64,000 nucleotides of DNA. Source: Gemmatimonadales bacterium (GTDB taxonomy: Bacteria; Gemmatimonadota; Gemmatimonadetes; Gemmatimonadales; GWC2-71-9). Positions 1 through 64,000 of the stretch are shown here, in pieces. Numbering within the stretch: position 1 is the first letter of the stretch; each line of letters begins with the position of its first letter. Where the stretch lies: contig DATAOI010000030.1 in NCBI GenBank assembly GCA_036265815.1, positions 1 through 64,000 of the forward strand, written 5' to 3'. The translations under genes and the position numbers were made by a program. The notes beneath the pieces are model-generated. The model did no database searches. It was not told where the DNA came from and saw nothing but the letters and a program-made list of their open reading frames with translations.

Positions 1-135
1 CACCGGAACCCAGGGCAGCTCCAGGCGCCTGCGTTTGATCTCAGCGTTGCGTTCCGCGTGCTCCGCCTCCAGCTTGGCCAGCTCGTCGCGCGCGGCCTGC
101 CACTCCGCGCGGGTACCGATCTTGTGATCAGTCAT
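1..135 (-). CDS. DUF899-family thioredoxin-like protein, N-terminal fragment
   Basis: Only the first 45 codons are in the window; the gene runs off the left edge. The N-terminus reads MTDHKIGTRAEWQAARDELA and continues to a RRLELPWVPV stretch. This pattern (a GTR-EW-AAR start, a charged helix, then ELPWV-V) is typical of DUF899 proteins, a thioredoxin-like family of uncertain function. The first residues are strongly helical and charged. A purine-rich stretch (AAGGGTGA) lies a few bases before the ATG. The thioredoxin-like core is outside the window, so function cannot be judged further. Confidence 0.75.
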   Translation of the reverse strand, partial: MTDHKIGTRAEWQAARDELAKLEAEHAERNAEIKRRRLELPWVPV

Positions 136-332
136 CGCTTCACCCTTTCCGGTTGGATTCGCAGCCCCTCCATGCCCACGACGAACGAGGGATCATGAGT
201 TCGACATGGGGAGGCTTGGCAGGCGGGACGGCCGCCATTGACCCCCGGAATCGGGCATCTCCCGGGCGGCAGCGCTCCGGCGGCAGGGGCGCGAGGCGGA
301 GGCGAGGTCGGTGGAAGCGGACGCCACTTCGC

Positions 333-360
333 TTGACACCGCGTCCTCGAGGCATACGCT
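333..360 (+). promoter_or_regulatory. Candidate sigma70-type promoter (TTGACA-16-TACGCT)
   Basis: A perfect -35 hexamer TTGACA at 333-338 is followed after 16 bases by TACGCT at 355-360. It lies about 70 bases before the small membrane protein gene starting at 433. The rest of 136-432 shows no convincing gene. Confidence 0.4.
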
Positions 361-432
361 GTATCACAAAGTACGTGGCATTCTATCATCAACACGCGGA
401 ATGCGCATCCGATTGAGCGCCGGGAGGTAGTC

Positions 433-918
433 ATGAAGAAGGGGGCGCGACGCATCCGCGGGGCAATCGGAATGGGCCTCGCCTGGGGAGCAGCAGGGTT
501 TGGTGCAGGCATCTTGCTGGCGCGGGTGCCCGGTTTCTACTCCGACCTCCCGTTTGCCCTCCTGTTTGCTCCGCTCGGCTTTTGTGCCGGCATCATATTC
601 TCCGGAATCCTCGTGGGTATCGAGCGCCGTCGCGGGTTTGATCGCATGTCGCTTTCGCGCTTTGTGGGGTGGGGCGCCGTGAGTGGGCTTCTGCTGTCCG
701 GGATCTTCGTTGTCGGCGCGGCCCTTCGGGGGCAGAGCTTGTGGGGAGAGTTCCTGGTGTTCGGTCCCGCGCTCGCCACGGCGAGCGCGGTCTGCGCTGC
801 TGGTTCGCTGGCCGTGGCCAGACGGGCCGAAAGGCGAGAACTCCCCGGCCCCAGTGCGGATCCGGCCGAGGACGAACTTACCGGGGACGAAATGCGGGAA
901 CTACTCGGGCGCGACTGA
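433..918 (+). CDS. Small integral membrane protein of unknown function
   Basis: This 161-residue protein has about four hydrophobic helices (roughly residues 10-30, 40-62, 78-98 and 106-127). A charged, acidic C-terminal tail rich in Glu and Asp probably faces the cytoplasm. The start is well supported by a GGGAGGT ribosome binding site a few bases before the ATG. I do not recognise a family. It stands alone between non-coding stretches in the accessory left end and resembles other small lineage-specific membrane proteins. No catalytic motif is visible. Confidence 0.6.
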   Translation: MKKGARRIRGAIGMGLAWGAAGFGAGILLARVPGFYSDLPFALLFAPLGFCAGIIFSGILVGIERRRGFDRMSLSRFVGWGAVSGLLLSGIFVVGAALRGQSLWGEFLVFGPALATASAVCAAGSLAVARRAERRELPGPSADPAEDELTGDEMRELLGRD

Positions 919-1146
919 GATGTCCGCGTGGCTCCAACCCGCCGCTTCGAAGGGCGTTGCTCATCCAGAGGTGGATGGTGGCAGGGACGCCTAACGACAT
1001 TCGCATCAGCTGCAAGCCATCGTGCCGGCGTCCGCACAATGTACGTTCCGCAGCGCGCTCAAGGCGGGATGCGCCCGCAGGGAAGGTGGCCCCCACTCGG
1101 CCTGGCGGCTGCATCCGCGGGTGAGGCTGTACCTCGCTCGGATGCC
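919..1146. other. Non-coding spacer with an integron-like half motif
   Basis: No supported gene was seen in these 228 bases. GCCTAAC at 989-995, followed by a CATCAGCTGCA stretch, resembles the left half of an integron attC site. No matching GTTRRRY right half was found within about 150 bases, so this is not called an attC. Confidence 0.3.
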
Positions 1147-1467
1147 TCAATCACCACGACCATCCGGTGCGGCCGGCGAGCTCAAGAGGATCCCGAGGAT
1201 CGCGCCCCACAGGATGCCGTTTAGGGGGAACGTGAGAGACACAAGCGCCGCATATTCACCCAGACCGCCCCGGAGCCCTAACGCCTGAACGACAGGTATA
1301 GCGGCGAACAGAGCGGGGAACCCCACGACGACCAACGAGTACCCCAGGAGCTCGGTGAACTCGTTGACCCGTGTCCCAAGCGCGATATAGACCACCGCCA
1401 AGGTTATGCCGGCGAGAACCCCAATTCTGGCGCCTCGCCACATCCTGCGCCCGATGTGTGCATCCAA
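1147..1467 (-). CDS. Small membrane protein of unknown function
   Basis: This 106-residue protein has about three hydrophobic segments (roughly residues 13-30, 40-62 and 72-95), a basic N-terminus and a short polar C-terminus. TTG at 1465-1467 is preferred as start because a GGAGG site sits five bases upstream of it. The first in-frame ATG, eight codons later, lacks such a site. No family is recognised. It lies in the accessory left end and is probably cotranscribed with nothing obvious. Confidence 0.5.
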   Translation of the reverse strand: MDAHIGRRMWRGARIGVLAGITLAVVYIALGTRVNEFTELLGYSLVVVGFPALFAAIPVVQALGLRGGLGEYAALVSLTFPLNGILWGAILGILLSSPAAPDGRGD

Positions 1468-1545
1468 GAGCGCCTCCGGTCACGGACCATACAAGCCACG
1501 TCAGGTTCGAAGTCGTTGTGGTGCGCTCGGGTTCTCCCCGCGGGC

Positions 1546-1845
1546 TCAGCGCGTTGCCTCCAGGTACAGGTATAGGCCAAACCCGCCCACCCCTGCTCCC
1601 GCGATCGTGATCAGATCCTCGTCTACGAGCAGCCCCGTCACTATGCCCGCTGCCCCCACGATCATCAGGATCTCTCCTTGGCGTCGGTTACCACGGGCCC
1701 GCTGGATCATCAGTGTCCCAGTAGGAGTATCGCGCTTGAACGGCTGGCTCGCCGGCAATCGAAGCTGGGCGCTGGCCACCAGCAGCTCCGGATTGAGTGC
1801 GATTCGCGGCAAGGCCATCGCTTGCGCCGTCAGTCTGCTGCCCAA
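1546..1845 (-). CDS. Small hypothetical protein with C-terminal hydrophobic segments
   Basis: This 99-residue reading frame starts at TTG. A polar first half contains a PTGTLMIQR-like stretch, and a Gly-rich hydrophobic C-terminus (about residues 58-95) could span the membrane twice. No ribosome binding site supports the TTG. The frame stays open upstream for about 19 codons to a TGA at 1903-1905 without a better start, so this may be a remnant of a longer gene. Composition looks coding. The family is not recognised. Confidence 0.35.
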   Translation of the reverse strand: MGSRLTAQAMALPRIALNPELLVASAQLRLPASQPFKRDTPTGTLMIQRARGNRRQGEILMIVGAAGIVTGLLVDEDLITIAGAGVGGFGLYLYLEATR

Positions 1846-1929
1846 CCATAAATAGACTTCGGCCCCGCGCAGAGCTCGTCGTTTCCCCGAAAGGTTAGAG
1901 TGTCATCGGTCTCTTCGCGGATCATCAGG

Positions 1930-2253
1930 ATGCCGGTGACTGCCGAACTGCCCCAGCGGTTCTACGAGGTGCTGGGCGACGACATTGCGAACGAGCTCGT
2001 GGACTGGTTCAATGCCGTGGACGTGACCTACCGCACCGAGCTGCGCGATCTGAACGAGCTGAACTTCGCGCGCTTCGACGCCAGACTGGAGCGGCGAATC
2101 GCGGATCTGCGCACCGCACTCGCGGATCAGCGCACCGCACTCGCGGATCAGCGCACCGAGCTGGTCCGCTGGATGTTGGGCTTCTGGGCCACGACCCTGC
2201 TGGCGCTGGCTGGCCAGTGTTCGCGCTGCGCCCCTAATTCGTCCACGATCTGA
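1930..2253 (+). CDS. Short coiled-coil protein with C-terminal hydrophobic helix, probably frameshifted at its end
   Basis: ATG at 1930 is chosen (107 residues); GTG at 1900 is an in-frame alternative. The protein begins with a helical domain (PQRFYEVLGDDIANELVDW), followed by a charged coiled coil with a tandem RTALADQ repeat and a hydrophobic segment near WMLGFWATTLLALAG. After that segment the sequence turns Cys/Ser/Asn-rich, which is unusual for such tails. Shifting the frame by one base near 2213 instead gives VFALRP and a stop, which continues the membrane helix. A one-base deletion there is likely. Small coiled-coil proteins with a C-terminal helix of this kind are common and uncharacterised. 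Confidence 0.5.
   Translation: MPVTAELPQRFYEVLGDDIANELVDWFNAVDVTYRTELRDLNELNFARFDARLERRIADLRTALADQRTALADQRTELVRWMLGFWATTLLALAGQCSRCAPNSSTI
2110..2151 (+). repeat. Perfect 21-bp tandem repeat inside the coiled-coil gene
   Basis: Two identical 21-base units (2110-2130 and 2131-2151) encode RTALADQ twice in frame, and a diverged third copy (RTELV...) follows. Copy-number change would keep the reading frame and lengthen the coiled coil by two heptads at most per event. Confidence 0.85.
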
Positions 2254-2530
2254 AAATCGCCTGCCTACGATGGCGCATGGTGCTGTCGTGCCGCGTCGTT
2301 CGATGGGCGGGTCTACCGTTGTGGCTCATAAACCAGTTGAGGTGAGTATCGTAACACCCCATGCAGTAGTAGTTTGCATAATGGCTATGAGCCGCTATCA
2401 GCCACACTGATCACCCGCTCGCGAACCAACGTCAACCCGCACGTCCGCCCCTCTCCCGCTACTACTGACCCTACCAATACCCCCCGCTCACCGGTAAATT
2501 CTCCGGTTTCCCGGCGACCACGGAGACTCG
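2254..2530. other. Gene-free spacer before the housekeeping cluster
   Basis: I see no supported gene. The stretch around 2330-2400 is visibly more AT-rich than its surroundings. It marks the boundary between the accessory left end and the core operon starting with yicC. TAAATT at 2495-2500 could be a -10 box for yicC, but no good -35 box accompanies it. Confidence 0.4.
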
Positions 2531-3406
2531 TTGCCCTACAGCATGACGGGGTTCGGCGCGGCAGAGGGCACGGCCGCGGGCGGGCGGCTCCGGATCGAGA
2601 TCCGGACGGTGAACCACCGCCACTTCAATCTGGCCGCCAAGCTCCCGGCCGACTTGGCCGCCCTGGAAGGCGAGCTGCGCGAGCGGCTCCGACGCGACTT
2701 CGACCGGGGGCACGTCGCCGTCCACGGACGCTGGACCGAATATCCCGAGCGCACCGGCGGCTTCGGCATCGACCTGGAGCGCGCCCGCCTGGTGACCACG
2801 CGGCTCAAGGAGCTGCAGTCCGCCCTCGGGCTCGCCGGCGAGGTGACGGTGGAGCTGGTGGCGCGCCAGCCCGACGTCCTCTCCACCACCAGCAACGCCG
2901 CGCTGGAGGTCTCCTGGTCCGAGGTCGAGCCGATCGTCGCGCAGGCGAGTGCCGACTGCCGGGCAATGCGGGCCCATGAGGGCGAGGCGCTCGCTGTGGA
3001 GCTGCGTCACCGACTGGATCTGCTGGAGAGCTCCGGACAACGCATCGCCGAATGGGCGCCGGGCCGGCTGCTGCGAGAGCGGGATCGGCTCCGCGCCGCG
3101 GTGACGGAGCTGCTGGACGGCCGGGTGGTGGATGAAGGGCGGCTGGCGCAGGAGATCGCCTTTCAGGCCGACCGGCTCGACATCACCGAAGAGCTAGTGC
3201 GGTTCCGGGCCCATCTCGCGGCGGTGCGCGAGGCGCTCGCCGTGGACCGCCCCGTCGGTAAGCAGCTCGGCTTCCTGGCGCAGGAGCTGGGGCGCGAGGT
3301 CAACACGATGGGCTCCAAGGCCAATGACGCGGAGATCGCCCAGGAGGTCATCGCCATGAAGGGCGAGCTCGAGAAGTTCAGGGAACAGCTCGAGAATCTG
3401 GAGTGA
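2531..3406 (+). CDS. yicC: YicC family endoribonuclease
   Basis: This 291-residue YicC/YloC protein starts at TTG, giving the family N-terminus M-YSMTGFG. The signature PYSMTGFG, the middle NHRHFN motif and the C-terminal ELGREVNTMGSKAND block are all present. Length matches the family (about 290). YicC proteins are metal-dependent endoribonucleases that act on RNA, including some small RNAs. The stop codon overlaps the gmk start by four bases (GTGA), so the two are translationally coupled, a common neighbour pair in many phyla. Confidence 0.93.
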   Translation: MPYSMTGFGAAEGTAAGGRLRIEIRTVNHRHFNLAAKLPADLAALEGELRERLRRDFDRGHVAVHGRWTEYPERTGGFGIDLERARLVTTRLKELQSALGLAGEVTVELVARQPDVLSTTSNAALEVSWSEVEPIVAQASADCRAMRAHEGEALAVELRHRLDLLESSGQRIAEWAPGRLLRERDRLRAAVTELLDGRVVDEGRLAQEIAFQADRLDITEELVRFRAHLAAVREALAVDRPVGKQLGFLAQELGREVNTMGSKANDAEIAQEVIAMKGELEKFREQLENLE

Positions 3407-4059
3407 GACCATTCCTCCTCGTCCTCTCCGCGCCTTCGGGGGGCGGGAAGAGCACCATCGCGAAGCAGTTGCTGAACGCCCGCGACGATCTCGGCTACTC
3501 GGTCTCCGCCACTACCCGCGCGATGCGGAACGGGGAGCGCGACGGGGTGGACTACCACTTCGTGACCCGGGCGGAGTTTCTCCGCCGGGTCGAAGCGGGC
3601 GAGTTTCTCGAGTGGGCCACCTACGCCGGCGAGCTCTACGGCACGCTCAGGAGCGAGATCGAGCGGATTTTCGGCGAGGGACGGATCGCGGTGCTGGACG
3701 TGGAGATCGAAGGGTCGCGTCAGATCCGGTCGAGCTTTCCCAACTCGCTGCATCTGTTCGTGCTGCCTCCCTCGGCCGAGGTGCTCGTGGGGCGGCTGAC
3801 CGGCCGGAATACCGAGCCGGCCGCCGTGGTTCGCGAGCGGATCGCCCGAGCGGCGGACGAGCTGGCCGCGGTGGTCGAGTACGATTACGCGATTCTCAAC
3901 GAGGATCTGGTGGTGGCCGTCTCGCAGGTGGCCGCGATCCTCGAAGCGGAAGCCCGGCGCGTCCCCCGGCAGGACGGGCTGCCCGGATTCATCGACCGCC
4001 TGCGCCGCGACGTGATCGCGGCGGCGGCGCGGATCGCAGTCACGGACGTCACTTCGTAA
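3403..4059 (+). CDS. gmk: Guanylate kinase
   Basis: This 218-residue protein phosphorylates GMP to GDP with ATP. The P-loop SAPSGGGKST is near residue 10, the GMP-binding region contains the conserved STTRAMRNGERDGVDYHF-like segment (here SATTRAMRNGE), and the lid follows around residue 130-150 (TGRNTE...VVRERI). The GTG start overlaps the yicC stop. The C-terminus is somewhat extended and Arg/Ala-rich relative to the usual 200 residues. It sits upstream of rpoZ, the classical gmk-rpoZ order. Confidence 0.95.
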   Translation: MRPFLLVLSAPSGGGKSTIAKQLLNARDDLGYSVSATTRAMRNGERDGVDYHFVTRAEFLRRVEAGEFLEWATYAGELYGTLRSEIERIFGEGRIAVLDVEIEGSRQIRSSFPNSLHLFVLPPSAEVLVGRLTGRNTEPAAVVRERIARAADELAAVVEYDYAILNEDLVVAVSQVAAILEAEARRVPRQDGLPGFIDRLRRDVIAAAARIAVTDVTS

Positions 4060-4082
4060 CGGTTACCTCGTAAGGAGTCACG

Positions 4083-4295
4083 ATGCGGATCATCACTCCC
4101 GCGGAAGTCGCCAAGCAGGCCGGCAACAAGTATCTGGGTGTGCTGGTGGCGGCCAAGTTCGCCCGCTACCTGAACGAGTTTCCCAAGGACCAGCTCGCGA
4201 CGGCCGGAGAGAAGCTCACCACCAAGTCGATGCAGGCGCTGGTGGAAGGTGAGCTCAACTACAAGCTCGTCCGCCGCCGTCGCTCCGAGGCGTGA
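4083..4295 (+). CDS. rpoZ: RNA polymerase omega subunit
   Basis: This 70-residue protein matches the Rpb6/omega family: an N-terminal segment ending in NKYLGVLVAAKFAR and a C-terminal TTKSMQALVEGEL region. Omega binds the beta-prime subunit and helps assemble RNA polymerase. A strong AAGGAG ribosome binding site lies five bases before the ATG. The stop codon overlaps the coaBC start by four bases. The gmk-rpoZ-coaBC order supports the assignment despite the short length. Confidence 0.93.
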   Translation: MRIITPAEVAKQAGNKYLGVLVAAKFARYLNEFPKDQLATAGEKLTTKSMQALVEGELNYKLVRRRRSEA

Positions 4296-5494
4296 GCCCG
4301 TGGGCCGGCCGGCGCGTCCTCCTCGGCGTCTCCGGCGGGATCGCCTGCTATAAGAGCTGCACGCTCGCCCGGCGGCTGGCTGAGGCGGGCGCGCAGGTCG
4401 ATGTCGTGCTCACGCAGGGAGCCGGGGAGTTCGTGCGGCCGGTCACCTTCGCGGCGCTCACCGGGCGCCCCGTCCTTTCCTCTATATGGGAGCCGGACGG
4501 GGCGCTCTCGCACGTCCGGCTGGGACAGGACGCCGAGCTCATCATAGTCGCGCCGGCCACGGCCCATCTCATCGCCCGGATGGCGCAGGGCCTCGCGGAC
4601 GACCTGCTGACCACGCTGCTGCTGGCCGCCGCCGCCCCGGTGCTGCTGGCGCCGGCAATGAACGACGCGATGTTCGCCCACCCGCAGACCCAGGCGAACC
4701 TGGAGCGGCTCCGCACCCGCGGTGTGGCCATCGTCGGCCCGGAGATCGGCGCGCTGGCCGAGGGACCGTCGGAGCGGCCGGGCAGGATGAGCGAGCCGGA
4801 GACGATCCTGGCCCATGCGGCCCGTGCCATTCGGGGCCGCGGACCGCTGGCCGGCCGGCGCGTGGTGGTGACCGCCGGGCCCACCCGCGAGTCGATCGAC
4901 CCGGTGCGGGTAGTGACCAACCGGTCCAGCGGCAAGATGGGGTACCGGCTGGCGGAGGCAGCGTGGGAACGAGGTGCCGCGGTGGTACTGATCTCCGGCC
5001 CGGTGGCGCTGCCGCCGCCGGTCGGCGTCGCCGTGCGCCGGGTGGAGAGCACCAGCGAGCTGGAGGCGGCCGTGCGGAGCGAGCTGCCCGCCGCCGACGT
5101 GCTGGTGATGGCCGCGGCCCCAGCCGACTTTCGGCCCAGCAGCCCGAGCGAGAGCAAGCGCGCGCGGGTGGACGGCGCGCTCGCGGTGCCGATGGAGCCG
5201 ACCGAGGACATCCTGAGCGCCACGCGGGGCCTGCGGAAGACCGGCAGCGTCATCGTGGGGTTCGCGCTGGAGACCGGCGACGCGCTCGCCAAGGGACGCG
5301 CCAAGCTGGAGCGGAAGGATCTGGATCTCATCGTGGTGAACGACGCGCTCGAGCCCGGGGCCGGGTTCGAGGTCGATACCAACCGCGTTGCCCTACTGGG
5401 CCGGGATGGCGCGGCGCGCATTCTCCCGCTGCAGTCCAAGCGAGAGGTGGCCGACGCGATCCTGGATGCCGTGGAGCTGACCCTTGGCCGATGA
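4292..5494 (+). CDS. coaBC: Bifunctional phosphopantothenoylcysteine decarboxylase / phosphopantothenate-cysteine ligase
   Basis: This 400-residue bifunctional enzyme carries out two consecutive steps of coenzyme A synthesis. The N-terminal CoaC flavoprotein domain (about 1-185) has GVSGGIACYKS, the flavin-site APAT and the PAMN motif. The C-terminal CoaB ligase domain (about 190-400) has TAGPTRESIDPVR, the VTNRSSGKMGY nucleotide-binding loop and FALET. The GTG start overlaps the rpoZ stop. The end overlaps the next gene by 11 bases. Length is normal for the family. Confidence 0.95.
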   Translation: MSPWAGRRVLLGVSGGIACYKSCTLARRLAEAGAQVDVVLTQGAGEFVRPVTFAALTGRPVLSSIWEPDGALSHVRLGQDAELIIVAPATAHLIARMAQGLADDLLTTLLLAAAAPVLLAPAMNDAMFAHPQTQANLERLRTRGVAIVGPEIGALAEGPSERPGRMSEPETILAHAARAIRGRGPLAGRRVVVTAGPTRESIDPVRVVTNRSSGKMGYRLAEAAWERGAAVVLISGPVALPPPVGVAVRRVESTSELEAAVRSELPAADVLVMAAAPADFRPSSPSESKRARVDGALAVPMEPTEDILSATRGLRKTGSVIVGFALETGDALAKGRAKLERKDLDLIVVNDALEPGAGFEVDTNRVALLGRDGAARILPLQSKREVADAILDAVELTLGR

Positions 5495-6284
5495 GTGGCG
5501 GCGCTATCTTGCCCAGCAGGCCGAGCTCGGCGGCGCCGAGATCATCCTGAGCGCCGCCCTGCGGAGCGCCGCGGCGCGGGAGCAAGGTATGGCGAATGAA
5601 TCGGCGGCACCGCCGGCCGAGGAATCGACGCTGGAAGGTGGGGCCAAGTGGCGAAAGGGCGCGCCGCCCATTCCAGGCCCGGGACTCGCCGTGACCTCGC
5701 CCGAGCCGATCCTGCTGGGGAACGATCTGGCGGCGCTGGGAAGCCTCGAGGCGGTAGCGGAGCGCATCCGCACGACCTACTGTTGCGAGCTCTGCCCCCA
5801 TCGCACCAACGCGGTCCCCGGCGAGGGAAACGCCGAGGCCCGGCTGGTGCTGGTGGGCGAAGGACCCGGCGCCACCGAGGACGCCAGCGGGCGTCCGTTC
5901 GTGGGCCAGGCGGGCCGGCTGCTCGACTCCATTCTCGAGGCTATTGAAGTCCCGCGGACTTCGGTGTACATCACCAATATCGTGAAATGCCGGCCTCCTC
6001 AGAACAGGAAGCCGCTGCCGGATGAGATCGCAGCCTGCATTCCGTATCTGCACCGCCAACTGGAGCTCATCCGTCCCAAGGTGATCGTCGCCATGGGCGG
6101 CACCGCCGGCGAGTCGCTGCTCGGTGTGAGGAAGAGTCTCGGCGAGCTCCGCGGCAAGGTGCACACGTACAACGGCATCCCGCTGATCGCGACGTACCAT
6201 CCCGCGGCACTGCTCCGCAACCCGAACTGGAAGAAGCCGACCTGGGATGACGTCCGTATCGCCCGACAACTTCTCGACCGCTGA
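5484..6284 (+). CDS. Uracil-DNA glycosylase, iron-sulfur family (type 4/5-like)
   Basis: This 266-residue base-excision repair enzyme removes uracil from DNA. The catalytic domain begins near residue 85. It has four cysteines suited to a 4Fe-4S cluster (C-C-E-L-C, then VKC and AAC), the GEGPGATED active-site motif 1, FVGQAGRLLD, NIVKCRPPQ and the HPAALLRNP motif. GEGPG with Glu-Asp following points to family 4. The first 80 residues are an Ala/Glu-rich extension of no known fold; ATG at 5589 is an alternative start within it. The TTG start overlaps coaBC by 11 bases. Confidence 0.9.
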   Translation: MADEWRRYLAQQAELGGAEIILSAALRSAAAREQGMANESAAPPAEESTLEGGAKWRKGAPPIPGPGLAVTSPEPILLGNDLAALGSLEAVAERIRTTYCCELCPHRTNAVPGEGNAEARLVLVGEGPGATEDASGRPFVGQAGRLLDSILEAIEVPRTSVYITNIVKCRPPQNRKPLPDEIAACIPYLHRQLELIRPKVIVAMGGTAGESLLGVRKSLGELRGKVHTYNGIPLIATYHPAALLRNPNWKKPTWDDVRIARQLLDR

Positions 6285-7626
6285 TCCCTACGTCGGCCGC
6301 TCGGCTCCCTGGAGTCAGGAGGCGGAGCAGGCCGTGCTCGGGGCCATGCTGCTGGACCAGGACGCCGCGCTCCGCGCGGCGGAGCTGGTCGACGATTCCA
6401 TGTTCTACCGGGAGGGGCACCGGCGCCTCTTCCGCGCCATGCTCGCCCTCACCGAGCGCCGGGTGGTCATCGACCACATCACCCTGCGCGACGAGCTGCT
6501 CCGCCGGGGCGACCTGGAGACCGCGGGCGGCCACGAGTACCTGGCCGAGCTGGTGGACGCGGTGCCCACCGCGGCCAACCTCGAGTTCCACGCCAAGATC
6601 GTCCGCGACAAGGCGGTGCTCCGCCGCCTGATCGAGGCGTCCACCTCGATCATCACCGAGGCCTACGACGGGCACTCGACCGCGAACGATCTCCTCGATG
6701 TCGCCGAATCCAAGATCTTCCAGATCTCCCAGCAGCGGGGGAACGACGGGTTCACCCGGATCAAGGAGATGCTTTGGCCCACGATGGAGCGCATCGAAAC
6801 GCTCCAGCGCAGCGGCAAAGCGATTACCGGGGTGCCGAGCGGGTTCATAGATTTGGATTCGCTGACGTCGGGCTTCCAGGCGTCCGAGCTGGTGGTGGTG
6901 GCCGCTCGCCCGTCGATGGGTAAGACAGCGTTCTGTCTCAACATCGCGGCCAACGCGGCGGCGGAGGGGCAGGGGGTCGCCATCTTCTCGCTGGAGATGT
7001 CGAAGGAATCGCTGGTCCAGCGCATGCTCACGGCCACGGCCCGGGTCGACAGCCACCGGGTCCGCCAGGGTACTCTGCGGGATTCGGACTTCACCCAGTT
7101 GGCGCGGGCGGCGGGCATCCTGCAGACCTACCAGCTCTGGATCGACGACACTCCCTCGCTCACCCTGCTGGAGATGCGCTCCAAGGCGCGCCGGCTCAAG
7201 ATCGACAACGATCTCAGGCTGGTCGTCGTGGACTACCTGCAGCTCATGCGAAGCCCGGAGCGGGCGGAGAACCGGGTGCAGGAGATCTCCGACATCTCCC
7301 GCTCGCTCAAGGCGCTGGCCCGGGAGCTGGAGATTCCGGTCATCGCGCTCTCCCAGCTCTCCCGCGCGTCGGAGCAGCGGGGCGGCGAGCGCAAGCCGAT
7401 CCTCTCCGACCTACGCGACTCCGGCGCTATCGAGCAGGACGCCGACCTGGTCCTCTTCATCCACCGGCCCGAGTACTACGATCGGGAGGACGAATCCAAG
7501 AAGGGCGTGGCGGAAGTGATGCTGGCCAAGAACCGCAACGGCCCCACGGGAGACGTGCAGCTCCGGTTCGTGCGGGAGTACACCCGGTTCGACAATCTGT
7601 CGACGCGGGAGGAGCCGGACGGGTGA
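6247..7626 (+). CDS. dnaB: Replicative DNA helicase DnaB
   Basis: This 459-residue hexameric helicase unwinds DNA at the replication fork. The N-terminal helical domain starts after PWSQEAEQAVLGAML, where DnaB proteins typically begin. The RecA-like C-terminal domain has Walker A ARPSMGKTAF (about residue 220), the SLEMSKESLVQRM motif, Walker B VVDYLQLM and the DLRDSGAIEQDAD sensor region. There is no intein. The proposed ATG start overlaps the glycosylase gene by 38 bases; a slightly later start is possible, but little conserved sequence depends on it. Confidence 0.95.
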   Translation: MTSVSPDNFSTADPYVGRSAPWSQEAEQAVLGAMLLDQDAALRAAELVDDSMFYREGHRRLFRAMLALTERRVVIDHITLRDELLRRGDLETAGGHEYLAELVDAVPTAANLEFHAKIVRDKAVLRRLIEASTSIITEAYDGHSTANDLLDVAESKIFQISQQRGNDGFTRIKEMLWPTMERIETLQRSGKAITGVPSGFIDLDSLTSGFQASELVVVAARPSMGKTAFCLNIAANAAAEGQGVAIFSLEMSKESLVQRMLTATARVDSHRVRQGTLRDSDFTQLARAAGILQTYQLWIDDTPSLTLLEMRSKARRLKIDNDLRLVVVDYLQLMRSPERAENRVQEISDISRSLKALARELEIPVIALSQLSRASEQRGGERKPILSDLRDSGAIEQDADLVLFIHRPEYYDREDESKKGVAEVMLAKNRNGPTGDVQLRFVREYTRFDNLSTREEPDG

Positions 7627-7644
7627 GGGTCCGCGGGCGGACAA

Positions 7645-7670
7645 GGTCCCTCGCTTCGCTCAGCGTGACA
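7645..7670 (+). repeat. Short intergenic dispersed-type repeat (GGTCCCTCGCTTCGCTCAGC-GTGACA)
   Basis: Between dnaB and radA lies a stretch ending CTTCGCTCAGCGTGACA. Its reverse complement (TGTCACGCTGAGCGAAGCGA...) has the look of a short repeat I recall from intergenic regions of many environmental bacterial genomes. A related copy in the opposite orientation begins at 18864. Confidence 0.5.
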
Positions 7671-7692
7671 TCTCTAATCCATACGGCCACCG

Positions 7693-9063
7693 ATGCCCAA
7701 ACCCACATCCGTCTATCGCTGCACTGAATGCGGCCACGAGCACCCCAAATGGGTTGGCCGCTGCGAGTCGTGCGCCGCGTGGAACTCGGTGGCCGAGGAG
7801 CCGGTGCTGGTGCGCACGTCGCTTCGGTCGGGGCTCAAGCGCGCCGGGAGGGCGCAGCGCCTGGTGGCGCCGCCTGCCCGGCTCCGCGAGGTGGCCACCA
7901 GCCCGCTGGAGCGCTGGCGCACCGGGCTCCCCGAGTTCGATTTCGTGCTGGGCGGCGGGATCGTGCCCGGCTCCATGATTCTCATCGGTGGCGAGCCCGG
8001 GATCGGCAAGTCGACCCTGCTGCTGCAGGCCGCCGCCCGGCTGGAGACCGCGGGTCGCACCGTGCTCTACGCCAGCGGTGAGGAGTCGCCCGACCAGCTC
8101 AGGTTGCGATCCGATCGCCTGCACGAAGATGCCGGTGCGGTGCACGTGCTGGGCGAGACCCGATTGGAGGCGATCATCGGCGCCGCCACGGCCGTAGCGG
8201 CGGACGTCGTGGTCATCGACTCCATCCAGACGGTCTACACCGAGACCCTGGAGAGCGCGCCCGGCAATGTCGGCCAGGTGCGGGAGTGCTCGGGCCAGCT
8301 CATGCGGTTCGCCAAGGAGAGCGGCACTGCGGTCGTGGTGGTGGGCCACGTGACGAAGGGCGGCGGCATCGCCGGCCCCAAGACGCTGGAGCACATCGTG
8401 GACACGGTGCTCTACTTCGAGGGGGAGGTCACGCTCGACTACCGGCTGCTCCGAACCACCAAGAATCGCTTCGGCTCGGTCGACGAGCTGGGCGTCTTCA
8501 CCATGACCGAGCGCGGGCTGGTGGCCGTGCCCAACCCATCCGCCGTGTTCCTCGCCGCCCGCGCCGACGGGATCAGCGGCAGCGCGGTCACCGCGCTCAT
8601 GGAAGGCACGCGCCCGGTGCTGGTCGAGGTCCAGGCGCTGGCCGCCAAGTCCGGGTACGGCACGCCCCAGCGTGTCGCCACCGGCATCGATCCCAAGCGT
8701 CTGGCCGTCCTGCTCGCCGTACTGGAGCGGCGGGCAGAGACCTCTTTTGCCGACCTCGATGTATTCGTGCAGGTCACGGCCGGGGTGCGGCTCAACGAGC
8801 CCGGGGCCGACCTGGCGGTCGCGGCCGCCCTGGTCTCCAGTCTGTACAATCGTCCCGCTCCTGCCGACGTCATCTTCCTCGGCGAGGTCGGGCTCGGCGG
8901 CGAGATCCGGCCCAGCGGCGCCATCGAGCGGCGCATCGCCGAGGCCGCGCGGCTCGGCTTCCGTCGGGTGTTCGGCAGCTCCCGCAGCGTGGTACAGCTT
9001 CCCGGTGTCTCGATGGTTGCGCTGGACCACGTCGAGCAACTGGTGCGGGCGCTTGCCGCGTGA
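7693..9063 (+). CDS. radA: DNA repair protein RadA
   Basis: This 456-residue RecA-related ATPase promotes branch migration during recombination. It has the N-terminal zinc finger CTECGHEHPKWVGRCESC, Walker A GGEPGIGKSTLL near residue 100, the RadA-specific KNRFGS motif, and a C-terminal Lon-protease-like domain (about residues 280-456) that lacks protease function in this family. Length is typical. No clear ribosome binding site precedes the ATG, but the zinc finger fixes the start. The end overlaps ispD by 11 bases. Confidence 0.95.
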   Translation: MPKPTSVYRCTECGHEHPKWVGRCESCAAWNSVAEEPVLVRTSLRSGLKRAGRAQRLVAPPARLREVATSPLERWRTGLPEFDFVLGGGIVPGSMILIGGEPGIGKSTLLLQAAARLETAGRTVLYASGEESPDQLRLRSDRLHEDAGAVHVLGETRLEAIIGAATAVAADVVVIDSIQTVYTETLESAPGNVGQVRECSGQLMRFAKESGTAVVVVGHVTKGGGIAGPKTLEHIVDTVLYFEGEVTLDYRLLRTTKNRFGSVDELGVFTMTERGLVAVPNPSAVFLAARADGISGSAVTALMEGTRPVLVEVQALAAKSGYGTPQRVATGIDPKRLAVLLAVLERRAETSFADLDVFVQVTAGVRLNEPGADLAVAAALVSSLYNRPAPADVIFLGEVGLGGEIRPSGAIERRIAEAARLGFRRVFGSSRSVVQLPGVSMVALDHVEQLVRALAA

Positions 9064-9748
9064 TGTCGGGGTCATCGTGGTCGCGGCCGGACGGGGGAGC
9101 CGGATCGGGGGCGAGCGGCCCAAGCAGTATCAGCCGATCGCCGGCGTACCGATGGTGCTCCGCGCCGTGCGCCCATTCACCGCGCACCCCGACGTGGCCC
9201 AGGTGGCACTGGTGATCCCTGCGGAGGATGCCCGGCAGCCGCCCGAGTTTCTCGCCCACCTGTCGGGCTCCGCCTTGACGCTCGTTGCCGGTGGCGCCGA
9301 GCGGCGCGATTCCGTGGCCGCGGGACTGGCCGCGCTCCGGGCCGAGTGCACCGTGGTGCTGGTGCACGATGGGGCCCGGCCGTTCGTGGCACCCGGCGTC
9401 ATCGATGCCGTCATTGCGCACGCCCGGCGGGGCGACGGCGCCATCGCCGCCGTGCCGCTCACCGACACCGTGAAGCAGGCCGCCGCCGCCGCGCCGGATC
9501 GGATCGAGCGGACCATTCCCCGCGAGCGGCTCTGGCGCGCGCAAACACCGCAGGGATTCCCCCGCGCCGTGCTCGCGCAGGCCCACGCCGCCGCGGCTCC
9601 GGACGGCTCCTCCGCTACCGACGACGCCGCACTGGTCGAGGCGTTGGGTGTGCCGGTGCACCTGGTGCCCGACTCTCCACGTAATCTCAAGGTCACCACA
9701 CCGGACGACCTCGCGCTCGCCGAGCTGCTCGCGCGGGGGCAGGCGTGA
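9053..9748 (+). CDS. ispD: 2-C-methyl-D-erythritol 4-phosphate cytidylyltransferase
   Basis: This 231-residue enzyme transfers CMP to methylerythritol phosphate in the non-mevalonate isoprenoid pathway. The nucleotide-binding N-terminus VIVVAAGRGSRIGG with the following RPKQYQ is diagnostic. VHDGARPF, TDTVK and the RAQTPQGF motif follow. TTG at 9053 is the only start giving full length without a long spurious extension, and it overlaps radA. No ispF is fused or adjacent, so the next pathway step is encoded elsewhere. Confidence 0.93.
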   Translation: MPRDVGVIVVAAGRGSRIGGERPKQYQPIAGVPMVLRAVRPFTAHPDVAQVALVIPAEDARQPPEFLAHLSGSALTLVAGGAERRDSVAAGLAALRAECTVVLVHDGARPFVAPGVIDAVIAHARRGDGAIAAVPLTDTVKQAAAAAPDRIERTIPRERLWRAQTPQGFPRAVLAQAHAAAAPDGSSATDDAALVEALGVPVHLVPDSPRNLKVTTPDDLALAELLARGQA

Positions 9749-10395
9749 TCCTTCCGTTCAACACCGAGGAGGAGATCACGGCGGCCATTCCGCCGGTGAT
9801 CGCCCACCTGGCCGCTGGTGACCTGCTGGCGTACCCCACGGAAACGGTGTACGGCCTGGGCTCCGACCCCAGCGTCGCCGCGCTCGAGAAGCTGGCCAGA
9901 CTCAAAGGGAGACAGCCCGGCAAGCCGTTCCTGCTGCTGGTGGCGAGCCGTCTGATGGCGGAGGAGTGGGGGCTGGTCTTCACGCCCTCGGCCCGCGCGC
10001 TCTCGGACGCCTTCTGGCCCGGGCCGCTGACCTTGGTGCTGCCGGGGGGCGAGGGCCGGCTGCCGGAGGAGCTCCGAGGCAGGGAGGGTGGCATCGCGGT
10101 CCGCCACACGTCGCATCGGGGCATCGCGCGCCTGGTCGCGACCAGCGGTCGGCCGCTCACCTCCACCTCCGCCAACCGGCCCGGCGGTCCACCGGCCCCG
10201 GGTCCCGACCGCCTGGTCGAGCTGTTCCGCGACGAGGTGACGCGAGGCCTGGTGCTGGTGCTCGACGGCGGCGTGCTGGGCAACGTGCCTCCCTCGACGC
10301 TGGTCGATTGTACCGATGTGGTACCGCGTCTGGTGCGGGACGGTGCCATCCCGCGTCCCGAGCTGCGCCGCGCCGCCGGCCGGCTGGCGCCCTGA
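9745..10395 (+). CDS. tsaC: Threonylcarbamoyl-AMP synthase (Sua5/YciO/YrdC family)
   Basis: This 216-residue protein has the YrdC fold that makes threonylcarbamoyl-AMP for the t6A modification of tRNAs decoding ANN codons. Visible motifs are YPTETVYGLG, the KGRQPGKPF segment, the FWPGPLTLVL block and the TSTSAN motif. It lacks the extra C-terminal Sua5 domain, so it corresponds to the short TsaC type. The GTG start overlaps the ispD stop by four bases. The neighbouring YwlE-like phosphatase gene recalls the Bacillus ywlC-ywlE arrangement. Confidence 0.9.
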   Translation: MILPFNTEEEITAAIPPVIAHLAAGDLLAYPTETVYGLGSDPSVAALEKLARLKGRQPGKPFLLLVASRLMAEEWGLVFTPSARALSDAFWPGPLTLVLPGGEGRLPEELRGREGGIAVRHTSHRGIARLVATSGRPLTSTSANRPGGPPAPGPDRLVELFRDEVTRGLVLVLDGGVLGNVPPSTLVDCTDVVPRLVRDGAIPRPELRRAAGRLAP

Positions 10396-10396
10396 G

Positions 10397-10402
10397 TATG
10401 TT
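10397..10402 (+). promoter_or_regulatory. Candidate -10 box giving a leaderless phosphatase transcript
   Basis: TATGTT lies six bases before the ATG at 10409, a spacing that would place transcription initiation at or near the start codon. No recognisable -35 box lies 17 bases upstream, and the sequence sits in the 13-base gap after the tsaC stop. Confidence 0.35.
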
Positions 10403-10408
10403 TCCGCC

Positions 10409-10873
10409 ATGAGCACCCACGTCCTCTTCGTCTGTACCGGCAACACCTGCCGCAGCCCGATGGCCGAAGCGTTGATGCGCGAAGCCCTCGCCGCGCGCGG
10501 CCTGGACCAGGTCACCGTCGCTTCCGCAGGCACCGGCGCGTGGGATGGCGCACCGGCTTCGGAGGGCGCCTACCTGGTCGGTCTGGAGCATGGCCTCGAC
10601 TTGAGCGAGCATCGGGCGCGACTGCTGACCCGGGAGCTGGCGCGGAGCGCGGATCTCATCCTGGTGATGTCGGGTCAGCACCTCGCCCGGGTCGCCGAGC
10701 TCGGCTGCGAGGAGAAGGCCCACCTGCTCGGGGTGTTCGCCGGCCGGGACGAGGGGCGGGGTGAGGTGAGCGATCCCTACGGAGCCGATCTCGCCAGCTA
10801 CCGGAGCACCTTCACCGAGCTGCAGGAGCTGATTGGCGGAGTGGTGAACCGGGTCGCCGGCACCGTGCGGTGA
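10409..10873 (+). CDS. Low-molecular-weight phosphatase, YwlE-like (possible protein-arginine phosphatase)
   Basis: This 154-residue low-molecular-weight phosphatase carries the P-loop CTGNTCRS (C-x5-R-S) at its N-terminus and the general-acid loop DPYG near residue 121. The Thr within CTGNTCRS is the residue known from Bacillus YwlE to favour phosphoarginine over phosphotyrosine; tyrosine-type enzymes usually have Ile or Leu there. That makes an arginine phosphatase plausible, but a tyrosine phosphatase remains possible. The ATG at 10409 gives the family length. The stop overlaps aroE by four bases. Confidence 0.85.
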   Translation: MSTHVLFVCTGNTCRSPMAEALMREALAARGLDQVTVASAGTGAWDGAPASEGAYLVGLEHGLDLSEHRARLLTRELARSADLILVMSGQHLARVAELGCEEKAHLLGVFAGRDEGRGEVSDPYGADLASYRSTFTELQELIGGVVNRVAGTVR

Positions 10874-11673
10874 TCGGGGGCGCGACGCGCGTGTTCGCCA
10901 TTCTGGGCGATCCAGTCGCGCACTCCCTCTCTCCCGTCATGCAGAACGCGGCCTTCCTCGCGCTGGGGCTGCCCGCGGTCTACGTCCCTCTCCGCTGCGC
11001 CGCCGCCGACCTCCCTCCGCTGCTGGGCGCGCTGGCCCGCGCCTCCGGGGGCGGGAACGTCACCGTCCCACACAAAGAGCTGGCCGCGAGGTCGGTGGAC
11101 CGCTGCCTGGAGCAGGCCGCCCTGCTCGGCGCCTGCAACACCTTCTGGGGCGAAGCGGGCACATCGGTGGGCGACAACAGCGACGTCGCCGGCGTGTGTC
11201 AGGCACTCGACCGGCTGGAGCCGCCGGACGGGGCGTGGCTGATTCTCGGCACCGGCGGCGGCGCGCGGGCTGCGGTCGGCGCGGCGCGGCTCCGGGGAGC
11301 CAAGGTCGCCGTGGTCTCTCGCACCCCCGACCGGCAGCAAGCGTTCGGCCACTGGGCCGCGTCGCTCGGCGTGGACGTCGTCCCGGCCGAGGAGTGCCGG
11401 GTTCTCATCAACGCGACGCCGGCCGGGCTGCACGACGGCGATGGGGCGGCGGCCGTACCGTCCGTCGCGCCCCGGGCCGAGGTCGCGCTCGACATGGTGT
11501 ACACCCAGGGCGAGACTCGCTGGGTGCGCGCCATGCGGGCCGCGGGGCTGCGGGCGTCGGACGGCCGTGCCATGCTGGTGGCCCAGGGCGCGGCTGCATT
11601 CGAGCGCTGGTTCCCCGATGAGCGGGCTCCGACGGAGGTCATGCGGGCGGCGGTCGATGCCGCGCTTCGCTAA
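10870..11673 (+). CDS. aroE: Shikimate dehydrogenase
   Basis: This 267-residue NADPH-dependent enzyme reduces 3-dehydroshikimate in aromatic amino acid synthesis. The substrate-site GDPVAHSLSPVMQN, the catalytic Lys in GNVTVPHK and the GDNSDVAG motif (usually GDNTD) are present, followed by the Rossmann loop GTGGGARAAV and a C-terminal GRAMLVAQGAAAFERWF segment typical of AroE. The GTG start overlaps the phosphatase stop, and the end overlaps comF by 17 bases. Confidence 0.93.
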   Translation: MIGGATRVFAILGDPVAHSLSPVMQNAAFLALGLPAVYVPLRCAAADLPPLLGALARASGGGNVTVPHKELAARSVDRCLEQAALLGACNTFWGEAGTSVGDNSDVAGVCQALDRLEPPDGAWLILGTGGGARAAVGAARLRGAKVAVVSRTPDRQQAFGHWAASLGVDVVPAEECRVLINATPAGLHDGDGAAAVPSVAPRAEVALDMVYTQGETRWVRAMRAAGLRASDGRAMLVAQGAAAFERWFPDERAPTEVMRAAVDAALR

Positions 11674-12412
11674 GGCCGCCGCCGCGCTGGAGGAGGTGGA
11701 GCGGTGGCTCTTGCCGCCCGCATGCCTCCTCTGCGAACAGCCGGTGCCGGTCCGGGAAGACGACGCCCTCATCTGCGGCCTGTGCCGGTCTCGCTGGCGG
11801 CCGGTCGCGGGGCCCTGGTGCGAGCGCTGTGGCCAGCCGACGCTGGGAGACCTGGCCTGCCGGCTCTGCGCGGCCTGGCCGCCGGGCCTCGGCCGCGTGC
11901 GCAGTGCGGTCTGGCTGGAGGGCACGGCGCGTGACGCGGTCCACCGGCTCAAGTACGAGGGCTGGTGGCGCATCGGCCAGACGCTGGCGGATGCGATGCG
12001 CACGCTGGAGCCATTGACGGGGCAGGTATGCTTGATACCGGTGCCGCTGGGTACGCGGCGGCTCCGGGAACGCGGCTACAATCAGAGCGAGCAAATTGCG
12101 AGCGCACTCGGTGCGAAGCTGGGGCTGCCGGTGCGTACCGACTGGCTGGTTCGCGTCACCGAGACGCGCACCCAGACGGCCCTCACGCCGGAGGCGCGGC
12201 AGGCCAACGTGGCGGGTGCGTTCGAAACCCGCGGGCTGGCCGGAGCAGAGTGCGTCCCGGCAGAGCCCGCCGTGCCGGCATGCGTCCTGGTGGACGACGT
12301 GTTCACCACGGGAGCCACGCTCGCCGAGGCGGGGGCGGCGCTCGTGGCCGGCGGGGCGCCGCGGGTCGAGGCGGTGACGTTCGCGCGGGCCCGGCTCCCG
12401 GTGCAGCTGTAA
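11657..12412 (+). CDS. comF: ComF family phosphoribosyltransferase-like protein
   Basis: This 251-residue ComF/GntX-type protein has an N-terminal double zinc-binding region (cysteines in LLCEQP, CGLC, CERCGQP and CRLC, about residues 20-75). A phosphoribosyltransferase-like domain follows, with LKYEGWW, RGYNQSEQIA and the PRPP-loop VDDVFTTGATL. In Bacillus and Haemophilus the family is needed for DNA uptake in competence; in many other bacteria its substrate is unknown. ATG at 11657 is chosen because it precedes the cysteine domain closely. No other competence genes are nearby. Confidence 0.9.
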   Translation: MPRFAKAAAALEEVERWLLPPACLLCEQPVPVREDDALICGLCRSRWRPVAGPWCERCGQPTLGDLACRLCAAWPPGLGRVRSAVWLEGTARDAVHRLKYEGWWRIGQTLADAMRTLEPLTGQVCLIPVPLGTRRLRERGYNQSEQIASALGAKLGLPVRTDWLVRVTETRTQTALTPEARQANVAGAFETRGLAGAECVPAEPAVPACVLVDDVFTTGATLAEAGAALVAGGAPRVEAVTFARARLPVQL

Positions 12413-12456
12413 CTGCCCAGTCGCGCACCGGAGCCTCATTCTAAGACGGAGAGATC

Positions 12457-13466
<1,010 letters not shown>

Positions 13467-13470
<4 letters not shown>

Positions 13471-14654
13471 AGCGAACGCTCGAATCCCTCGGCGCTGCCG
13501 TCGAGGGGCGACGGGCACTCGTGCGGGTTGATTTCAACTGTCCCATCGCGGACGGCAAGGTCACCGACAACACCCGGATCCGCGCCGCGCTGCCCACCAT
13601 CAAGTTTCTCAGAGAGCGGGGCGCGCGGGTGATCCTTCTCTCCCATCTCGGCCGCCCCAAGGACGGCCCGGATCCCAAGTATTCGCTGCAGCCGGTGGTG
13701 CGCGAGCTGGAGCGGCTGCTCGGCGCTCCGGTGACCTTCCTTCCCGATCCCACGTCCGACGCCGCAGTCACCACCACCAAGCGGCTCACCCGCGGCGCCG
13801 TGGCAGTGGCGGAGAACAGCCGGTTCTACCCGGGCGAGGAGCGGAACGACCCCGACCTGGCCCAGCGCTTCGCCGCCCTGGGCGACTTCTATGTCGACGA
13901 CGCGTTCGGCTCGGCCCACCGGGCGCACGCCAGCACCGAGGCGGTGGCCCGGATTCTCAAGCCCGCAGTGTCCGGCTTCCTGATGCAGCAGGAGCTGCGC
14001 TATCTCGGAGACGCGCTCAACCAGCCGAAGCGGCCGTTCGTGGCCGTGCTGGGCGGCGCCAAGATCAGCGGGAAGATCGATCTGGTCGAGGCGCTCCTGC
14101 CCAAGGTCGACGAGATCCTGCTGGGCGGCGCGATGGCGTGCACCTTCTTCAAGGCGATGGGACTGGAGACCGGCACCTCGCTGGTGGAGACCGACCGGCT
14201 GGACCTGGCAAGGCGGCTGATGGACAAGGCGGGGAAGAAGCTGGTGCTGCCGGCCGGAGCGGTCATCGCCCAGGGCCTCACGGCCGGCGCGGAAACTCGG
14301 ACGGTGCCCCGCGACCAGATCCCGCCCGGCTGGGCCGTGTACGACATCGATCCCGAGACCGAGGCCGACTTCGCCCGGCGCATTCTTGGCGCCGGCACCG
14401 TCGTGTGGAATGGCCCGATGGGAGTCTTCGAGACGCCGCCGTTCGACCACGGCACGCTGGCGGTGGCGCAAGCTCTGGCGGAGGCCACGGGGCGGGGTGC
14501 GGTGACGGTGGTGGGCGGCGGAGATTCCGCGGCCGCGGTGGCCCAGGCAGGGCTCGCCGACCGGATCAGCCACGTGTCGACCGGCGGCGGAGCGTCGCTC
14601 GAATTCCTGGAGGGGAAGGAGCTCCCGGGCGTCGCAGTGCTGGATGAGGTCTGA
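13467..14654 (+). CDS. pgk: Phosphoglycerate kinase
   Basis: This 395-residue enzyme transfers phosphate from 1,3-bisphosphoglycerate to ADP. The N-terminal substrate motif [26 protein letters not shown], the catalytic-domain hinge region around residues 170-200 and the nucleotide-site GGGDSAAAV with the [13 protein letters not shown] motif are clear. The GTG at 13467 overlaps the gap stop and gives the usual length. It is translationally coupled to gap and followed closely by tpiA. Confidence 0.97.
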
Positions 14655-14658
14655 TCCG

Positions 14659-15411
14659 ATGGTCCGACGCCTCATCTACGCCGCCAACTGGAAGATGAAC
14701 CACGGCCCCGAGGAGGCACGTGCCTTCGCGGAGCGGTTTCTCCAGTTGACCTCGCCGGTGGAGGGCCGGGAGCTCTGGTTCTTCCCGCCGTCGGTGGCGA
14801 TCAGGGTGGTGGCGGACGCATTCGCTCAGCGGGCCGATATCCGGGTCGGCGCTCAGAACGTCCATTGGGAGCCGAAAGGCGCGTACACCGGCGAGCTCTC
14901 GATCTCCATGGTGATGGAGGCGGGAGCCCGGGTGGTGCTGATCGGCCACTCCGAGCGGCGGCACCTGGTGGGGGAGACCGACGAGCAGGTATCCCGGAAG
15001 ACGGTCGCCGCGCTCGCGGCCGGCGTCACCCCGCTGGTGTGCGTCGGCGAGACCGGGGCCGAGCGGGAAAGTGGCCGCACCGAATCGGTGATCCAGCGGC
15101 AGGTGGAGGCGGTGCTCGCGAAGGTGCCGGCCGCCGACTGGGTTCGGGTGATCCTGGCGTACGAGCCGGTCTGGGCGATCGGGACCGGGAAGAATGCCAC
15201 GCCGGACGATGCCGCCCAGGTACACGATCTCATCCGGTTTCAGCTCTCCCGGCGCGACGTCGACGTGCGGGTGCCCATCCTGTACGGCGGCAGCGTCAGC
15301 CCCGCGAACGTGCTGTCGTTGCTCGCCCGCCCCGAGGTGGACGGCGTGCTGGTGGGCGGCGCGAGTCTCGATCCGGACCGCTGGGGCGAGCTGGTGGGAC
15401 TCGGCGGTTGA
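14659..15411 (+). CDS. tpiA: Triosephosphate isomerase
   Basis: This 250-residue isomerase interconverts dihydroxyacetone phosphate and glyceraldehyde 3-phosphate. It shows AANWKMNHG with the catalytic Lys, the catalytic His in GHSERR, the catalytic Glu and flexible loop in YEPVWAIGTGK, and the phosphate-binding YGGSVSP and GVLVGGAS. ATG at 14659 is preferred: a GAGG site lies about nine bases upstream and the protein then starts close to its first strand. An in-frame ATG at 14644, inside pgk, would add five residues. Confidence 0.96.
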   Translation: MVRRLIYAANWKMNHGPEEARAFAERFLQLTSPVEGRELWFFPPSVAIRVVADAFAQRADIRVGAQNVHWEPKGAYTGELSISMVMEAGARVVLIGHSERRHLVGETDEQVSRKTVAALAAGVTPLVCVGETGAERESGRTESVIQRQVEAVLAKVPAADWVRVILAYEPVWAIGTGKNATPDDAAQVHDLIRFQLSRRDVDVRVPILYGGSVSPANVLSLLARPEVDGVLVGGASLDPDRWGELVGLGG

Positions 15412-15432
15412 CGCCGGAACGTCGCGCGCCGC

Positions 15433-15461
15433 TGGCACTTCCCGCCATTCGCCTCTAGCTT
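15433..15461 (+). promoter_or_regulatory. Candidate promoter (TGGCAC-17-TAGCTT) for the ArgE-like gene
   Basis: TGGCAC at 15433-15438 and TAGCTT at 15456-15461 are 17 bases apart. The -10 box ends 15 bases before the ATG, so the transcript leader would be only about nine bases and has no Shine-Dalgarno sequence. The same TAGCTT box recurs before moaD and the carbamate kinase gene. Confidence 0.45.
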
Positions 15462-15476
15462 TTCAGCAGTCTCTCC

Positions 15477-16664
15477 ATGCTTCCCCAGCCGGAGCCGGCG
15501 ATCGACGACCTCACGCCTCTCCTCTCCGACGGCGTGCTCCTCGCCCGGCTCGTCGGGATCGATTCGACCAGCCATCTCAGCAATCTCCCGCTGGCCGATT
15601 TCATCTGCGACTACGTCGATCGTCCGGGCGTCCGGATCACCCGACTGCAATCGGCCGATGGCCAGAAGGCCAATCTGCTGCTCGCCGCCGGGCCGGAGCG
15701 CGCGGACCGGCGGGGGCTGATGCTCTCGGGGCACATGGACGTGGTACCGGCCACGGAGCCCGAGTGGCGGACCGACCCGTTCCTGCTCACCGAGGTGCAC
15801 GAGACCTACGCGGGGCGGGGCACAGCCGATATGAAGGGCTTCCTCGCGCTCGCGATAAATCGATTCCGCGCTCTGGACCCCGCGAAGCTCAGGTACCCGC
15901 TGCTGCTCCTCCTGACCTACGACGAGGAGACCGGCACTCTCGGCGCCCGCCACTTTTCCGAGACCTGGCCCTCGCCCGAGACGCTTCCTCGAAACGTGGT
16001 GATCGGCGAGCCGACCTCGCTCCGCGTGGTCCGGTTGCACAAGGGAATGATCCGACTCCGGCTCGAGTTCGAGGGCCGCGCCGCGCACAGTGGGTATCCC
16101 CACCTGGGCCGAAGCGCCATCGAGCCGGCCGCGCGGGCGATCGTCGCGCTCGGCGAGCTGCGCCGCACGATGGAGACCGAGCGTCCGGCCAACGGCGAGT
16201 TCTTCCCCGAGGTACCCTTCGCGGCGCTCAACGTGGGGACCGTCGCCGGCGGGAGCGCCGCCAACGTCATACCCGACAGGTGCGTGGCACAGATCGGCAT
16301 CCGGCTCTTGCCGGGCATGTCCGCCGACGAGCTCATGGAGCGGGTCCGTGCGACGGCGCGCGCCGCCGTGGGCGGCGAGCCGTTCACGCTCGACCTGGGC
16401 AGCGAGAGCCCGCCGCTGATGCTCCCCGCGGACGCCGAAATTCACCGGCAGCTCTGCACCGTCCTCGGCCAGCGTGATTCCCACAGCGTCATGTTCGCCA
16501 CCGACGCCGGCTGGCTCCAGCGGATCGGGCTCGAGTGCGTGCTCTTCGGGCCCGGCACGATCAAAGTGGCCCACCGGCCCAATGAGTCGCTCCCCATTGG
16601 CGAGTTCGTCCGCGCCGGGCACGTCCTCGACGACCTCATCCAGAAGAGCTGCATCGAGTCATGA
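15477..16664 (+). CDS. argE: Acetylornithine deacetylase-like M20 metallopeptidase
   Basis: This 395-residue M20-family zinc hydrolase has the metal-site GHMDVVPA, GRGTADMKG with a bridging Asp, the catalytic Glu in TYDEETGTLGA, and a late His in KVAHRPNES. The MKGFLAL and GPGTIKVAHRPNE signatures fit ArgE (N-acetylornithine deacetylation in arginine synthesis) better than DapE. Without other arg genes nearby, a related amidohydrolase role is possible. The stop overlaps hutF by four bases, which suggests a shared nitrogen or amino-acid function. Confidence 0.8.
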   Translation: MLPQPEPAIDDLTPLLSDGVLLARLVGIDSTSHLSNLPLADFICDYVDRPGVRITRLQSADGQKANLLLAAGPERADRRGLMLSGHMDVVPATEPEWRTDPFLLTEVHETYAGRGTADMKGFLALAINRFRALDPAKLRYPLLLLLTYDEETGTLGARHFSETWPSPETLPRNVVIGEPTSLRVVRLHKGMIRLRLEFEGRAAHSGYPHLGRSAIEPAARAIVALGELRRTMETERPANGEFFPEVPFAALNVGTVAGGSAANVIPDRCVAQIGIRLLPGMSADELMERVRATARAAVGGEPFTLDLGSESPPLMLPADAEIHRQLCTVLGQRDSHSVMFATDAGWLQRIGLECVLFGPGTIKVAHRPNESLPIGEFVRAGHVLDDLIQKSCIES

Positions 16665-17956
16665 GCCCGGCGGTGCTCGAAGCCGAGCTGATGTGGACCC
16701 TCGGCGGGTTTGCCCCGGGCGTCCAGATTGCGATCGGGGACGATGGGCGGATCGCCGCCGCGGGGGCACTCGGTCTGTCTCCCACGGAGCGGCTGAGCGG
16801 CGTCGCGCTGCTGCCCGGATTCGTCGACACCCATTCCCACGCCTTTCAGCGTGGCCTCCGGGGCTCCGGCGAGCGCTTCCCCGCCGGTGCGGGGAGCTTC
16901 TGGAGCTGGCGCGAGGCGATGTACGCACTGGTCGGGTCGCTCGATCGCGAGTCGCTTCGCCGCTGGTCGGTGCAGGCGTTCGGCGAGATGCGCGATGCCG
17001 GGGTCACGACGGTGGGAGAGTTCCATTACGTCCATCACGAGCGCGACGGCGACTTCGCGCTGGACGAGGTGGTGCTGGCGGCAGCGGCCGAGGTGGGGAT
17101 CCGGATCGCGCTCCTCAACACGTTCTACGCGACCGGCGCGCCCGGAAAGCCCCTGCAAGGGGCCCAGTGCCGCTTCGCGACGCCGTCGCTGGACGAGTAC
17201 TGGCGCCGGATGGATCTGCTCGCCGGCATGCTCGAACCTGCGACCCAGAGCCTCGGCGCCGTGGCGCACAGCATCCGGGCGGCGAGCCCCGAGCAGATCC
17301 GCGCGGTGCACGATGAGGCGATGCGTCGGGCCCTTCCGTTCCACATGCACGTCGAGGAGCAGGAGCGGGAGATCGAGGAGTCGATGGCGGCGTACGGCGC
17401 CACGCCCATGGCTGTCATCCTCGATGCGCTCGACGTGCGCGACAACTTCACGGCCGTCCACTGCACCCACACCTCCGACGCCGACATGGCGAGGTTTCTC
17501 GCGGCAGGGGGCCGGGTGTGTCTGTGCCCGCTGACCGAGGCGAACCTGGGCGACGGGATCCCCCGATTGTCGCTCCCGCACGCCGCCCGTGATCGGCTCG
17601 CGCTCGGCACCGACTCCAATAATCGACTCTCGCTGCTGGAAGAGATGCGCTGGCTGGAATACGGGCAGCGACTCGAGGGGGAGATGCGTGGAGCGCTGGC
17701 GGATGAGGCGGGGAACGTGGCGACCACGGTCCTCGCCGCCGCCACCACCGGGGGCGCCCGCGCGCTGGCGGTGGACACCGGGCGCATCGCGCCGGGCGCC
17801 TGGGCCGATCTGGTAGCGATCGATCTGACCGCTCCGGCGCTCGCGGAGGTCGGACCGGAGCGGCTGCTCGAGGCGCTGGTCTTCGGCGCGGGCAACGAGG
17901 TCATCGCCGGCACGTTCGTGGGCGGCCGCTGGCGAGCGACGCGCGCGCGTGCCTGA
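16661..17956 (+). CDS. hutF: Formimidoylglutamate deiminase
   Basis: This 431-residue amidohydrolase-superfamily protein resembles HutF, which converts N-formimidoylglutamate to N-formylglutamate and ammonia in histidine degradation. It has the metal-binding DTHSHAFQRGLRG, the HutF-typical GEFHYVHHE and the HMHVEEQEREIEE motif, a CTHTSD segment and GTDSNNRLSLLEEMRWLEY near the C-terminus. HutF is close to other aminohydrolases such as guanine deaminase, but the FQR and VEEQ motifs favour HutF. No hutH, hutU, hutI or hutG is in the window. Confidence 0.85.
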   Translation: MSPAVLEAELMWTLGGFAPGVQIAIGDDGRIAAAGALGLSPTERLSGVALLPGFVDTHSHAFQRGLRGSGERFPAGAGSFWSWREAMYALVGSLDRESLRRWSVQAFGEMRDAGVTTVGEFHYVHHERDGDFALDEVVLAAAAEVGIRIALLNTFYATGAPGKPLQGAQCRFATPSLDEYWRRMDLLAGMLEPATQSLGAVAHSIRAASPEQIRAVHDEAMRRALPFHMHVEEQEREIEESMAAYGATPMAVILDALDVRDNFTAVHCTHTSDADMARFLAAGGRVCLCPLTEANLGDGIPRLSLPHAARDRLALGTDSNNRLSLLEEMRWLEYGQRLEGEMRGALADEAGNVATTVLAAATTGGARALAVDTGRIAPGAWADLVAIDLTAPALAEVGPERLLEALVFGAGNEVIAGTFVGGRWRATRARA

Positions 17957-18833
17957 GCTCCCGGACATCACCGTCTACCTGGACTGCCTCGCTCCGAGAG
18001 TGGTGGACCAGCCGCTCGAACGACTGCTCATCCGCAATCCGTTCGTGCTCCGCTCGGTCTCGCCATCTGTCGCCGAGGTGGAAGGCAAGCGAGTCCGCGG
18101 CCTCCGCCGGCTCGGCAAGCGCGTGGTGCTGGCGCTGGAGGACGAGCTCTTCCTGGTGATCCACCTGATGATCGCCGGGCGGCTGCGCTGGCGGGCGGCC
18201 GGCGCCAGGATCCCCGCCATGCTGGCGCTCGCCACCTTCCAGTTCCCCTCCGGCGTGCTGGTGCTGACCGAGGCGGGCCGCACCCGGAGGGCGTCACTCC
18301 ACGTGCTGCGGGGCGAGGCAGCGCTCCGGGAGTTCGACCGCGGCGGCCTGGACGTGCTCGGCGCGGACCACGCGGCCTTTGCCGCCCGTCTCACGTCGGA
18401 GAACCACACGCTCAAGCGCGCGCTCACCGATCCCCGCCTGTTCAGCGGCATCGGGAACGCGTATTCCGACGAGATCCTGCACCGCGCGCGACTCTCACCG
18501 CTGACGCTCACCAGCCGACTCGAGGAAGAGGAGATCACGAGGCTGTTCGACGCCACCGGCGCGGTCCTGCGGGAGTGGACAGCGCGCCTTCGGGCCGAGG
18601 CGGGTGAGGAGTTTCCGGAGAAGGTGACGGCGTTCCGGGAGGGAATGGCGGTGCACGGGCGGTTTGGCCTGCCTTGCCCGGTCTGCGGCGCGCCGGTGCA
18701 GCGGATTCGCTATGCGGCCAACGAGACCAACTACTGCGCCCGCTGCCAGACCGGCGGCCGGCTGCTGGCGGACCGGGCGATGTCGCGGATCCTGCGGGAG
18801 GATTGGCCTCGGTCGATCGACGAGGTGGAGTGA
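17949..18833 (+). CDS. Fpg/Nei family DNA glycosylase
   Basis: This 294-residue base-excision repair glycosylase/AP lyase starts at GTG so that the mature N-terminus is Pro-Glu (PELPD), the catalytic pair of the Fpg/Nei family. A conserved Lys lies in RLGKRVVLAL near residue 57. The helix-two-turns-helix region contains GIGNAYSDEILHRARLSP, and a C-terminal zinc finger C-x2-C-x16-C-x2-C ends the protein. Substrate preference (8-oxoguanine or oxidised pyrimidines) cannot be set from sequence. It overlaps hutF by eight bases. Confidence 0.9.
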   Translation: MPELPDITVYLDCLAPRVVDQPLERLLIRNPFVLRSVSPSVAEVEGKRVRGLRRLGKRVVLALEDELFLVIHLMIAGRLRWRAAGARIPAMLALATFQFPSGVLVLTEAGRTRRASLHVLRGEAALREFDRGGLDVLGADHAAFAARLTSENHTLKRALTDPRLFSGIGNAYSDEILHRARLSPLTLTSRLEEEEITRLFDATGAVLREWTARLRAEAGEEFPEKVTAFREGMAVHGRFGLPCPVCGAPVQRIRYAANETNYCARCQTGGRLLADRAMSRILREDWPRSIDEVE

Positions 18834-18863
18834 GCGAGCGGAGCTGTCGACCCTCGCGGGAAC

Positions 18864-18918
18864 TGTCATCCCGAGCCTATTCGCTGCGCGGCCGTCCTTC
18901 CCGTCCTTCCCGTCCTAT
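18864..18918. repeat. Composite intergenic repeat: TGTCATCCCGAGC element plus three 9-bp units
   Basis: TGTCATCCCGAGC at 18864-18876 resembles, in opposite orientation, the element at 7645-7670. Immediately after it, 18892-18918 holds three near-identical 9-base units (CCGTCCTTC, CCGTCCTTC, CCGTCCTAT). The last unit covers the TAG stop of the convergent pgm gene. The whole lies between two convergent genes. Confidence 0.6.
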
Positions 18919-20549
18919 CGCAGCACCCCCTCCACCATCCCCTGCGCCTCCGCGACCAGCCGGGCCAGATGGTCCGCGTCACGAAAGCTTTCAGCGTAGA
19001 GCTTGTACACGTTTTCCGTGCCCGACGGCCTGGCCGCGAACCAGCCGTGTGCCGTGGTGACCTTGAGGCCGCCGATCGGCGCACCGTTGCCGGGAGCGCG
19101 GGTGAGCTTGGCGGTGATCGGATCACCGGCGAGCGATCCCGCGGTCACCGCCTCTGGGGTGAGCCGCTTGAACGCCGCCTTCTGCGCGGGGGAGCACGGT
19201 GTGTCGAGCCGGGTGTAGATCGGCGCGCCCAGCCTCGCGCTCAGCTCGGCGTAGTAGACACCGGGGTCGCGGCCGGTCACGCCGGTAATCTCCGCCGCGA
19301 GCAACCCCAGCAGAATTCCGTCCTTGTCGGTGGTCCAGACCGAGCCGTCGCGCCGGAGGAAGCTGGCCCCCGCGCTCTCCTCGCCGCCGAAACAGCAACT
19401 CCCGTCGAACAGTCCCGGCGCGAACCATTTGAATCCCACCGGCACCTCCAGCAGCGTCCGCCCCAGCTCCGCCACCACCCGGTCGATCACGGCACTGGAG
19501 ACCAGCGTCTTCCCCACCGCCGCCCCGCTCGGCCACTTCGGGCGATGGGTCAACAGGTAATGAATCGCCACGGCCAGGTAGTGATTCGGGTTGAGCAATC
19601 CCGCCGAGGGCGCGACGATACCATGGCGGTCCGCGTCGGGATCGTTGCCCCAGGCCACCGCGAAGCGGTCCTTGAGACCGACCAGGCTCGCCATGGCCCA
19701 CGGGCTGGAGCAGTCCATCCGGATCTTGCCGTCGTGATCCACCGTCATGAAGCCAAAGGCCGGATCGAGCACCGGGTTCACCACCGTGAGATCGAGACCG
19801 TAGCGCTCGGCGATCCGGGGCCAGTAGCCGAGGGAGGAGCCGCCCATAGGGTCCACCCCGATCCGCACGCCCGCGGACCGGACCGCCTCGAGGTCGAGCG
19901 CGCTGCCCAGCGCCGCGACGTAGGGCTCGACCAGATCCTCCTGGTGGGTGGTCGAAGCCGCGCGGGCCGTTGCCACGGGCACCCGGCGGACGCCGGCGTT
20001 GCGCGCAGCCAGGAGCGCGTTCGCCCGGTCCTGGATGCGGGTGGTGATCTCGGTATCGGCCGGCCCACCGGTTGGTGGGTTGTACTTGAACCCGCCGTCC
20101 GCCGGCGGATTGTGCGAGGGGGTGATCACGACCCCGTCCGCCAGCCCGGCCGACCGGCGCGCGTTGTAGTTGAGGATGGCGTGGGAGATGGCCGGCGTCG
20201 GGGTGAAGCCGTCGTCCTGCTGGACGACGACCGCCACGCCGTTGGCCGCGAACACCTCCAGCGCCGTCCGCTCCGCCGGACGCGACACCGCGTGGGTGTC
20301 CTTCCCCAGGAAGAGCGGCCCGGTGATGCCGCTGGCGACGCGGTATTCGCTGATCGCCTGGCTGATGGCCAGGATGTGAGACTCGGTGAAGCTGCCGTCC
20401 AGCGGGGTGCCACGGTGCCCGCTGGTCCCGAAGCTCACCCGCTGCGCCGGATCATCGGGGTCCGGCCGGCGGCCATGATACTGGAGCTCGAGCGCGCCGA
20501 CGTCGACCAGGAGGTTCCGTGGGGCGGGCTGGCCGGCGAGTGGATGCAT
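18915..20549 (-). CDS. pgm: Phosphoglucomutase, alpha-D-glucose phosphate-specific
   Basis: This 544-residue enzyme interconverts glucose 1-phosphate and glucose 6-phosphate. The N-terminus [10 protein letters not shown] and the following FGTSGHRG are characteristic of the bacterial Pgm subfamily. The phosphoserine loop TPSHNPP, the metal loop NDPDADRHG and the sugar-binding [16 protein letters not shown] are all seen, and the C-terminal phosphate-binding domain ends with [19 protein letters not shown]. It is monocistronic on the minus strand, divergent from the PP2C gene. Confidence 0.96.
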
Positions 20550-20656
20550 CGAGGCTCGTGGTGATCGGCGGGCGTCGGAGAGTGCGTGACCGCCGAAACA
20601 TCACCCCGACCGGCGGGGCAGACAACCACAGCGGTCCGGCGCGAGCCGGCGGAATC

Positions 20657-20685
20657 TGGCCAAGGCGGCACGGGGCTCGTATCCT
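20657..20685 (+). promoter_or_regulatory. Candidate promoter (TGGCCA-17-TATCCT) for the PP2C gene
   Basis: TGGCCA at 20657-20662 and TATCCT at 20680-20685 are separated by 17 bases and lie about 25 bases before the ATG at 20710, in the 160-base region between divergent pgm and the phosphatase gene. Confidence 0.4.
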
Positions 20686-20709
20686 GGATGCAACGAAAGC
20701 GAGAGCCTC

Positions 20710-21594
20710 ATGACCCATCCGACGCCCCATCCCGCGGGCGCTCTGCCTGACCGGCAGCCGCGCGACAACGAGCTCGACGTTTACGGACTTACCCACGCCG
20801 GCAAGGTACGGAAGTCGAATCAGGATCATTTCCTGATCTGCTCGCTGCGGAAGCAGATGCAGGTGCATCGCACCAGCCTGCCCGACGTCGATCGCCTTCC
20901 GACCTTCGAGAACCGGCTGGCGTTTCTGGCGATGGTGGCGGATGGGGTGGGTGGGAACGCGGCAGGGGAAACGGCGAGCCGAGTCGCGCTCGAGGCCGTC
21001 ACCCGTTATCTCGGCCACAGCGTGCAATGCTACTATGCCGGGAGCAGCCACGACGACCGGACCTTCCTGGCCGACCTGCAGGAAGCCGCCATGCGCTGCC
21101 ATGCGGAGATCCTGGCGGAATCGGATCGGGACCCGGACCTGGCCGGCATGGCGACGACGCTCACGCTCTGGCTCAGTGTCTGGCCGCGGGGCTATCTGCT
21201 GCAGGTGGGCGACAGCCGCTGCTACGTGCTCCGTCAAGGCGAGCTGACTCAGATCTCCCGGGACCAGACCATGGCGCAGGAGCTGATAGATGCCGGCGTG
21301 ATGGCCCGGGCGGAAGCCGACCGGACCCGGTGGGCACACGTGCTCTCGAGCGCCATCGGTGGCCAGCAGACCGCGCCATCGGTGACCCGGCTGGATCACG
21401 CGTGGGACACCGTCGGCCTTCTCTGCAGCGACGGACTCACCCGCCACGTCAGCGATGACAGGATTCGGCAACGCCTGCTGGAGATGACTTCCGCCAGGGA
21501 GGCCTGCGAGAGCCTGCTGCAGGACGCCCTCGAGGGCGGTGGCAGCGACAACATTACCATCCTGATCGGCCGCAGCGTTCCCGCCGAGAGTTGA
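20710..21594 (+). CDS. PP2C-family serine/threonine protein phosphatase
   Basis: This 294-residue PPM/PP2C phosphatase is of the bacterial Stp/PrpC type. It shows the metal-binding and catalytic motifs in order: KSNQDHF, MVADGVGGNAAGE, MATTLT, VGDSRCYVLR, LLCSDGLTRHV and GGSDNITI. There is no signal peptide or membrane segment, so it is cytoplasmic. Compared with PrpC it has an insertion of about 30 residues between the first two motifs (RKQMQVHRTSLPDVDR...). It would reverse Hanks-type kinase phosphorylation, but no kinase gene is adjacent. Confidence 0.92.
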   Translation: MTHPTPHPAGALPDRQPRDNELDVYGLTHAGKVRKSNQDHFLICSLRKQMQVHRTSLPDVDRLPTFENRLAFLAMVADGVGGNAAGETASRVALEAVTRYLGHSVQCYYAGSSHDDRTFLADLQEAAMRCHAEILAESDRDPDLAGMATTLTLWLSVWPRGYLLQVGDSRCYVLRQGELTQISRDQTMAQELIDAGVMARAEADRTRWAHVLSSAIGGQQTAPSVTRLDHAWDTVGLLCSDGLTRHVSDDRIRQRLLEMTSAREACESLLQDALEGGGSDNITILIGRSVPAES

Positions 21595-21619
21595 CCCAAC
21601 CTGTGTCGGCCGCTAGACT
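21591..21619 (+). promoter_or_regulatory. Promoter for secG (TTGACC-17-TAGACT)
   Basis: TTGACC at 21591-21596 overlaps the stop codon of the phosphatase gene. TAGACT follows at 21614-21619 after exactly 17 bases. The leader to the secG ATG at 21645 would be about 19 bases and carries an AGGAGG site. Confidence 0.6.
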
Positions 21620-21644
21620 TCGCGGCTGCCCAGGAGGCTATTTC

Positions 21645-22121
21645 ATGTTCGCGTTCCTGCTCACGCTGCTCATTCTCGACGCGCTGCTGCTCTCGGTCGT
21701 GGTCCTGCTCCAGGCGGGCCAGGGCGGGGGACTCGCCTCGCTCGGCGGCGGCACGACCGATACCGTGCTCGGCGGCCGCCAGGCCGTCACCATCCTCACC
21801 AAGGCGAGCTGGTGGTGCGGCGGCATCTTCCTGGTGCTGGCGCTGATGCTCTCGTTCGTACGCCGCAGCGGCGATACCAGCGCGCTGCAGGAGCGGTTGC
21901 GGGCCTCGTCGCCGGCGGCGCCCGCCTCAGGCGCGCAGGTGCCGCTCGGCGGCTCGCCCCTGCCGCCTGCCTCGGAGCCAGCGGGTGGCGCCAAGCCTTC
22001 GGCCGCGGGGACCGCAAAGGTGCCGGCAAGCGGAGCCGCGCCGGCCAAGTCTCCAGCCGCCGCACCGGCTCCCGTCAAGGCTCCGTCTCCGGGGGCGGCG
22101 CCTCCCAAGCCCAAGCAGTGA
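21645..22121 (+). CDS. secG: Preprotein translocase subunit SecG
   Basis: This 158-residue protein has two hydrophobic segments (about residues 2-24 and 50-70) flanking the SecG motif LLQAGQGGGLASLGGGTTD, followed by a long Pro/Ala/Ser/Lys-rich tail of about 85 residues. SecG assists SecYE in protein export. ATG at 21645 is chosen because an AGGAGG site lies seven bases upstream and the frame then begins at the first helix. The disordered tail is much longer than in Escherichia coli SecG (110 residues total). Confidence 0.92.
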   Translation: MFAFLLTLLILDALLLSVVVLLQAGQGGGLASLGGGTTDTVLGGRQAVTILTKASWWCGGIFLVLALMLSFVRRSGDTSALQERLRASSPAAPASGAQVPLGGSPLPPASEPAGGAKPSAAGTAKVPASGAAPAKSPAAAPAPVKAPSPGAAPPKPKQ

Positions 22122-22146
22122 CCAGGATCGAGCGCGGGGTGAGCCG

Positions 22147-23268
22147 ATGACGGGTCGCCCCGCTTTCGTTTTGCTGGAGGACGGCACCTGGTTCTCCGGA
22201 ACCACGTCCCGGCCCATCGATCCCGGCTTCGGCGAAGTGGTCTTCACCACCAACCTCACCGGCTACCAGGAGACATTCACCGACCCCAGCTACCTGGGGC
22301 AGATCGTGGTGATGACGGCGCCGATGATCGGCAACTACGGGGTGAATCTCGAAGACATGGAATCGCCCCGGCCCCAGGTCACCGGTGTGGTGGTGCGCGA
22401 GCTCTCTCAGCACATGTCCAACTGGCGCGCTACGATGAGCCTGGACACCTGGCTGTCCGAGGCGGGCGTGCCGGTGCTGGAGGATGTCGACACGCGCCGG
22501 CTCACCCGCCACCTGCGCGAACGGGGCGCGATGCGAGGCGTCCTGGCGGAGGGCCGCGAACCCAGCCGCGAGCTCACGGCCCAGCTGCTGGCGTCCCCTT
22601 CTATGGAAGGTCTCGACCTCGCCTCCCGCGCCACCGTGCACGAGCCCTGGACCGAGGGTCGGGACGGCCCGCACGTGGTGGCGTACGACTACGGCATCAA
22701 GCGAAACATCGTCCGGATGCTGGTGCGCGCGGGATGTCGGGTCACGGTGGTCCCGGCGAAGACGAGCGCGGCTCAGGTGCGCGAGCTAAACCCTGATGGA
22801 CTCTTTCTTTCGAATGGCCCGGGCGATCCGGCCGCGGTGGCCTACGCCGTCGACACCATCGCGGATCTCGCCGGCGGGGGCCTTCCCACCTTCGGAATCT
22901 GTCTAGGCCACCAGCTCGTCGGCCTCGCCTTCGGCGGCTCCACCGCCAAGCTTCCCTACGGACATCGCGGGGGTAACCACCCGGTCCGCGATCTGCGCAC
23001 GGGCCAGGTCCTGATCACCACGCAAAACCATGGCTTCGCAGTGGTTGGCGATGCCGGCGCGGTGCCCGGAGCCAGCGGGCTCGAGGTCACCCACCTGAAC
23101 CTCAACGACGGTACCATCGAGGGCGTACGGCACCGCGAGCTCCCGCTCTTCGCCGTGCAGTACCACCCGGAAGCCGCCCCCGGGCCGCACGACGCTTTCC
23201 CCCACTTTGCCGAGTTCCTGGCCACGCTGCAGGGCCGCCAGACCACGGTGCAAAGTCCAACCCCTTGA
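22147..23268 (+). CDS. carA: Carbamoyl-phosphate synthase small subunit
   Basis: This 373-residue glutaminase subunit supplies ammonia to CarB for pyrimidine and arginine synthesis. The N-terminal CarA domain starts with FVLLEDGTWFSG and contains GEVVFTTNLTGYQE. The class I glutamine amidotransferase domain has the SNGPGDP motif, the nucleophile Cys in FGICLGHQ, a QNHGFAV segment and the catalytic His in VQYHPEA. All catalytic residues are present. The large subunit carB is not adjacent. The gene lies 25 bases after secG and probably shares its transcript. Confidence 0.95.
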   Translation: MTGRPAFVLLEDGTWFSGTTSRPIDPGFGEVVFTTNLTGYQETFTDPSYLGQIVVMTAPMIGNYGVNLEDMESPRPQVTGVVVRELSQHMSNWRATMSLDTWLSEAGVPVLEDVDTRRLTRHLRERGAMRGVLAEGREPSRELTAQLLASPSMEGLDLASRATVHEPWTEGRDGPHVVAYDYGIKRNIVRMLVRAGCRVTVVPAKTSAAQVRELNPDGLFLSNGPGDPAAVAYAVDTIADLAGGGLPTFGICLGHQLVGLAFGGSTAKLPYGHRGGNHPVRDLRTGQVLITTQNHGFAVVGDAGAVPGASGLEVTHLNLNDGTIEGVRHRELPLFAVQYHPEAAPGPHDAFPHFAEFLATLQGRQTTVQSPTP

Positions 23269-23293
23269 CAGACAACACTTAAGCTCCTACTAT
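23265..23293 (+). promoter_or_regulatory. Strong sigma70-type promoter (TTGACA-17-TACTAT) for the HU gene
   Basis: A perfect -35 TTGACA at 23265-23270, overlapping the carA stop codon, is followed after 17 bases by TACTAT at 23288-23293. Initiation near 23300 gives a leader of about 47 bases. This is the best consensus promoter in the window and suits an abundant nucleoid protein. Confidence 0.75.
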
Positions 23294-23346
23294 CGGCCGT
23301 AAGGAAGCCCGCCAGCCTCGCTGCCTGAAACCCGTCTGGGGGACGC

Positions 23347-23676
23347 ATGACCAAGGCCGATCTCGTCGAGCAGGTCACTGCTTCAATTGCCAAGACCGCT
23401 GGGCCGATGATCTCCAAGAAGGACTGCGCCCGAGTAGTGGACGCGTTCCTCGAGGCGGTCAAGGACGCGCTCAAGCAGCAGCACAACATCGAGGTTCGCG
23501 GGTTCGGGACCTTCAAGATCCGCCGGCGGAAGACCCGCATGGCGCGGAACCCCCGCACCGGTGACCCGGTCGAGGTCGCCGCGCGTCCGGTCCCCGTATT
23601 CAAGCCCAGTAAAGAGTTACGGGCGCTGGTGGCGGACGAAGGCGAGCCGCAGGCGGAGCCGGTCCCAGGCATGTAG
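23347..23676 (+). CDS. HU/IHF-family nucleoid DNA-binding protein
   Basis: This 109-residue protein starts MTKADLVEQV and has the family core with VRGFGTFKIRRRK (about residues 50-65) and the DNA-intercalating arm segment ARNPRTGDPVEV. Pro in the arm (RNPRTG) is the conserved kinking residue. Residues 90-109 form an acidic extension beyond the usual 90. HU-type proteins bend and compact DNA. It has its own strong promoter and is followed by a strong hairpin, so it is probably monocistronic. Confidence 0.95.
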   Translation: MTKADLVEQVTASIAKTAGPMISKKDCARVVDAFLEAVKDALKQQHNIEVRGFGTFKIRRRKTRMARNPRTGDPVEVAARPVPVFKPSKELRALVADEGEPQAEPVPGM

Positions 23677-23708
23677 TCGCCGGCCCGGCGCCGGCGGCCG
23701 CACTGCAC

Positions 23709-23748
23709 GACGGGTCGCTCCGGGGCACATGCCCCGGGGCGACCCGTC
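23709..23748 (+). terminator. Strong hairpin terminator after the HU gene
   Basis: An 18-base-pair stem beginning GACGGGTCGC (23709) pairs with GCGACCCGTC (ending 23748), with one G-U pair and an ACAT loop. Only a weak T-run (TT then CGT) follows, so termination may rely mostly on the stem. It separates the HU gene from moaD. Confidence 0.75.
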
Positions 23749-23773
23749 TTCGTACCGGACCCGCGCGGCGGTG

Positions 23774-23802
23774 TTTCCCCTGCCGCGGAGCAGGGATAGC
23801 TT
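23774..23802 (+). promoter_or_regulatory. Candidate promoter (TTTCCC-17-TAGCTT) giving a leaderless moaD transcript
   Basis: TAGCTT at 23797-23802 ends six bases before the moaD ATG at 23809, the normal distance from a -10 box to the transcription start. A weak TTTCCC lies 17 bases upstream. No Shine-Dalgarno sequence precedes moaD. Confidence 0.45.
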
Positions 23803-23808
23803 TCCGCT

Positions 23809-24075
23809 ATGGCAGTCGAACTCTCCTCCGGCGTGACCGTGCGAGTGCTCCTGTTCGCCAGCTACGCCGACCGGCTCGGGCTCGAGTCGATCGCGCTGAC
23901 GCTGCCGGCACCGGCCTCGGTCGGCGCCGTGCTGGAACGGCTGCGGGCGCTGCCGGGGGGCGATCAGCTCCCGGCGCGGCCGCTCTGCGCTCGGAACCTC
24001 GCGCACGTCGGAGCCGACGAACCGCTCGAGGCCGGCGACGAGATCGCCATCCTTCCACCGCTCGCAGGAGGATGA
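23809..24075 (+). CDS. moaD: Molybdopterin synthase small subunit MoaD
   Basis: This 88-residue ubiquitin-like sulfur carrier ends in the required Gly-Gly (PPLAGG), which is thiocarboxylated and donates sulfur to cyclic pyranopterin monophosphate. The N-terminal half has VLLFASYADRLG and the C-terminal half GDEIAILPPLAGG, both typical of MoaD. The stop overlaps the moaE start by four bases. With moaE and moaA it forms a molybdenum-cofactor operon. Confidence 0.93.
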   Translation: MAVELSSGVTVRVLLFASYADRLGLESIALTLPAPASVGAVLERLRALPGGDQLPARPLCARNLAHVGADEPLEAGDEIAILPPLAGG

Positions 24076-24524
24076 GCGTGCGGTTCCTCACGTCCGACCC
24101 GATCGAGCTCGCTGCCCTCGCCGCCACGGTCGAGTCCCCGGAGCGCGGGGCCGTGGTTTCCTTCCTCGGCGTGGTCCGCAACCACCACGGCGGCCGGCCC
24201 GTCGAGCGGCTGCACTACTCGGCTTACGGCCCGATGGCGGAGGCCGAGTGTGCTCGCATCGTGGCTGAAGCGGAGCCGCGTTGGCGGGTGGTGGTGGCCC
24301 TGCGCCACCGCACCGGACGGCTCGAGGTCGGTGAGACGGCCGTGGCCATCGTGGTCGGCGGGGCGCACCGCGAGGCAGCGTTCGCGGCCTGCCGCTGGAT
24401 CATCGAAGAGGTGAAGCGGCGGGTGCCAATCTGGAAGCAGGAGGTCTACGCCGACGGCACGGTGGCGTGGGTGGATCCTACCGCCGCCTCTCACCCGGCG
24501 GACGCCGCACCGCAGCCCGCCTGA
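24072..24524 (+). CDS. moaE: Molybdopterin synthase catalytic subunit MoaE
   Basis: This 150-residue partner of MoaD converts cyclic pyranopterin monophosphate to molybdopterin. It carries the family sequence GAVVSFLGVVRNHHGG, the LHYSAYGPMAE motif, the RHRTGRLEVGE block, and RRVPIWKQE with the catalytic Lys. A GGAGG site lies just before the ATG. The C-terminal 20 residues are a loose Ala/Pro-rich tail. The stop codon overlaps the moaA start codon by one base. Confidence 0.95.
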   Translation: MSVRFLTSDPIELAALAATVESPERGAVVSFLGVVRNHHGGRPVERLHYSAYGPMAEAECARIVAEAEPRWRVVVALRHRTGRLEVGETAVAIVVGGAHREAAFAACRWIIEEVKRRVPIWKQEVYADGTVAWVDPTAASHPADAAPQPA

Positions 24525-25564
24525 TGTCGAAGCTCGCAACGCCTGAGCCCGTCGATCGCTTCGGCCGGCCGCTCCGCAGTCTGCGGATCTCGGTGACCGA
24601 CCGCTGCAACATGCGCTGCCGCTACTGCATGCCGGAGGACGAGTACGTCTGGCTCCCGCGCGAGTCCATCCTGAGCTTCGAGGAGCTCGCCCGGCTGACC
24701 GCCATCTTCACCAGCCTCGGTGTAAGCAAGGTTCGCCTCACCGGGGGGGAGCCGCTGCTGCGGCACGAGCTCCCCACGCTGGTATCGATGCTCGCCGCCC
24801 AGGGCGAGCTCGCGGACCTCGCGCTTACCACCAACGGCATCCTGCTGGAGCGTTCCGCCAGCGCGCTCCGCGCGGCCGGGCTCCGCCGGGTGACGGTCAG
24901 CCTGGACACCCTCCGCCCCGAGCGAATGCTCCGCTTCGCCCGGAGCGCGCGCCATGATGACGTGCTGCACGGCATCGCCGCCGCGCGGGCCGCGGGCTTC
25001 GACTCGATCAAGCTCAACAGCGTGATCATCCGTGGGTATAACGACGACGAGCTGGTGGAGCTGTTGGAGTTCGGCCGGAGGGAGAAGGTCGAGGTCCGGT
25101 TCATCGAGTACATGGATGTGGGCGGTGCGACGACCTGGTCGATGGATCAGGTTGTCTCGCGCCGCGAGGTGCTGGAGCGGCTGGCCGCGCGCTACGGCAC
25201 GATCACCCCGCTGGAAGAGACCGGCTGGGCGCCGGCCGAGCGGTTCGCGCTGGGCGATGGCACCCAGTTCGGCGTGATCGCGTCCACCACCGCTCCGTTC
25301 TGCCGCACCTGCGACCGGAGCCGCCTCACCGCCGACGGCACCTGGCTGCTCTGCCTCTATGGAGAAGAGGGGCTCGATCTTCGGAGCCTGCTCCGCGGCG
25401 GCGTGGCGGACGGGGAGATCGCCGCCCGGATCGCGGCCGCCTGGCGGGCCCGCATCGACCGGGGCGCGGAGGAGCGCGCCGCGCTCCCCGCGCGGGGCGT
25501 GCTGCATCGGATCGAGAGTCTCCGCGCCGAGCCGCGGCGCGAGATGCACACCCGCGGCGGCTGA
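24524..25564 (+). CDS. moaA: GTP 3',8-cyclase MoaA
   Basis: This 346-residue radical SAM enzyme rearranges GTP to 3',8-cyclo-GTP, the first step of molybdenum-cofactor synthesis. The N-terminal cluster motif CNMRCRYC (near residue 28) follows LRISVTDR. The C-terminal cluster binding GTP uses CRTCDRSRL-x-C. The protein ends in the conserved Gly-Gly tail (RGG) needed for activity. ATG at 24524 overlaps the moaE stop by one base. The second-step gene moaC is not in the window. Confidence 0.95.
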   Translation: MSKLATPEPVDRFGRPLRSLRISVTDRCNMRCRYCMPEDEYVWLPRESILSFEELARLTAIFTSLGVSKVRLTGGEPLLRHELPTLVSMLAAQGELADLALTTNGILLERSASALRAAGLRRVTVSLDTLRPERMLRFARSARHDDVLHGIAAARAAGFDSIKLNSVIIRGYNDDELVELLEFGRREKVEVRFIEYMDVGGATTWSMDQVVSRREVLERLAARYGTITPLEETGWAPAERFALGDGTQFGVIASTTAPFCRTCDRSRLTADGTWLLCLYGEEGLDLRSLLRGGVADGEIAARIAAAWRARIDRGAEERAALPARGVLHRIESLRAEPRREMHTRGG

Positions 25565-26022
25565 TGGCGCTTCACGTCGCGCTCATCCAGCCCCTGATCC
25601 CTCCCAATACCGGCAACATCGCCCGGCTCTGCGCCGCCACCGACAGCGCCCTGCACCTGATCGAGCCGCTCGGCTTCTCCCTGGAGCAGAGCGAGCTCCG
25701 CCGGGCCGGATTGGACTACTGGGACGCGGTGGACCTGTGGGTGCACCCGGACTGGTTCGCTTTCCGCGACGCCATGGGACGGGAGCGGTGCCTCTACTTC
25801 TCCTCCAACGCCACTCGCACCTACTGGGAGGCGCCCTACCGCTCGAACAGTTGTCTGGTCTTCGGAAATGAGACCGAGGGCATGCCGGCGCGCATCCTGG
25901 AGAAGCACCCGGACCGCTGCTTCCGGATCCCGATGGCAGGGCCGGTTCGGAGCCTCAACCTGGCGACGGCGGTGGGAATCGCGTTGTACGAGGCCATCCG
26001 GCATACCAGCGCCGCCGGGTAG
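25564..26022 (+). CDS. trmL: tRNA (cytidine(34)-2'-O)-methyltransferase
   Basis: This 152-residue SPOUT methyltransferase methylates the wobble ribose of certain leucine tRNAs. The diagnostic N-terminal PPNTGNIARLCAAT, the knot motifs LVFGNETEGMP and IPMAGPVRSLNLATAVGIALYE are all present. The size matches the minimal SpoU-type TrmL without an RNA-binding extension. Its ATG overlaps the moaA stop by one base, so it is cotranscribed with the moa genes although functionally unrelated. Confidence 0.93.
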   Translation: MALHVALIQPLIPPNTGNIARLCAATDSALHLIEPLGFSLEQSELRRAGLDYWDAVDLWVHPDWFAFRDAMGRERCLYFSSNATRTYWEAPYRSNSCLVFGNETEGMPARILEKHPDRCFRIPMAGPVRSLNLATAVGIALYEAIRHTSAAG

Positions 26023-26026
26023 CCAG

Positions 26027-26032
26027 TATATT
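26027..26032 (+). promoter_or_regulatory. Candidate -10 box (TATATT) upstream of mdh
   Basis: TATATT lies in the 59-base gap between trmL and mdh, giving a leader of about 45 bases with a GGAGAG site near 26068. No good -35 box is seen 16-18 bases upstream. Confidence 0.35.
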
Positions 26033-26081
26033 GCTGCGCCTTAGTCCACGCACCCACGGCCCGCCTGGAGAGTGACTCCCG

Positions 26082-27014
26082 ATGCTTGGCACGATTGCCG
26101 TTGTCGGAGCAGGAAACGTCGGCGCCACCGCGGCACAGCGCCTCGCCGAAAAGCAGCTGGCACGCAGCGTGGTGATGATCGATGTCATCGAAGGCGTGCC
26201 CCAGGGCAAGGCGCTCGACCAGTGGCAGTCGGGTCCGATCGAGGGGTTCGACACCCGCATCGTCGGCAGCAACAGTTACGAGCCGGCCGCGGGCGCCGAT
26301 CTGTTCGTGGTGACCGCCGGGATCGCGCGGAAGCCCGGCATGAGCCGGGACGATCTGGTCAAGACCAATGCCGGCATCGTGCGATCGGTGTGCCGGGAGA
26401 TCGCCCGGGTGGCGCCCCAGACCATCCTCGTGGTGGTCTCCAATCCACTCGACGTCATGTGCTACGTGGCCATGCGGGCCACCGGCTTCCCCCGCGAGCG
26501 GGTGGTCGGTATGGCGGGGGTGCTCGACACCGCGCGCTACCGCATGTTCCTGGCGGAGGCGCTGAACGTGTCGGTGGAGGACATTCAGGCGATGGTGCTC
26601 GGAGGGCACGGGGATACCATGGTCCCGCTGATCTCGTACACCACCGTCTCGGGCATCCCGGTGAGCCAGCTGATGGATGCCGGCACTCTCGACTCCATTG
26701 TGACCCGCACGCGGAACGGCGGGGCGGAGATCGTGGCGTTCCTCAAGACCGGCTCGGCCTACTACGCTCCCAGCGCGGCCGCGGTGCAGATGGTGGAGGC
26801 CATCGCACTCGACAAGCGGCGGATCCTGCCGTGCTCGGCCTGGCTGCAGGGAGAGTTCGGCCTGCGCGACGTGTTCTGCGGCGTGCCCTGCAAGCTTGGC
26901 CGCGGCGGGCTCGAGCGCATCCTCGAGATCACCCTGAGCGACGCCGAACGGACCGAGCTGCACAAGTCGGCGGAAGCGGTCCGGGCGACGCAGGCCGTCG
27001 TGGACGCGGCCTGA
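26082..27014 (+). CDS. mdh: Malate dehydrogenase
   Basis: This 310-residue NAD-dependent dehydrogenase is of the LDH-like malate dehydrogenase type. It has the Rossmann loop VGAGNVGAT, the NAD-selective acidic residue in MIDVIEG, the malate-type active loop with Arg in [10 protein letters not shown], the substrate Arg region in DTARYRMF, and the catalytic His in [10 protein letters not shown]. Lactate dehydrogenases have Gln where this has Arg. It oxidises malate to oxaloacetate in the TCA cycle, next to the succinate dehydrogenase genes. Confidence 0.93.
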
Positions 27015-27027
27015 CCCGCGACGACCG

Positions 27028-27690
27028 ATGAATCGGTTGTGGGCTCTGTGGGACTCGTCGGTCGGGAAGAAAGCGGTCATGGCTGGTACCGGGCTCATCC
27101 TGCTCGCGTATCTGATCACCCACGTACTGGCCAACCTCCTCGTCTTTCAGGGACCCGCGAAGATCAATGCCTACAGTGCATTCCTCCACGGCACCGGAGG
27201 CGCGCTGTGGGTGGCGCGCGCGGTGCTCTTCGCCGCGTTGGTGCTGCATGTGCTGGCCGCAGTCCAGCTCACGCTCCGGCGCCGGGCGGCCCGGCCGGTG
27301 GGCTACGCTGGTGGGCGCGAGCCCCAGGTGTCGACCGTGGCGGCACGGACCATTCGCTGGGGCGGGGTGCTGATTCTCGTGTTCCTGGTCTACCACATCC
27401 TCCACTTCACTCTCGGAACGGTGCACGCCGCCTTCATCGAGGGCGATCCCTACCACAACGTCGTCACCGGCTTCGGCAATCCCCTGGTCGTCGTGTTCTA
27501 CGAGGTCGCCATGGCCGCGGTCGGCCTGCACTTGTACCACGGCATCTGGAGCAGCGGGCGGAGCCTCGGAGTGAGCCCGCCGTCGCCGCACCCGCTGCGC
27601 CGGCAGCTCGCGCTGGCCTTGGCGCTGATCGTCTGGGCGGGGTTCACGGCGATTCCGATCGCGGTGTACGCGGGAGTGCTTCGGCCGTGA
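27028..27690 (+). CDS. sdhC: Succinate dehydrogenase cytochrome b subunit (b558 type)
   Basis: This 220-residue membrane anchor has five hydrophobic helices and the conserved N-terminus [14 protein letters not shown]. Haem-ligand histidines are likely in [16 protein letters not shown] and [10 protein letters not shown]. This is the single-subunit cytochrome b558 class found with B-type succinate:quinone reductases, which have two haems and no separate SdhD. It begins 13 bases after mdh and is followed by sdhA and sdhB. Confidence 0.92.
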
Positions 27691-27730
27691 GGAGCCACAT
27701 CAGGTCGGGCGAGGGGATGGGGAAGCCGAC

Positions 27731-29640
<1,910 letters not shown>

Positions 29641-29644
<4 letters not shown>

Positions 29645-30411
29645 ACCTGGTCCTGCACGTCTGGCGTCAGCCGGGCCCGGCGGCAAAGGGAAGCCTGGTG
29701 CGGTACGATGTCCAGGACGTGAGCCCCGACATGTCATTCCTCGAGATGCTGGACGTGCTCAACGAGCGGTTGATGCAGCGGGGCGAGGCGCCGATCGCCT
29801 TCGACCACGACTGCCGGGAAGGGATCTGCGGCGCCTGCAGCCTGATGATCAACGGCGTGGCGCACGGGCCGAACCGGGGGACGGCCACCTGCCAGCTTCA
29901 CCTGCGGAGCTTCCGGGATGGCGACCATATCAACGTCGAGCCTTGGCGGGCGCGAGCCTTTCCCGTGATCCGGGACCTGGTGGTGAACCGGAGCGCGCTG
30001 GACCGGGTCATCGCCGCGGGCGGCTACATCAGCGCGCCGACCGGCTGCGCGCCCGACGGGAACGCGATTCTCATTCCCAAGGACGTGGTCGACACGGCCA
30101 TGGACGCCGCCCAATGCATCGGCTGCGGCGCCTGTGTGGCGGCGTGCCCCAACGGGTCGGCATCACTCTTCACCGGAGCCAAGATCGCCCACCTGGGCCT
30201 GCTGCCTCAGGGTCAGCCCGAGCGGCTCGACCGCGCGCGGCGGATGGTGCGGCAGATGGATATCGAGGGGTTCGGCCACTGCACGCTGTATGGAGAGTGT
30301 CAGGAGGCGTGTCCTAAGGAGATCAGTATCGACACGATCACCCGGATGAACCGGGACTTCCTGCGGGCCAGCCTGGTGGCGGGGCGGGGGGCCACCGCGC
30401 GATCCGACTGA
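29641..30411 (+). CDS. sdhB: Succinate dehydrogenase iron-sulfur subunit
   Basis: This 256-residue electron-transfer subunit starts at GTG, overlapping the sdhA stop. The 2Fe-2S cluster ligands are in [12 protein letters not shown]; the 4Fe-4S ligands are in [14 protein letters not shown], and the 3Fe-4S ligands are in the last ferredoxin motif ([16 protein letters not shown]). It links the flavin of SdhA to the haems of SdhC and the quinone. All cluster cysteines are present. The operon ends here or continues into the barrel gene 11 bases downstream. Confidence 0.95.
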
Positions 30412-30422
30412 TTCCGGCTCAC

Positions 30423-31702
30423 ATGGGTGCATCATCGAGAGGGAGGACCCGGCACCTGGCGGGGTCCTCCCTCGTGCTTCTGGGCGCGGCACTGCTCCGG
30501 CCGCACTCGCTCGGCGCGCAGTCCGGTGCGCAGTCCGGCGTGTGGGCAGGTATCGGGGCGCAGGCAGTCGCCGCCTGGGAGTGGGCCGACCCGGTGCCGG
30601 GCGGAGGCTCGGTGGGTGAGATCCGGCTGGTGCAGCCGGCGGTCCACCTGCACGCAGGTGCGCTCAACCGCTTTCGGCTCCTGGCGATGGTCAATCTCGA
30701 AGGGTTGACGATACCGAACGGCGAGCTCGCCCCGGGCGACTGGGGCGAAGGGTTCGTCGACCGCCGGCATCCCCACACCTACGTCCACGAGGTGATCCTC
30801 GCGGCCGATGACCTGCTCGGCCGGATGGATGGTGATGTTCGGGCGTCGGTCAGTCTGGGCAAGGGATTCGCGCCCTTCGGCACCGATGATCCGATGGTCC
30901 GGCCGTTCGTCCGCTATCCGGTGAACCACCACCTTTCGCAGATACTCGAGCGCGCGGTGGCGATCGCGGGGGTACGGACCCGCACGGTGGCGGGCGAGCT
31001 GGGCCTGTTCAACGGCGACGAGCCGGAACGACCGGGGCAATGGCCACGGGTGGGTCACCGGTTCGGGGACTCCTGGTCGGCGCGGCTCACGTTCTTCCCT
31101 CTCGAGCGCCTGGAGGTGCAGGGCTCTCACGCGCAGGTGCATTCGCCCGAGCACCGGCCGGGATCCGTGCCGACCAGTCCAAGTGGAGTCTGTCTGCCCG
31201 GTGGTTCGGTCCGGTGAGCGGACGGCCGCTCTACGCGATGGTGGAATGGGCGCGCACCTCCGAAGCGGGCGGCTTCTTCGTCTTCCACTCTTTGCTGGCC
31301 GAAGGTGCATGGACGTTGGGGCGCCATCGTCTCCAGTACCGAGTCGAACGCAGCGAGCGTCCGGAGGAGGAGCGGGTCTCCGCCTTTCGGACGCTCCGCC
31401 CGCAGATCGAGAACGCCGTGCTCGGAATCACCCGCTGGACCGTACAGACGCTGGGCTATGAGGTCACCGCGCTCCGAACTCGCGAGGTGGGCGTGCGGCC
31501 GCTGGTGGAACTCTCGTACGGCAGGATCGCCAAGGTGGGTGGCGGCCTCTTCGACGTCCGCGGCTTGTATGGTCAGAGTACGTGCTGGTCGCTGACCCTG
31601 GGCGTGCGGCTGGGCCAGCCGCCGCACCGCATGGGGCGCTACGGTGCGCTCGAGGAGTCGGGCGTGAGGGGGGAGCATGCGCCCGGCGGGCACGCCCAGT
31701 GA
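30423..31702 (+). pseudogene. Frameshifted outer-membrane beta-barrel-like protein
   Basis: Two overlapping reading frames together make one protein of about 425 residues. The first (from ATG 30423) has a signal peptide (hydrophobic GSSLVLLGAALL, cleavage near LGAQ) and about 230 residues of alternating strand-like sequence. At about 31150-31175 the sensible sequence switches to another frame (from ADQSKWSLSARW onward to a stop at 31702). One inserted base in the GGGATCC area would rejoin them. The first frame alone ends at 31217 in an atypical tail. The pattern suggests a porin-like barrel of unknown substrate. It may be a true pseudogene or a sequencing error. Confidence 0.6.
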
Positions 31703-32877
31703 TGATGGGTTTCCCGATCGCACGGCGAGGAAGCGTGGCAGCGGCCCTGCTGGGCATTCTCGCCTGCGGGGGCGGGAATGATGGCGGCCTCGACCAGAAC
31801 GGCAGCGCGCTCCAGGTTCGGGATGGCGGCGACAACGTACCCGACCGGTACACCTCAGATCTCTGGGTCCATGGGGCGTACGCCTACACCGGCACCTGGG
31901 GCGCCCCTCCCGATCAGCAGCCCGGGGACGTGATCAAGATCTGGTCTCTCGATGCCTCCGGCGCGCCGACCCTGGCAGACTCGCTCAAGATCCCGTCGAT
32001 CCGCACGGTCAGCGACGTGCAAGTGAGCGCTGATGGCGCGCTGCTGGTGTTCAGCACCGAGCGGGGCGCCAACGCCGGCTTGTACGTGTACGGGCTGGCG
32101 GACCCCCTGCAGCCGGTGCTCCAAGACAGCGCGCTGGTGGCCGAAGGGATCCACACGGCTACGGTGGCCGATATCGCGGGCGGACGCTACGTCTTCGCCG
32201 CCAAGAACCCCAAGAACCCCGCGCTGCTGATCTACGATATCAGTACGCCGGCGGCCATCAGTCTCGCGGCCTCGGTGCCGATCCCTCCGCTCTACGGGAT
32301 TCACGACACCTACGTGCGTGACGGCCTCGCCTTCGTGTTCGCCTGGAACAGCGGGGTCATCATCTACGACGTGGGCAACGGCATGCTCGGCGGGTCGCCG
32401 CGGCAGCCGAAGGAGGTGAGCCGCGTCGTCCCTGACGACGACGGCGTCGCTGGCGGAGTGGCGACACACAACGGGTGGTGGTTCCACAACCCGGTGAGCG
32501 GAGAGAACCGATATCTCTTCGTCGGACAGGAGGGCGCGCAAGTGCTTGGTGCGAAGTCGAGCGGAGATATCCACGTGATCGATGTCCAGGATCTGTTCCA
32601 TCCCAGGGAGGTGGCCTTCTTCCATCTGGACGGGGCCGGCACTCACAATTTCTGGATGGACGAGCAGCGCCAGATCCTCTACGCGGCGTACTACAACGCC
32701 GGCGTCGTGGCACTCGATGTGTCCGGCCTCCTGGCCGGGGATCTGGCCGGCCGACTGATCGGCCGGGTCGAGCCAGGCGGCCCGGGAGATACGTACACCT
32801 GGGGCGTGCAGCTCCAGGGACACTCGCTCTACGCCAGCGACATGCTGAGCGGTCTCTGGCAGCTTCAGGCGCCGTAG
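31702..32877 (+). CDS. LVIVD-repeat lipoprotein of unknown function
   Basis: This 391-residue protein has a lipoprotein signal (GILAC followed by Gly-Gly-Gly-Asn) near residue 21. Repeated beta-propeller-like blades follow, with motifs such as LYVYGLADP, LLIYDISTP, HVIDVQDLFHP and VVALDVSGL that match LVIVD repeats. It is likely an outer-membrane-anchored or surface propeller; binding partner and substrate are unknown. The ATG overlaps the stop of the barrel gene, so the two are coupled. A later ATG at 31705 is equivalent. There is no enzymatic motif. Confidence 0.75.
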   Translation: MMGFPIARRGSVAAALLGILACGGGNDGGLDQNGSALQVRDGGDNVPDRYTSDLWVHGAYAYTGTWGAPPDQQPGDVIKIWSLDASGAPTLADSLKIPSIRTVSDVQVSADGALLVFSTERGANAGLYVYGLADPLQPVLQDSALVAEGIHTATVADIAGGRYVFAAKNPKNPALLIYDISTPAAISLAASVPIPPLYGIHDTYVRDGLAFVFAWNSGVIIYDVGNGMLGGSPRQPKEVSRVVPDDDGVAGGVATHNGWWFHNPVSGENRYLFVGQEGAQVLGAKSSGDIHVIDVQDLFHPREVAFFHLDGAGTHNFWMDEQRQILYAAYYNAGVVALDVSGLLAGDLAGRLIGRVEPGGPGDTYTWGVQLQGHSLYASDMLSGLWQLQAP

Positions 32878-32884
32878 CTCAGGT

Positions 32885-34852
32885 CTACCGGCCGGCCGGC
32901 TGCTTGGCGGTTGCCGCCCACCTGTTGTTCCCCCGTTCTACGTCCGGATACCAGCTGTCCGGGTCGATCACGACACTGGTGACGCTTCGGGAACCGGGGA
33001 CAAGGAGCGCATACCGGTCCCCCGCATACCATACCTCTACCGGTAGGGAGACGCGCCGAATGGTGCCGTCATCCAAGGTGAGTGCCAGCTCGACCGGCAT
33101 CGGCATGCTGCCGGCGTTGCGCAGGTACACGCGGGAGAAGCCGCCGGCGGAGTCGGAGCGGGCCACCGAGTCGACCGCCTGGTCGAGCTGGTCGGTGGTG
33201 TAGAACCAGGAGCGCCAGAACCAGCTCAGGTCCTCTCCCAGGCCGTCCTCCATGGTGCGAAAGAAGTCTGCCGGCGTGGGGTGCTTGTAAGCCCAGCGAC
33301 GGATGTACTCCTGGAACACGGGGTCGAATCGCTCGGGTGAGGTGATGTGCTCCCGCAGGAGCACCAGCCCGACGGCCGGCTTGTTGTAGAGACCCTGGCG
33401 CCAGTTCTCGGTGGTCCGCATGCGGTCGGCCGGCGTCATGATCGGCTGCTCGTTCCCCGACTTGGCATTCTTGATATAGGTCTCGGGCACACCGCGCGCG
33501 GTGGGAAGCGGCGTGTTGGGGAACTGCATGGGGAAGTTGTAGTGGTTGATGAAACTGTTGAACCCTTCGTCCATCCAGCCATAGAGCCGCTCGTTGCTTC
33601 CCACGACCATGGGGAACCAGGTATGCCCGAATTCGTGGTCGGTCACGCTGTACAACGCCACCGGGTCGGTGCGATTGTGGCAGAAGACGATCATCGGGTA
33701 CTCCATCCCGCCTTCGATCCCGTTGACGTTGCTGGCCACCGGGTAGGGGAACCTGAGCCACTTCTCGGAATAGTGCTCGATCGCCGCCTTGGCATACGCC
33801 GTGGCGTGGCTCCAGATCGAGTCGGCCGAGGGAGGGTAGAAGCTCATCGCCAGCGTTTTCCCGCCGTTTACCCCGACCGCGTCCCAGATGAAGTGCCGAG
33901 CCGCCGCCCAGGCGAAATCGCGGACGCTGTCGGCCGTGAAATGCCAGGTGAGCGTGCCGCGGGTAGTCGGCGGGCGGGATGACGCGTCGCCGATCTCGTC
34001 CTTGCCGCGGATGACCACCGTTTCGCTGGAGGTACGCGCGCGGGCGAGACGGGCGCGTTGCGCCGCGGTGAGCACCTCATCCGGATTCTGCAGCACACCG
34101 GTAGCGGCGACCAGCATGTCGGTCGGCACCGTGAGACTCACGTCGAAGCTGCCGTACTCCAGGTAGAACTCACCCTGGCCCAGGTACTGCTCGGTGTTCC
34201 AGCCCCGGACGTCGTCGTACACGGCCAGCCGGGGATACCATTGCGCCACCTCGTACACCGTGCTCCCGTCGATCTCCTCCGTGCCCATCCGGTTGCCGTT
34301 GGGTCCGAAGGGAAACGACCAGGCAAGCTCCAGCGCCTGCTTGCCACCGGGGGGGAGCGGCCGGGCGAGGTCGATCCTCATCATCGTCCCGTTCACCGTG
34401 TATTGCAGCGGCGTGGCCGGCCGGCCCGGCTTCCCCTTGACGGGAGGCGCTGCCGGCTCGGCCACCCGGGTCAAGGTGACACTGACCTGCGCGCCTTTGG
34501 ATCCGAACCTCGGATCCTGTCCGAACACGAAGAAGCCGCGGCTGTGATCGTTGAAGAGATTCTGGTCCAGCTGGAGCCAGACGTATCGCAGCGTGTCGGG
34601 CGAGTTGTTGCCGTAGGTGATCCGCTCCTCGCCGCTCACCGATTTGCCGGCCGTATCGAGACTGGCCTTGATCACGTAGGTGAGCCGCTGCTGCCAGTAC
34701 CCCGGGCCGGGGGCACCGCTCCCGGTCCGGACCGCAGTCGGGGTGGGAAGCTGAAGCCGGTCGAAGGGCGAGGCCGCGGGTGAGGGGGATCGCTGGGCGA
34801 GCAGCGGCGTGGCCCCGAGACAAAGCAGGAGCAAGGGAAAGCGGACGGACAT
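32885..34852 (-). CDS. M1 family metallopeptidase (exported)
   Basis: This 655-residue protein has a clear signal peptide (MSVRFPLLLLCLGATPLLAQ). The N-terminal M1 sandwich domain is followed by GGMEYP, the exopeptidase motif equivalent to GAMEN, then the zinc site HEFGHTWFP (about residue 405) and the third ligand Glu in MDEGFNSF. The catalytic Glu is present, so it should be active in the periplasm or outside, trimming peptides. ATG at 34852 is chosen for the signal peptide. It is a paralogue of the gene at 36386-38425 and converges on the LVIVD gene with a 7-base gap. Confidence 0.88.
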   Translation of the reverse strand: MSVRFPLLLLCLGATPLLAQRSPSPAASPFDRLQLPTPTAVRTGSGAPGPGYWQQRLTYVIKASLDTAGKSVSGEERITYGNNSPDTLRYVWLQLDQNLFNDHSRGFFVFGQDPRFGSKGAQVSVTLTRVAEPAAPPVKGKPGRPATPLQYTVNGTMMRIDLARPLPPGGKQALELAWSFPFGPNGNRMGTEEIDGSTVYEVAQWYPRLAVYDDVRGWNTEQYLGQGEFYLEYGSFDVSLTVPTDMLVAATGVLQNPDEVLTAAQRARLARARTSSETVVIRGKDEIGDASSRPPTTRGTLTWHFTADSVRDFAWAAARHFIWDAVGVNGGKTLAMSFYPPSADSIWSHATAYAKAAIEHYSEKWLRFPYPVASNVNGIEGGMEYPMIVFCHNRTDPVALYSVTDHEFGHTWFPMVVGSNERLYGWMDEGFNSFINHYNFPMQFPNTPLPTARGVPETYIKNAKSGNEQPIMTPADRMRTTENWRQGLYNKPAVGLVLLREHITSPERFDPVFQEYIRRWAYKHPTPADFFRTMEDGLGEDLSWFWRSWFYTTDQLDQAVDSVARSDSAGGFSRVYLRNAGSMPMPVELALTLDDGTIRRVSLPVEVWYAGDRYALLVPGSRSVTSVVIDPDSWYPDVERGNNRWAATAKQPAGR

Positions 34853-34893
34853 GGAGACCTGGGATCGGAGTGGATGGGGCAGGGACGACTCGA

Positions 34894-36426
34894 CTACCGG
34901 GCCAGCGCCCGGTTGCTGTACTCCCGCTCGCCGGTCACTTCGCGGACCACATACGGCTCCAGCCACTCGGGCAAGGGCAAAGCGGGCTCCTCACCAGCAA
35001 GCTGAACCTGAGCCAGCACCAGATCGCGATCGAGGAACTGCTCGATGCCCCAGGTCAGGCCGTAGTCGGGCACCTCGTGCCGTCGCTTGACCACCCGTCG
35101 CCCCTGGGTGAGCGGCCAGACGTCTTCGAAAAGACCACGCGCAGTGGCTTCCTCCACCTCGTCACCGCTCGGACCGGTGCCGGGCTTGACCGTCCGGTAG
35201 CGCACTTCCAGACGATCATCACGCCAGCGCCGCATCCGTTCCACCAGCCGTGTGCCGGGGAGCCAGCCCTGCTCGATCTCTATGGTCGGCATCTGGCGCG
35301 CCGTGGTGGGCACCTGGCGCAGCACGAACTTCCGCTCGATCTCCGCGACGCAGGAGGGACGGTGGGCGATCCGCTTGCCCAGCGCGGTGACTTCCTCGAA
35401 GAAGGACCCCGCGGCGCCGTCGAGCCACTCGGCCTCGAGCCGAGCGAAGGCGCGCTCCTCGCGCGCTCTCAGGCGGCGGATGAGTGTCAGCAGCCCGGGA
35501 CGCGGGTCCTCGCCCGCGTCATCGGCAATGCCGTCACCTTTGGCTGCCATGCGCACCGCCCGCGACAGCCGCCGCGCGTGCTCCTCTCCCGCGCCCAGCA
35601 GCGCCGCCGCGAGGTCGGCCTGGAGCGTCTGGCTGTCGTGCAGCTCGCCCAGGTGATCCTGCAGGGTTCGAAGCCGCTCGATCAGCGGCTCGACCCCGTG
35701 CACTTCATCCCGGATCGGCTCCAGCAGATAGCGCAGCCGCTTGGCCGCCAGCCGGGCCCGATGGGACTGCCGCTCGTCCTCGATCGATCCGATCTCCGCC
35801 AGCCGCCACTCCAGGTCGCCGCCGAACTTCCGGATCCGACTGCCCAGCACCGCCGCAGCCTCGTGCCGCCGCCGCGCGGGATCGCGCTCGATCCGCATCC
35901 GGTACACCTCGAGCCGGCGCCGCAGCCGGGGCTCCAGCTTCCTGAACCGGGTGTCCACATTCCGGAAGACGGCTCGATCGGCCCGGCGCCGGCGCGCCTC
36001 GAGGCGCCCGAGGTGCCAGCGCAGCCCGGCGCGCTGGCGCGCAGTCAGATCGCCTTCCTGTTGGCGGTCCCAGGTCAGGTGCACCTCGAGATCCCGGCTC
36101 CTCGTGGTGACCCGCGCCAGCCGGCGCAACTGCCGGCGAATGCGCGACGACACGCTGCCGTCGATCTCCGGCCGATAGGCCTGGAGACAGGCCACCAGGC
36201 GCCGCATGGCAACCCGGAAATCGTGGAGCGCCTGGGGGTCGGAGGGGTCCGCCAGGCGGCCGGCGGCGATGGCGGCACGATCGAGAAGCGACAGCGCGAT
36301 GAGCCGCGCCGCCTCCTCCGCGGGCAAGTCGAGCAGGTACTCGGGGAGCGGCACGCGACGATCCTCAGGGGTGACCTCGATCAAGTCACGGGGTCGAGGT
36401 GGCCGGCGCAGAGCTCCAGCCGTCAT
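34894..36426 (-). CDS. CHAD-CYTH domain protein
   Basis: This protein of about 510 residues has an N-terminal CHAD domain (about 20-330: PEYLLDLPAEEAARL, the HDFRVAMRR motif and RLAAKRLRYLLE) rich in Arg/His that bind polyphosphate. A C-terminal CYTH domain (about 355-505) starts with the ExExK metal motif EIERKF. The usual bacterial order is CYTH then CHAD, so this is the reverse. The family includes inorganic triphosphatases and polyphosphate-granule proteins. The start is uncertain: ATG 36456, ATG 36426 and TTG 36384 are in frame, none with a ribosome site; the first two overlap the upstream peptidase gene. Confidence 0.82.
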   Translation of the reverse strand: MTAGALRRPPRPRDLIEVTPEDRRVPLPEYLLDLPAEEAARLIALSLLDRAAIAAGRLADPSDPQALHDFRVAMRRLVACLQAYRPEIDGSVSSRIRRQLRRLARVTTRSRDLEVHLTWDRQQEGDLTARQRAGLRWHLGRLEARRRRADRAVFRNVDTRFRKLEPRLRRRLEVYRMRIERDPARRRHEAAAVLGSRIRKFGGDLEWRLAEIGSIEDERQSHRARLAAKRLRYLLEPIRDEVHGVEPLIERLRTLQDHLGELHDSQTLQADLAAALLGAGEEHARRLSRAVRMAAKGDGIADDAGEDPRPGLLTLIRRLRAREERAFARLEAEWLDGAAGSFFEEVTALGKRIAHRPSCVAEIERKFVLRQVPTTARQMPTIEIEQGWLPGTRLVERMRRWRDDRLEVRYRTVKPGTGPSGDEVEEATARGLFEDVWPLTQGRRVVKRRHEVPDYGLTWGIEQFLDRDLVLAQVQLAGEEPALPLPEWLEPYVVREVTGEREYSNRALAR

Positions 36427-38425
36427 TGGCCGGAACGACATCCGGAAAGGCGCCATCGGGGTTGACTCGGGCAGTCACAATCTGCTTTCCGGGATTGTAC
36501 CTGTACAGATAGCGGTTGCCTCCGTACCAGATCTCTACCGGCAGCTTGACCAGACTATCGGTGCCGTCCGCGTATCCGATCCGCAGCTCGACCGGCATGA
36601 CGGCGGAGCCGAGGCTCCGGATCACCACTTCGGCGCCGCTGTCCGGCGCCTGATGCACCGTCTCGACCGACTGGTCCAGCGCCGCTGTAGTAAAGAAGAA
36701 CCCGCGCCAGAACCAGGAGAGATCCCGGCCGGAGACCTGGTCGATGGTGCGGAAGAAATCGGCGGGCTGCGGGTGCTTGAGAGCCCAGCGCCGGGTGTAC
36801 TCCCGAAAGGCGGTGTCGAACACCTCCGGCCCCAGCACCTTGTTCCGGAGCGCCAGCAGCATGATGGAGGGCTTCACGTACGCCAGGCTGCCGAGATTCT
36901 GATCGTTGCGGTAGCGGTTGGCGGGCGTCATGATCGGCTGGGCGGTCGGGGTCTGGTCCAGCGTGGTCACGAACCGGGCTTCGCCCCGGCGGATCTGGGT
37001 GTCATCCCGCTTCCAGTAGTCCTCTTCCGAGAAGGTGTTCATGAAGGTGTTGAAACCCTCGTCCATCCAGGCGTACCGCCGCTCGTCGGAGCCCACCATC
37101 ATGGGGAACCACATGTGGCCGATCTCGTGGGTGATGACGTTGTAGAGGTCGGGGCCGTCGTCGCCCTTTGCCTCCATCGCCATCATGGGGTACTCCATGC
37201 CGCTCACCGGCCCCTCGACCGCGGATATCTGGGGATAGAGGTAGCGGAACCAGCGGGTGCTGTATTCCAGGATGGAGTACCGGCTCATCTTCGCGGCATC
37301 CTTCCAGGTGTCCACGGCGGAGGGCCGATAGTACGCCTGAGCGAGGACGCCGTCCCAGCCGGACGCATCCCAGAGGAACTCGGGTGAGGCCGCCCAGGCC
37401 ACATCGCGCACGTGCTCGGCCCGGAAGCGCCAGGTCTGGGTGCCGTCAGTGCGAGGACGGGCGGCGCCCGAGCTCAACTCCTCCGCGGTCACGATGGCGA
37501 TGGTGCTGTCCGACTTGACGGCGCTCGCCAGGCGTCCGCGCTCGGCTGCGGTGAGCACCTCGGTGGGGTTCTGCAGGGTGCCGCTCCCCGCCACGATGTA
37601 GCCTGCGGGGACGGTGACGTCGTAATCGATGTCGCCGTACTCGAGATAGAACTCACCCTGGCCCAAGTAGGGATCGGTGTTCCAGCCGTGCACATCGTCG
37701 TACACCGCCATCCTCGGGTACCACTGGGCAATCTCGTACAGGCTGCCATCCCGACCCATCCGGTCGGCCCCGTGCTCCGGAATGTTGAAGCCGTAAACCA
37801 GATCCAGCACCGTGCTGCCGCCGGGAGCGATTGGCGTGGCCAGCTCGAGGTACATCATGGTATCGTCGACCCGCCATTTGAGCGGGACGCTGTGCGGGTC
37901 CGCCGGGGAGGGGGAGGCGGTCCGCCGCCGGCCCGATCGGGCCGGAGCCGGTTTGACCGGCAGCGAGCTCTGGGTGATGCTCTCGATCTCGAACCCACCC
38001 TGGAATCCTGCTCCGCCGAACCGGCTTTCCTGCTCGAACAGGAGCGAGCCCACGCTCCCCGGCCGGAACAGGTTCTGGTCCACCTGCATCCAGACGAAGC
38101 GGAGCGTGTCGGGGGAGTGATTGGTATAGCGCACCTGCTCGGTGCCGGAGACCCGCTTGGCGGCGGTGTCGAGCACCACCTTCAGCGTGTAATCCACCGT
38201 CTGCTGCCAGTACTGAGGTCCCGGGGAGCCGTCTGGATTGCGCGTGTCGGTGGGCTCGGGGAGCGGCAACGGGCTGAAGATGCCGGTGTCCGCCACCGGT
38301 GGCTTGAGCGCCGGCACCAGGGTGACCGGCCTCGACGGCTGGGTTGGCGCGGGTGCGCCGCCACCGGGTTGCTGGGCGGCCAGCCGCGGGGCCAGGAACA
38401 GGGTCACCAACAGGGGGATTCGCAT
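36386..38425 (-). CDS. M1 family metallopeptidase (exported), second paralogue
   Basis: This 679-residue protein starts MRIPLLVTLFLAPRLAAQ, a signal peptide, with an AGGA site five bases before the ATG; an upstream in-frame ATG (38443) lacks one. It carries GMEYPMM, the zinc site HEIGHMWFP (about residue 432) and the third ligand in MDEGFNTF, so all M1 catalytic residues are present. Its Pro-rich linker and an Arg-rich insert (RSGRRRT near 190) are absent from the other paralogue. The two share FFRT, RRWA-KHP and DLSWFWR motifs near the C-terminus. The stop overlaps the CHAD-CYTH gene start. Confidence 0.88.
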   Translation of the reverse strand: MRIPLLVTLFLAPRLAAQQPGGGAPAPTQPSRPVTLVPALKPPVADTGIFSPLPLPEPTDTRNPDGSPGPQYWQQTVDYTLKVVLDTAAKRVSGTEQVRYTNHSPDTLRFVWMQVDQNLFRPGSVGSLLFEQESRFGGAGFQGGFEIESITQSSLPVKPAPARSGRRRTASPSPADPHSVPLKWRVDDTMMYLELATPIAPGGSTVLDLVYGFNIPEHGADRMGRDGSLYEIAQWYPRMAVYDDVHGWNTDPYLGQGEFYLEYGDIDYDVTVPAGYIVAGSGTLQNPTEVLTAAERGRLASAVKSDSTIAIVTAEELSSGAARPRTDGTQTWRFRAEHVRDVAWAASPEFLWDASGWDGVLAQAYYRPSAVDTWKDAAKMSRYSILEYSTRWFRYLYPQISAVEGPVSGMEYPMMAMEAKGDDGPDLYNVITHEIGHMWFPMMVGSDERRYAWMDEGFNTFMNTFSEEDYWKRDDTQIRRGEARFVTTLDQTPTAQPIMTPANRYRNDQNLGSLAYVKPSIMLLALRNKVLGPEVFDTAFREYTRRWALKHPQPADFFRTIDQVSGRDLSWFWRGFFFTTAALDQSVETVHQAPDSGAEVVIRSLGSAVMPVELRIGYADGTDSLVKLPVEIWYGGNRYLYRYNPGKQIVTARVNPDGAFPDVVPANDGWSSAPATSTP

Positions 38426-38468
38426 TCTGGTCCTGAAGGGCATGAGGGCAGCGGCGGGCGGGCTCGGG

Positions 38469-39047
38469 TTAGAGTTTCGGCAGGGTGACGCCCAGCTGCC
38501 GCTGGTACTTGCCGGCCTTGTCGGCGTAGCTGGTCTCGCACACATCGTCCACATCGGCCTCGAAGAAGAGCACCTGGCAGATGCCCTCGTTGGCGTAGAT
38601 CCGGGCGGGAAGGGGGGTAGTGTTGGAGATCTCCAGCGTGACATGCCCTTCCCACTCGGGCTCGAAGGGGGTCACGTTGGTGATGATCCCGCAGCGGGCG
38701 TAGGTGCTCTTGCCCACGCAAATGGTGAGCGCCTCCCGGGGGATGCGGAAGTACTCCACCGAGCGCGCCAGGGCAAAGCTGTTGGGAGGCACGATGCAAA
38801 TGTCCCCTTCGAACTCCACGAAGCTCTTGGAGTCGAAGTCCTTCGGGTCGACCACGGCGCTGAGGACGTTGGTGAAGATCTTGAACTCCGGCGCCACCCG
38901 CATGTCGTAGCCGTAGCTGGACAGGCCATAGGAGATGACCCGCCGGCCCCGCCCGTCGACCTGGCGGACCTGGCTGTCCACGAATGGGTCGATCATGCCG
39001 CGCTCCAGCGCCATGCGTCGGATCCACCGGTCGGACTTGATGGACAT
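38469..39047 (-). CDS. dcd: dCTP deaminase
   Basis: This 192-residue enzyme converts dCTP to dUTP for thymidylate synthesis. The trimeric dUTPase-fold signatures [13 protein letters not shown], the [16 protein letters not shown] block, the active-site GKSTYARCG and the catalytic Glu in TPFEPEWEG are present. ATG at 39047, with a GAGG site just upstream, gives the family length. A bifunctional dCTP deaminase/dUTPase would be of similar size, and this cannot be ruled out. It is divergent from the nuo operon. Confidence 0.95.
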
Positions 39048-39120
39048 CGGGCCTCGTGCGGGGGGAAACGGGGTCGCGGCCGACGGTCGGCTGGCGCCCG
39101 CCAGCGCGGGAACGGCGAGG

Positions 39121-39126
39121 AATATA
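39121..39126 (-). promoter_or_regulatory. Candidate -10 box (TATATT) for dcd
   Basis: On the minus strand TATATT lies about 74 bases before the dcd start, in the 165-base divergent region shared with the nuo operon. The -35 region (ATTCAA) is weak. Confidence 0.4.
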
Positions 39127-39143
39127 GCGGGTCCGAGCGCGGG

Positions 39144-39172
39144 TTGAATTGACTTTCTAAGTCGGTTACCTT
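39144..39172 (+). promoter_or_regulatory. Candidate promoter for the nuo operon (TTGAAT-17-TACCTT)
   Basis: TTGAAT at 39144-39149 and TACCTT at 39167-39172 are 17 bases apart and lie about 40 bases before the nuoA ATG. This would drive the fourteen-gene complex I operon. The region is AT-rich compared with its flanks, as expected for a promoter. Confidence 0.5.
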
Positions 39173-39212
39173 GCGGCGGATAAGTGAAAAAATTCACGAA
39201 AGCCGGAGCGCC

Positions 39213-39578
39213 ATGCTTCAGCCGTACATTCCCATCCTGCTTCTGATCGCGTTCGTCATCCTCAACGCCGTCCTGATGCTGGGCGTCTCCCACGTCCTGT
39301 CCACCTTCCGCCGCACCCCCACCAAGATCGCACCCTACGAGTCGGGCATGCCGGTCCTGGGGGACGCGCGGGAGCGGTTTTCCGTCAAGTTCTATATGGT
39401 CGCGATGCTGTTCATCATCTTCGACATCGAGACCGTGTTCATGATCCCGTGGGCCGTGGCGTTTCGCCAGATGGACGAGATCGCCGGCCTGCTAATCATC
39501 GAGATGCTCGTCTTCATCGTCATTCTGGCGGTGGGGTACGTCTACATATGGAAGCGTGGAGCGTTGCAATGGGATTGA
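39213..39578 (+). CDS. nuoA: NADH-quinone oxidoreductase subunit A
   Basis: This 121-residue, three-helix membrane subunit of complex I carries the hallmarks [27 protein letters not shown] and a third helix near the C-terminus. ATG at 39213 is chosen: a GGAG lies eight bases upstream and the protein then starts just before helix 1. Upstream in-frame codons would add a polar extension atypical of NuoA. It opens the operon nuoA-N and overlaps nuoB by ten bases. Confidence 0.95.
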
Positions 39579-40198
39579 CCAATCCCGCCACCGAATATGA
39601 GGGCGCCGATGTCACGTCGGTCTCCTCGATGTCGCCCAACTGGGTCACCACCAAGCTCGATTTCCTGACCAACTGGGCCCGGGCCAACTCGCTCTGGCCG
39701 ATGCCGTTTGGCACCGCCTGCTGCGCCATCGAGTTCATGGCCACCGCCGCCAGCCGGTTCGACCTGGCCCGTTTCGGCATGGAGCGGATGAGCTTCTCGC
39801 CCCGGCAGGCGGACGTGCTCATCTGCGCCGGCCGGCTCCCCTTCAAGCTGGCCCCGGTGATTCGCCGCATCTGGGACCAGATGCCCCAGCCCAAGTGGTC
39901 GATTTCGATGGGTGCCTGCGCCTCGACCGGTGGCATCTTCGACAACTACTCGATGGTGCAGGGGATCGATACCATCATCCCGGTGGACGTCTACGTGCCC
40001 GGGTGTCCGCCGCGCCCCGAAGGCCTGCTCTACGGCATCCTGCTCCTGCAGAAGAAGATCAAGGGCGAGACCATCGCCGACGACATGCTCCGGGAGGAGC
40101 ACGAGGTGGGTCCCTCGGGACTCTTCCTGCCGGCCGACCGGGTGGACGAGCTCTCGGAGCCGTTCGGCAACTCGGTGCACCAGACGCGCTCGGCATGA
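39569..40198 (+). CDS. nuoB: NADH-quinone oxidoreductase subunit B
   Basis: This 209-residue subunit binds the terminal cluster N2 next to the quinone site. The ligands are the tandem cysteines in TACCAIEFM plus GACASTGG and PGCPPRPEG. The start at ATG 39569 overlaps nuoA; an in-frame ATG at 39548 is further inside it. The C-terminal 35 residues are longer than in minimal NuoB. A 49-base gap without a gene separates it from nuoC. Confidence 0.95.
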
Positions 40199-40247
40199 GG
40201 TCCCGGCGCCGCGCTGCGGCGGCCCTGCGCGGGCCGGAGCGGCAGCT

Positions 40248-40865
40248 GTGAGCACGGTCTCCCCGTCGGTGGCCGCGCTGAGGGAAGCATTCGGCACCGG
40301 CATCGAGCGGAGTCTGGTCTCCTGCGGCGATACCGTCGTGTATGTGGCCCGGGAGCGAGCCCACGACGTTCTCACGTGGCTCAAGGGCACCCCGGCGCAG
40401 AACTTCGACTATCTGACCGACGTGACCGCGGTGGACTATCGCGATCCGGAGCGGCCCATCGAGCTGGTCTATCAGCTCCGCTCGCTGCCCCGTCGGGCCG
40501 ATCTGCGGGTCAAGGTGGCGCTCGACAAACGTGCGCCGCTCGAGGTCCGCTCGGTCTACGATCTCTGGCGTGGCGCCGACTGGCTGGAGCGCGAGGTCTA
40601 CGACATGTTTGGCATCGTCTTCACCGGGCATCCCGACCTGCGCCGCATTCTCATGTGGGAGACCTACGCGGAGGGATACCCGCTGCGGAAGGACTTCCCC
40701 CTCCGGGGCCATTTCAGCCGGGCCGAGCAGACCCGACAGGCGCTCGCCGCCAACCCCGAGGCCCACTACTCCCTGGAAGAGCTGTCGATCGCCGAGGCCT
40801 ATGACGAGCTCCCCGCCGACATGCGGGAGCGGCTGGCCCGGGGCGAGCGAGGGTTCCTGAAATGA
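40248..40865 (+). CDS. nuoC: NADH-quinone oxidoreductase subunit C
   Basis: This 205-residue 30-kDa subunit of the peripheral arm carries the conserved LTDVTAVDYRDPERP, the ERE-YDMFGI signature (EREVYDMFGIVF) and GYPLRKDFPLRG. GTG at 40248 has a GGAG site eight bases upstream and gives the usual length. NuoC is separate from NuoD here, unlike the fused CD protein of Escherichia coli. It overlaps nuoD by four bases. Confidence 0.95.
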   Translation: MSTVSPSVAALREAFGTGIERSLVSCGDTVVYVARERAHDVLTWLKGTPAQNFDYLTDVTAVDYRDPERPIELVYQLRSLPRRADLRVKVALDKRAPLEVRSVYDLWRGADWLEREVYDMFGIVFTGHPDLRRILMWETYAEGYPLRKDFPLRGHFSRAEQTRQALAANPEAHYSLEELSIAEAYDELPADMRERLARGERGFLK

Positions 40866-42154
40866 GCCTGCGTACCATCGAGATGGCCCTGGCCACGCCG
40901 GGTCTGGATCCGGAGGGACGGCCCACGCGCGTGCCGCTCCGCGCCGGCCAGGGCCCGGAGCACTACGACGAGGACTTCGGCGCCGAGCGCATGCTGGTCA
41001 ACATCGGCCCCCAGCACCCGGCCACGCACGGGGTGCTCCGGCTGGTAATCGAGCTCGAAGGGGAGTCGGTCAAGCGCTGTATCCCCCACGTCGGCTATCT
41101 CCACTCCGGCTTCGAGAAGCTGGGCGAGTACCGCCACTACAATCAGATCATCCCCCTCACCGACCGCACCGACTACCTCTCTCCCATGGCCAACAACGTC
41201 GGTCTGGCGCTGGCCGCGGAGAAGTTGATGGGCATCGAGGTGCCGGAGCGGTGCCGGGTGCTCCGGGTGATCGCCTGCGAGATGAGCCGGATCATCTCCC
41301 ACCTGGTGTGGCTCGGCACTACCGGGATCGATCTCGGCGCCTACACCCCGTTCCTCTGGTCGTTCCAGGAGCGGGAGCGGATCTACAACCTGCAGGAGCA
41401 GTGGACCGGTGCGCGGCTCACCACCAGTCTGACTCGGGTGGGCGGCATGATGGCCGACATTCCCGACGGCTGGGAGGCGGGGCTGCGCGAGTTCACCCGC
41501 ACCTTCCCGGCCACCCTCCGGGAGGTGGACACCATGTTCACCCGGAACGGCATCTGGATCGGGCGAACCCAGGGCGTGGGCGCGTTGACGGCGGAGGAAG
41601 CCACCAACTACTCCCTTTCCGGTCCGATGCTGCGCGCCAGCGGGGTGGATTACGACGTCCGGAAGGACCGGCCGTATCTGGATTATGAGACCTACGACTT
41701 CGACGTGCCGGTAGGCGAGCACGGCGACGTCTACGACCGCTACCGGATCCGGCTGGAAGAAATGTCCCAGTCCAACCGCATCCTGGAGCAGGCGCTCGAC
41801 CGGCTGGAGAAGCTCAGGGGTGCGCCGATCAACGTGGCCGATCCCCGCGTGATCCTTCCGCCCAAGTCCCGCGCCATGAGCGACATGGAGGCGATGATCT
41901 TCCACTTCAAGCAGGTGATGGAAGGGGTGAAGCCGCCGGCGGGCGAGGCGTACCTGGGGATCGAGAATCCCAAGGGCGAGCTGGGCTACTACTTCGTCTC
42001 CGACGGGACCGCCAAGCCGGTCCGCTGGCGCATCCGGCCGCCGTCGTTCATCAATCTCGCGAGCCTTCCCAAGATGTGCCAAGGCGCGCTGCTCTCCGAC
42101 GTCATCGCCATCAACGCCAGCGTGGACATCGTGATGGGAGAGGTCGACCGATGA
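40862..42154 (+). CDS. nuoD: NADH-quinone oxidoreductase subunit D
   Basis: This 430-residue 49-kDa subunit forms the quinone-binding cavity with NuoB. The quinone-site loop NIGPQHPATHGVLR, HVGYLHSGFEKL and the Tyr/His residues of the cavity are present, as is GRTQGVGALTAEEA and the C-terminal SFINLASLPKMCQGALLSDV with a conserved Asp. It starts with a short N-terminal extension before the first conserved block (about residue 45). The stop overlaps nuoE by four bases. Confidence 0.95.
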   Translation: MSLRTIEMALATPGLDPEGRPTRVPLRAGQGPEHYDEDFGAERMLVNIGPQHPATHGVLRLVIELEGESVKRCIPHVGYLHSGFEKLGEYRHYNQIIPLTDRTDYLSPMANNVGLALAAEKLMGIEVPERCRVLRVIACEMSRIISHLVWLGTTGIDLGAYTPFLWSFQERERIYNLQEQWTGARLTTSLTRVGGMMADIPDGWEAGLREFTRTFPATLREVDTMFTRNGIWIGRTQGVGALTAEEATNYSLSGPMLRASGVDYDVRKDRPYLDYETYDFDVPVGEHGDVYDRYRIRLEEMSQSNRILEQALDRLEKLRGAPINVADPRVILPPKSRAMSDMEAMIFHFKQVMEGVKPPAGEAYLGIENPKGELGYYFVSDGTAKPVRWRIRPPSFINLASLPKMCQGALLSDVIAINASVDIVMGEVDR

Positions 42155-42678
42155 GCATGCAGTCCGCGGGGTCCCATGGCGCCGGCACCGAGACGGAGCC
42201 GTACCAGCCCGTGTTCGTCGGAGCCAACCGCGAGAAGCTCGACGCGCTCCTGGCCAAATACCCGACCAAACAAGCGTGTCTGCTGCCGGCCCTCTGGATC
42301 GTGCAGGAGACGCGGGGCTGGATCAGCGAGCGGGCGATCGGGGAGGTCGCCGAGGTGCTCGACATCACGCCGGCCTACGTCAAGGGCGTGGTCACATTCT
42401 ACACCATGTACCACACCCATCCGGTCGGCCGGCACTTCATCCAGGTCTGCACCACGACGCCGTGCAACATCTGCGGGGCGGAGGACGTGGTGAAGGCGCT
42501 GCTCGAGGCCACCCGGTGCGGCGAGCTCGGGGCCACCAGTCCCGACGGGCGCTTCACGGTCATCGAGGTCGAGTGTCTCGGCGCCTGCGGCTTCGCCACC
42601 CCGATCCTGGTCGACGACGACTTCATCGAGAGCGTCACGCCGGACAACGTCCCCGGCATCGTGCAGAGGTATCGGTAA
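42151..42678 (+). CDS. nuoE: NADH-quinone oxidoreductase subunit E
   Basis: This 175-residue 24-kDa subunit binds the 2Fe-2S cluster N1a through cysteines in CTTTPCNICGA (C-x4-C) and CLGACGFATP (C-x3-C). The thioredoxin-like fold and the helical N-terminus with ACLLPALWIVQETRGWIS are as expected. It works with NuoF at the NADH-oxidising tip of the peripheral arm. The ATG overlaps the nuoD stop, and the nuoF ATG shares its last base region with the nuoE stop (TAATG). Confidence 0.95.
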   Translation: MSMQSAGSHGAGTETEPYQPVFVGANREKLDALLAKYPTKQACLLPALWIVQETRGWISERAIGEVAEVLDITPAYVKGVVTFYTMYHTHPVGRHFIQVCTTTPCNICGAEDVVKALLEATRCGELGATSPDGRFTVIEVECLGACGFATPILVDDDFIESVTPDNVPGIVQRYR

Positions 42679-43985
42679 TGGGCTTCCCGCATCCGATCCA
42701 TCCCAAGGAGAACCCGGTCCTCTCCCGCCATTTCGGCGAGGCCGAGGCGCGCAGCTTCGACGGCTGGGAGAAGCGCGGCGGGTACCAGGGGCTGCGGCAG
42801 GCGTTGGGCATGACGCGTGAGGCCATTGTCGAGCAGGTGAAGGCCTCCGGGCTCCGCGGCCGCGGGGGCGCCGGCTTTCCCACCGGCCTCAAGTGGTCGT
42901 TCATGCCCAAGGAGGTCACCCGGCCGCACTACCTGCTCTGCAACGCCGACGAATCCGAGCCTGGCACGTTCAAGGACCGGGAGATCATGCGGTGGACCCC
43001 GCATGCGCTCATCGAAGGGTGTGCCATCGCGGCCTACGCCATCGGCGCCGAGCGCTGCTACATCTACATCCGGGGCGAGTTCACCGAGCCGCTCGCGGTC
43101 ATGGGCGCGGCCATAGAGGAGGCCTACGCCAAGGGAGCGCTCGGGGCCAACGTGTTCGGCAGCGGCAAGCGGATCGACATGGTGATCCACCGCGGGGCGG
43201 GCGCCTACATCTGCGGCGAAGAGACCGCGATGATGAACTCGCTCGAGGGGAAGCGGGGCAACCCGCGCATCAAGCCGCCGTTTCCGGCGGTGGCGGGCGT
43301 CTTCGGGATGCCAACCACGATCAACAACGTGGAGACCCTTGCGGCGGTGCCCCACATCATGGTGCGCGGCGCCGAGTGGTACAAGGGTCTCTGTCTGAGC
43401 AATCCTAAGAGCACCGGCACCAAGCTGATCTCGATCTGCGGACACGTGCAGCGCCCGGGCAACTACGAAGTCACCATGGGCACGCCGGTGAGGGAGATCC
43501 TCTATGACATGGCCGGCGGCCCCCTGCCCGGACGGACGTTCAAGGCGGTCATCCCGGGCGGCTCCTCGGTGCCCATCATGACCACCCAGGAGGCCGAGGA
43601 GGCGCTGTTCGACTATGAGGGCATCGTCGCCAAGGGGTCGATGCTTGGCTCGGCCGGGATGATCGTCATGGACGACACCACCGACATGGTCTACCAGATC
43701 TGCCGGCTGGCGCGATTCTACGCCCACGAGTCCTGCGCCCAGTGCACCCAGTGCCGGGAAGGCACCGCCTGGACCACCCGGATCCTCGAGCGGATCCTCT
43801 CGGGCAAGGGCAAGCAGGAGGACTTTCAGCTCCTGCTGGACCTGTCGGAGAACATGACGGGGAAGACCATCTGCGTGCTGAGCGACTCGTGCGCGGCGCC
43901 GGTGGTGAGCGGGATCCACAAGTTCCGCTCCGAGTTCGACGCATACATCGCCGGGGCGCGCGAGCCGGCGATGGCGGCGGTGTGA
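42678..43985 (+). CDS. nuoF: NADH-quinone oxidoreductase subunit F
   Basis: This 435-residue 51-kDa subunit oxidises NADH. The FMN/NADH-binding GRGGAGFPTGLKW, the CNADESEPGTFKDR region and the N3 cluster ligands CAQCTQCREG plus a distal Cys (SDSCAAPV) are present. The first base of the ATG is the last base of the nuoE stop. Its end overlaps the nuoG start by four bases. Length and motifs match the complex I family; formate-dehydrogenase diaphorase relatives are less likely in this operon. Confidence 0.96.
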   Translation: MGFPHPIHPKENPVLSRHFGEAEARSFDGWEKRGGYQGLRQALGMTREAIVEQVKASGLRGRGGAGFPTGLKWSFMPKEVTRPHYLLCNADESEPGTFKDREIMRWTPHALIEGCAIAAYAIGAERCYIYIRGEFTEPLAVMGAAIEEAYAKGALGANVFGSGKRIDMVIHRGAGAYICGEETAMMNSLEGKRGNPRIKPPFPAVAGVFGMPTTINNVETLAAVPHIMVRGAEWYKGLCLSNPKSTGTKLISICGHVQRPGNYEVTMGTPVREILYDMAGGPLPGRTFKAVIPGGSSVPIMTTQEAEEALFDYEGIVAKGSMLGSAGMIVMDDTTDMVYQICRLARFYAHESCAQCTQCREGTAWTTRILERILSGKGKQEDFQLLLDLSENMTGKTICVLSDSCAAPVVSGIHKFRSEFDAYIAGAREPAMAAV

Positions 43986-45586
43986 AGCCGATGCCTGACG
44001 AACTGGTCAACGTCACGATCGAGGGGCAGCCCCTCAGCGTGCCCAAGGGCACCACCATCATCGAGGCGGCCAAGCAGGCCGGCATCCTGGTGCCGCACTA
44101 CTGCTATCATCCGTCCCTGCCGTCGCCGGCGGTGTGCCGGATGTGTCTCGTGGAGGTGGAGAAGGCGCCCAAGCTGCAGCCGGCCTGCGTGACCGCGGTC
44201 ATGGAAGGCCAGGTGGTGCACGTCAACAGCGAGAACGCGAAGAAGGCCCGCGAGAGCGTGCTCGAGTTCCTGCTGATCAACCATCCGCTCGACTGCCCCA
44301 TCTGCGACCAGGCCGGCGAGTGTGAGCTGCAGGACTATGTGTTCCAGGAGGGCCGCGCCCGCACCCGCTACGCGGAGTTCGCCAAGCGCTACAATCCGGT
44401 GGAGGACTTCGGACCCGACATTCTCTACGTGCCCAACCGGTGCATCCTCTGCACCCGGTGCGTGCGGTTCATGGAGGACGTGGCGGACACCGCCGTGCTC
44501 AACGTGTCCGAGCGGGGCGACCGCGCCTACATCGGGATCAGCGCGGAGCAGAAGCTGGATCACCCCTGGGCCGGCAACGTGGTCGACCTCTGCCCGGTGG
44601 GCTCGCTCCTCTCCAAGGACTTCCTGCACAAGGCGCGGGCCTGGGATCTCGACAAGACGGCGAGCGTGTGTCCCGGATGCACCCAAGGGTGCAACATCTC
44701 GATCGATACCCGGGATGACGTCGTGGTGCGGATCCGGCCCCGGCCCAATCTCGAGGTGAACCGCCACTTCATCTGCGACTACGGACGCAGCAACTACCGC
44801 TGGATGAACCGGGGCGACCGGATCGAAGCACCGCTGGTGCGGGACGGAGGCCGCCACGTCGCCACCGACTGGGACACCGCCCTCACGCGGTTGGATCAGC
44901 TGGTGCGGGGCGCCTCGGGCAAGGCCGTGATCCTGGCTTCTGGGCGGGCCTCGACCGAGTCGCTCGGGCTGCTGCGCCGCCTGCTGGAGCGGTTCGAGGT
45001 CGTCGCCGCGGTGCAGGTTCCCCTGGGCGACGAGGCCCCACTCGCGGGGATCCCCAACCTGGCGCTCCGGCGGGAGCGTGCGCCCAATCTGGCCGGGGCC
45101 GAGCTGCTGGGGTACACGCCCCGGTGGGAGGCCGCGACGCGGGAGGCGCTGGGCGCGGCACTGGTGGTCGTGCTCGATCCGGATCTCTCCCCGGCCGACG
45201 AGGCCGCGCTCACCGCCGCTTCCGGCGCCGTGGTGGTCCTGGGCACGGTGGCTGCGGAAGCGTTCCAGCGCGCTGAGCTGGTGCTGCCGGTGACCAACAT
45301 GGCGGAGGAGAACGGCACCTATGTGAACCGGGACGGCCGGGTCCAGCGGTTCGAGCAGGCCAAATCCCAGCCCGGAATGGCGCGCCCCGCCTGGTGGATC
45401 GCGGGCGAGGTGCTGGCCGGACCCGGGCCGAGCCCGACGGCGCCATCGACCGCGGCGGAGGCGTTCGAGTTGCTTGGAGAGCGCTGGCCCGCCTTCGCGG
45501 GCCTGAGCCACGCGTCGCTCGGCTTCACCGGACGAGTCGTGGCCGGAGCGGCCAGGCGAGAGACCGCCGGGAGTGCCGTGGGATGA
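43982..45586 (+). CDS. nuoG: NADH-quinone oxidoreductase subunit G
   Basis: This 534-residue 75-kDa subunit carries the clusters N1b (HYCYHPSLPSPAVCRMC), N5 (HPLDCPICDQAGECEL), N4 (CILCTRC with a later VDLCPVG) and a motif C-x2-C-x3-C-x27-C (CPGCTQGC to FICDYGR) that fits cluster N7. The C-terminal molybdopterin-oxidoreductase-like domain is short; many bacterial NuoG proteins exceed 700 residues. GTG at 43982 overlaps nuoF; ATG at 43991 is a good alternative. Confidence 0.94.
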   Translation: MKPMPDELVNVTIEGQPLSVPKGTTIIEAAKQAGILVPHYCYHPSLPSPAVCRMCLVEVEKAPKLQPACVTAVMEGQVVHVNSENAKKARESVLEFLLINHPLDCPICDQAGECELQDYVFQEGRARTRYAEFAKRYNPVEDFGPDILYVPNRCILCTRCVRFMEDVADTAVLNVSERGDRAYIGISAEQKLDHPWAGNVVDLCPVGSLLSKDFLHKARAWDLDKTASVCPGCTQGCNISIDTRDDVVVRIRPRPNLEVNRHFICDYGRSNYRWMNRGDRIEAPLVRDGGRHVATDWDTALTRLDQLVRGASGKAVILASGRASTESLGLLRRLLERFEVVAAVQVPLGDEAPLAGIPNLALRRERAPNLAGAELLGYTPRWEAATREALGAALVVVLDPDLSPADEAALTAASGAVVVLGTVAAEAFQRAELVLPVTNMAEENGTYVNRDGRVQRFEQAKSQPGMARPAWWIAGEVLAGPGPSPTAPSTAAEAFELLGERWPAFAGLSHASLGFTGRVVAGAARRETAGSAVG

Positions 45587-46881
45587 CACCGGAGCTCAAG
45601 GGGTTCCTCTTCCTCAGCGTCATCAAGATGCTGGCGGTCTTCACGGTGATCATGGTCGGTGTGGCGCTGCTGACCCTGATGGAGCGGAAGGTCAGCGCCT
45701 GGATGCAGAACCGCCGGGGCCCCAACCGGGTCGGCTGGGCGGGACTGCTCCAGCCCGCGGCCGACGGCGTGAAGAACATCCTCAAGGAAGAGACCTACCC
45801 GGCGTTGGCCAACCGCTGGCTGTTCCTGCTCGCGCCGGCGATGTCGTTCGTGCCGGCGCTGCTGCTTTCGGGGGTGATCCCGTTCGCCGCGCCCATACCG
45901 ATCGACTTCGACGTGACCGTCGGGTTCAGCTTCTTCGGCCTCTTCCCGGTCGACCTGGGGCGCTGGGTCCATCACGGGCTCATGCCGATGGTGGTGGCGG
46001 ACCTTCCCATCGGCTTCCTGTTCGTGCTGGCCATCAGCTCGATGGGGGTCTACGGGGTGGCCCTGGCGGGCTGGTCGTCCAACAGCAAGTACGCGCTGCT
46101 TGGCGGTCTCCGAGCGAGTGCGCAAATGGTCTCCTATGAGGTGGCGATGGGCCTGAGCCTCATCCCGGTCCTCCTCCTCTCCGGCAACGTGAGCTTCTCC
46201 GCCATCATCGCCGACCAGCAGGCGGGGCTCTGGTACGTGCTGCCGCTCTTCCTCTCCTTCTTCATCTTTCTGGTCTCCGGCTTCGCCGAGACCAACCGGC
46301 TGCCGTTCGACCTGCCGGAGGCGGAGTCGGAGCTGATCGCCGGGTACCACACCGAGTACAGCGCGATGAAGTTCTCCTTCTTCTTCATCGCCGAGTACGC
46401 CAACGTGGTGACGGTCTGCGCCATGGTCACGACGCTCTTCTTCGGCGGGTGGTCGATTCCGTTCGTCGCGGTCGGTCCGGACCATCCCGGCGCGCTGCTG
46501 ACGCTGGCGCCGGGCCTGCTCGCCACCCTGCTCACCGGTCTCGCCTTCTTCCTCAAGCTGATGTTCTGGATCTTCTTCATCATGTGGATCCGGTGGACCC
46601 TGCCGCGCTTCCGCTACGACCAGCTCATGGCCCTGGGCTGGAAGGTGCTCATGCCGCTGGCGCTGGCGTACATCATGGTGGTGTGCACCGCGATCTATGT
46701 ACTGGAGCATCGGCTGGGGGTTGCCGGGCCGAAGCAGGAGGCACTGGCGCTCTTCGGCATCAACCTGGTACTGATGGTGCTGGTATTCGGGGTGCTGGAC
46801 AGCGGCGTGTTCATCCGCGGGTCGGGACGGCAGCGGGCAACCCTCGAGGCGCGCGCCGAGCGCGCGACGGTGACGAGCTGA
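45583..46881 (+). CDS. nuoH: NADH-quinone oxidoreductase subunit H
   Basis: This 432-residue membrane subunit joins the quinone cavity to the proton channels. The conserved ERKVSAWMQNRRGPNRVGW loop, the Glu-rich region FAETNRLPFDLPEAESELIAG and the last helices are recognisable. The C-terminus is longer than in Escherichia coli NuoH (325 residues), with two additional hydrophobic stretches after LMPLALAY. It overlaps nuoG by four bases and shares one base with nuoI. Confidence 0.95.
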   Translation: MTPELKGFLFLSVIKMLAVFTVIMVGVALLTLMERKVSAWMQNRRGPNRVGWAGLLQPAADGVKNILKEETYPALANRWLFLLAPAMSFVPALLLSGVIPFAAPIPIDFDVTVGFSFFGLFPVDLGRWVHHGLMPMVVADLPIGFLFVLAISSMGVYGVALAGWSSNSKYALLGGLRASAQMVSYEVAMGLSLIPVLLLSGNVSFSAIIADQQAGLWYVLPLFLSFFIFLVSGFAETNRLPFDLPEAESELIAGYHTEYSAMKFSFFFIAEYANVVTVCAMVTTLFFGGWSIPFVAVGPDHPGALLTLAPGLLATLLTGLAFFLKLMFWIFFIMWIRWTLPRFRYDQLMALGWKVLMPLALAYIMVVCTAIYVLEHRLGVAGPKQEALALFGINLVLMVLVFGVLDSGVFIRGSGRQRATLEARAERATVTS

Positions 46882-47387
46882 TGGCCATCGGCGTCAAGGT
46901 GCTCAAGCGTCCCGACCGGAACGTGAGCTACGTGCGGGCCACTCTCAAAGGAATGGCGCTCACCTTCAAGCACATGTTCGAGCCCAAGGTGACGATGCAG
47001 TACCCGGAGCAGAAGAGCACCACCGACTGGAGCATCTCCCAGCGGTGGCGCGGCACCCACCGGATGCTCACCGACGAGCAGGGCCGCTCCAAGTGCGTCG
47101 CCTGCGGCCTCTGTCCCCAGGTCTGTCCGGCCAACTGCATCAAGCTGGTGCCGGGCGAGGACGAGCAGGGCGACCGCTACCCGCTGATCTACGAGATCGA
47201 CGAGTTCCGCTGCATCTTCTGCGGCTACTGCCAGGAGGTCTGCCCGGAGGAGGCGATCCACGTCGGGGTGCATTTCGAGAACGCGGAGTACGACCGGGGA
47301 CGCTTCGTCTACGACCTGGAGCGGCTCTCCTCCCAGACCCACGCCGTCTCGACGCTCTGGGATCCGGCCGATCCAAAGGGTGAGTAG
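46881..47387 (+). CDS. nuoI: NADH-quinone oxidoreductase subunit I
   Basis: This 168-residue ferredoxin-like subunit holds clusters N6a and N6b, each with a C-x2-C-x2-C-x3-C motif ([12 protein letters not shown] and [12 protein letters not shown]). The N-terminal helix and the [10 protein letters not shown] segment before the clusters are typical. Electrons pass from NuoG through NuoI to N2 in NuoB. The ATG shares one base with the nuoH stop, and the stop is directly followed by nuoJ. Confidence 0.95.
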
Positions 47388-47945
47388 ATGACCACCGGGG
47401 TGTTCTACTTCTTCGCGACGCTGGCCGTGGTGTCGGCGTGTCTCTGCATCCTGCAGCGGAACCCGGTGGCTGCGGCGCTCTGGCTGGTGTCCACCATGTT
47501 CTCGCTGGCCGCCATCTACGTCCTGCTGGACGCCCAGTTCATCGCGGCCATCCAGGTGCTGGTCTACGCCGGCGCCGTCATGGTACTCTTCCTCTTCGTC
47601 ATCATGCTGCTCAACCTGGGGCACCCCAGCTCCGATCTGCGGGGTCCGCCCGGGGTGGCCGCCACGGTGGTGCTCGCCGGTCTCCTCGGTATCGAGCTCC
47701 TCACGCTCTGGCGCTATTCGCCCCGCCGGCTCGCCGCCGAGCTGGCGCAGTCGCCCGCGTTCGCCGATCCGCGCACCGCGTTCGCCGCCGGAGAGCTGGC
47801 GCGGCAGGAGACGGTCACCCGTGGAGTCGTGGGCGGCATCGCGGCGCCGCTGTTCCAGACCTACCTGGTGCCCTTCGAGATCACCTCGATCCTGCTGCTC
47901 GCGGCCATCGTGGGCGCCGTCGTGCTGGCCAAGCGGAAGGTGTGA
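47388..47945 (+). CDS. nuoJ: NADH-quinone oxidoreductase subunit J
   Basis: This 185-residue membrane subunit has five hydrophobic helices. The family signatures [11 protein letters not shown], the [21 protein letters not shown] block with the pi-bulge helix, and a C-terminal helix ending in VLAKRK are present. It starts immediately after the nuoI stop and its stop shares one base with the nuoK start. It helps couple quinone reduction to the antiporter-like subunits. Confidence 0.94.
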
Positions 47946-48241
47946 TGCTGCTCGGACCCGCGCTGGGACTGTCCGCCATTCTGTTCAGCCTCGGGGTGGC
48001 CGGCGTGCTCCTCCGGCGCAACGCCATCGTGCTGTTCATGTGCGTCGAGCTCATGCTCAACGCGGTCAACCTGACCTTCGTGGCCTTCGCGCAGCTCTAT
48101 GGCGCGAGCGGCTACATCATCGTCTTCTTCGTCATGACCGTCGCGGCCGCCGAGGCGGCAGTCGGGCTCGCCATCATCCTCGCCATCTTCCGGCACAAGC
48201 AGTCGGTCGATCTCCAGAACATCAACCTCCTGCAGGGGTGA
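47945..48241 (+). CDS. nuoK: NADH-quinone oxidoreductase subunit K
   Basis: This 98-residue, three-helix subunit contains the two conserved membrane glutamates, in [11 protein letters not shown] and in [10 protein letters not shown], that relay protons. The length is normal for NuoK. The ATG overlaps the nuoJ stop by one base and the stop overlaps nuoL by one base. Confidence 0.95.
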
Positions 48242-50214
48242 TGACCATCTCCCATCTGGTGTGGCTCGCCGTCGCGTTCCCGCTCGCGGGATTCCTGGTG
48301 AACGGCGCGCTCGCCCTGTGGCGCCCGCAGGCCAAGGCGATGGTGTCGGTGGTGGGCGCCGGCACCTTGATTGCGGCCTTCGTGGTGGCGGCCGGGGTGT
48401 TCCTGGAGCTGCTGCGCCAGCCGCCGGAAGCTCCGCTCATCGTCAGCTTGTGGCAGTGGATGCCGGTGGGGCGGCTGCAGGTGGATCTGGCGTTCCAGGT
48501 GGATCAGCTCTCCAGCGTCATGCTGCTGGTGGTGACCGGCGTGGGTAGCCTGATCCATCTGTTCAGCATCGGTTACATGGGGGAGGATCCGGGGTACGCC
48601 CGCTACTTCTCGTATCTCAACCTGTTCGTCGTCTTCATGCTGGTCCTGGTCCTCGGCTCCAGCTTCCCGGTGCTGTTCATCGGGTGGGAAGGCGTCGGCC
48701 TCTGCTCCTATCTGCTGATCGGCTTCTGGTTCAGCGAGAAGGCCAACGCGGACGCCGGCAAGAAGGCGTTCATCATGAACCGGATCGGGGACTTCGGCTT
48801 CCTGGTCGCGATGTTCTTCCTGTGGCGGTCGTTCGGGAGCCTCGACTTTACCGACGTGCTGACCCGGGCGCCCACGGTGCTGACGCAGGGCGGGGCGCTG
48901 GTCACCGCCATCACCCTGTTTCTCTTCCTCGGCTGCACCGGCAAGTCCGCTCAGATCCCGCTGTACACCTGGCTGCCCGATGCCATGGCCGGCCCCACGC
49001 CCGTCTCCGCCCTGATCCATGCGGCCACCATGGTGACGGCAGGCGTCTATCTGGTGGCCCGCACCAACGTGCTGTTCGCCATGGCGCCGCTCAGCAGCAC
49101 GGTGGTGGCCGGCATCGGCGCGCTCACCGCACTCTTCGCGGCCACGATCGGGCTCCGGCAATACGACATCAAGCGAGTCCTGGCGTACTCCACCGTGTCT
49201 CAGCTGGGCTACATGTTTCTTGGCGTGGGCACGGGGGCGTACGTCTCGGGGATCTTCCACCTGGTCACCCACGCCTTCTTCAAGGCCCTCCTCTTCCTCG
49301 GCAGCGGCAGCGTGATCCACGCGATGCATCACGCCTATCACGCCACCCACTCGCACGAGGACGCCCAGGACATGCGCAACATGGGCGGCCTCAAGGACTA
49401 CCTGCCGGTCACCTTCTGGCTGATGCTGATCGCCACGCTGGCGATCGCGGGGATTCCGCCGTTCTCCGGGTTCTTCTCCAAAGACGAGATCCTGGCCGCG
49501 GCGTTTGCCCGGGGCGGGGAATACCCGCTGTTCTACCTGTTCTACGCCATGGGGGTGGTCGCTGCCTTCCTGACCGCGTTCTACATGGCGCGGCTCATGG
49601 CCATGACCTTTTTCGGAGAGAACCGCACCGGCGAGCGCGAGCGGGGGCACCTGCACGAAGCGCCCTGGATCATGACCGGGCCGCTACTGGTGCTCGGCGT
49701 CCTGAGCGCGGTAGGCGGCGCCCTCAACCTGCCGGCGTTCCTCGGCGGGCACGCCGCCCTGGAGCGCTGGCTCGAGCCGGTCATGGCACGCGGCGTCGCC
49801 CTGTTCGGGCTCACGATGCCCCACGGCCGGCTGGAGCTCTTCCTGGTCGGCGGCGCCGTCCTGGTGGGGGCCGTGGGGCTGGTGGCCGGCTTCCGCGCCA
49901 CGCTGGGCCGTCGCATCCTCGCCGCCAATGTCGCTCCGGCCGATCGAGGGCTGGCACTGCTGCTCAACCGCAAGTACTACATCGACGAGCTGTACGAGCG
50001 AGTGGTGGTTCGGCCCGTGGTCTGGCTGTCTCGGGTCGTGCTCTGGAAAGGCGTGGATCAGGGCGTGGTCGACGGCGCCGCGGTCAACGGCACCGCCCGG
50101 CTGAGCCGGGGCCTCGGCTGGCTGGGAAGCCGGCTGCAGACCGGGCAGGTCGGGATCTACGTGGTGCTCTTCCTCGTCGGCGCGCTGTGGGTGCTGCGCG
50201 CCATGGCCAGGTGA
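48241..50214 (+). CDS. nuoL: NADH-quinone oxidoreductase subunit L
   Basis: This 657-residue antiporter-like proton-pumping subunit has about 14 core helices plus the long C-terminal lateral helix. Conserved membrane residues lie in WEGVGLCSYLLIGFW (Glu), TGKSAQIPLYTWLPDAMAGP (Lys) and the AYSTVSQLGYMFLG helix. The lateral helix and final transmembrane segment occupy the last 80 residues (RKYYIDELYERVV). It is followed by nuoM after seven bases. Confidence 0.95.
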   Translation: MTISHLVWLAVAFPLAGFLVNGALALWRPQAKAMVSVVGAGTLIAAFVVAAGVFLELLRQPPEAPLIVSLWQWMPVGRLQVDLAFQVDQLSSVMLLVVTGVGSLIHLFSIGYMGEDPGYARYFSYLNLFVVFMLVLVLGSSFPVLFIGWEGVGLCSYLLIGFWFSEKANADAGKKAFIMNRIGDFGFLVAMFFLWRSFGSLDFTDVLTRAPTVLTQGGALVTAITLFLFLGCTGKSAQIPLYTWLPDAMAGPTPVSALIHAATMVTAGVYLVARTNVLFAMAPLSSTVVAGIGALTALFAATIGLRQYDIKRVLAYSTVSQLGYMFLGVGTGAYVSGIFHLVTHAFFKALLFLGSGSVIHAMHHAYHATHSHEDAQDMRNMGGLKDYLPVTFWLMLIATLAIAGIPPFSGFFSKDEILAAAFARGGEYPLFYLFYAMGVVAAFLTAFYMARLMAMTFFGENRTGERERGHLHEAPWIMTGPLLVLGVLSAVGGALNLPAFLGGHAALERWLEPVMARGVALFGLTMPHGRLELFLVGGAVLVGAVGLVAGFRATLGRRILAANVAPADRGLALLLNRKYYIDELYERVVVRPVVWLSRVVLWKGVDQGVVDGAAVNGTARLSRGLGWLGSRLQTGQVGIYVVLFLVGALWVLRAMAR

Positions 50215-50221
50215 CGGTCCG

Positions 50222-51793
50222 ATGAGCCAGTTTCTCGAGTCCATCTCCTACGGTCAGTGGATCCTCCACGCCCTCGTCCTGCTCCCGCTGATCGGCGTCC
50301 TCCCGGTGCTGCTGGGGGGAGAGGCCGCCGCCAAATGGACCGCCCTGGTCGTCACCACCCTCGAGTTCCTCCTCTCGCTCGGGCTCTGGTGGGCGCTCGA
50401 TCCGGGCAGCGGGAACCTGCAGCTGGTGAGTGCCGCGCCCTGGATCCCGAGCTGGGGTATCACCTATCGGGTCGGGATCGATGGGATCTCCCTGGTCATG
50501 GTCCTCCTCACCACAGCGCTCATGCCGTTGAGCGTGCTTGCGAGCTGGCGCTACATCACCCGGCGGGAGCGCGGCTTCTACGCCCTCATGTTGGTCCTGC
50601 TCACCGGCATGGTTGGGGTGTTCATCGCACTCGACCTGTTCCTCTTCTACATCTATTTCGAGGTAATGCTCATCCCGATGTACTTCATCATCGGGATCTG
50701 GGGCGGAACCAACCGGCTCTACGCCGCGATCAAGTTCTTCATCTACACCATGGCCGGCTCGCTGCTCATGCTGGTGGCCATCCTGGTGATGGTCTGGAAA
50801 ATCCAGACGGCCACCGGGACGCTCTCGTTCGGGTACGAGCATCTCCTGGAGAACGCCTCCGCGCTGGGGCGGGCGGCACCCTGGCTCTTCGCCGCGTTCG
50901 CCGTGGCCTTTGCCATCAAGGTGCCGATCTTCCCCTTCCACACCTGGCTTCCCGACGCGCACGTGGAGGCGCCGACCGCCGGCAGCGTCCTGCTGGCCAG
51001 CGTGATGCTCAAGATCGGGACCTACGGCTTCCTCCGCTTCGGGGTGCCATTCTTTCCCCAGGTCGCGCTGAGCCCGGCGGTGAGCAGCCTGATGGTGACG
51101 CTGGCCGTGATCGGCATCGTGTACGGCGCGCTGGTGGCGATGGTCCAGCCCGACGTCAAGAAGCTGGTGGCGTATTCCTCGGTGAGCCACATGGGCTTCG
51201 TGATGCTGGGGATCTGGGGACTCACGCTGCAGAGCGTACAGGGGGCGCTGATGGTGATGATCAGCCACGGCCTCTCGACCGGCGCGCTCTTCCTCCTCAT
51301 CGGGATGCTCTACGAGCGGCGCCACACCCGGCTGATCGAGGACTACGGCGGCATCGCGCGAGTGGTGCCGGTGTTCAGTCTGATTCTCACCGTGGTGGCG
51401 CTCTCCTCCATCGGGCTCCCCGGGCTCAACGGCTTCGTGGGTGAGTTCCTCGTCCTGCTGGGGAGCTTCACCGCCTTTCCCTGGGCCACCGGGATCGCCA
51501 CCACCGGTGTGATCTTCGCCGCGGCCTATCTGCTCTGGGCGCTCCAGCGGATGATCTTCAACCGCCTCGACGACCGGGAGAACGAGCACCTGTCCGACCT
51601 CTCGGGCCGGGAGCTGGCCGTCCTGCTGCCGATCCTGGTGGGCATCGTCTGGCTGGGACTGTATCCCGCGCCGGTGCTGCGGCGGACCGAGACCGCCAGC
51701 CGGCAGTACCTCGACGCGGCTCTGTCGCGCACCGCCCGGGCGCCGACCGCGATGCTGCCAGCCGGCGTGAGCGAGCCCGGAGCGGCCCGATGA
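50222..51793 (+). CDS. nuoM: NADH-quinone oxidoreductase subunit M
   Basis: This 523-residue antiporter-like subunit shares the proton-channel design of NuoL and NuoN. The Glu in FYIYFEVMLIPMY, the Lys in AFAIKVPIFPFHTWLPDAH and the KKLVAYSSVSHMGFVMLG helix are all present. The Lys-rich loop and the 14 hydrophobic segments agree with the family. It overlaps nuoN by four bases. Confidence 0.95.
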   Translation: MSQFLESISYGQWILHALVLLPLIGVLPVLLGGEAAAKWTALVVTTLEFLLSLGLWWALDPGSGNLQLVSAAPWIPSWGITYRVGIDGISLVMVLLTTALMPLSVLASWRYITRRERGFYALMLVLLTGMVGVFIALDLFLFYIYFEVMLIPMYFIIGIWGGTNRLYAAIKFFIYTMAGSLLMLVAILVMVWKIQTATGTLSFGYEHLLENASALGRAAPWLFAAFAVAFAIKVPIFPFHTWLPDAHVEAPTAGSVLLASVMLKIGTYGFLRFGVPFFPQVALSPAVSSLMVTLAVIGIVYGALVAMVQPDVKKLVAYSSVSHMGFVMLGIWGLTLQSVQGALMVMISHGLSTGALFLLIGMLYERRHTRLIEDYGGIARVVPVFSLILTVVALSSIGLPGLNGFVGEFLVLLGSFTAFPWATGIATTGVIFAAAYLLWALQRMIFNRLDDRENEHLSDLSGRELAVLLPILVGIVWLGLYPAPVLRRTETASRQYLDAALSRTARAPTAMLPAGVSEPGAAR

Positions 51794-53292
51794 TACGACT
51801 CGATCTGAGTACCCCCTGGGGCATCACGGTCGGACTCCTGCCCGAGATTCTGCTCTCCTTCTGGGCGCTGATCGTCCTGTTGGTCCTGAGCTGGCGTCAC
51901 CAGACCGCGGCCGACAGCCGGCTCGCCGGATGGCTCAGCTTCGTGGGTGTGGTGGTGAGCGCCGCCGGACTGGCGGCACTCTGGGGCAACGACGCCCAGG
52001 CCGATGGCCTGGCCCAGATGGTGGCTCTGGATCCCTACCGCTACGCCGCCGAAGCCGTTGCCCTCATCTCCGCGGGCGGGACGATCCTGCTGTCGCTTGG
52101 CTACCTCGAGCGCGAGCGGCTGCTGGCGCCGGAGTATTACCCGCTGGTGCTGTTGGCCACGGCCGGCATGATGTTTCTGGCGGGCGCCGAAGACCTCATC
52201 GTCCTTTTCCTTGGCCTCGAGGTCATGTCGGTGGCGGTCTATGCTCTGGCGGGCTTCAGCCGCGCCAGCCCTTTCTCCTCCGAGGCCGCGCTCAAGTATT
52301 TCCTGATCGGGGCCTTTGCCTCGGGATTCCTGCTCTACGGCATCGCGCTGACGTATGGCGCCACCGGGACGACCAATCTCTCCCTCATCGGGGCGCAGCT
52401 CTCCAGCGGCCACCTGCCGCTCATCGCCGCGCTGGGCCTGGGCCTGCTGCTGATCGGGTTCGGCTTCAAGACCGCCTCGGTGCCGTTCCACATGTGGGCG
52501 CCGGACGTCTATGACGGGTCGCCCACCCCGGTCACCGGCTTCATGGCGACCGGGGTGAAGGCCGCCGCCTTCGCCGCGCTGGTGCGGGTGCTGATGGAGG
52601 GGTTCGCCTCCGCCGTGAGTCTCTGGCAACCGGTGATCGCCGCCATGGCGATCGCCACGATGGTCGTCGGCAATCTGGTCGCGCTGTCGCAGCGGTCGCT
52701 CAAGCGGATGCTGGCCTACAGCTCGATCGCGCACGCGGGATACCTGCTGGTGGGCGTCTGGCCGGGCTCCTTCGTGGGCGCGGGGTCGGTGCTGCTCTAC
52801 CTGCTGGCGTACTCGCTGGCGACGCTCGCGAGCTTCGGCTTCCTGGCGGTCCTGGGGCGGAACGGCGAGCGCGACGTGACCTACGACGACCTTGCCGGTC
52901 TTGCGGCCACCCGGCCGGCCATCGCCTTCGGGCTCAGCGTCTGCATGCTCTCCCTGCTGGGCTTTCCCGGCACCTTCGGCTTCATCGGCAAGTGGTACAT
53001 CCTCTCCGCGGTGGTGGCGCGGGGGCACTATATCCTTCCGGTGATCCTGGTGCTGACCAGCGTGATCTCGGCGGGCTACTACCTCCCGGTGATCATGGGC
53101 ATGTACATGCGGCCGTCGCCCGGGCCCGAGCGCTACCAGAGCGTGCGACTCTCGCCGGCGGCCGCCGGTACGGTGCTGGTCTCGGTGGTCGTCGTCATCG
53201 TGCTCGGGTTCTGGCCCGGAGGGCTGCTCGACGTGGCCGGCCAGAGCGCGGCACGGCTCACCCAGACTGGGCTGCCGTTCGCCGGACGATGA
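51790..53292 (+). CDS. nuoN: NADH-quinone oxidoreductase subunit N
   Basis: This 500-residue third antiporter-like subunit completes the membrane arm. Conserved elements include LFLGLEVMSVAVYALAGF, the Lys in FGFKTASVPFHMWAPDVYDG, and KRMLAYSSIAHAGYLLVG. The C-terminus YYLPVIMGMYM is typical of NuoN. The start ATG overlaps nuoM, and the stop overlaps the following mutase gene by four bases, so transcription probably continues. Confidence 0.95.
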   Translation: MIRLDLSTPWGITVGLLPEILLSFWALIVLLVLSWRHQTAADSRLAGWLSFVGVVVSAAGLAALWGNDAQADGLAQMVALDPYRYAAEAVALISAGGTILLSLGYLERERLLAPEYYPLVLLATAGMMFLAGAEDLIVLFLGLEVMSVAVYALAGFSRASPFSSEAALKYFLIGAFASGFLLYGIALTYGATGTTNLSLIGAQLSSGHLPLIAALGLGLLLIGFGFKTASVPFHMWAPDVYDGSPTPVTGFMATGVKAAAFAALVRVLMEGFASAVSLWQPVIAAMAIATMVVGNLVALSQRSLKRMLAYSSIAHAGYLLVGVWPGSFVGAGSVLLYLLAYSLATLASFGFLAVLGRNGERDVTYDDLAGLAATRPAIAFGLSVCMLSLLGFPGTFGFIGKWYILSAVVARGHYILPVILVLTSVISAGYYLPVIMGMYMRPSPGPERYQSVRLSPAAAGTVLVSVVVVIVLGFWPGGLLDVAGQSAARLTQTGLPFAGR

Positions 53293-54671
53293 CTGACCGG
53301 ATGAACGTACCCAAGTCGATCTTCCGACAGTACGACGTCCGTGGGATCGTGGGGACCGAGCTCACCCCCGAGCTGGCGCGCGGCGTGGGGCGGGCCTTCA
53401 CGACCGTAGCCTGGGACCGGGCCGGCCAGGCGCCGGTCATTGCGGTGGGCCGGGACAATCGGCCATCCGGCGCCATGCTGGCGGAGGGGATCCGGCTCGG
53501 TGTGGCGGATGCCGGCGGCACCGCGCTGGATGTCGGCACGCTTCCCACGCCCGCGCTCTACTTCGCGGTGTCGGCGCTCCGGAGCACCGGGGGCGTGCAG
53601 GTCACCGGCTCCCATAATCCTCCCGAATTCAACGGCTTCAAGCTGGTCCTCGGGGCCGATCCATTTCACGGCGAAGAGATCCTCGACCTGTGGGAGCGAA
53701 TCGTCACCGAGCGCTGGCGCACCGGAGCCGGCCGCCAGTCCAGCGACGCCTCGGTGCTGGGCCGCTACCGCGACGGGATCCTCGACCGGCATCGGCTCCT
53801 CCGGCGGGTGAAGGTCGTGGTCGACTGCGGCAACGGGGCGGGGAGCCTGGTGGCGGTCTCCACGCTGGAGGCTCTGGGCGCGGAGGTCATCCCGCTCTTC
53901 TGCGAGTCGGACGGTAGCTTCCCCAACCATCATCCCGATCCCACCATCCCTGAGAACCTGCGCGACCTTCAGGCTGCGGTGCGGCGCACCGGCGCGGAGC
54001 TGGGGATCGCGTTCGACGGCGACGCCGACCGGATCGGCGCAGTGGACGAGACGGGCCGCATCATCTACGGCGACCAGCTGCTGATCATCCTCGGCCGCGA
54101 CGCGGTGGCCCGGTTCGGTCCGGGAACCCCGGTGATCTTCGACGTGAAGTGCTCGGAAGTGCTGCCGGCCGCGCTGACTGCCGCCGGGGCGCAACCGGTC
54201 ATGTGGAAGACAGGTCATTCGCTCATCAAGGCCAAGATGAAGGAGCTGCAGGCGCCGCTGGCGGGGGAGATGAGCGGGCACATGTTCTTCGGCGGCGATT
54301 ACCTGGGCTTCGACGACGCGCTCTTCGCGGCGGCCCGCCTGCTGGAGATCGTGAGCCGCCAGCCGTTCGGACTCGCCCCGCTGCTGGCCGATCTGCCGCA
54401 GACCTTCGCCACGCCCGAGATCCGGGTCGACGCGCCCGAGGACCAGAAGTTCGCCATCGTGGAGCGAGCCGCGGCGTCGTTTGCCGCGCGCTATCCCGCC
54501 AACACCATCGACGGGGTCCGTATCACCTTTCCCAAGGGCTGGGGCCTGCTCCGCGCTTCGAACACCCAGCCGATCCTGGTGCTTCGCTTCGAGGCCACCG
54601 ACCCGCTGGCCCTGGACGCCTACCGCGGTGAAGTCGTGAGCTGGCTGGCCGCGCAGGGCGTGCGCGCCTAA
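53289..54671 (+). CDS. Phosphomannomutase/phosphoglucomutase
   Basis: This 460-residue alpha-D-phosphohexomutase of the AlgC/ManB type interconverts mannose or glucose 6- and 1-phosphates. It has FRQYDVRGIVG at the start, the phosphoserine loop TGSHNPPEFNGFK, the metal loop FDGDADR and the sugar-binding GEMSGH. The C-terminal phosphate-binding loop is RASNTQPILVLRFEA. It may supply sugar nucleotides for envelope polysaccharide. ATG 53289 overlaps nuoN; ATG 53301 is an alternative. Confidence 0.92.
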   Translation: MTDRMNVPKSIFRQYDVRGIVGTELTPELARGVGRAFTTVAWDRAGQAPVIAVGRDNRPSGAMLAEGIRLGVADAGGTALDVGTLPTPALYFAVSALRSTGGVQVTGSHNPPEFNGFKLVLGADPFHGEEILDLWERIVTERWRTGAGRQSSDASVLGRYRDGILDRHRLLRRVKVVVDCGNGAGSLVAVSTLEALGAEVIPLFCESDGSFPNHHPDPTIPENLRDLQAAVRRTGAELGIAFDGDADRIGAVDETGRIIYGDQLLIILGRDAVARFGPGTPVIFDVKCSEVLPAALTAAGAQPVMWKTGHSLIKAKMKELQAPLAGEMSGHMFFGGDYLGFDDALFAAARLLEIVSRQPFGLAPLLADLPQTFATPEIRVDAPEDQKFAIVERAAASFAARYPANTIDGVRITFPKGWGLLRASNTQPILVLRFEATDPLALDAYRGEVVSWLAAQGVRA

Positions 54672-54675
54672 CCGG

Positions 54676-57129
54676 GTGTCCCGGCGCGGTCGGCGGCTCA
54701 CCGCCGCGCTCACCGGACTCGTCGTCCTGCTGTTCGCGGGCCGCTGGACGGCCGGCATTCTCGCCGACCGGTGGTGGGCCGCGCAGGTGTCGCCCGCCGC
54801 CGTCGGGTTTCTCACCGATTGGTATCTCCTCCGGGCTATTCTCGACCTCGCCGCCGTCCTGCTAGCCTCGGCCTGGTTCATCGGGCACCTCCTGGCAGTC
54901 TACCGCGCGGTCGGCTCGGTACAGGTGCGCCGCAATGTCGCCAACCTCGAGTTCCGGGAAGCGCTCACCCCCAGCGCGCTGCTCACCATCGCAGTCGCGA
55001 GCGGTGGCGTCCTGGGGGTCCTGGTCGGCTCGGGCACCTCGCGGTGGGTGCACGAGGTGGCGCTCGCCTGGCAGGGCGTTCACTACGGGATGGCGGACCC
55101 GCTGCTGCAGCGGGACATCGGATTGTACGTGGCGCAGCTCCCGGTGTGGCGGGCGGCGCACGGCTTCGCCTTCCTGCTGCTCACGCTCGCGCTGGGCATC
55201 GTGTTCGCGCTGTATCTGGTGGTCGGAGCGGTCCGCTGGATCGAAGGCCGCCCCGCCATCAACAATCACGCGCGCATTCACCTCGGCTGGCTCCTGGCCG
55301 GACTCGCGCTGACCCTCATGTGGGGCTATCTGCTCGAGCGTTACGAGCTGGTGGCGCTGGGCGGAGTGCCCGCGGAGGCCATCTGGCGCGCCACCAGAAA
55401 CGTGACGCCCATCCTGGCGGGCGTCGCGCTTGCTACCGCTGTGCTCTCCGTCGCCTGGGCGGTCCGCGCGCGCCACGCGCTGGCCGCCGCCGGATGGATC
55501 GTCCTCGCGGGGGCCTCGCTGGTGGGCCATCTGATGGTGCCGGCGGCCATCGCCGGCGACGCCGAGCCGCTGGCCGACTCGGCGAGCCTCGATCGGCTGG
55601 GCCGCTACGCATACGGGCTCGAGCAGTTGCGGGAGGTGACGGTGGCGTCGCGGGGGGAGCCGGTGCCGCCCCGCGTGCCGTCGTACTGGAGCCAGGAGAC
55701 GCTTTCGCGAATCCTCGCTGTCGACTCGATGCACCTGCTGTCGATCGATGCCGCGATGCTCAGCGTGCAGGGCGGACCTCGTCCGGTGTGGCTCGCGGCG
55801 CGCACCCTCGGCGAGGGCCGGCTCTCACTGTCGGCGATCGCGGACGATCGCATCGGGCCCGCCGGCGAGCCACTCTACTACCAGTCGCGCGACTCGGTGC
55901 CGCGGCCCTCGGCGGGACCGCTGCTCGAGCTGGGGGAGGAGACGTTCAGGCCGGCCGCCGCGTCGTTCCGGGTGAACGGGCGCGACGGTCCGGGCGTGCC
56001 GGCCACCAGCTGGCACCGGCGCATCCTGCTGGCCTGGGCACTGCAGGCCGGGCGACTGCTGGGGCCGCTCCCGGCCGGCGCGCGGATCGATTGGCGGCTG
56101 TCCCCCAGCGCCCGGCTCGAATGCCTCGCTCCGTATGTGACGTGGGGCCAGCCGTCGGCTCGGGTAATCGACGGCGAGCTGGTCTGGCTGGTGGACGGCT
56201 ACACTTCCAGCGCCACCTTTCCCCTCTCGCCCCGGATCACCTGGCATGATCGTTCCGTGGGTAGTCTCCGCGCGGGCTTTCTGGGAAGCGTGTCGGCGCT
56301 CACCGGAGCGACCCACATCTTTCTTCGTCCGGCGAGCGACCCGCTGGCGGAGGCCTGGGCGGGCATCTCGGAGGGTGTGGTCGAACCGGCGTCATCCATC
56401 CCCGGACCGGTGCTCCGTGCCGCGCCGTATCCGGAGGACCTCTTTGAGGCGCAGGCTCACGAGCTGGAGCGCCCCGCGTGGAATCTGGGAGCAGGCAGCG
56501 GACGAGTGCCCGCCGACAGCAACCAGCTCCCCCGCGCGGAGATCGCCTGGCTGCCGGATGCCGCGGGCCCGCAGCTCGTCGTCTCGTTCGAGCGGATCGC
56601 GGAGCGCCGCCTCACTGGTCTGCTGGTCGCGGGCCGGGAGGAAGACGGCGACGCGCTTCGACTGGCGCGCATCGATTCGGCCGCGGCGCTTCCGTCCCGA
56701 GGCACGCTGGAGACGCGCTGGTCGCGCTTCCCCAGTTACGCGGCCCTCAACGACTCGATCCGGGACGAGGGCGGCCGGCTCGATCACGGACCGCTGCGCT
56801 TCGATCTGAGCCCCGCCGGTGTGGTCGGCTACCGGATGAGCTTCGCCCGGCGCGCCAACGGAGGCCCGGCGGTCGTGTGGGTGAGCGTGGCCGCGCCGGG
56901 TGAGCGTCTGGGTGCCGGCCACACACTGGCGGAAGCGTGGAGCAATCTGCTGGGCGCCTCGGTGCCCGCGATCGCGGGTGCCGGTCCGGCCACCCGTCTG
57001 GACGACGCGCGGCAGCTCCTGCTCCGCGCCGATTCCGCGCTCCGCGGCGCGGACTGGGCGGAGTTCGGCCGGGCCTGGGAGGCGCTGCGAAAGACGCTCG
57101 GACTGCCCGCGGATTCCGGGGGACCGTGA
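54676..57129 (+). CDS. UPF0182 family membrane protein
   Basis: This 817-residue protein has about seven hydrophobic segments in the first 290 residues, then a large soluble region with no transmembrane segment. The N-terminus (GRWTAGILADRWWAAQVSP), the PLLQRDIGLYVAQLPVW block and the LAWGYLLERYEL-like segment match UPF0182, widespread in Actinobacteria, Cyanobacteria and Gemmatimonadota. No function is established. The GTG start lies four bases after the mutase stop, suggesting cotranscription with it and with complex I. Confidence 0.85.
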   Translation: MSRRGRRLTAALTGLVVLLFAGRWTAGILADRWWAAQVSPAAVGFLTDWYLLRAILDLAAVLLASAWFIGHLLAVYRAVGSVQVRRNVANLEFREALTPSALLTIAVASGGVLGVLVGSGTSRWVHEVALAWQGVHYGMADPLLQRDIGLYVAQLPVWRAAHGFAFLLLTLALGIVFALYLVVGAVRWIEGRPAINNHARIHLGWLLAGLALTLMWGYLLERYELVALGGVPAEAIWRATRNVTPILAGVALATAVLSVAWAVRARHALAAAGWIVLAGASLVGHLMVPAAIAGDAEPLADSASLDRLGRYAYGLEQLREVTVASRGEPVPPRVPSYWSQETLSRILAVDSMHLLSIDAAMLSVQGGPRPVWLAARTLGEGRLSLSAIADDRIGPAGEPLYYQSRDSVPRPSAGPLLELGEETFRPAAASFRVNGRDGPGVPATSWHRRILLAWALQAGRLLGPLPAGARIDWRLSPSARLECLAPYVTWGQPSARVIDGELVWLVDGYTSSATFPLSPRITWHDRSVGSLRAGFLGSVSALTGATHIFLRPASDPLAEAWAGISEGVVEPASSIPGPVLRAAPYPEDLFEAQAHELERPAWNLGAGSGRVPADSNQLPRAEIAWLPDAAGPQLVVSFERIAERRLTGLLVAGREEDGDALRLARIDSAAALPSRGTLETRWSRFPSYAALNDSIRDEGGRLDHGPLRFDLSPAGVVGYRMSFARRANGGPAVVWVSVAAPGERLGAGHTLAEAWSNLLGASVPAIAGAGPATRLDDARQLLLRADSALRGADWAEFGRAWEALRKTLGLPADSGGP

Positions 57130-57131
57130 GC

Positions 57132-57160
57132 TTGCTCGCCCCTGGGGCCGGGACTAGCTT
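57132..57160 (+). promoter_or_regulatory. Candidate promoter (TTGCTC-17-TAGCTT) for the carbamate kinase gene
   Basis: TTGCTC at 57132-57137 is followed by TAGCTT at 57155-57160 after 17 bases. Initiation near 57167 leaves a leader of about 20 bases to the GTG at 57188, with a GAGGG sequence in between. Confidence 0.5.
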
Positions 57161-57187
57161 GCAAGGCTTTTTGCGAGGGTGGTCCGC

Positions 57188-58129
57188 GTGAAGACGGCGG
57201 TGCTCGCGCTCGGCGGCAACGCGCTCGCCCACGCGGGAGAGCCACCCACCGTCACCAACCAGTTCCGTCGGGCGCGCGAGAGCATGGCGCCGATCGTGGA
57301 GCTGGCGCGGAACGGCTGGGAGATCGTGCTGGTGCACGGCAACGGACCCCAGGTGGGCGACGAGCTGCTGCGCAACGACGCGGCGCGCCGGCTGGTCGAG
57401 CCGCTGCCGTTGGGCGTGCTCGTCGCCGAGACGGCAGGCTGGATCGGCTACATGCTCCAGCAGTCGCTGCAGAACGCGCTCGCGGCCGCGCGGGTGCGTC
57501 GCGAGGTCGCGACGGTCATCACCCAGACGCTGGTCGACCAGTTCGATCCGGCCCTGAGCCGGCCCAGCAAACCGGTGGGCCACGCACTCTCTGACGCGGA
57601 AGCCAAGCGGCTGCGCGACGTGGGACGGTCCGTGGGGCGCGACGGCGCCGGCAACTGGCGCCGGATGGCCACCAGTCCCGTGCCGCTCGGCGTGGTGGAA
57701 TTCCCCGTGGTGCGCCGCCTGCTGGAGCAAGGTACCATCGTGATCGCCGCCGGTGGCGGCGGCCCGCCGGTGTACGACGACCCACTGCTCGGACTGGAAG
57801 GGCTCGACGCGGTGGTCGACAAGGACCGAGTCTCGGCCATTCTCGCGGCCCAGCTCGAGGCCGAGGTGCTCATGATTCTGACCAACGTGGACGCGGTCTT
57901 CGCCGGCTGGGGCACGCCATCCGCGCGGCCCATCCGGCGCATGAGCCTGGCCGAGGCCGACGCCCTGGTGGCCGGGGACACGCTGGACGCCGGCGGGATG
58001 AGACCCAAGGTGGAAGCCGCCGCGGCATTCGTCCGGGCGGGAGGCCGGCGCAGCATCATCGCCCGACTGTCGGAGGGCCCGGCCGCGCTGCGCGGTGAGA
58101 CCGGCACGACCATCACGAGGGAACCGTGA
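57188..58129 (+). CDS. arcC: Carbamate kinase
   Basis: This 313-residue kinase interconverts carbamoyl phosphate plus ADP with carbamate plus ATP. Family motifs are ALGGNAL at the start, VHGNGPQVG, the TQTLVD region, AAGGGGPPV and the ALTNVDAVF-like segment (ILTNVDAVFAGWG). GTG at 57188 is preferred because GAGGG lies nine bases upstream; GTG at 57179 would add three residues. No arginine deiminase or ornithine carbamoyltransferase gene is adjacent, so the source of carbamoyl phosphate is unclear. It overlaps sucC by four bases. Confidence 0.9.
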   Translation: MKTAVLALGGNALAHAGEPPTVTNQFRRARESMAPIVELARNGWEIVLVHGNGPQVGDELLRNDAARRLVEPLPLGVLVAETAGWIGYMLQQSLQNALAAARVRREVATVITQTLVDQFDPALSRPSKPVGHALSDAEAKRLRDVGRSVGRDGAGNWRRMATSPVPLGVVEFPVVRRLLEQGTIVIAAGGGGPPVYDDPLLGLEGLDAVVDKDRVSAILAAQLEAEVLMILTNVDAVFAGWGTPSARPIRRMSLAEADALVAGDTLDAGGMRPKVEAAAAFVRAGGRRSIIARLSEGPAALRGETGTTITREP

Positions 58130-59265
58130 ACCTGCATGAGTACCAGGCCCGTACCCTGCTCAAGGCGGCGGGAATTCCGATGTTCGAGGGCGACGTCGCC
58201 GCCACCCCGACGGAGGCAGAAGCGATCGCGCGACGGATCGGCGGCACCGTGGTGATCAAGGCGCAGGTCCATGCGGGCGGCCGGGGCAAGGCCGGTGGGG
58301 TGAAGCTGGCCCGTAACCCGGCGGAGGCCGCGGACTACGCCTCGCAGATTCTCGGTATGACGATCAAGGGGCTCACCGTCCACAAGGTGCTGATCGTGCC
58401 GGCGGCCGACATCGCCACCGAGAGTTACGTGGGCCTTATCATGGACCGCGAGACCCAGCGCCCGGTCTTCATGGTGAGCGCGGCCGGCGGCGTGGACATC
58501 GAGGAGGTCGCGGCCAAGACGCCGGAGAAGATCACCCGGCTGCCGGTCGACCCGGTCTACGGTCTGCTGCCTCACCAGGCGCTGACGCTGGCGTTCGGTC
58601 TCTATCGCGAGTTCGCCCACGTCCGGGCCGCCTCGCGGATCATGGAGCAGCTCTACAGCGTGTTCACCGGCAACGGGGCGTCGCTGGCGGAAATCAATCC
58701 GCTGGTCACTACACCGGACGGGCGGGTCCTGGCGCTGGACGCCAAGATCGTGGTCGACGACAACGAGCTGGACCGCCGCCCGGACCTGGCCCTGCTGCGC
58801 GACGAGAGCGCGGAGGAACAGAGCGAAGTGGCGGCCCGGCGGGCCAATCTGTCCTTCATCAAGCTGGACGGCAACGTCGGGTGCGTAGTGAATGGCGCGG
58901 GGCTCGCCATGGCCACGATGGACCTGGTCAAGTTCTACGGGGGCGAGCCCGCCAACTTCCTCGATATCGGGGGCAGCTCGAATCCGGAAAAGGTCATCAG
59001 CGCGCTCAAGATCATCACCAGCGATCCCAACGTCAAAGCGATCCTCTTCAATATCTTCGGCGGGATCACCCGAACCGACGACGTGGCCAACGGGATCGTG
59101 GCGGCCACCCGCCAGTTCAAGGTGAGCGTGCCGATCGTCATCCGGCTCACCGGCACCAACGAGGCGGAGGCCATCCGCATCCTCGAGGGTGTGGGCATGC
59201 GGGCGCTGAGCGATATGGACCAGGCCGTCGAGCAGGTGGTCAAGCTGGCCCGGGAGGCGGCGTGA
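58126..59265 (+). CDS. sucC: Succinyl-CoA synthetase beta subunit
   Basis: This 379-residue ATP-grasp subunit couples succinyl-CoA hydrolysis to nucleoside triphosphate formation. It begins [17 protein letters not shown] and contains [23 protein letters not shown], the [12 protein letters not shown] metal region and the late [16 protein letters not shown] block contacting the alpha subunit. The GTG start overlaps arcC, and the stop overlaps sucD by four bases. Confidence 0.96.
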
Positions 59266-60131
59266 GTATCTTCATCGACCGGCGCACCCGCCTGGTGGTG
59301 CAGGGGATCACCGGCCGGGAGGGCTCCTTCCACACCCGGCAGATGCTGGAATACGGTACGACCGTGGTGGCCGGGGTGACGCCGGGCAAGGGTGGCCAGC
59401 GGTTCGACGACAAGGTCCCGATCTTCAATACCGTGGCCCAGGCCGTCGCCGACACCGGGGCCAACGCGTCGGTCATTTACGTGCCGCCCGCGATGGCGGC
59501 CGGCGCGGTGCTCGAGGCGGCCGACGCGGGGCTCGCACTCATCGTGTGCATCACCGAGGGCGTGCCGGTCCTGGACATGGCGCGCGCGCTGCCGTTCGTG
59601 CGCTCGCGCGGGGCCCGGCTCATCGGGCCCAACTGTCCCGGTCTCATCACCCCGGGTGCAAGCAAGGTCGGCATCATTCCGGGGAATATCTGCGCTCCCG
59701 GACGGGTGGGGTTGGTCTCCCGCAGCGGTACGCTGACCTACGAGGTGGTGAACCACCTCACCCGGAACGGCATCGGGCAGAGCACCTGCGTCGGGATCGG
59801 CGGCGATCCGATCATCGGCACCGACTTCATCGATTGCCTCCGGGCCTTCCAGGCCGACGCCGGCACCGACGCCATTGTCATGCTGGGAGAGATCGGTGGC
59901 ACCGACGAGCAGCGGGCCGCCAGCTTCGTTCGGGAGCACGTCACCAAGCCAGTCGTCGGCTTCATCGCCGGGCAGACCGCGCCCAAGGGTCGGCGGATGG
60001 GCCACGCCGGCGCCATCATCTCGGGCTCCTCCGGCACCGCGGAAGAGAAGCTCGCCGCGTTCGCGGCCGCGGGCATCGGGGTGATGCGTCGGCCGATCGA
60101 CGTGGTCGAGCTGCTCCAGGCGAAGGTCTAA
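59262..60131 (+). CDS. sucD: Succinyl-CoA synthetase alpha subunit
   Basis: This 289-residue subunit binds CoA and carries the phosphorylated His in GHAGAIISG. The [16 protein letters not shown] start, GGVTPGKGG-like CoA-binding loop (GVTPGKGGQ), GPNCPGLI and the GEIGGT motif are present. GTG at 59262 overlaps sucC. With SucC it forms the TCA-cycle substrate-level phosphorylation step, matching mdh and sdhCAB elsewhere in the window. Confidence 0.96.
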
Positions 60132-60154
60132 GCCAGCGCTGCTGCTCAGCCTTT

Positions 60155-60187
60155 CCGTGCCGTCTCGGTGTCCTCCGTGTCTCCGTG
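60155..60187 (+). repeat. Quasi-periodic CCGTG repeat in the sucD-ndk spacer
   Basis: Four CCGTG/CGGTG blocks begin at 60155, 60166, 60175 and 60183 (spacing 8-11 bases), ending CTCCGTGTCTCCGTGGTGAA. This sequence resembles a short repeat I recall from many environmental genomes. The 117-base spacer contains no gene. It could be a copy of a dispersed element. Confidence 0.5.
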
Positions 60188-60248
60188 GTGAATCGGCCGA
60201 AGGAATCGGATCGGCCGAGCCAGCTCAACCATCCTGTCTGGAGGCTTC

Positions 60249-60680
60249 GTGGCCGTTTCGCTCACCCTCGGCATTCTCAAGCCCGACGCGCTCACGGCGC
60301 GGAACGCCGGGAAGATCATCGCGCACCTGGAGCAGGCGGGATTCAGCTTGCGCGCGGCGCGGCTGGTCCGGCTCACCCAAGCGCAGGCCGGCGCCTTCTA
60401 CGAGGTCCATCGGGAGCGGCCGTTCTTCGCGGGACTGGTCAGCTTCATGACCAGCGGCCCGTGCCTGCCGATGGCGCTCGAGCGGGAGGATGCGGTGGCC
60501 ACGCTCCGGACCGTCATCGGCGCCACCGACCCGGCCGAGGCGGCGGTGGGCACCGTTCGAAAGCTCTTCGCGGAGTCCAAGGGCCGGAACGCGATCCACG
60601 CGTCCGACAGCCCGGAGAACGCAGCTCGAGAGGTGGGATTTTTCTTCCCGGAAGGGGAGCTGGCGGGGCTCTGGGGCTGA
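60249..60680 (+). CDS. ndk: Nucleoside diphosphate kinase
   Basis: This 143-residue enzyme transfers phosphate between nucleoside di- and triphosphates through a phospho-His. The start [18 protein letters not shown], the [15 protein letters not shown] block and the active-site His in [13 protein letters not shown] are diagnostic. The GTG start has a GGAGG site four bases upstream. The sequence has slightly unusual substitutions at the N-terminus ([10 protein letters not shown]) but all catalytic residues are intact. Confidence 0.95.
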
Positions 60681-60689
60681 TCCGCGGTC

Positions 60690-60718
60690 TTGCCCCAAGT
60701 TGTTGTCACAGTTACTTT
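60690..60718 (+). promoter_or_regulatory. Promoter for the yceD-rpmF-plsX-fab operon (TTGCCC-17-TACTTT), probably leaderless
   Basis: TTGCCC at 60690-60695 and TACTTT at 60713-60718 are 17 bases apart. The -10 box ends eight bases before the ATG at 60727, so the mRNA would begin within a few bases of the start codon. No Shine-Dalgarno sequence is present there. Confidence 0.55.
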
Positions 60719-60726
60719 AAGCGGCT

Positions 60727-61203
60727 ATGCTGCGAGTCAACATTCGGGACCTCCAACGGGGTCCCGTGCGGACGGACGGCGTGCTCCAGCCCGATGATCC
60801 TGTCCTGAATGGTCTGGAGCTCGGCCTCGCGGGGCCGGTGTCGGTGCAGGGCCAACTGCAGGCCGCCGGCGAGGGCACCTACCTCTGGCGAGGCAACCTG
60901 CACACCGTGGTGCGGGGCGAGTGCCGTCGGTGCCTCACCGAGGTGCTCGACGAGGTCGACATCGAGGTCCCCGCGGCGGTGTTCAGCACCGACTCCGAGG
61001 CCGCCGACGATCCCGACTTCTACCCGCTCCCCGAGCGCGCCACCCAGGTGGACGTCGCCGAGTCGGTGCGCGAGGAGCTCGCCCTGGCCATCCAGACCGA
61101 GCTGCTCCTCTGCCGTGAAGACTGTGCTGGACTCTGTCCCCGATGTGGGGCGGATCTGAACGCGGGGCCCTGCGCCTGTCGTACCCCCGCCGAACCCGTT
61201 TGA
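60727..61203 (+). CDS. yceD: YceD family (DUF177) protein
   Basis: This 158-residue DUF177 protein, found upstream of rpmF in most bacteria, is linked to 23S rRNA or ribosome biogenesis. It has the conserved CRRCL pair and a C-terminal cysteine-rich block [17 protein letters not shown]-x-CxC that likely binds zinc. An acidic middle region ([12 protein letters not shown]) is also typical. The start follows a candidate leaderless promoter. It is followed by rpmF after seven bases. Confidence 0.92.
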
Positions 61204-61210
61204 GGACATC

Positions 61211-61393
61211 ATGGCAGTTCCGAAGCGTCGGACCTCGAAGGCCCGGAAGCGTCTGCGGCGTGGGCACCACGTTGCGGCCAGCGTGGCCACCCAGGCGTGT
61301 CCCCGGTGCGGATCGCCCAAGCTGTCCCATCGGGTGTGCGATTCCTGCGGCTACTACCGGGGCAAGAAGCAGGTCGAGGTCGAGGACGTCTGA
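61211..61393 (+). CDS. rpmF: 50S ribosomal protein L32
   Basis: This 60-residue ribosomal protein has the basic N-terminus [13 protein letters not shown] and the zinc-binding form with CPRCG and CDSCGYYRG (C-x2-C ... C-x2-C). It belongs to the zinc-containing L32 class, which can be replaced by a zinc-free paralogue under zinc shortage in some bacteria. No paralogue is in this window. It sits between yceD and plsX, the standard order. Confidence 0.96.
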
Positions 61394-61395
61394 GC

Positions 61396-62409
61396 GTGAT
61401 CCGCGTCGCGGTGGACGCCATGGGGGGCGACCGCGCCCCGCAGGCGGAGATCGCCGGGGTCATTGAAGCGCTCACCAGTCTGCCCGACGATTTTGTGGTG
61501 CAACTGGTCGGGCGTCGCGACGTGATCGAAACCGAGCTCGCCAACTATCCCCGGGCCGACCGCAGCCGCCTCGAGATCCACGAGGCGGCTGACGTTATCG
61601 GCATGGCGGAGAAGCCGCTGGCCGCGGTGCGCCGAAAGCCGAACTCCAGCGTGGTCGTCGGCTTGACGCTGCAGAAGAACGGCGCGTCCGACGCCTTCGT
61701 CTCGGCCGGCAACACCGGCGCCACGCTGGCCGCCTCCACCCTGCTGTTTGGTCTCCACGACGGCGTCGAGCGTGCCACGGTGGCCACGCTCTTCCCCACT
61801 GGTGCCGAGCCGGTCCTGGTGCTCGACGGCGGCGCCAACCTCGATTGTTCCGCCCGCGAGCTGGTCGGCTTCGCCTATCTCGGCACGGTCTACGTGCGAG
61901 ACCTGCTGGGCCGGCCCAATCCGGTGGTCGGGCTCCTCAACGTGGGCGAAGAGGAGGAGAAGGGCACCGCCGTCGTCCGCGAGGCGCACCAGCTCCTCAA
62001 GCGCTCGCCCCGGCTCACCTACGCCGGCAACATCGAGGGCCGCGATATCCTCCCCGGACCACAGCGCCGGGTTCCGGTCGATGTGGTGGTCTGCGATGGG
62101 TTCGTGGGCAACATCGTGCTCAAGTTCTACGAGTCCGCCGCGCGGGTGTTCGTGAGCCTGATCCGTGACCGCGCCCCCGACGTCTTCGAGCGGCCGGGCA
62201 TGCGCGAGCTGGTCAGTCACCTGGACTACTCCACCTACGGCGGCGCGCCGCTCCTGGGGGTGCGCGGAGTGGCCATCATCTGCCACGGCTCCTCCAGTCC
62301 CAATGCCATCAAGAACGCCATCCGGGTCGCGGTGCAGGCGGTCAGCGCCGGTCTGACCCAGCACATCGCGGCCGAATTCTCTCAGCGCGAAACCGCCGCC
62401 AGCTCATGA
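61396..62409 (+). CDS. plsX: Phosphate acyltransferase PlsX
   Basis: This 337-residue enzyme converts acyl-ACP to acyl phosphate for phospholipid synthesis. It begins RVAVDAMGGDRAPQAEI and contains SAGNTGA, the LDGGAN motif, NVGEEEEKG and VCDGFVGNIVLKFYE. The GTG start two bases after the rpmF stop agrees with family length. The stop overlaps fabH by four bases. Confidence 0.95.
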   Translation: MIRVAVDAMGGDRAPQAEIAGVIEALTSLPDDFVVQLVGRRDVIETELANYPRADRSRLEIHEAADVIGMAEKPLAAVRRKPNSSVVVGLTLQKNGASDAFVSAGNTGATLAASTLLFGLHDGVERATVATLFPTGAEPVLVLDGGANLDCSARELVGFAYLGTVYVRDLLGRPNPVVGLLNVGEEEEKGTAVVREAHQLLKRSPRLTYAGNIEGRDILPGPQRRVPVDVVVCDGFVGNIVLKFYESAARVFVSLIRDRAPDVFERPGMRELVSHLDYSTYGGAPLLGVRGVAIICHGSSSPNAIKNAIRVAVQAVSAGLTQHIAAEFSQRETAASS

Positions 62410-63398
62410 TGGCGCGTCCCTTCGCGGAGATCGCGAGCGTGGGCGTTGGCGTGCCGCCCGACGTGCTCACCAACGCCGATCTCGCCCGGACGCTGGACAC
62501 CTCGGACCAGTGGATCGTCGAGCGCACCGGCATCCGGGAGCGCCGCATCGCCCGGCCGGAGCAGAGTGTGGCCATGCTGAGCCGGGAGGCGAGCGAGAGC
62601 GCGATGGCGCGCGCCGGCGTCGGCCCGGCCGACCTGGACGCCATCGTGCTCGCCACGGCTAGCCCGGATCGCCTGCTGCCCTCCACCGCCTGCGATCTCC
62701 AGGCCCTGCTCGGGGCCGACCAGGCCGCTGCGTTCGATGTCGGTGCCGCGTGCCCCGGCTACATCTTCGCCCTCACCGTGGCCGAGGGACTGATCGCCTC
62801 GGGACAGAGCGAGACGGTGCTGGTGGTGGGCGCCGAAAAGCTCTCCACCATCACCGACTTCCAGGATCGGTCCACCGGCATCCTCTTCGGCGACGGCGCT
62901 GGTGCCTCCATCCTCCGCCGCTCGACCAGCCCCGGACGCGGGCTCCTCGCCACCTACATCAAGTCGGACGGCCGGCTGGCCCCGCTGCTCTATCGCCCCG
63001 GGGGTGGGGCCGCCGATCCGATCAGCGAGAAGGTGGTCTGCGAGCGATCGCACTACATGAAGATGGCGGGACGCGAGGTGTTCAAGGCGGCCGTGCTGGC
63101 GATGGCCGAGGCGTGCGACGCGGTGCTTCGCCAGGCCGGCCTCACGGCGGACGACGTGGATGTCCTGGTGCCGCACCAGGCCAACCTCCGGATCATCGAG
63201 GCCACCGCCAAGCACGCGGGCCTGCCGATGTCCAAGGTGATGGTCAATGTCGACCGGTTCGGGAACACCTCGTCCGCCTCGATTCCGCTCGCGCTCGATC
63301 AGGCCGTGTCGGAAGGGCGGGTTCGGCCCGGATCGGTCGTCTTGTTCGTCGCATTCGGCGCCGGATTCACCTGGGGGAGCGCCGTCGCCCGGTGGTGA
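62406..63398 (+). CDS. fabH: 3-oxoacyl-ACP synthase III (FabH)
   Basis: This 330-residue condensing enzyme starts fatty-acid synthesis by joining acetyl-CoA and malonyl-ACP. The catalytic Cys lies in GAACPGYIFAL, the His in LVPHQANLRI and the Asn in NVDRFGNTSSAS, the complete Cys-His-Asn triad. SDQWIVERTGIRERR near residue 33 is also typical. It overlaps plsX by four bases, and its stop overlaps fabD by four bases. Confidence 0.96.
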   Translation: MMARPFAEIASVGVGVPPDVLTNADLARTLDTSDQWIVERTGIRERRIARPEQSVAMLSREASESAMARAGVGPADLDAIVLATASPDRLLPSTACDLQALLGADQAAAFDVGAACPGYIFALTVAEGLIASGQSETVLVVGAEKLSTITDFQDRSTGILFGDGAGASILRRSTSPGRGLLATYIKSDGRLAPLLYRPGGGAADPISEKVVCERSHYMKMAGREVFKAAVLAMAEACDAVLRQAGLTADDVDVLVPHQANLRIIEATAKHAGLPMSKVMVNVDRFGNTSSASIPLALDQAVSEGRVRPGSVVLFVAFGAGFTWGSAVARW

Positions 63399-64000
63399 GC
63401 GTCCTCATGTGTCCGGGGCAGGGATCCCAGCGGGTGGGCATGGGACGCGATCTCGCCGAGCGGTTTCCCGCCGCCCGCGATACCTTCGCCGCCATCGACG
63501 ACGCCCTCGGAATCCATCTGTCCCGGATCCTCTGGGAGGGACCCGAGGAAGAGCTGACGCTCACCCACTACAGCCAGCCCGCCATTCTCGCCCACTCGGC
63601 CGCCGTCTGGGCGGTGGTGGGTCACCGGTTCGCCGACGCCCGCGCCGCGGCGGGACACAGCCTCGGCGAGTACAGCGCCCACGTGGCGGCCGGGACGCTC
63701 GCCGCACCCGCGGCCGCCCGGCTGGTCCGCCGCCGGGGCGAGCTGATGTACCAGGCGGGACAGCAGCGACCCGGTGCCATGGCGGCCGTGCTCGGCCTGC
63801 CGACGGAGCAGGTCGATGAGGCCTGTGACGCGGCTTCCAGACCCGATGGCATCGTGGTGGCCGCCAACCTGAACGCCCCGGATCAGACGGTCATCTCGGG
63901 TGATGTCGCCGCCGTGGGCCGCGCCGGGGACGCGTGCAAGGTGCGGGGTGCCAAACGCGTGGTGCCGCTCAAGGTGAGTGGCGCGTTCCACTCTCCGCTC
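63395..64000 (+). CDS. fabD: Malonyl-CoA:ACP transacylase FabD, 5' part
   Basis: The first 202 codons of this gene are present; it continues past the right edge. The GTG start overlaps the fabH stop. The motif MCPGQGSQRVGMG at the start, the nucleophile Ser in GHSLGEYSAH (about residue 90) and the Arg in RLVRRRGELMYQA are all typical of FabD, which loads malonyl onto acyl carrier protein. The later catalytic His region begins near the right edge (KVSGAFHSPL). The order plsX-fabH-fabD is the common one. Confidence 0.95.
   Translation, partial: MSVLMCPGQGSQRVGMGRDLAERFPAARDTFAAIDDALGIHLSRILWEGPEEELTLTHYSQPAILAHSAAVWAVVGHRFADARAAAGHSLGEYSAHVAAGTLAAPAAARLVRRRGELMYQAGQQRPGAMAAVLGLPTEQVDEACDAASRPDGIVVAANLNAPDQTVISGDVAAVGRAGDACKVRGAKRVVPLKVSGAFHSPL

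Follow-up and report, generated by a model that had tools for sequence, protein, structure and literature searches.

The locus examined here raises the question of what a protein combining a CHAD and a CYTH domain does between two M1 metallopeptidases that look exported, and of how its gene came to be placed there. In the available sections of the literature that we cite, CYTH-CHAD proteins of bacteria figure as phosphohydrolases, and the preliminary description of this locus likewise considered a polyphosphate-related enzyme plausible. We analyzed the gene within its window, that is, the whole stretch of 64,000 nucleotides from a Gemmatimonadales genome (G000 in our set), and compared it with homologous genes and loci of the same genus, family, order and phylum in Gemmatimonadota.

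The CHAD-CYTH open frame spans positions 34894-36456 on the minus strand, running from an ATG at 36456 to a stop at 34894 (520 aa). Many homologues of the encoded protein (query P0002) align with it only from about residue 35 of this 520-aa frame, and the ortholog in G040, a genome of the same genus, has as its start a GTG to which GTG 36354 is the aligned counterpart in the window; the G040 GTG is located well past the stop of that genome's own M1 gene. On these grounds we prefer GTG 36354, which is preceded by GAGG 8 bases upstream and follows the stop of the upstream peptidase gene (36386) after a gap of 31 bp, as the start of a 486-aa protein (34894..36354, minus strand). The gene thus probably does not overlap its upstream neighbour; the overlap reported in the preliminary description arose from a start at ATG 36426, which falls within the peptidase gene, and is not sustained by the start of the ortholog. 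Its placement between two M1 metallopeptidase genes was confirmed by PF01433 matches and by HExxH motifs, identified by eye, on both sides and on the same strand: M1a lies upstream (36386..38443, minus; E 5.8e-17) and M1b downstream (32885..34852, minus; E 4e-12). Together with a dCTP deaminase-like gene (dcd) upstream of M1a (38469..39047, minus; PF22769 E 6.4e-35), these genes form a run, dcd - M1a - CHAD-CYTH - M1b, whose members share the minus strand and are spaced by 25, 31 and 41 bp if GTG 36354 is taken as the start. By eye, the N-termini of M1a and M1b are signal-like and the CHAD-CYTH protein does not look exported. A plus-strand frame (31582-32877) faces M1b, the two ends lying 7 bp apart, and encodes a protein with at most a weak match to LVIVD repeats (E 0.73).

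That CHAD is N-terminal and CYTH C-terminal in a single protein was upheld by a PF05235 match followed by a match to CYTH structures. The CHAD domain, a polyphosphate-binding module (35617..36258, minus; residues 67-280), is detected at E 3.1e-27 with a score of 96.5 bits against a curated cut-off of 25.6. Its AlphaFold model consists of helices with pLDDT of roughly 75-85 over most of the domain, and the top Foldseek match of the model is 6qva, a CHAD structure with polyphosphate (E 6.1e-5). According to the available sections of PMC6537752, mutation of H253, R256, R260, R296, R418 or Y419 weakens polyphosphate binding in CtCHAD. When matched by motif and spacing in a sequence alignment, the window equivalents are H78, R81, R85, R121, R242 and Y243 (520-aa numbering), all of which are kept and identical in G040. 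The retention of these six contacts and the presence in the window's genome of two PPK1 and two PPK2 matches support the proposed link to polyphosphate.

The CYTH, or triphosphate-tunnel-like, domain (34900..35352, minus) has eroded metal sites and was recognized by phmmer, by a family profile and by phrog_6660 (E 1e-13). In phmmer searches, residues 369-519 match the NeuTTM structures 3typ (E 5e-9) and 2fbl (E 1.2e-8), these being the only PDB sequence relatives of the window CYTH at E below 1e-5; a profile built from nine members of the family retrieves both structures at about 1e-20 (family profile E 5e-21). The Pfam CYTH model PF01928 had no match in the genome, in the window protein, in its CYTH part or in an intact CHAD-CYTH paralogue from the same genome (C92; L034:7023-8489, minus; L001:772-2238). 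Since the intact paralogue is also missed, this is a limit of the Pfam model and not of the window copy alone, and the CYTH assignment therefore depends on homology to solved CYTH structures. Plasmid proteins resembling the C-terminal third of the paralogue bear the NCBI name 'CYTH domain-containing protein'. In the AlphaFold (AF2) model the CYTH part has a pLDDT near 30, obtained from an alignment of two rows only.

Of 102 genomes from the family, 45 gave matches to P0002, and matches to alignment A1 were obtained in 149 of 288 genomes of the order and, at E 1e-40, in 81 of 395 genomes drawn from the phylum, with CHAD-only and CYTH-only matches included in all three counts. We inspected 58 loci from 57 genomes (L033-L050, L108-L147). 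Since CHAD-CYTH queries seeded this set and loci were picked for the length of their frames, the resulting counts describe domain order among fused proteins and not frequency. A fused frame is present in 57 of the 58 loci, L046 having no CYTH match, and CHAD comes first in 57/57 fused proteins. In the available sections of PMC10892726 and PMC6537752 the characterised YgiF-type order is CYTH first and CHAD second, and CHAD proteins are said usually to carry CYTH first (PMC10892726). The reversed order pointed out in the preliminary description hence stands relative to YgiF-type proteins, but for the fused proteins that we found in the phylum it is the norm. Among the nearest frames flanking the other copies are histidine phosphatases (5/49 upstream frames), polyphosphate kinase 1 (4/52 downstream) and Ppx/GppA (2/52), and for this reason the family suits polyphosphate metabolism. 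At one of the inspected loci (L045:7219-8755, G086) the CHAD-CYTH gene lies in two frames and is split near mid-CYTH.

The paralogue C92 is 44% identical to the window protein overall and has an intact ExE motif; it adjoins a frame whose start, by eye, is that of an RHG-type histidine phosphatase (SixA-like). The hypothesis that the window copy is the sister of C92 was not supported: the window protein pairs with that of G040 at 100/100, and the placement of this pair is poorly resolved. Among related CHAD proteins, 14, of which two come from the window's genus, have no detectable CYTH, and four switches are needed to account for its presence or absence on the CHAD tree, in which row L050 has a very long branch and an unsure placement; it follows that CYTH is dispensable here, while CHAD is kept. 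Within the genus, the CHAD proteins that have no detectable CYTH are those at L025/L104 (G042) and L103 (G048), and these cluster with L035, which is fused, rather than with the window.

The active site of the CYTH domain was compared with that of 56 other fused proteins, a set that leaves out the window and G040, with residues numbered by their index in the 2FBL string. E3, E5, K7, R38, R40, K51, R58, E60, R81 and K84 are kept in 56/56 of these proteins, and R86, D100, E113 and E115 in all 55 that can be scored (L045 is truncated there); position 62 is Glu in 53/56 and Asp in 3/56, and position 98 is Glu in 51/56. The window CYTH carries five changes at these positions: R58G, E98G, D100E, E113Q and E115Q. 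Gly thus replaces an invariant Arg (35164..35166), WGIEQF stands where the family has W-E-I/V-D-x-F (35035..35052; Glu to Gly, Asp to Glu), and the ExE metal-binding motif formed by E113 and E115 reads QVQ (35002..35010), all on the minus strand. The G040 protein carries K7R, R58S, E60A, E62G, E98A and E115A, its ExE motif becoming EVA, in which the first Glu is kept and the second lost; a local frameshift was sought as the source of these losses, and none was found in the other reading frames. Intact in both proteins are E3, E5, R38, R40, K51, R81, K84 and R86. The ExExK motif, placed near residue 360 by the preliminary description, is present in the window as EIERK (35329..35343, minus; EIERR in G040), and the basic tunnel residues R38, R40, K51, R81, K84 and R86 are kept in the window, the seventh, R58, being lost.

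According to the available sections of PMC8233210, metal 1 is bound by the first ExE Glu throughout the CYTH family, and metal 2 is bound in triphosphatases by the second; PMC4641920 reports that the corresponding Glu is needed for the activity of AtTTM3 and YgiF. Going by the motif, the ExE glutamates lost here would be equivalent to those tested in AtTTM3 and YgiF; the mutants of these residues named in the available sections are Asp and Ala, and Glu to Gln is not among them. We infer from these comparisons that the window protein has lost its CYTH activity. A degenerate ExExK motif or degenerate basic residues, which the preliminary description had named as grounds for refutation, were not observed in the window, where ExExK and six basic residues are intact; it is the replacement of ExE by QVQ that weakens the claim of a polyphosphate enzyme. 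With ExExK and the six basic tunnel residues intact, some residual or altered activity is conceivable.

Sequence divergence indicates that the gene is nonetheless constrained. The window and G040 orthologs are 64% identical, and each reads through 486 codons without interruption. The ratio dN/dS between them is 0.23 for CHAD, 0.30 for CYTH (bootstrap 0.16-0.44) and 0.17 for M1b, and the CYTH value implies that this domain is still under constraint. The CYTH/CHAD branch length ratio, computed from sums on a fixed tree, is 1.66 for the window and G040 pair, as against about 0.68 for the remaining proteins. The CYTH excess falls mostly on the G040 tip (L033:7298-8758), with a branch of 0.79 in CYTH vs 0.23 in CHAD, the former being longer than any other CYTH branch compared.

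The association with M1 genes is young and labile. The order M1 / CHAD-CYTH / M1 was found in 2/10 genomes of the genus, the window and G040, and in the 58 inspected loci, several of which end close to the gene, an M1 homologue lies near CHAD-CYTH in G040 only. Searches with M1b (query P0003) located M1a and M1b adjacent and without an insert in three genomes of the genus (G046, G047 and G042) and in one of the family (G053); in G044, M1b directly follows the apparent end of dcd, without M1a. The arrangement is accordingly unlikely to be a general conserved module: the order recurs in one other genome, a congener, and the M1 pairs of G046, G047, G042 and G053 are uninterrupted. In G046 and G047, tblastn at E 1e-3 gave no CHAD-CYTH remnant in the gap that separates M1a from M1b, and neither genome has a P0002 match anywhere; G040 has no second P0002 match (genome 91% complete). 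In G046, the gap between M1a and M1b, in which there is no CHAD-CYTH gene, contains a long GC-rich inverted repeat seen by eye (L089:4975-5150).

Phylogenies of the neighbouring and of two other genes give a mixed picture of how this distribution arose. In the M1b tree, G046, G047 and G040 form a group with the window outside it (97/95), and a clade of the window and G040 is rejected (p 0.025); this topology favours a single insertion before the four genomes split, followed by later loss. The nuoD tree places G000 with G040 at 81/82 and the sdhA tree places G000 outside G040, G044, G046 and G047 at 83/91, so that these two are weak and conflicting, and insertion followed by loss would be favoured by M1b only, with recombination at the locus as the alternative.

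As judged from sequence comparison, the account that we consider probable is that a second CHAD-CYTH paralogue was inserted into the M1 pair and is now a polyphosphate binder with a non-hydrolysing CYTH domain. The paralogue would have entered the gap between the tandem exported M1 genes in one lineage of this Gemmatimonadota genus. Its CHAD groove would hold polyphosphate in the cytosol, and the CYTH tunnel, basic yet short of metal-binding acids, would hold a chain end at most, so that the window protein may tether, buffer or shield polyphosphate while the intact paralogue C92 of the same genome would perform hydrolysis. If the gene shares its expression with dcd and the two peptidase genes, this most likely stems from insertion into a run of genes that was already there and not from physical cooperation, which is disfavoured because the M1 proteins look exported and the CHAD-CYTH protein, by eye, does not. 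Cooperation with exported peptidases is not supported by our findings, and transcription shared as a result of insertion is the simpler reading. A bolder version would make the protein a pseudo-triphosphatase that retained its polyphosphate-binding module and the basic half of its tunnel, dropped the metal-binding half, senses or caps polyphosphate ends without cutting them, shields polyphosphate from the paralogue and from exopolyphosphatases and, being co-expressed with exported peptidases, links phosphate stores to extracellular protein scavenging; we regard this version as doubtful.

Beside a polyphosphate binder without hydrolysis there remain, in this order, decay, altered chemistry and full activity. 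A gene made superfluous by the intact paralogue, or simply unneeded, could be decaying, its CYTH eroding and the gene being lost in some lineages. Such decay, which we hold to be unlikely though it is the foremost of the alternatives, would suit the partly different residues lost in the window and in G040, the disparity between the G040 tip branches (0.79 in CYTH, 0.23 in CHAD) and the absence of the gene from G046 and G047, which the M1b tree unites with G040 but not with the window (97/95). It sits poorly with two frames open over 486 codons, with dN/dS well below 1 in both CHAD and CYTH and with the kept CHAD contacts, and redundancy is no explanation in G040, where no other P0002 match occurs in a genome that is 91% complete. 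As only two copies are known to be flanked by M1 genes, the choice between a maintained and a slowly decaying gene hangs on one pair.

The partly different losses of the two orthologues would not be expected of a new shared chemistry, and the replacement of both ExE Glu by Gln in the window also tells against an enzyme of altered chemistry, such as a one-metal or metal-poor phosphohydrolase or a pyrophosphatase-like enzyme after the manner of AtTTM2. The intact ExExK motif of the window, the RxR pair, K51, R81, K84 and R86 lend this proposal some weight, as does the precedent of AtTTM2, a TTM relative that acts on pyrophosphate without the ExExK and ExE signatures (PMC8233210, available sections); we nevertheless rate it improbable. 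A regular tripolyphosphatase in the manner of NeuTTM and YgiF, in line with the first proposal for this gene, appears very improbable, since the ExE motif is gone even though ExExK, most basic residues and homology to NeuTTM speak for it. A class IV adenylyl cyclase may be ruled out on motifs, and we give it next to no credence. The marks of that class in the available sections of PMC8233210 are HF before ExExK, a replaced central Arg and an Ala in place of the second ExE Glu. The second ExE Glu is indeed lost here, and is Ala in G040, but by eye there is no HF four residues ahead of ExExK, the central Arg is kept in both the window and G040, and the window has Gln instead of Ala.

The locus offers a metal-binding motif lost in the same paralogue of two species, with selection still acting and with an intact copy as a built-in control, and it makes the question of whether CYTH can be a binding domain directly testable. 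It also shows that the phylum holds a large set of CHAD-first proteins, the CYTH part of which is unseen by the Pfam CYTH model in the two members scanned; a published CYTH network that rests on PF01928 may have missed CHAD-first CHAD-CYTH proteins. In open-licence literature we found no paper on a CHAD domain in Gemmatimonadetes or Gemmatimonadota and, among the matches listed, no description of an ExE-less CHAD-CYTH paralogue or of the M1 setting.

Among known systems, the E. coli CYTH-CHAD tripolyphosphatase YgiF also combines both domains in one chain, and its CHAD binds polyphosphate (PMC6537752, available sections); it differs from the window protein in its opposite domain order, in the ExE motif that the window has lost and in that the window CHAD matches the CtCHAD and RcCHAD structures. 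CtCHAD (6qv7/6qva/3e0s) is the best match of the window CHAD in both sequence and fold, with six polyphosphate contacts kept, but as crystallised it has no fused C-terminal CYTH. The inorganic triphosphatase NeuTTM (2fbl/3typ) shares the ExExK, RxR, K and KxR residues, whereas it is a single-domain protein with an intact ExE. AtTTM1 and AtTTM2 are earlier examples of TTM-fold proteins that lack the ExExK and ExE signatures (PMC8233210, available sections), although they represent another fusion in another organism and the window protein keeps ExExK. The closest counterparts are the other CHAD-CYTH proteins of Gemmatimonadota, C92 of the same genome included, which have the same domain order and layout as the window protein and differ from it in retaining ExE in 55/55 scorable cases and in having M1 neighbours, among the inspected loci, only in G040.
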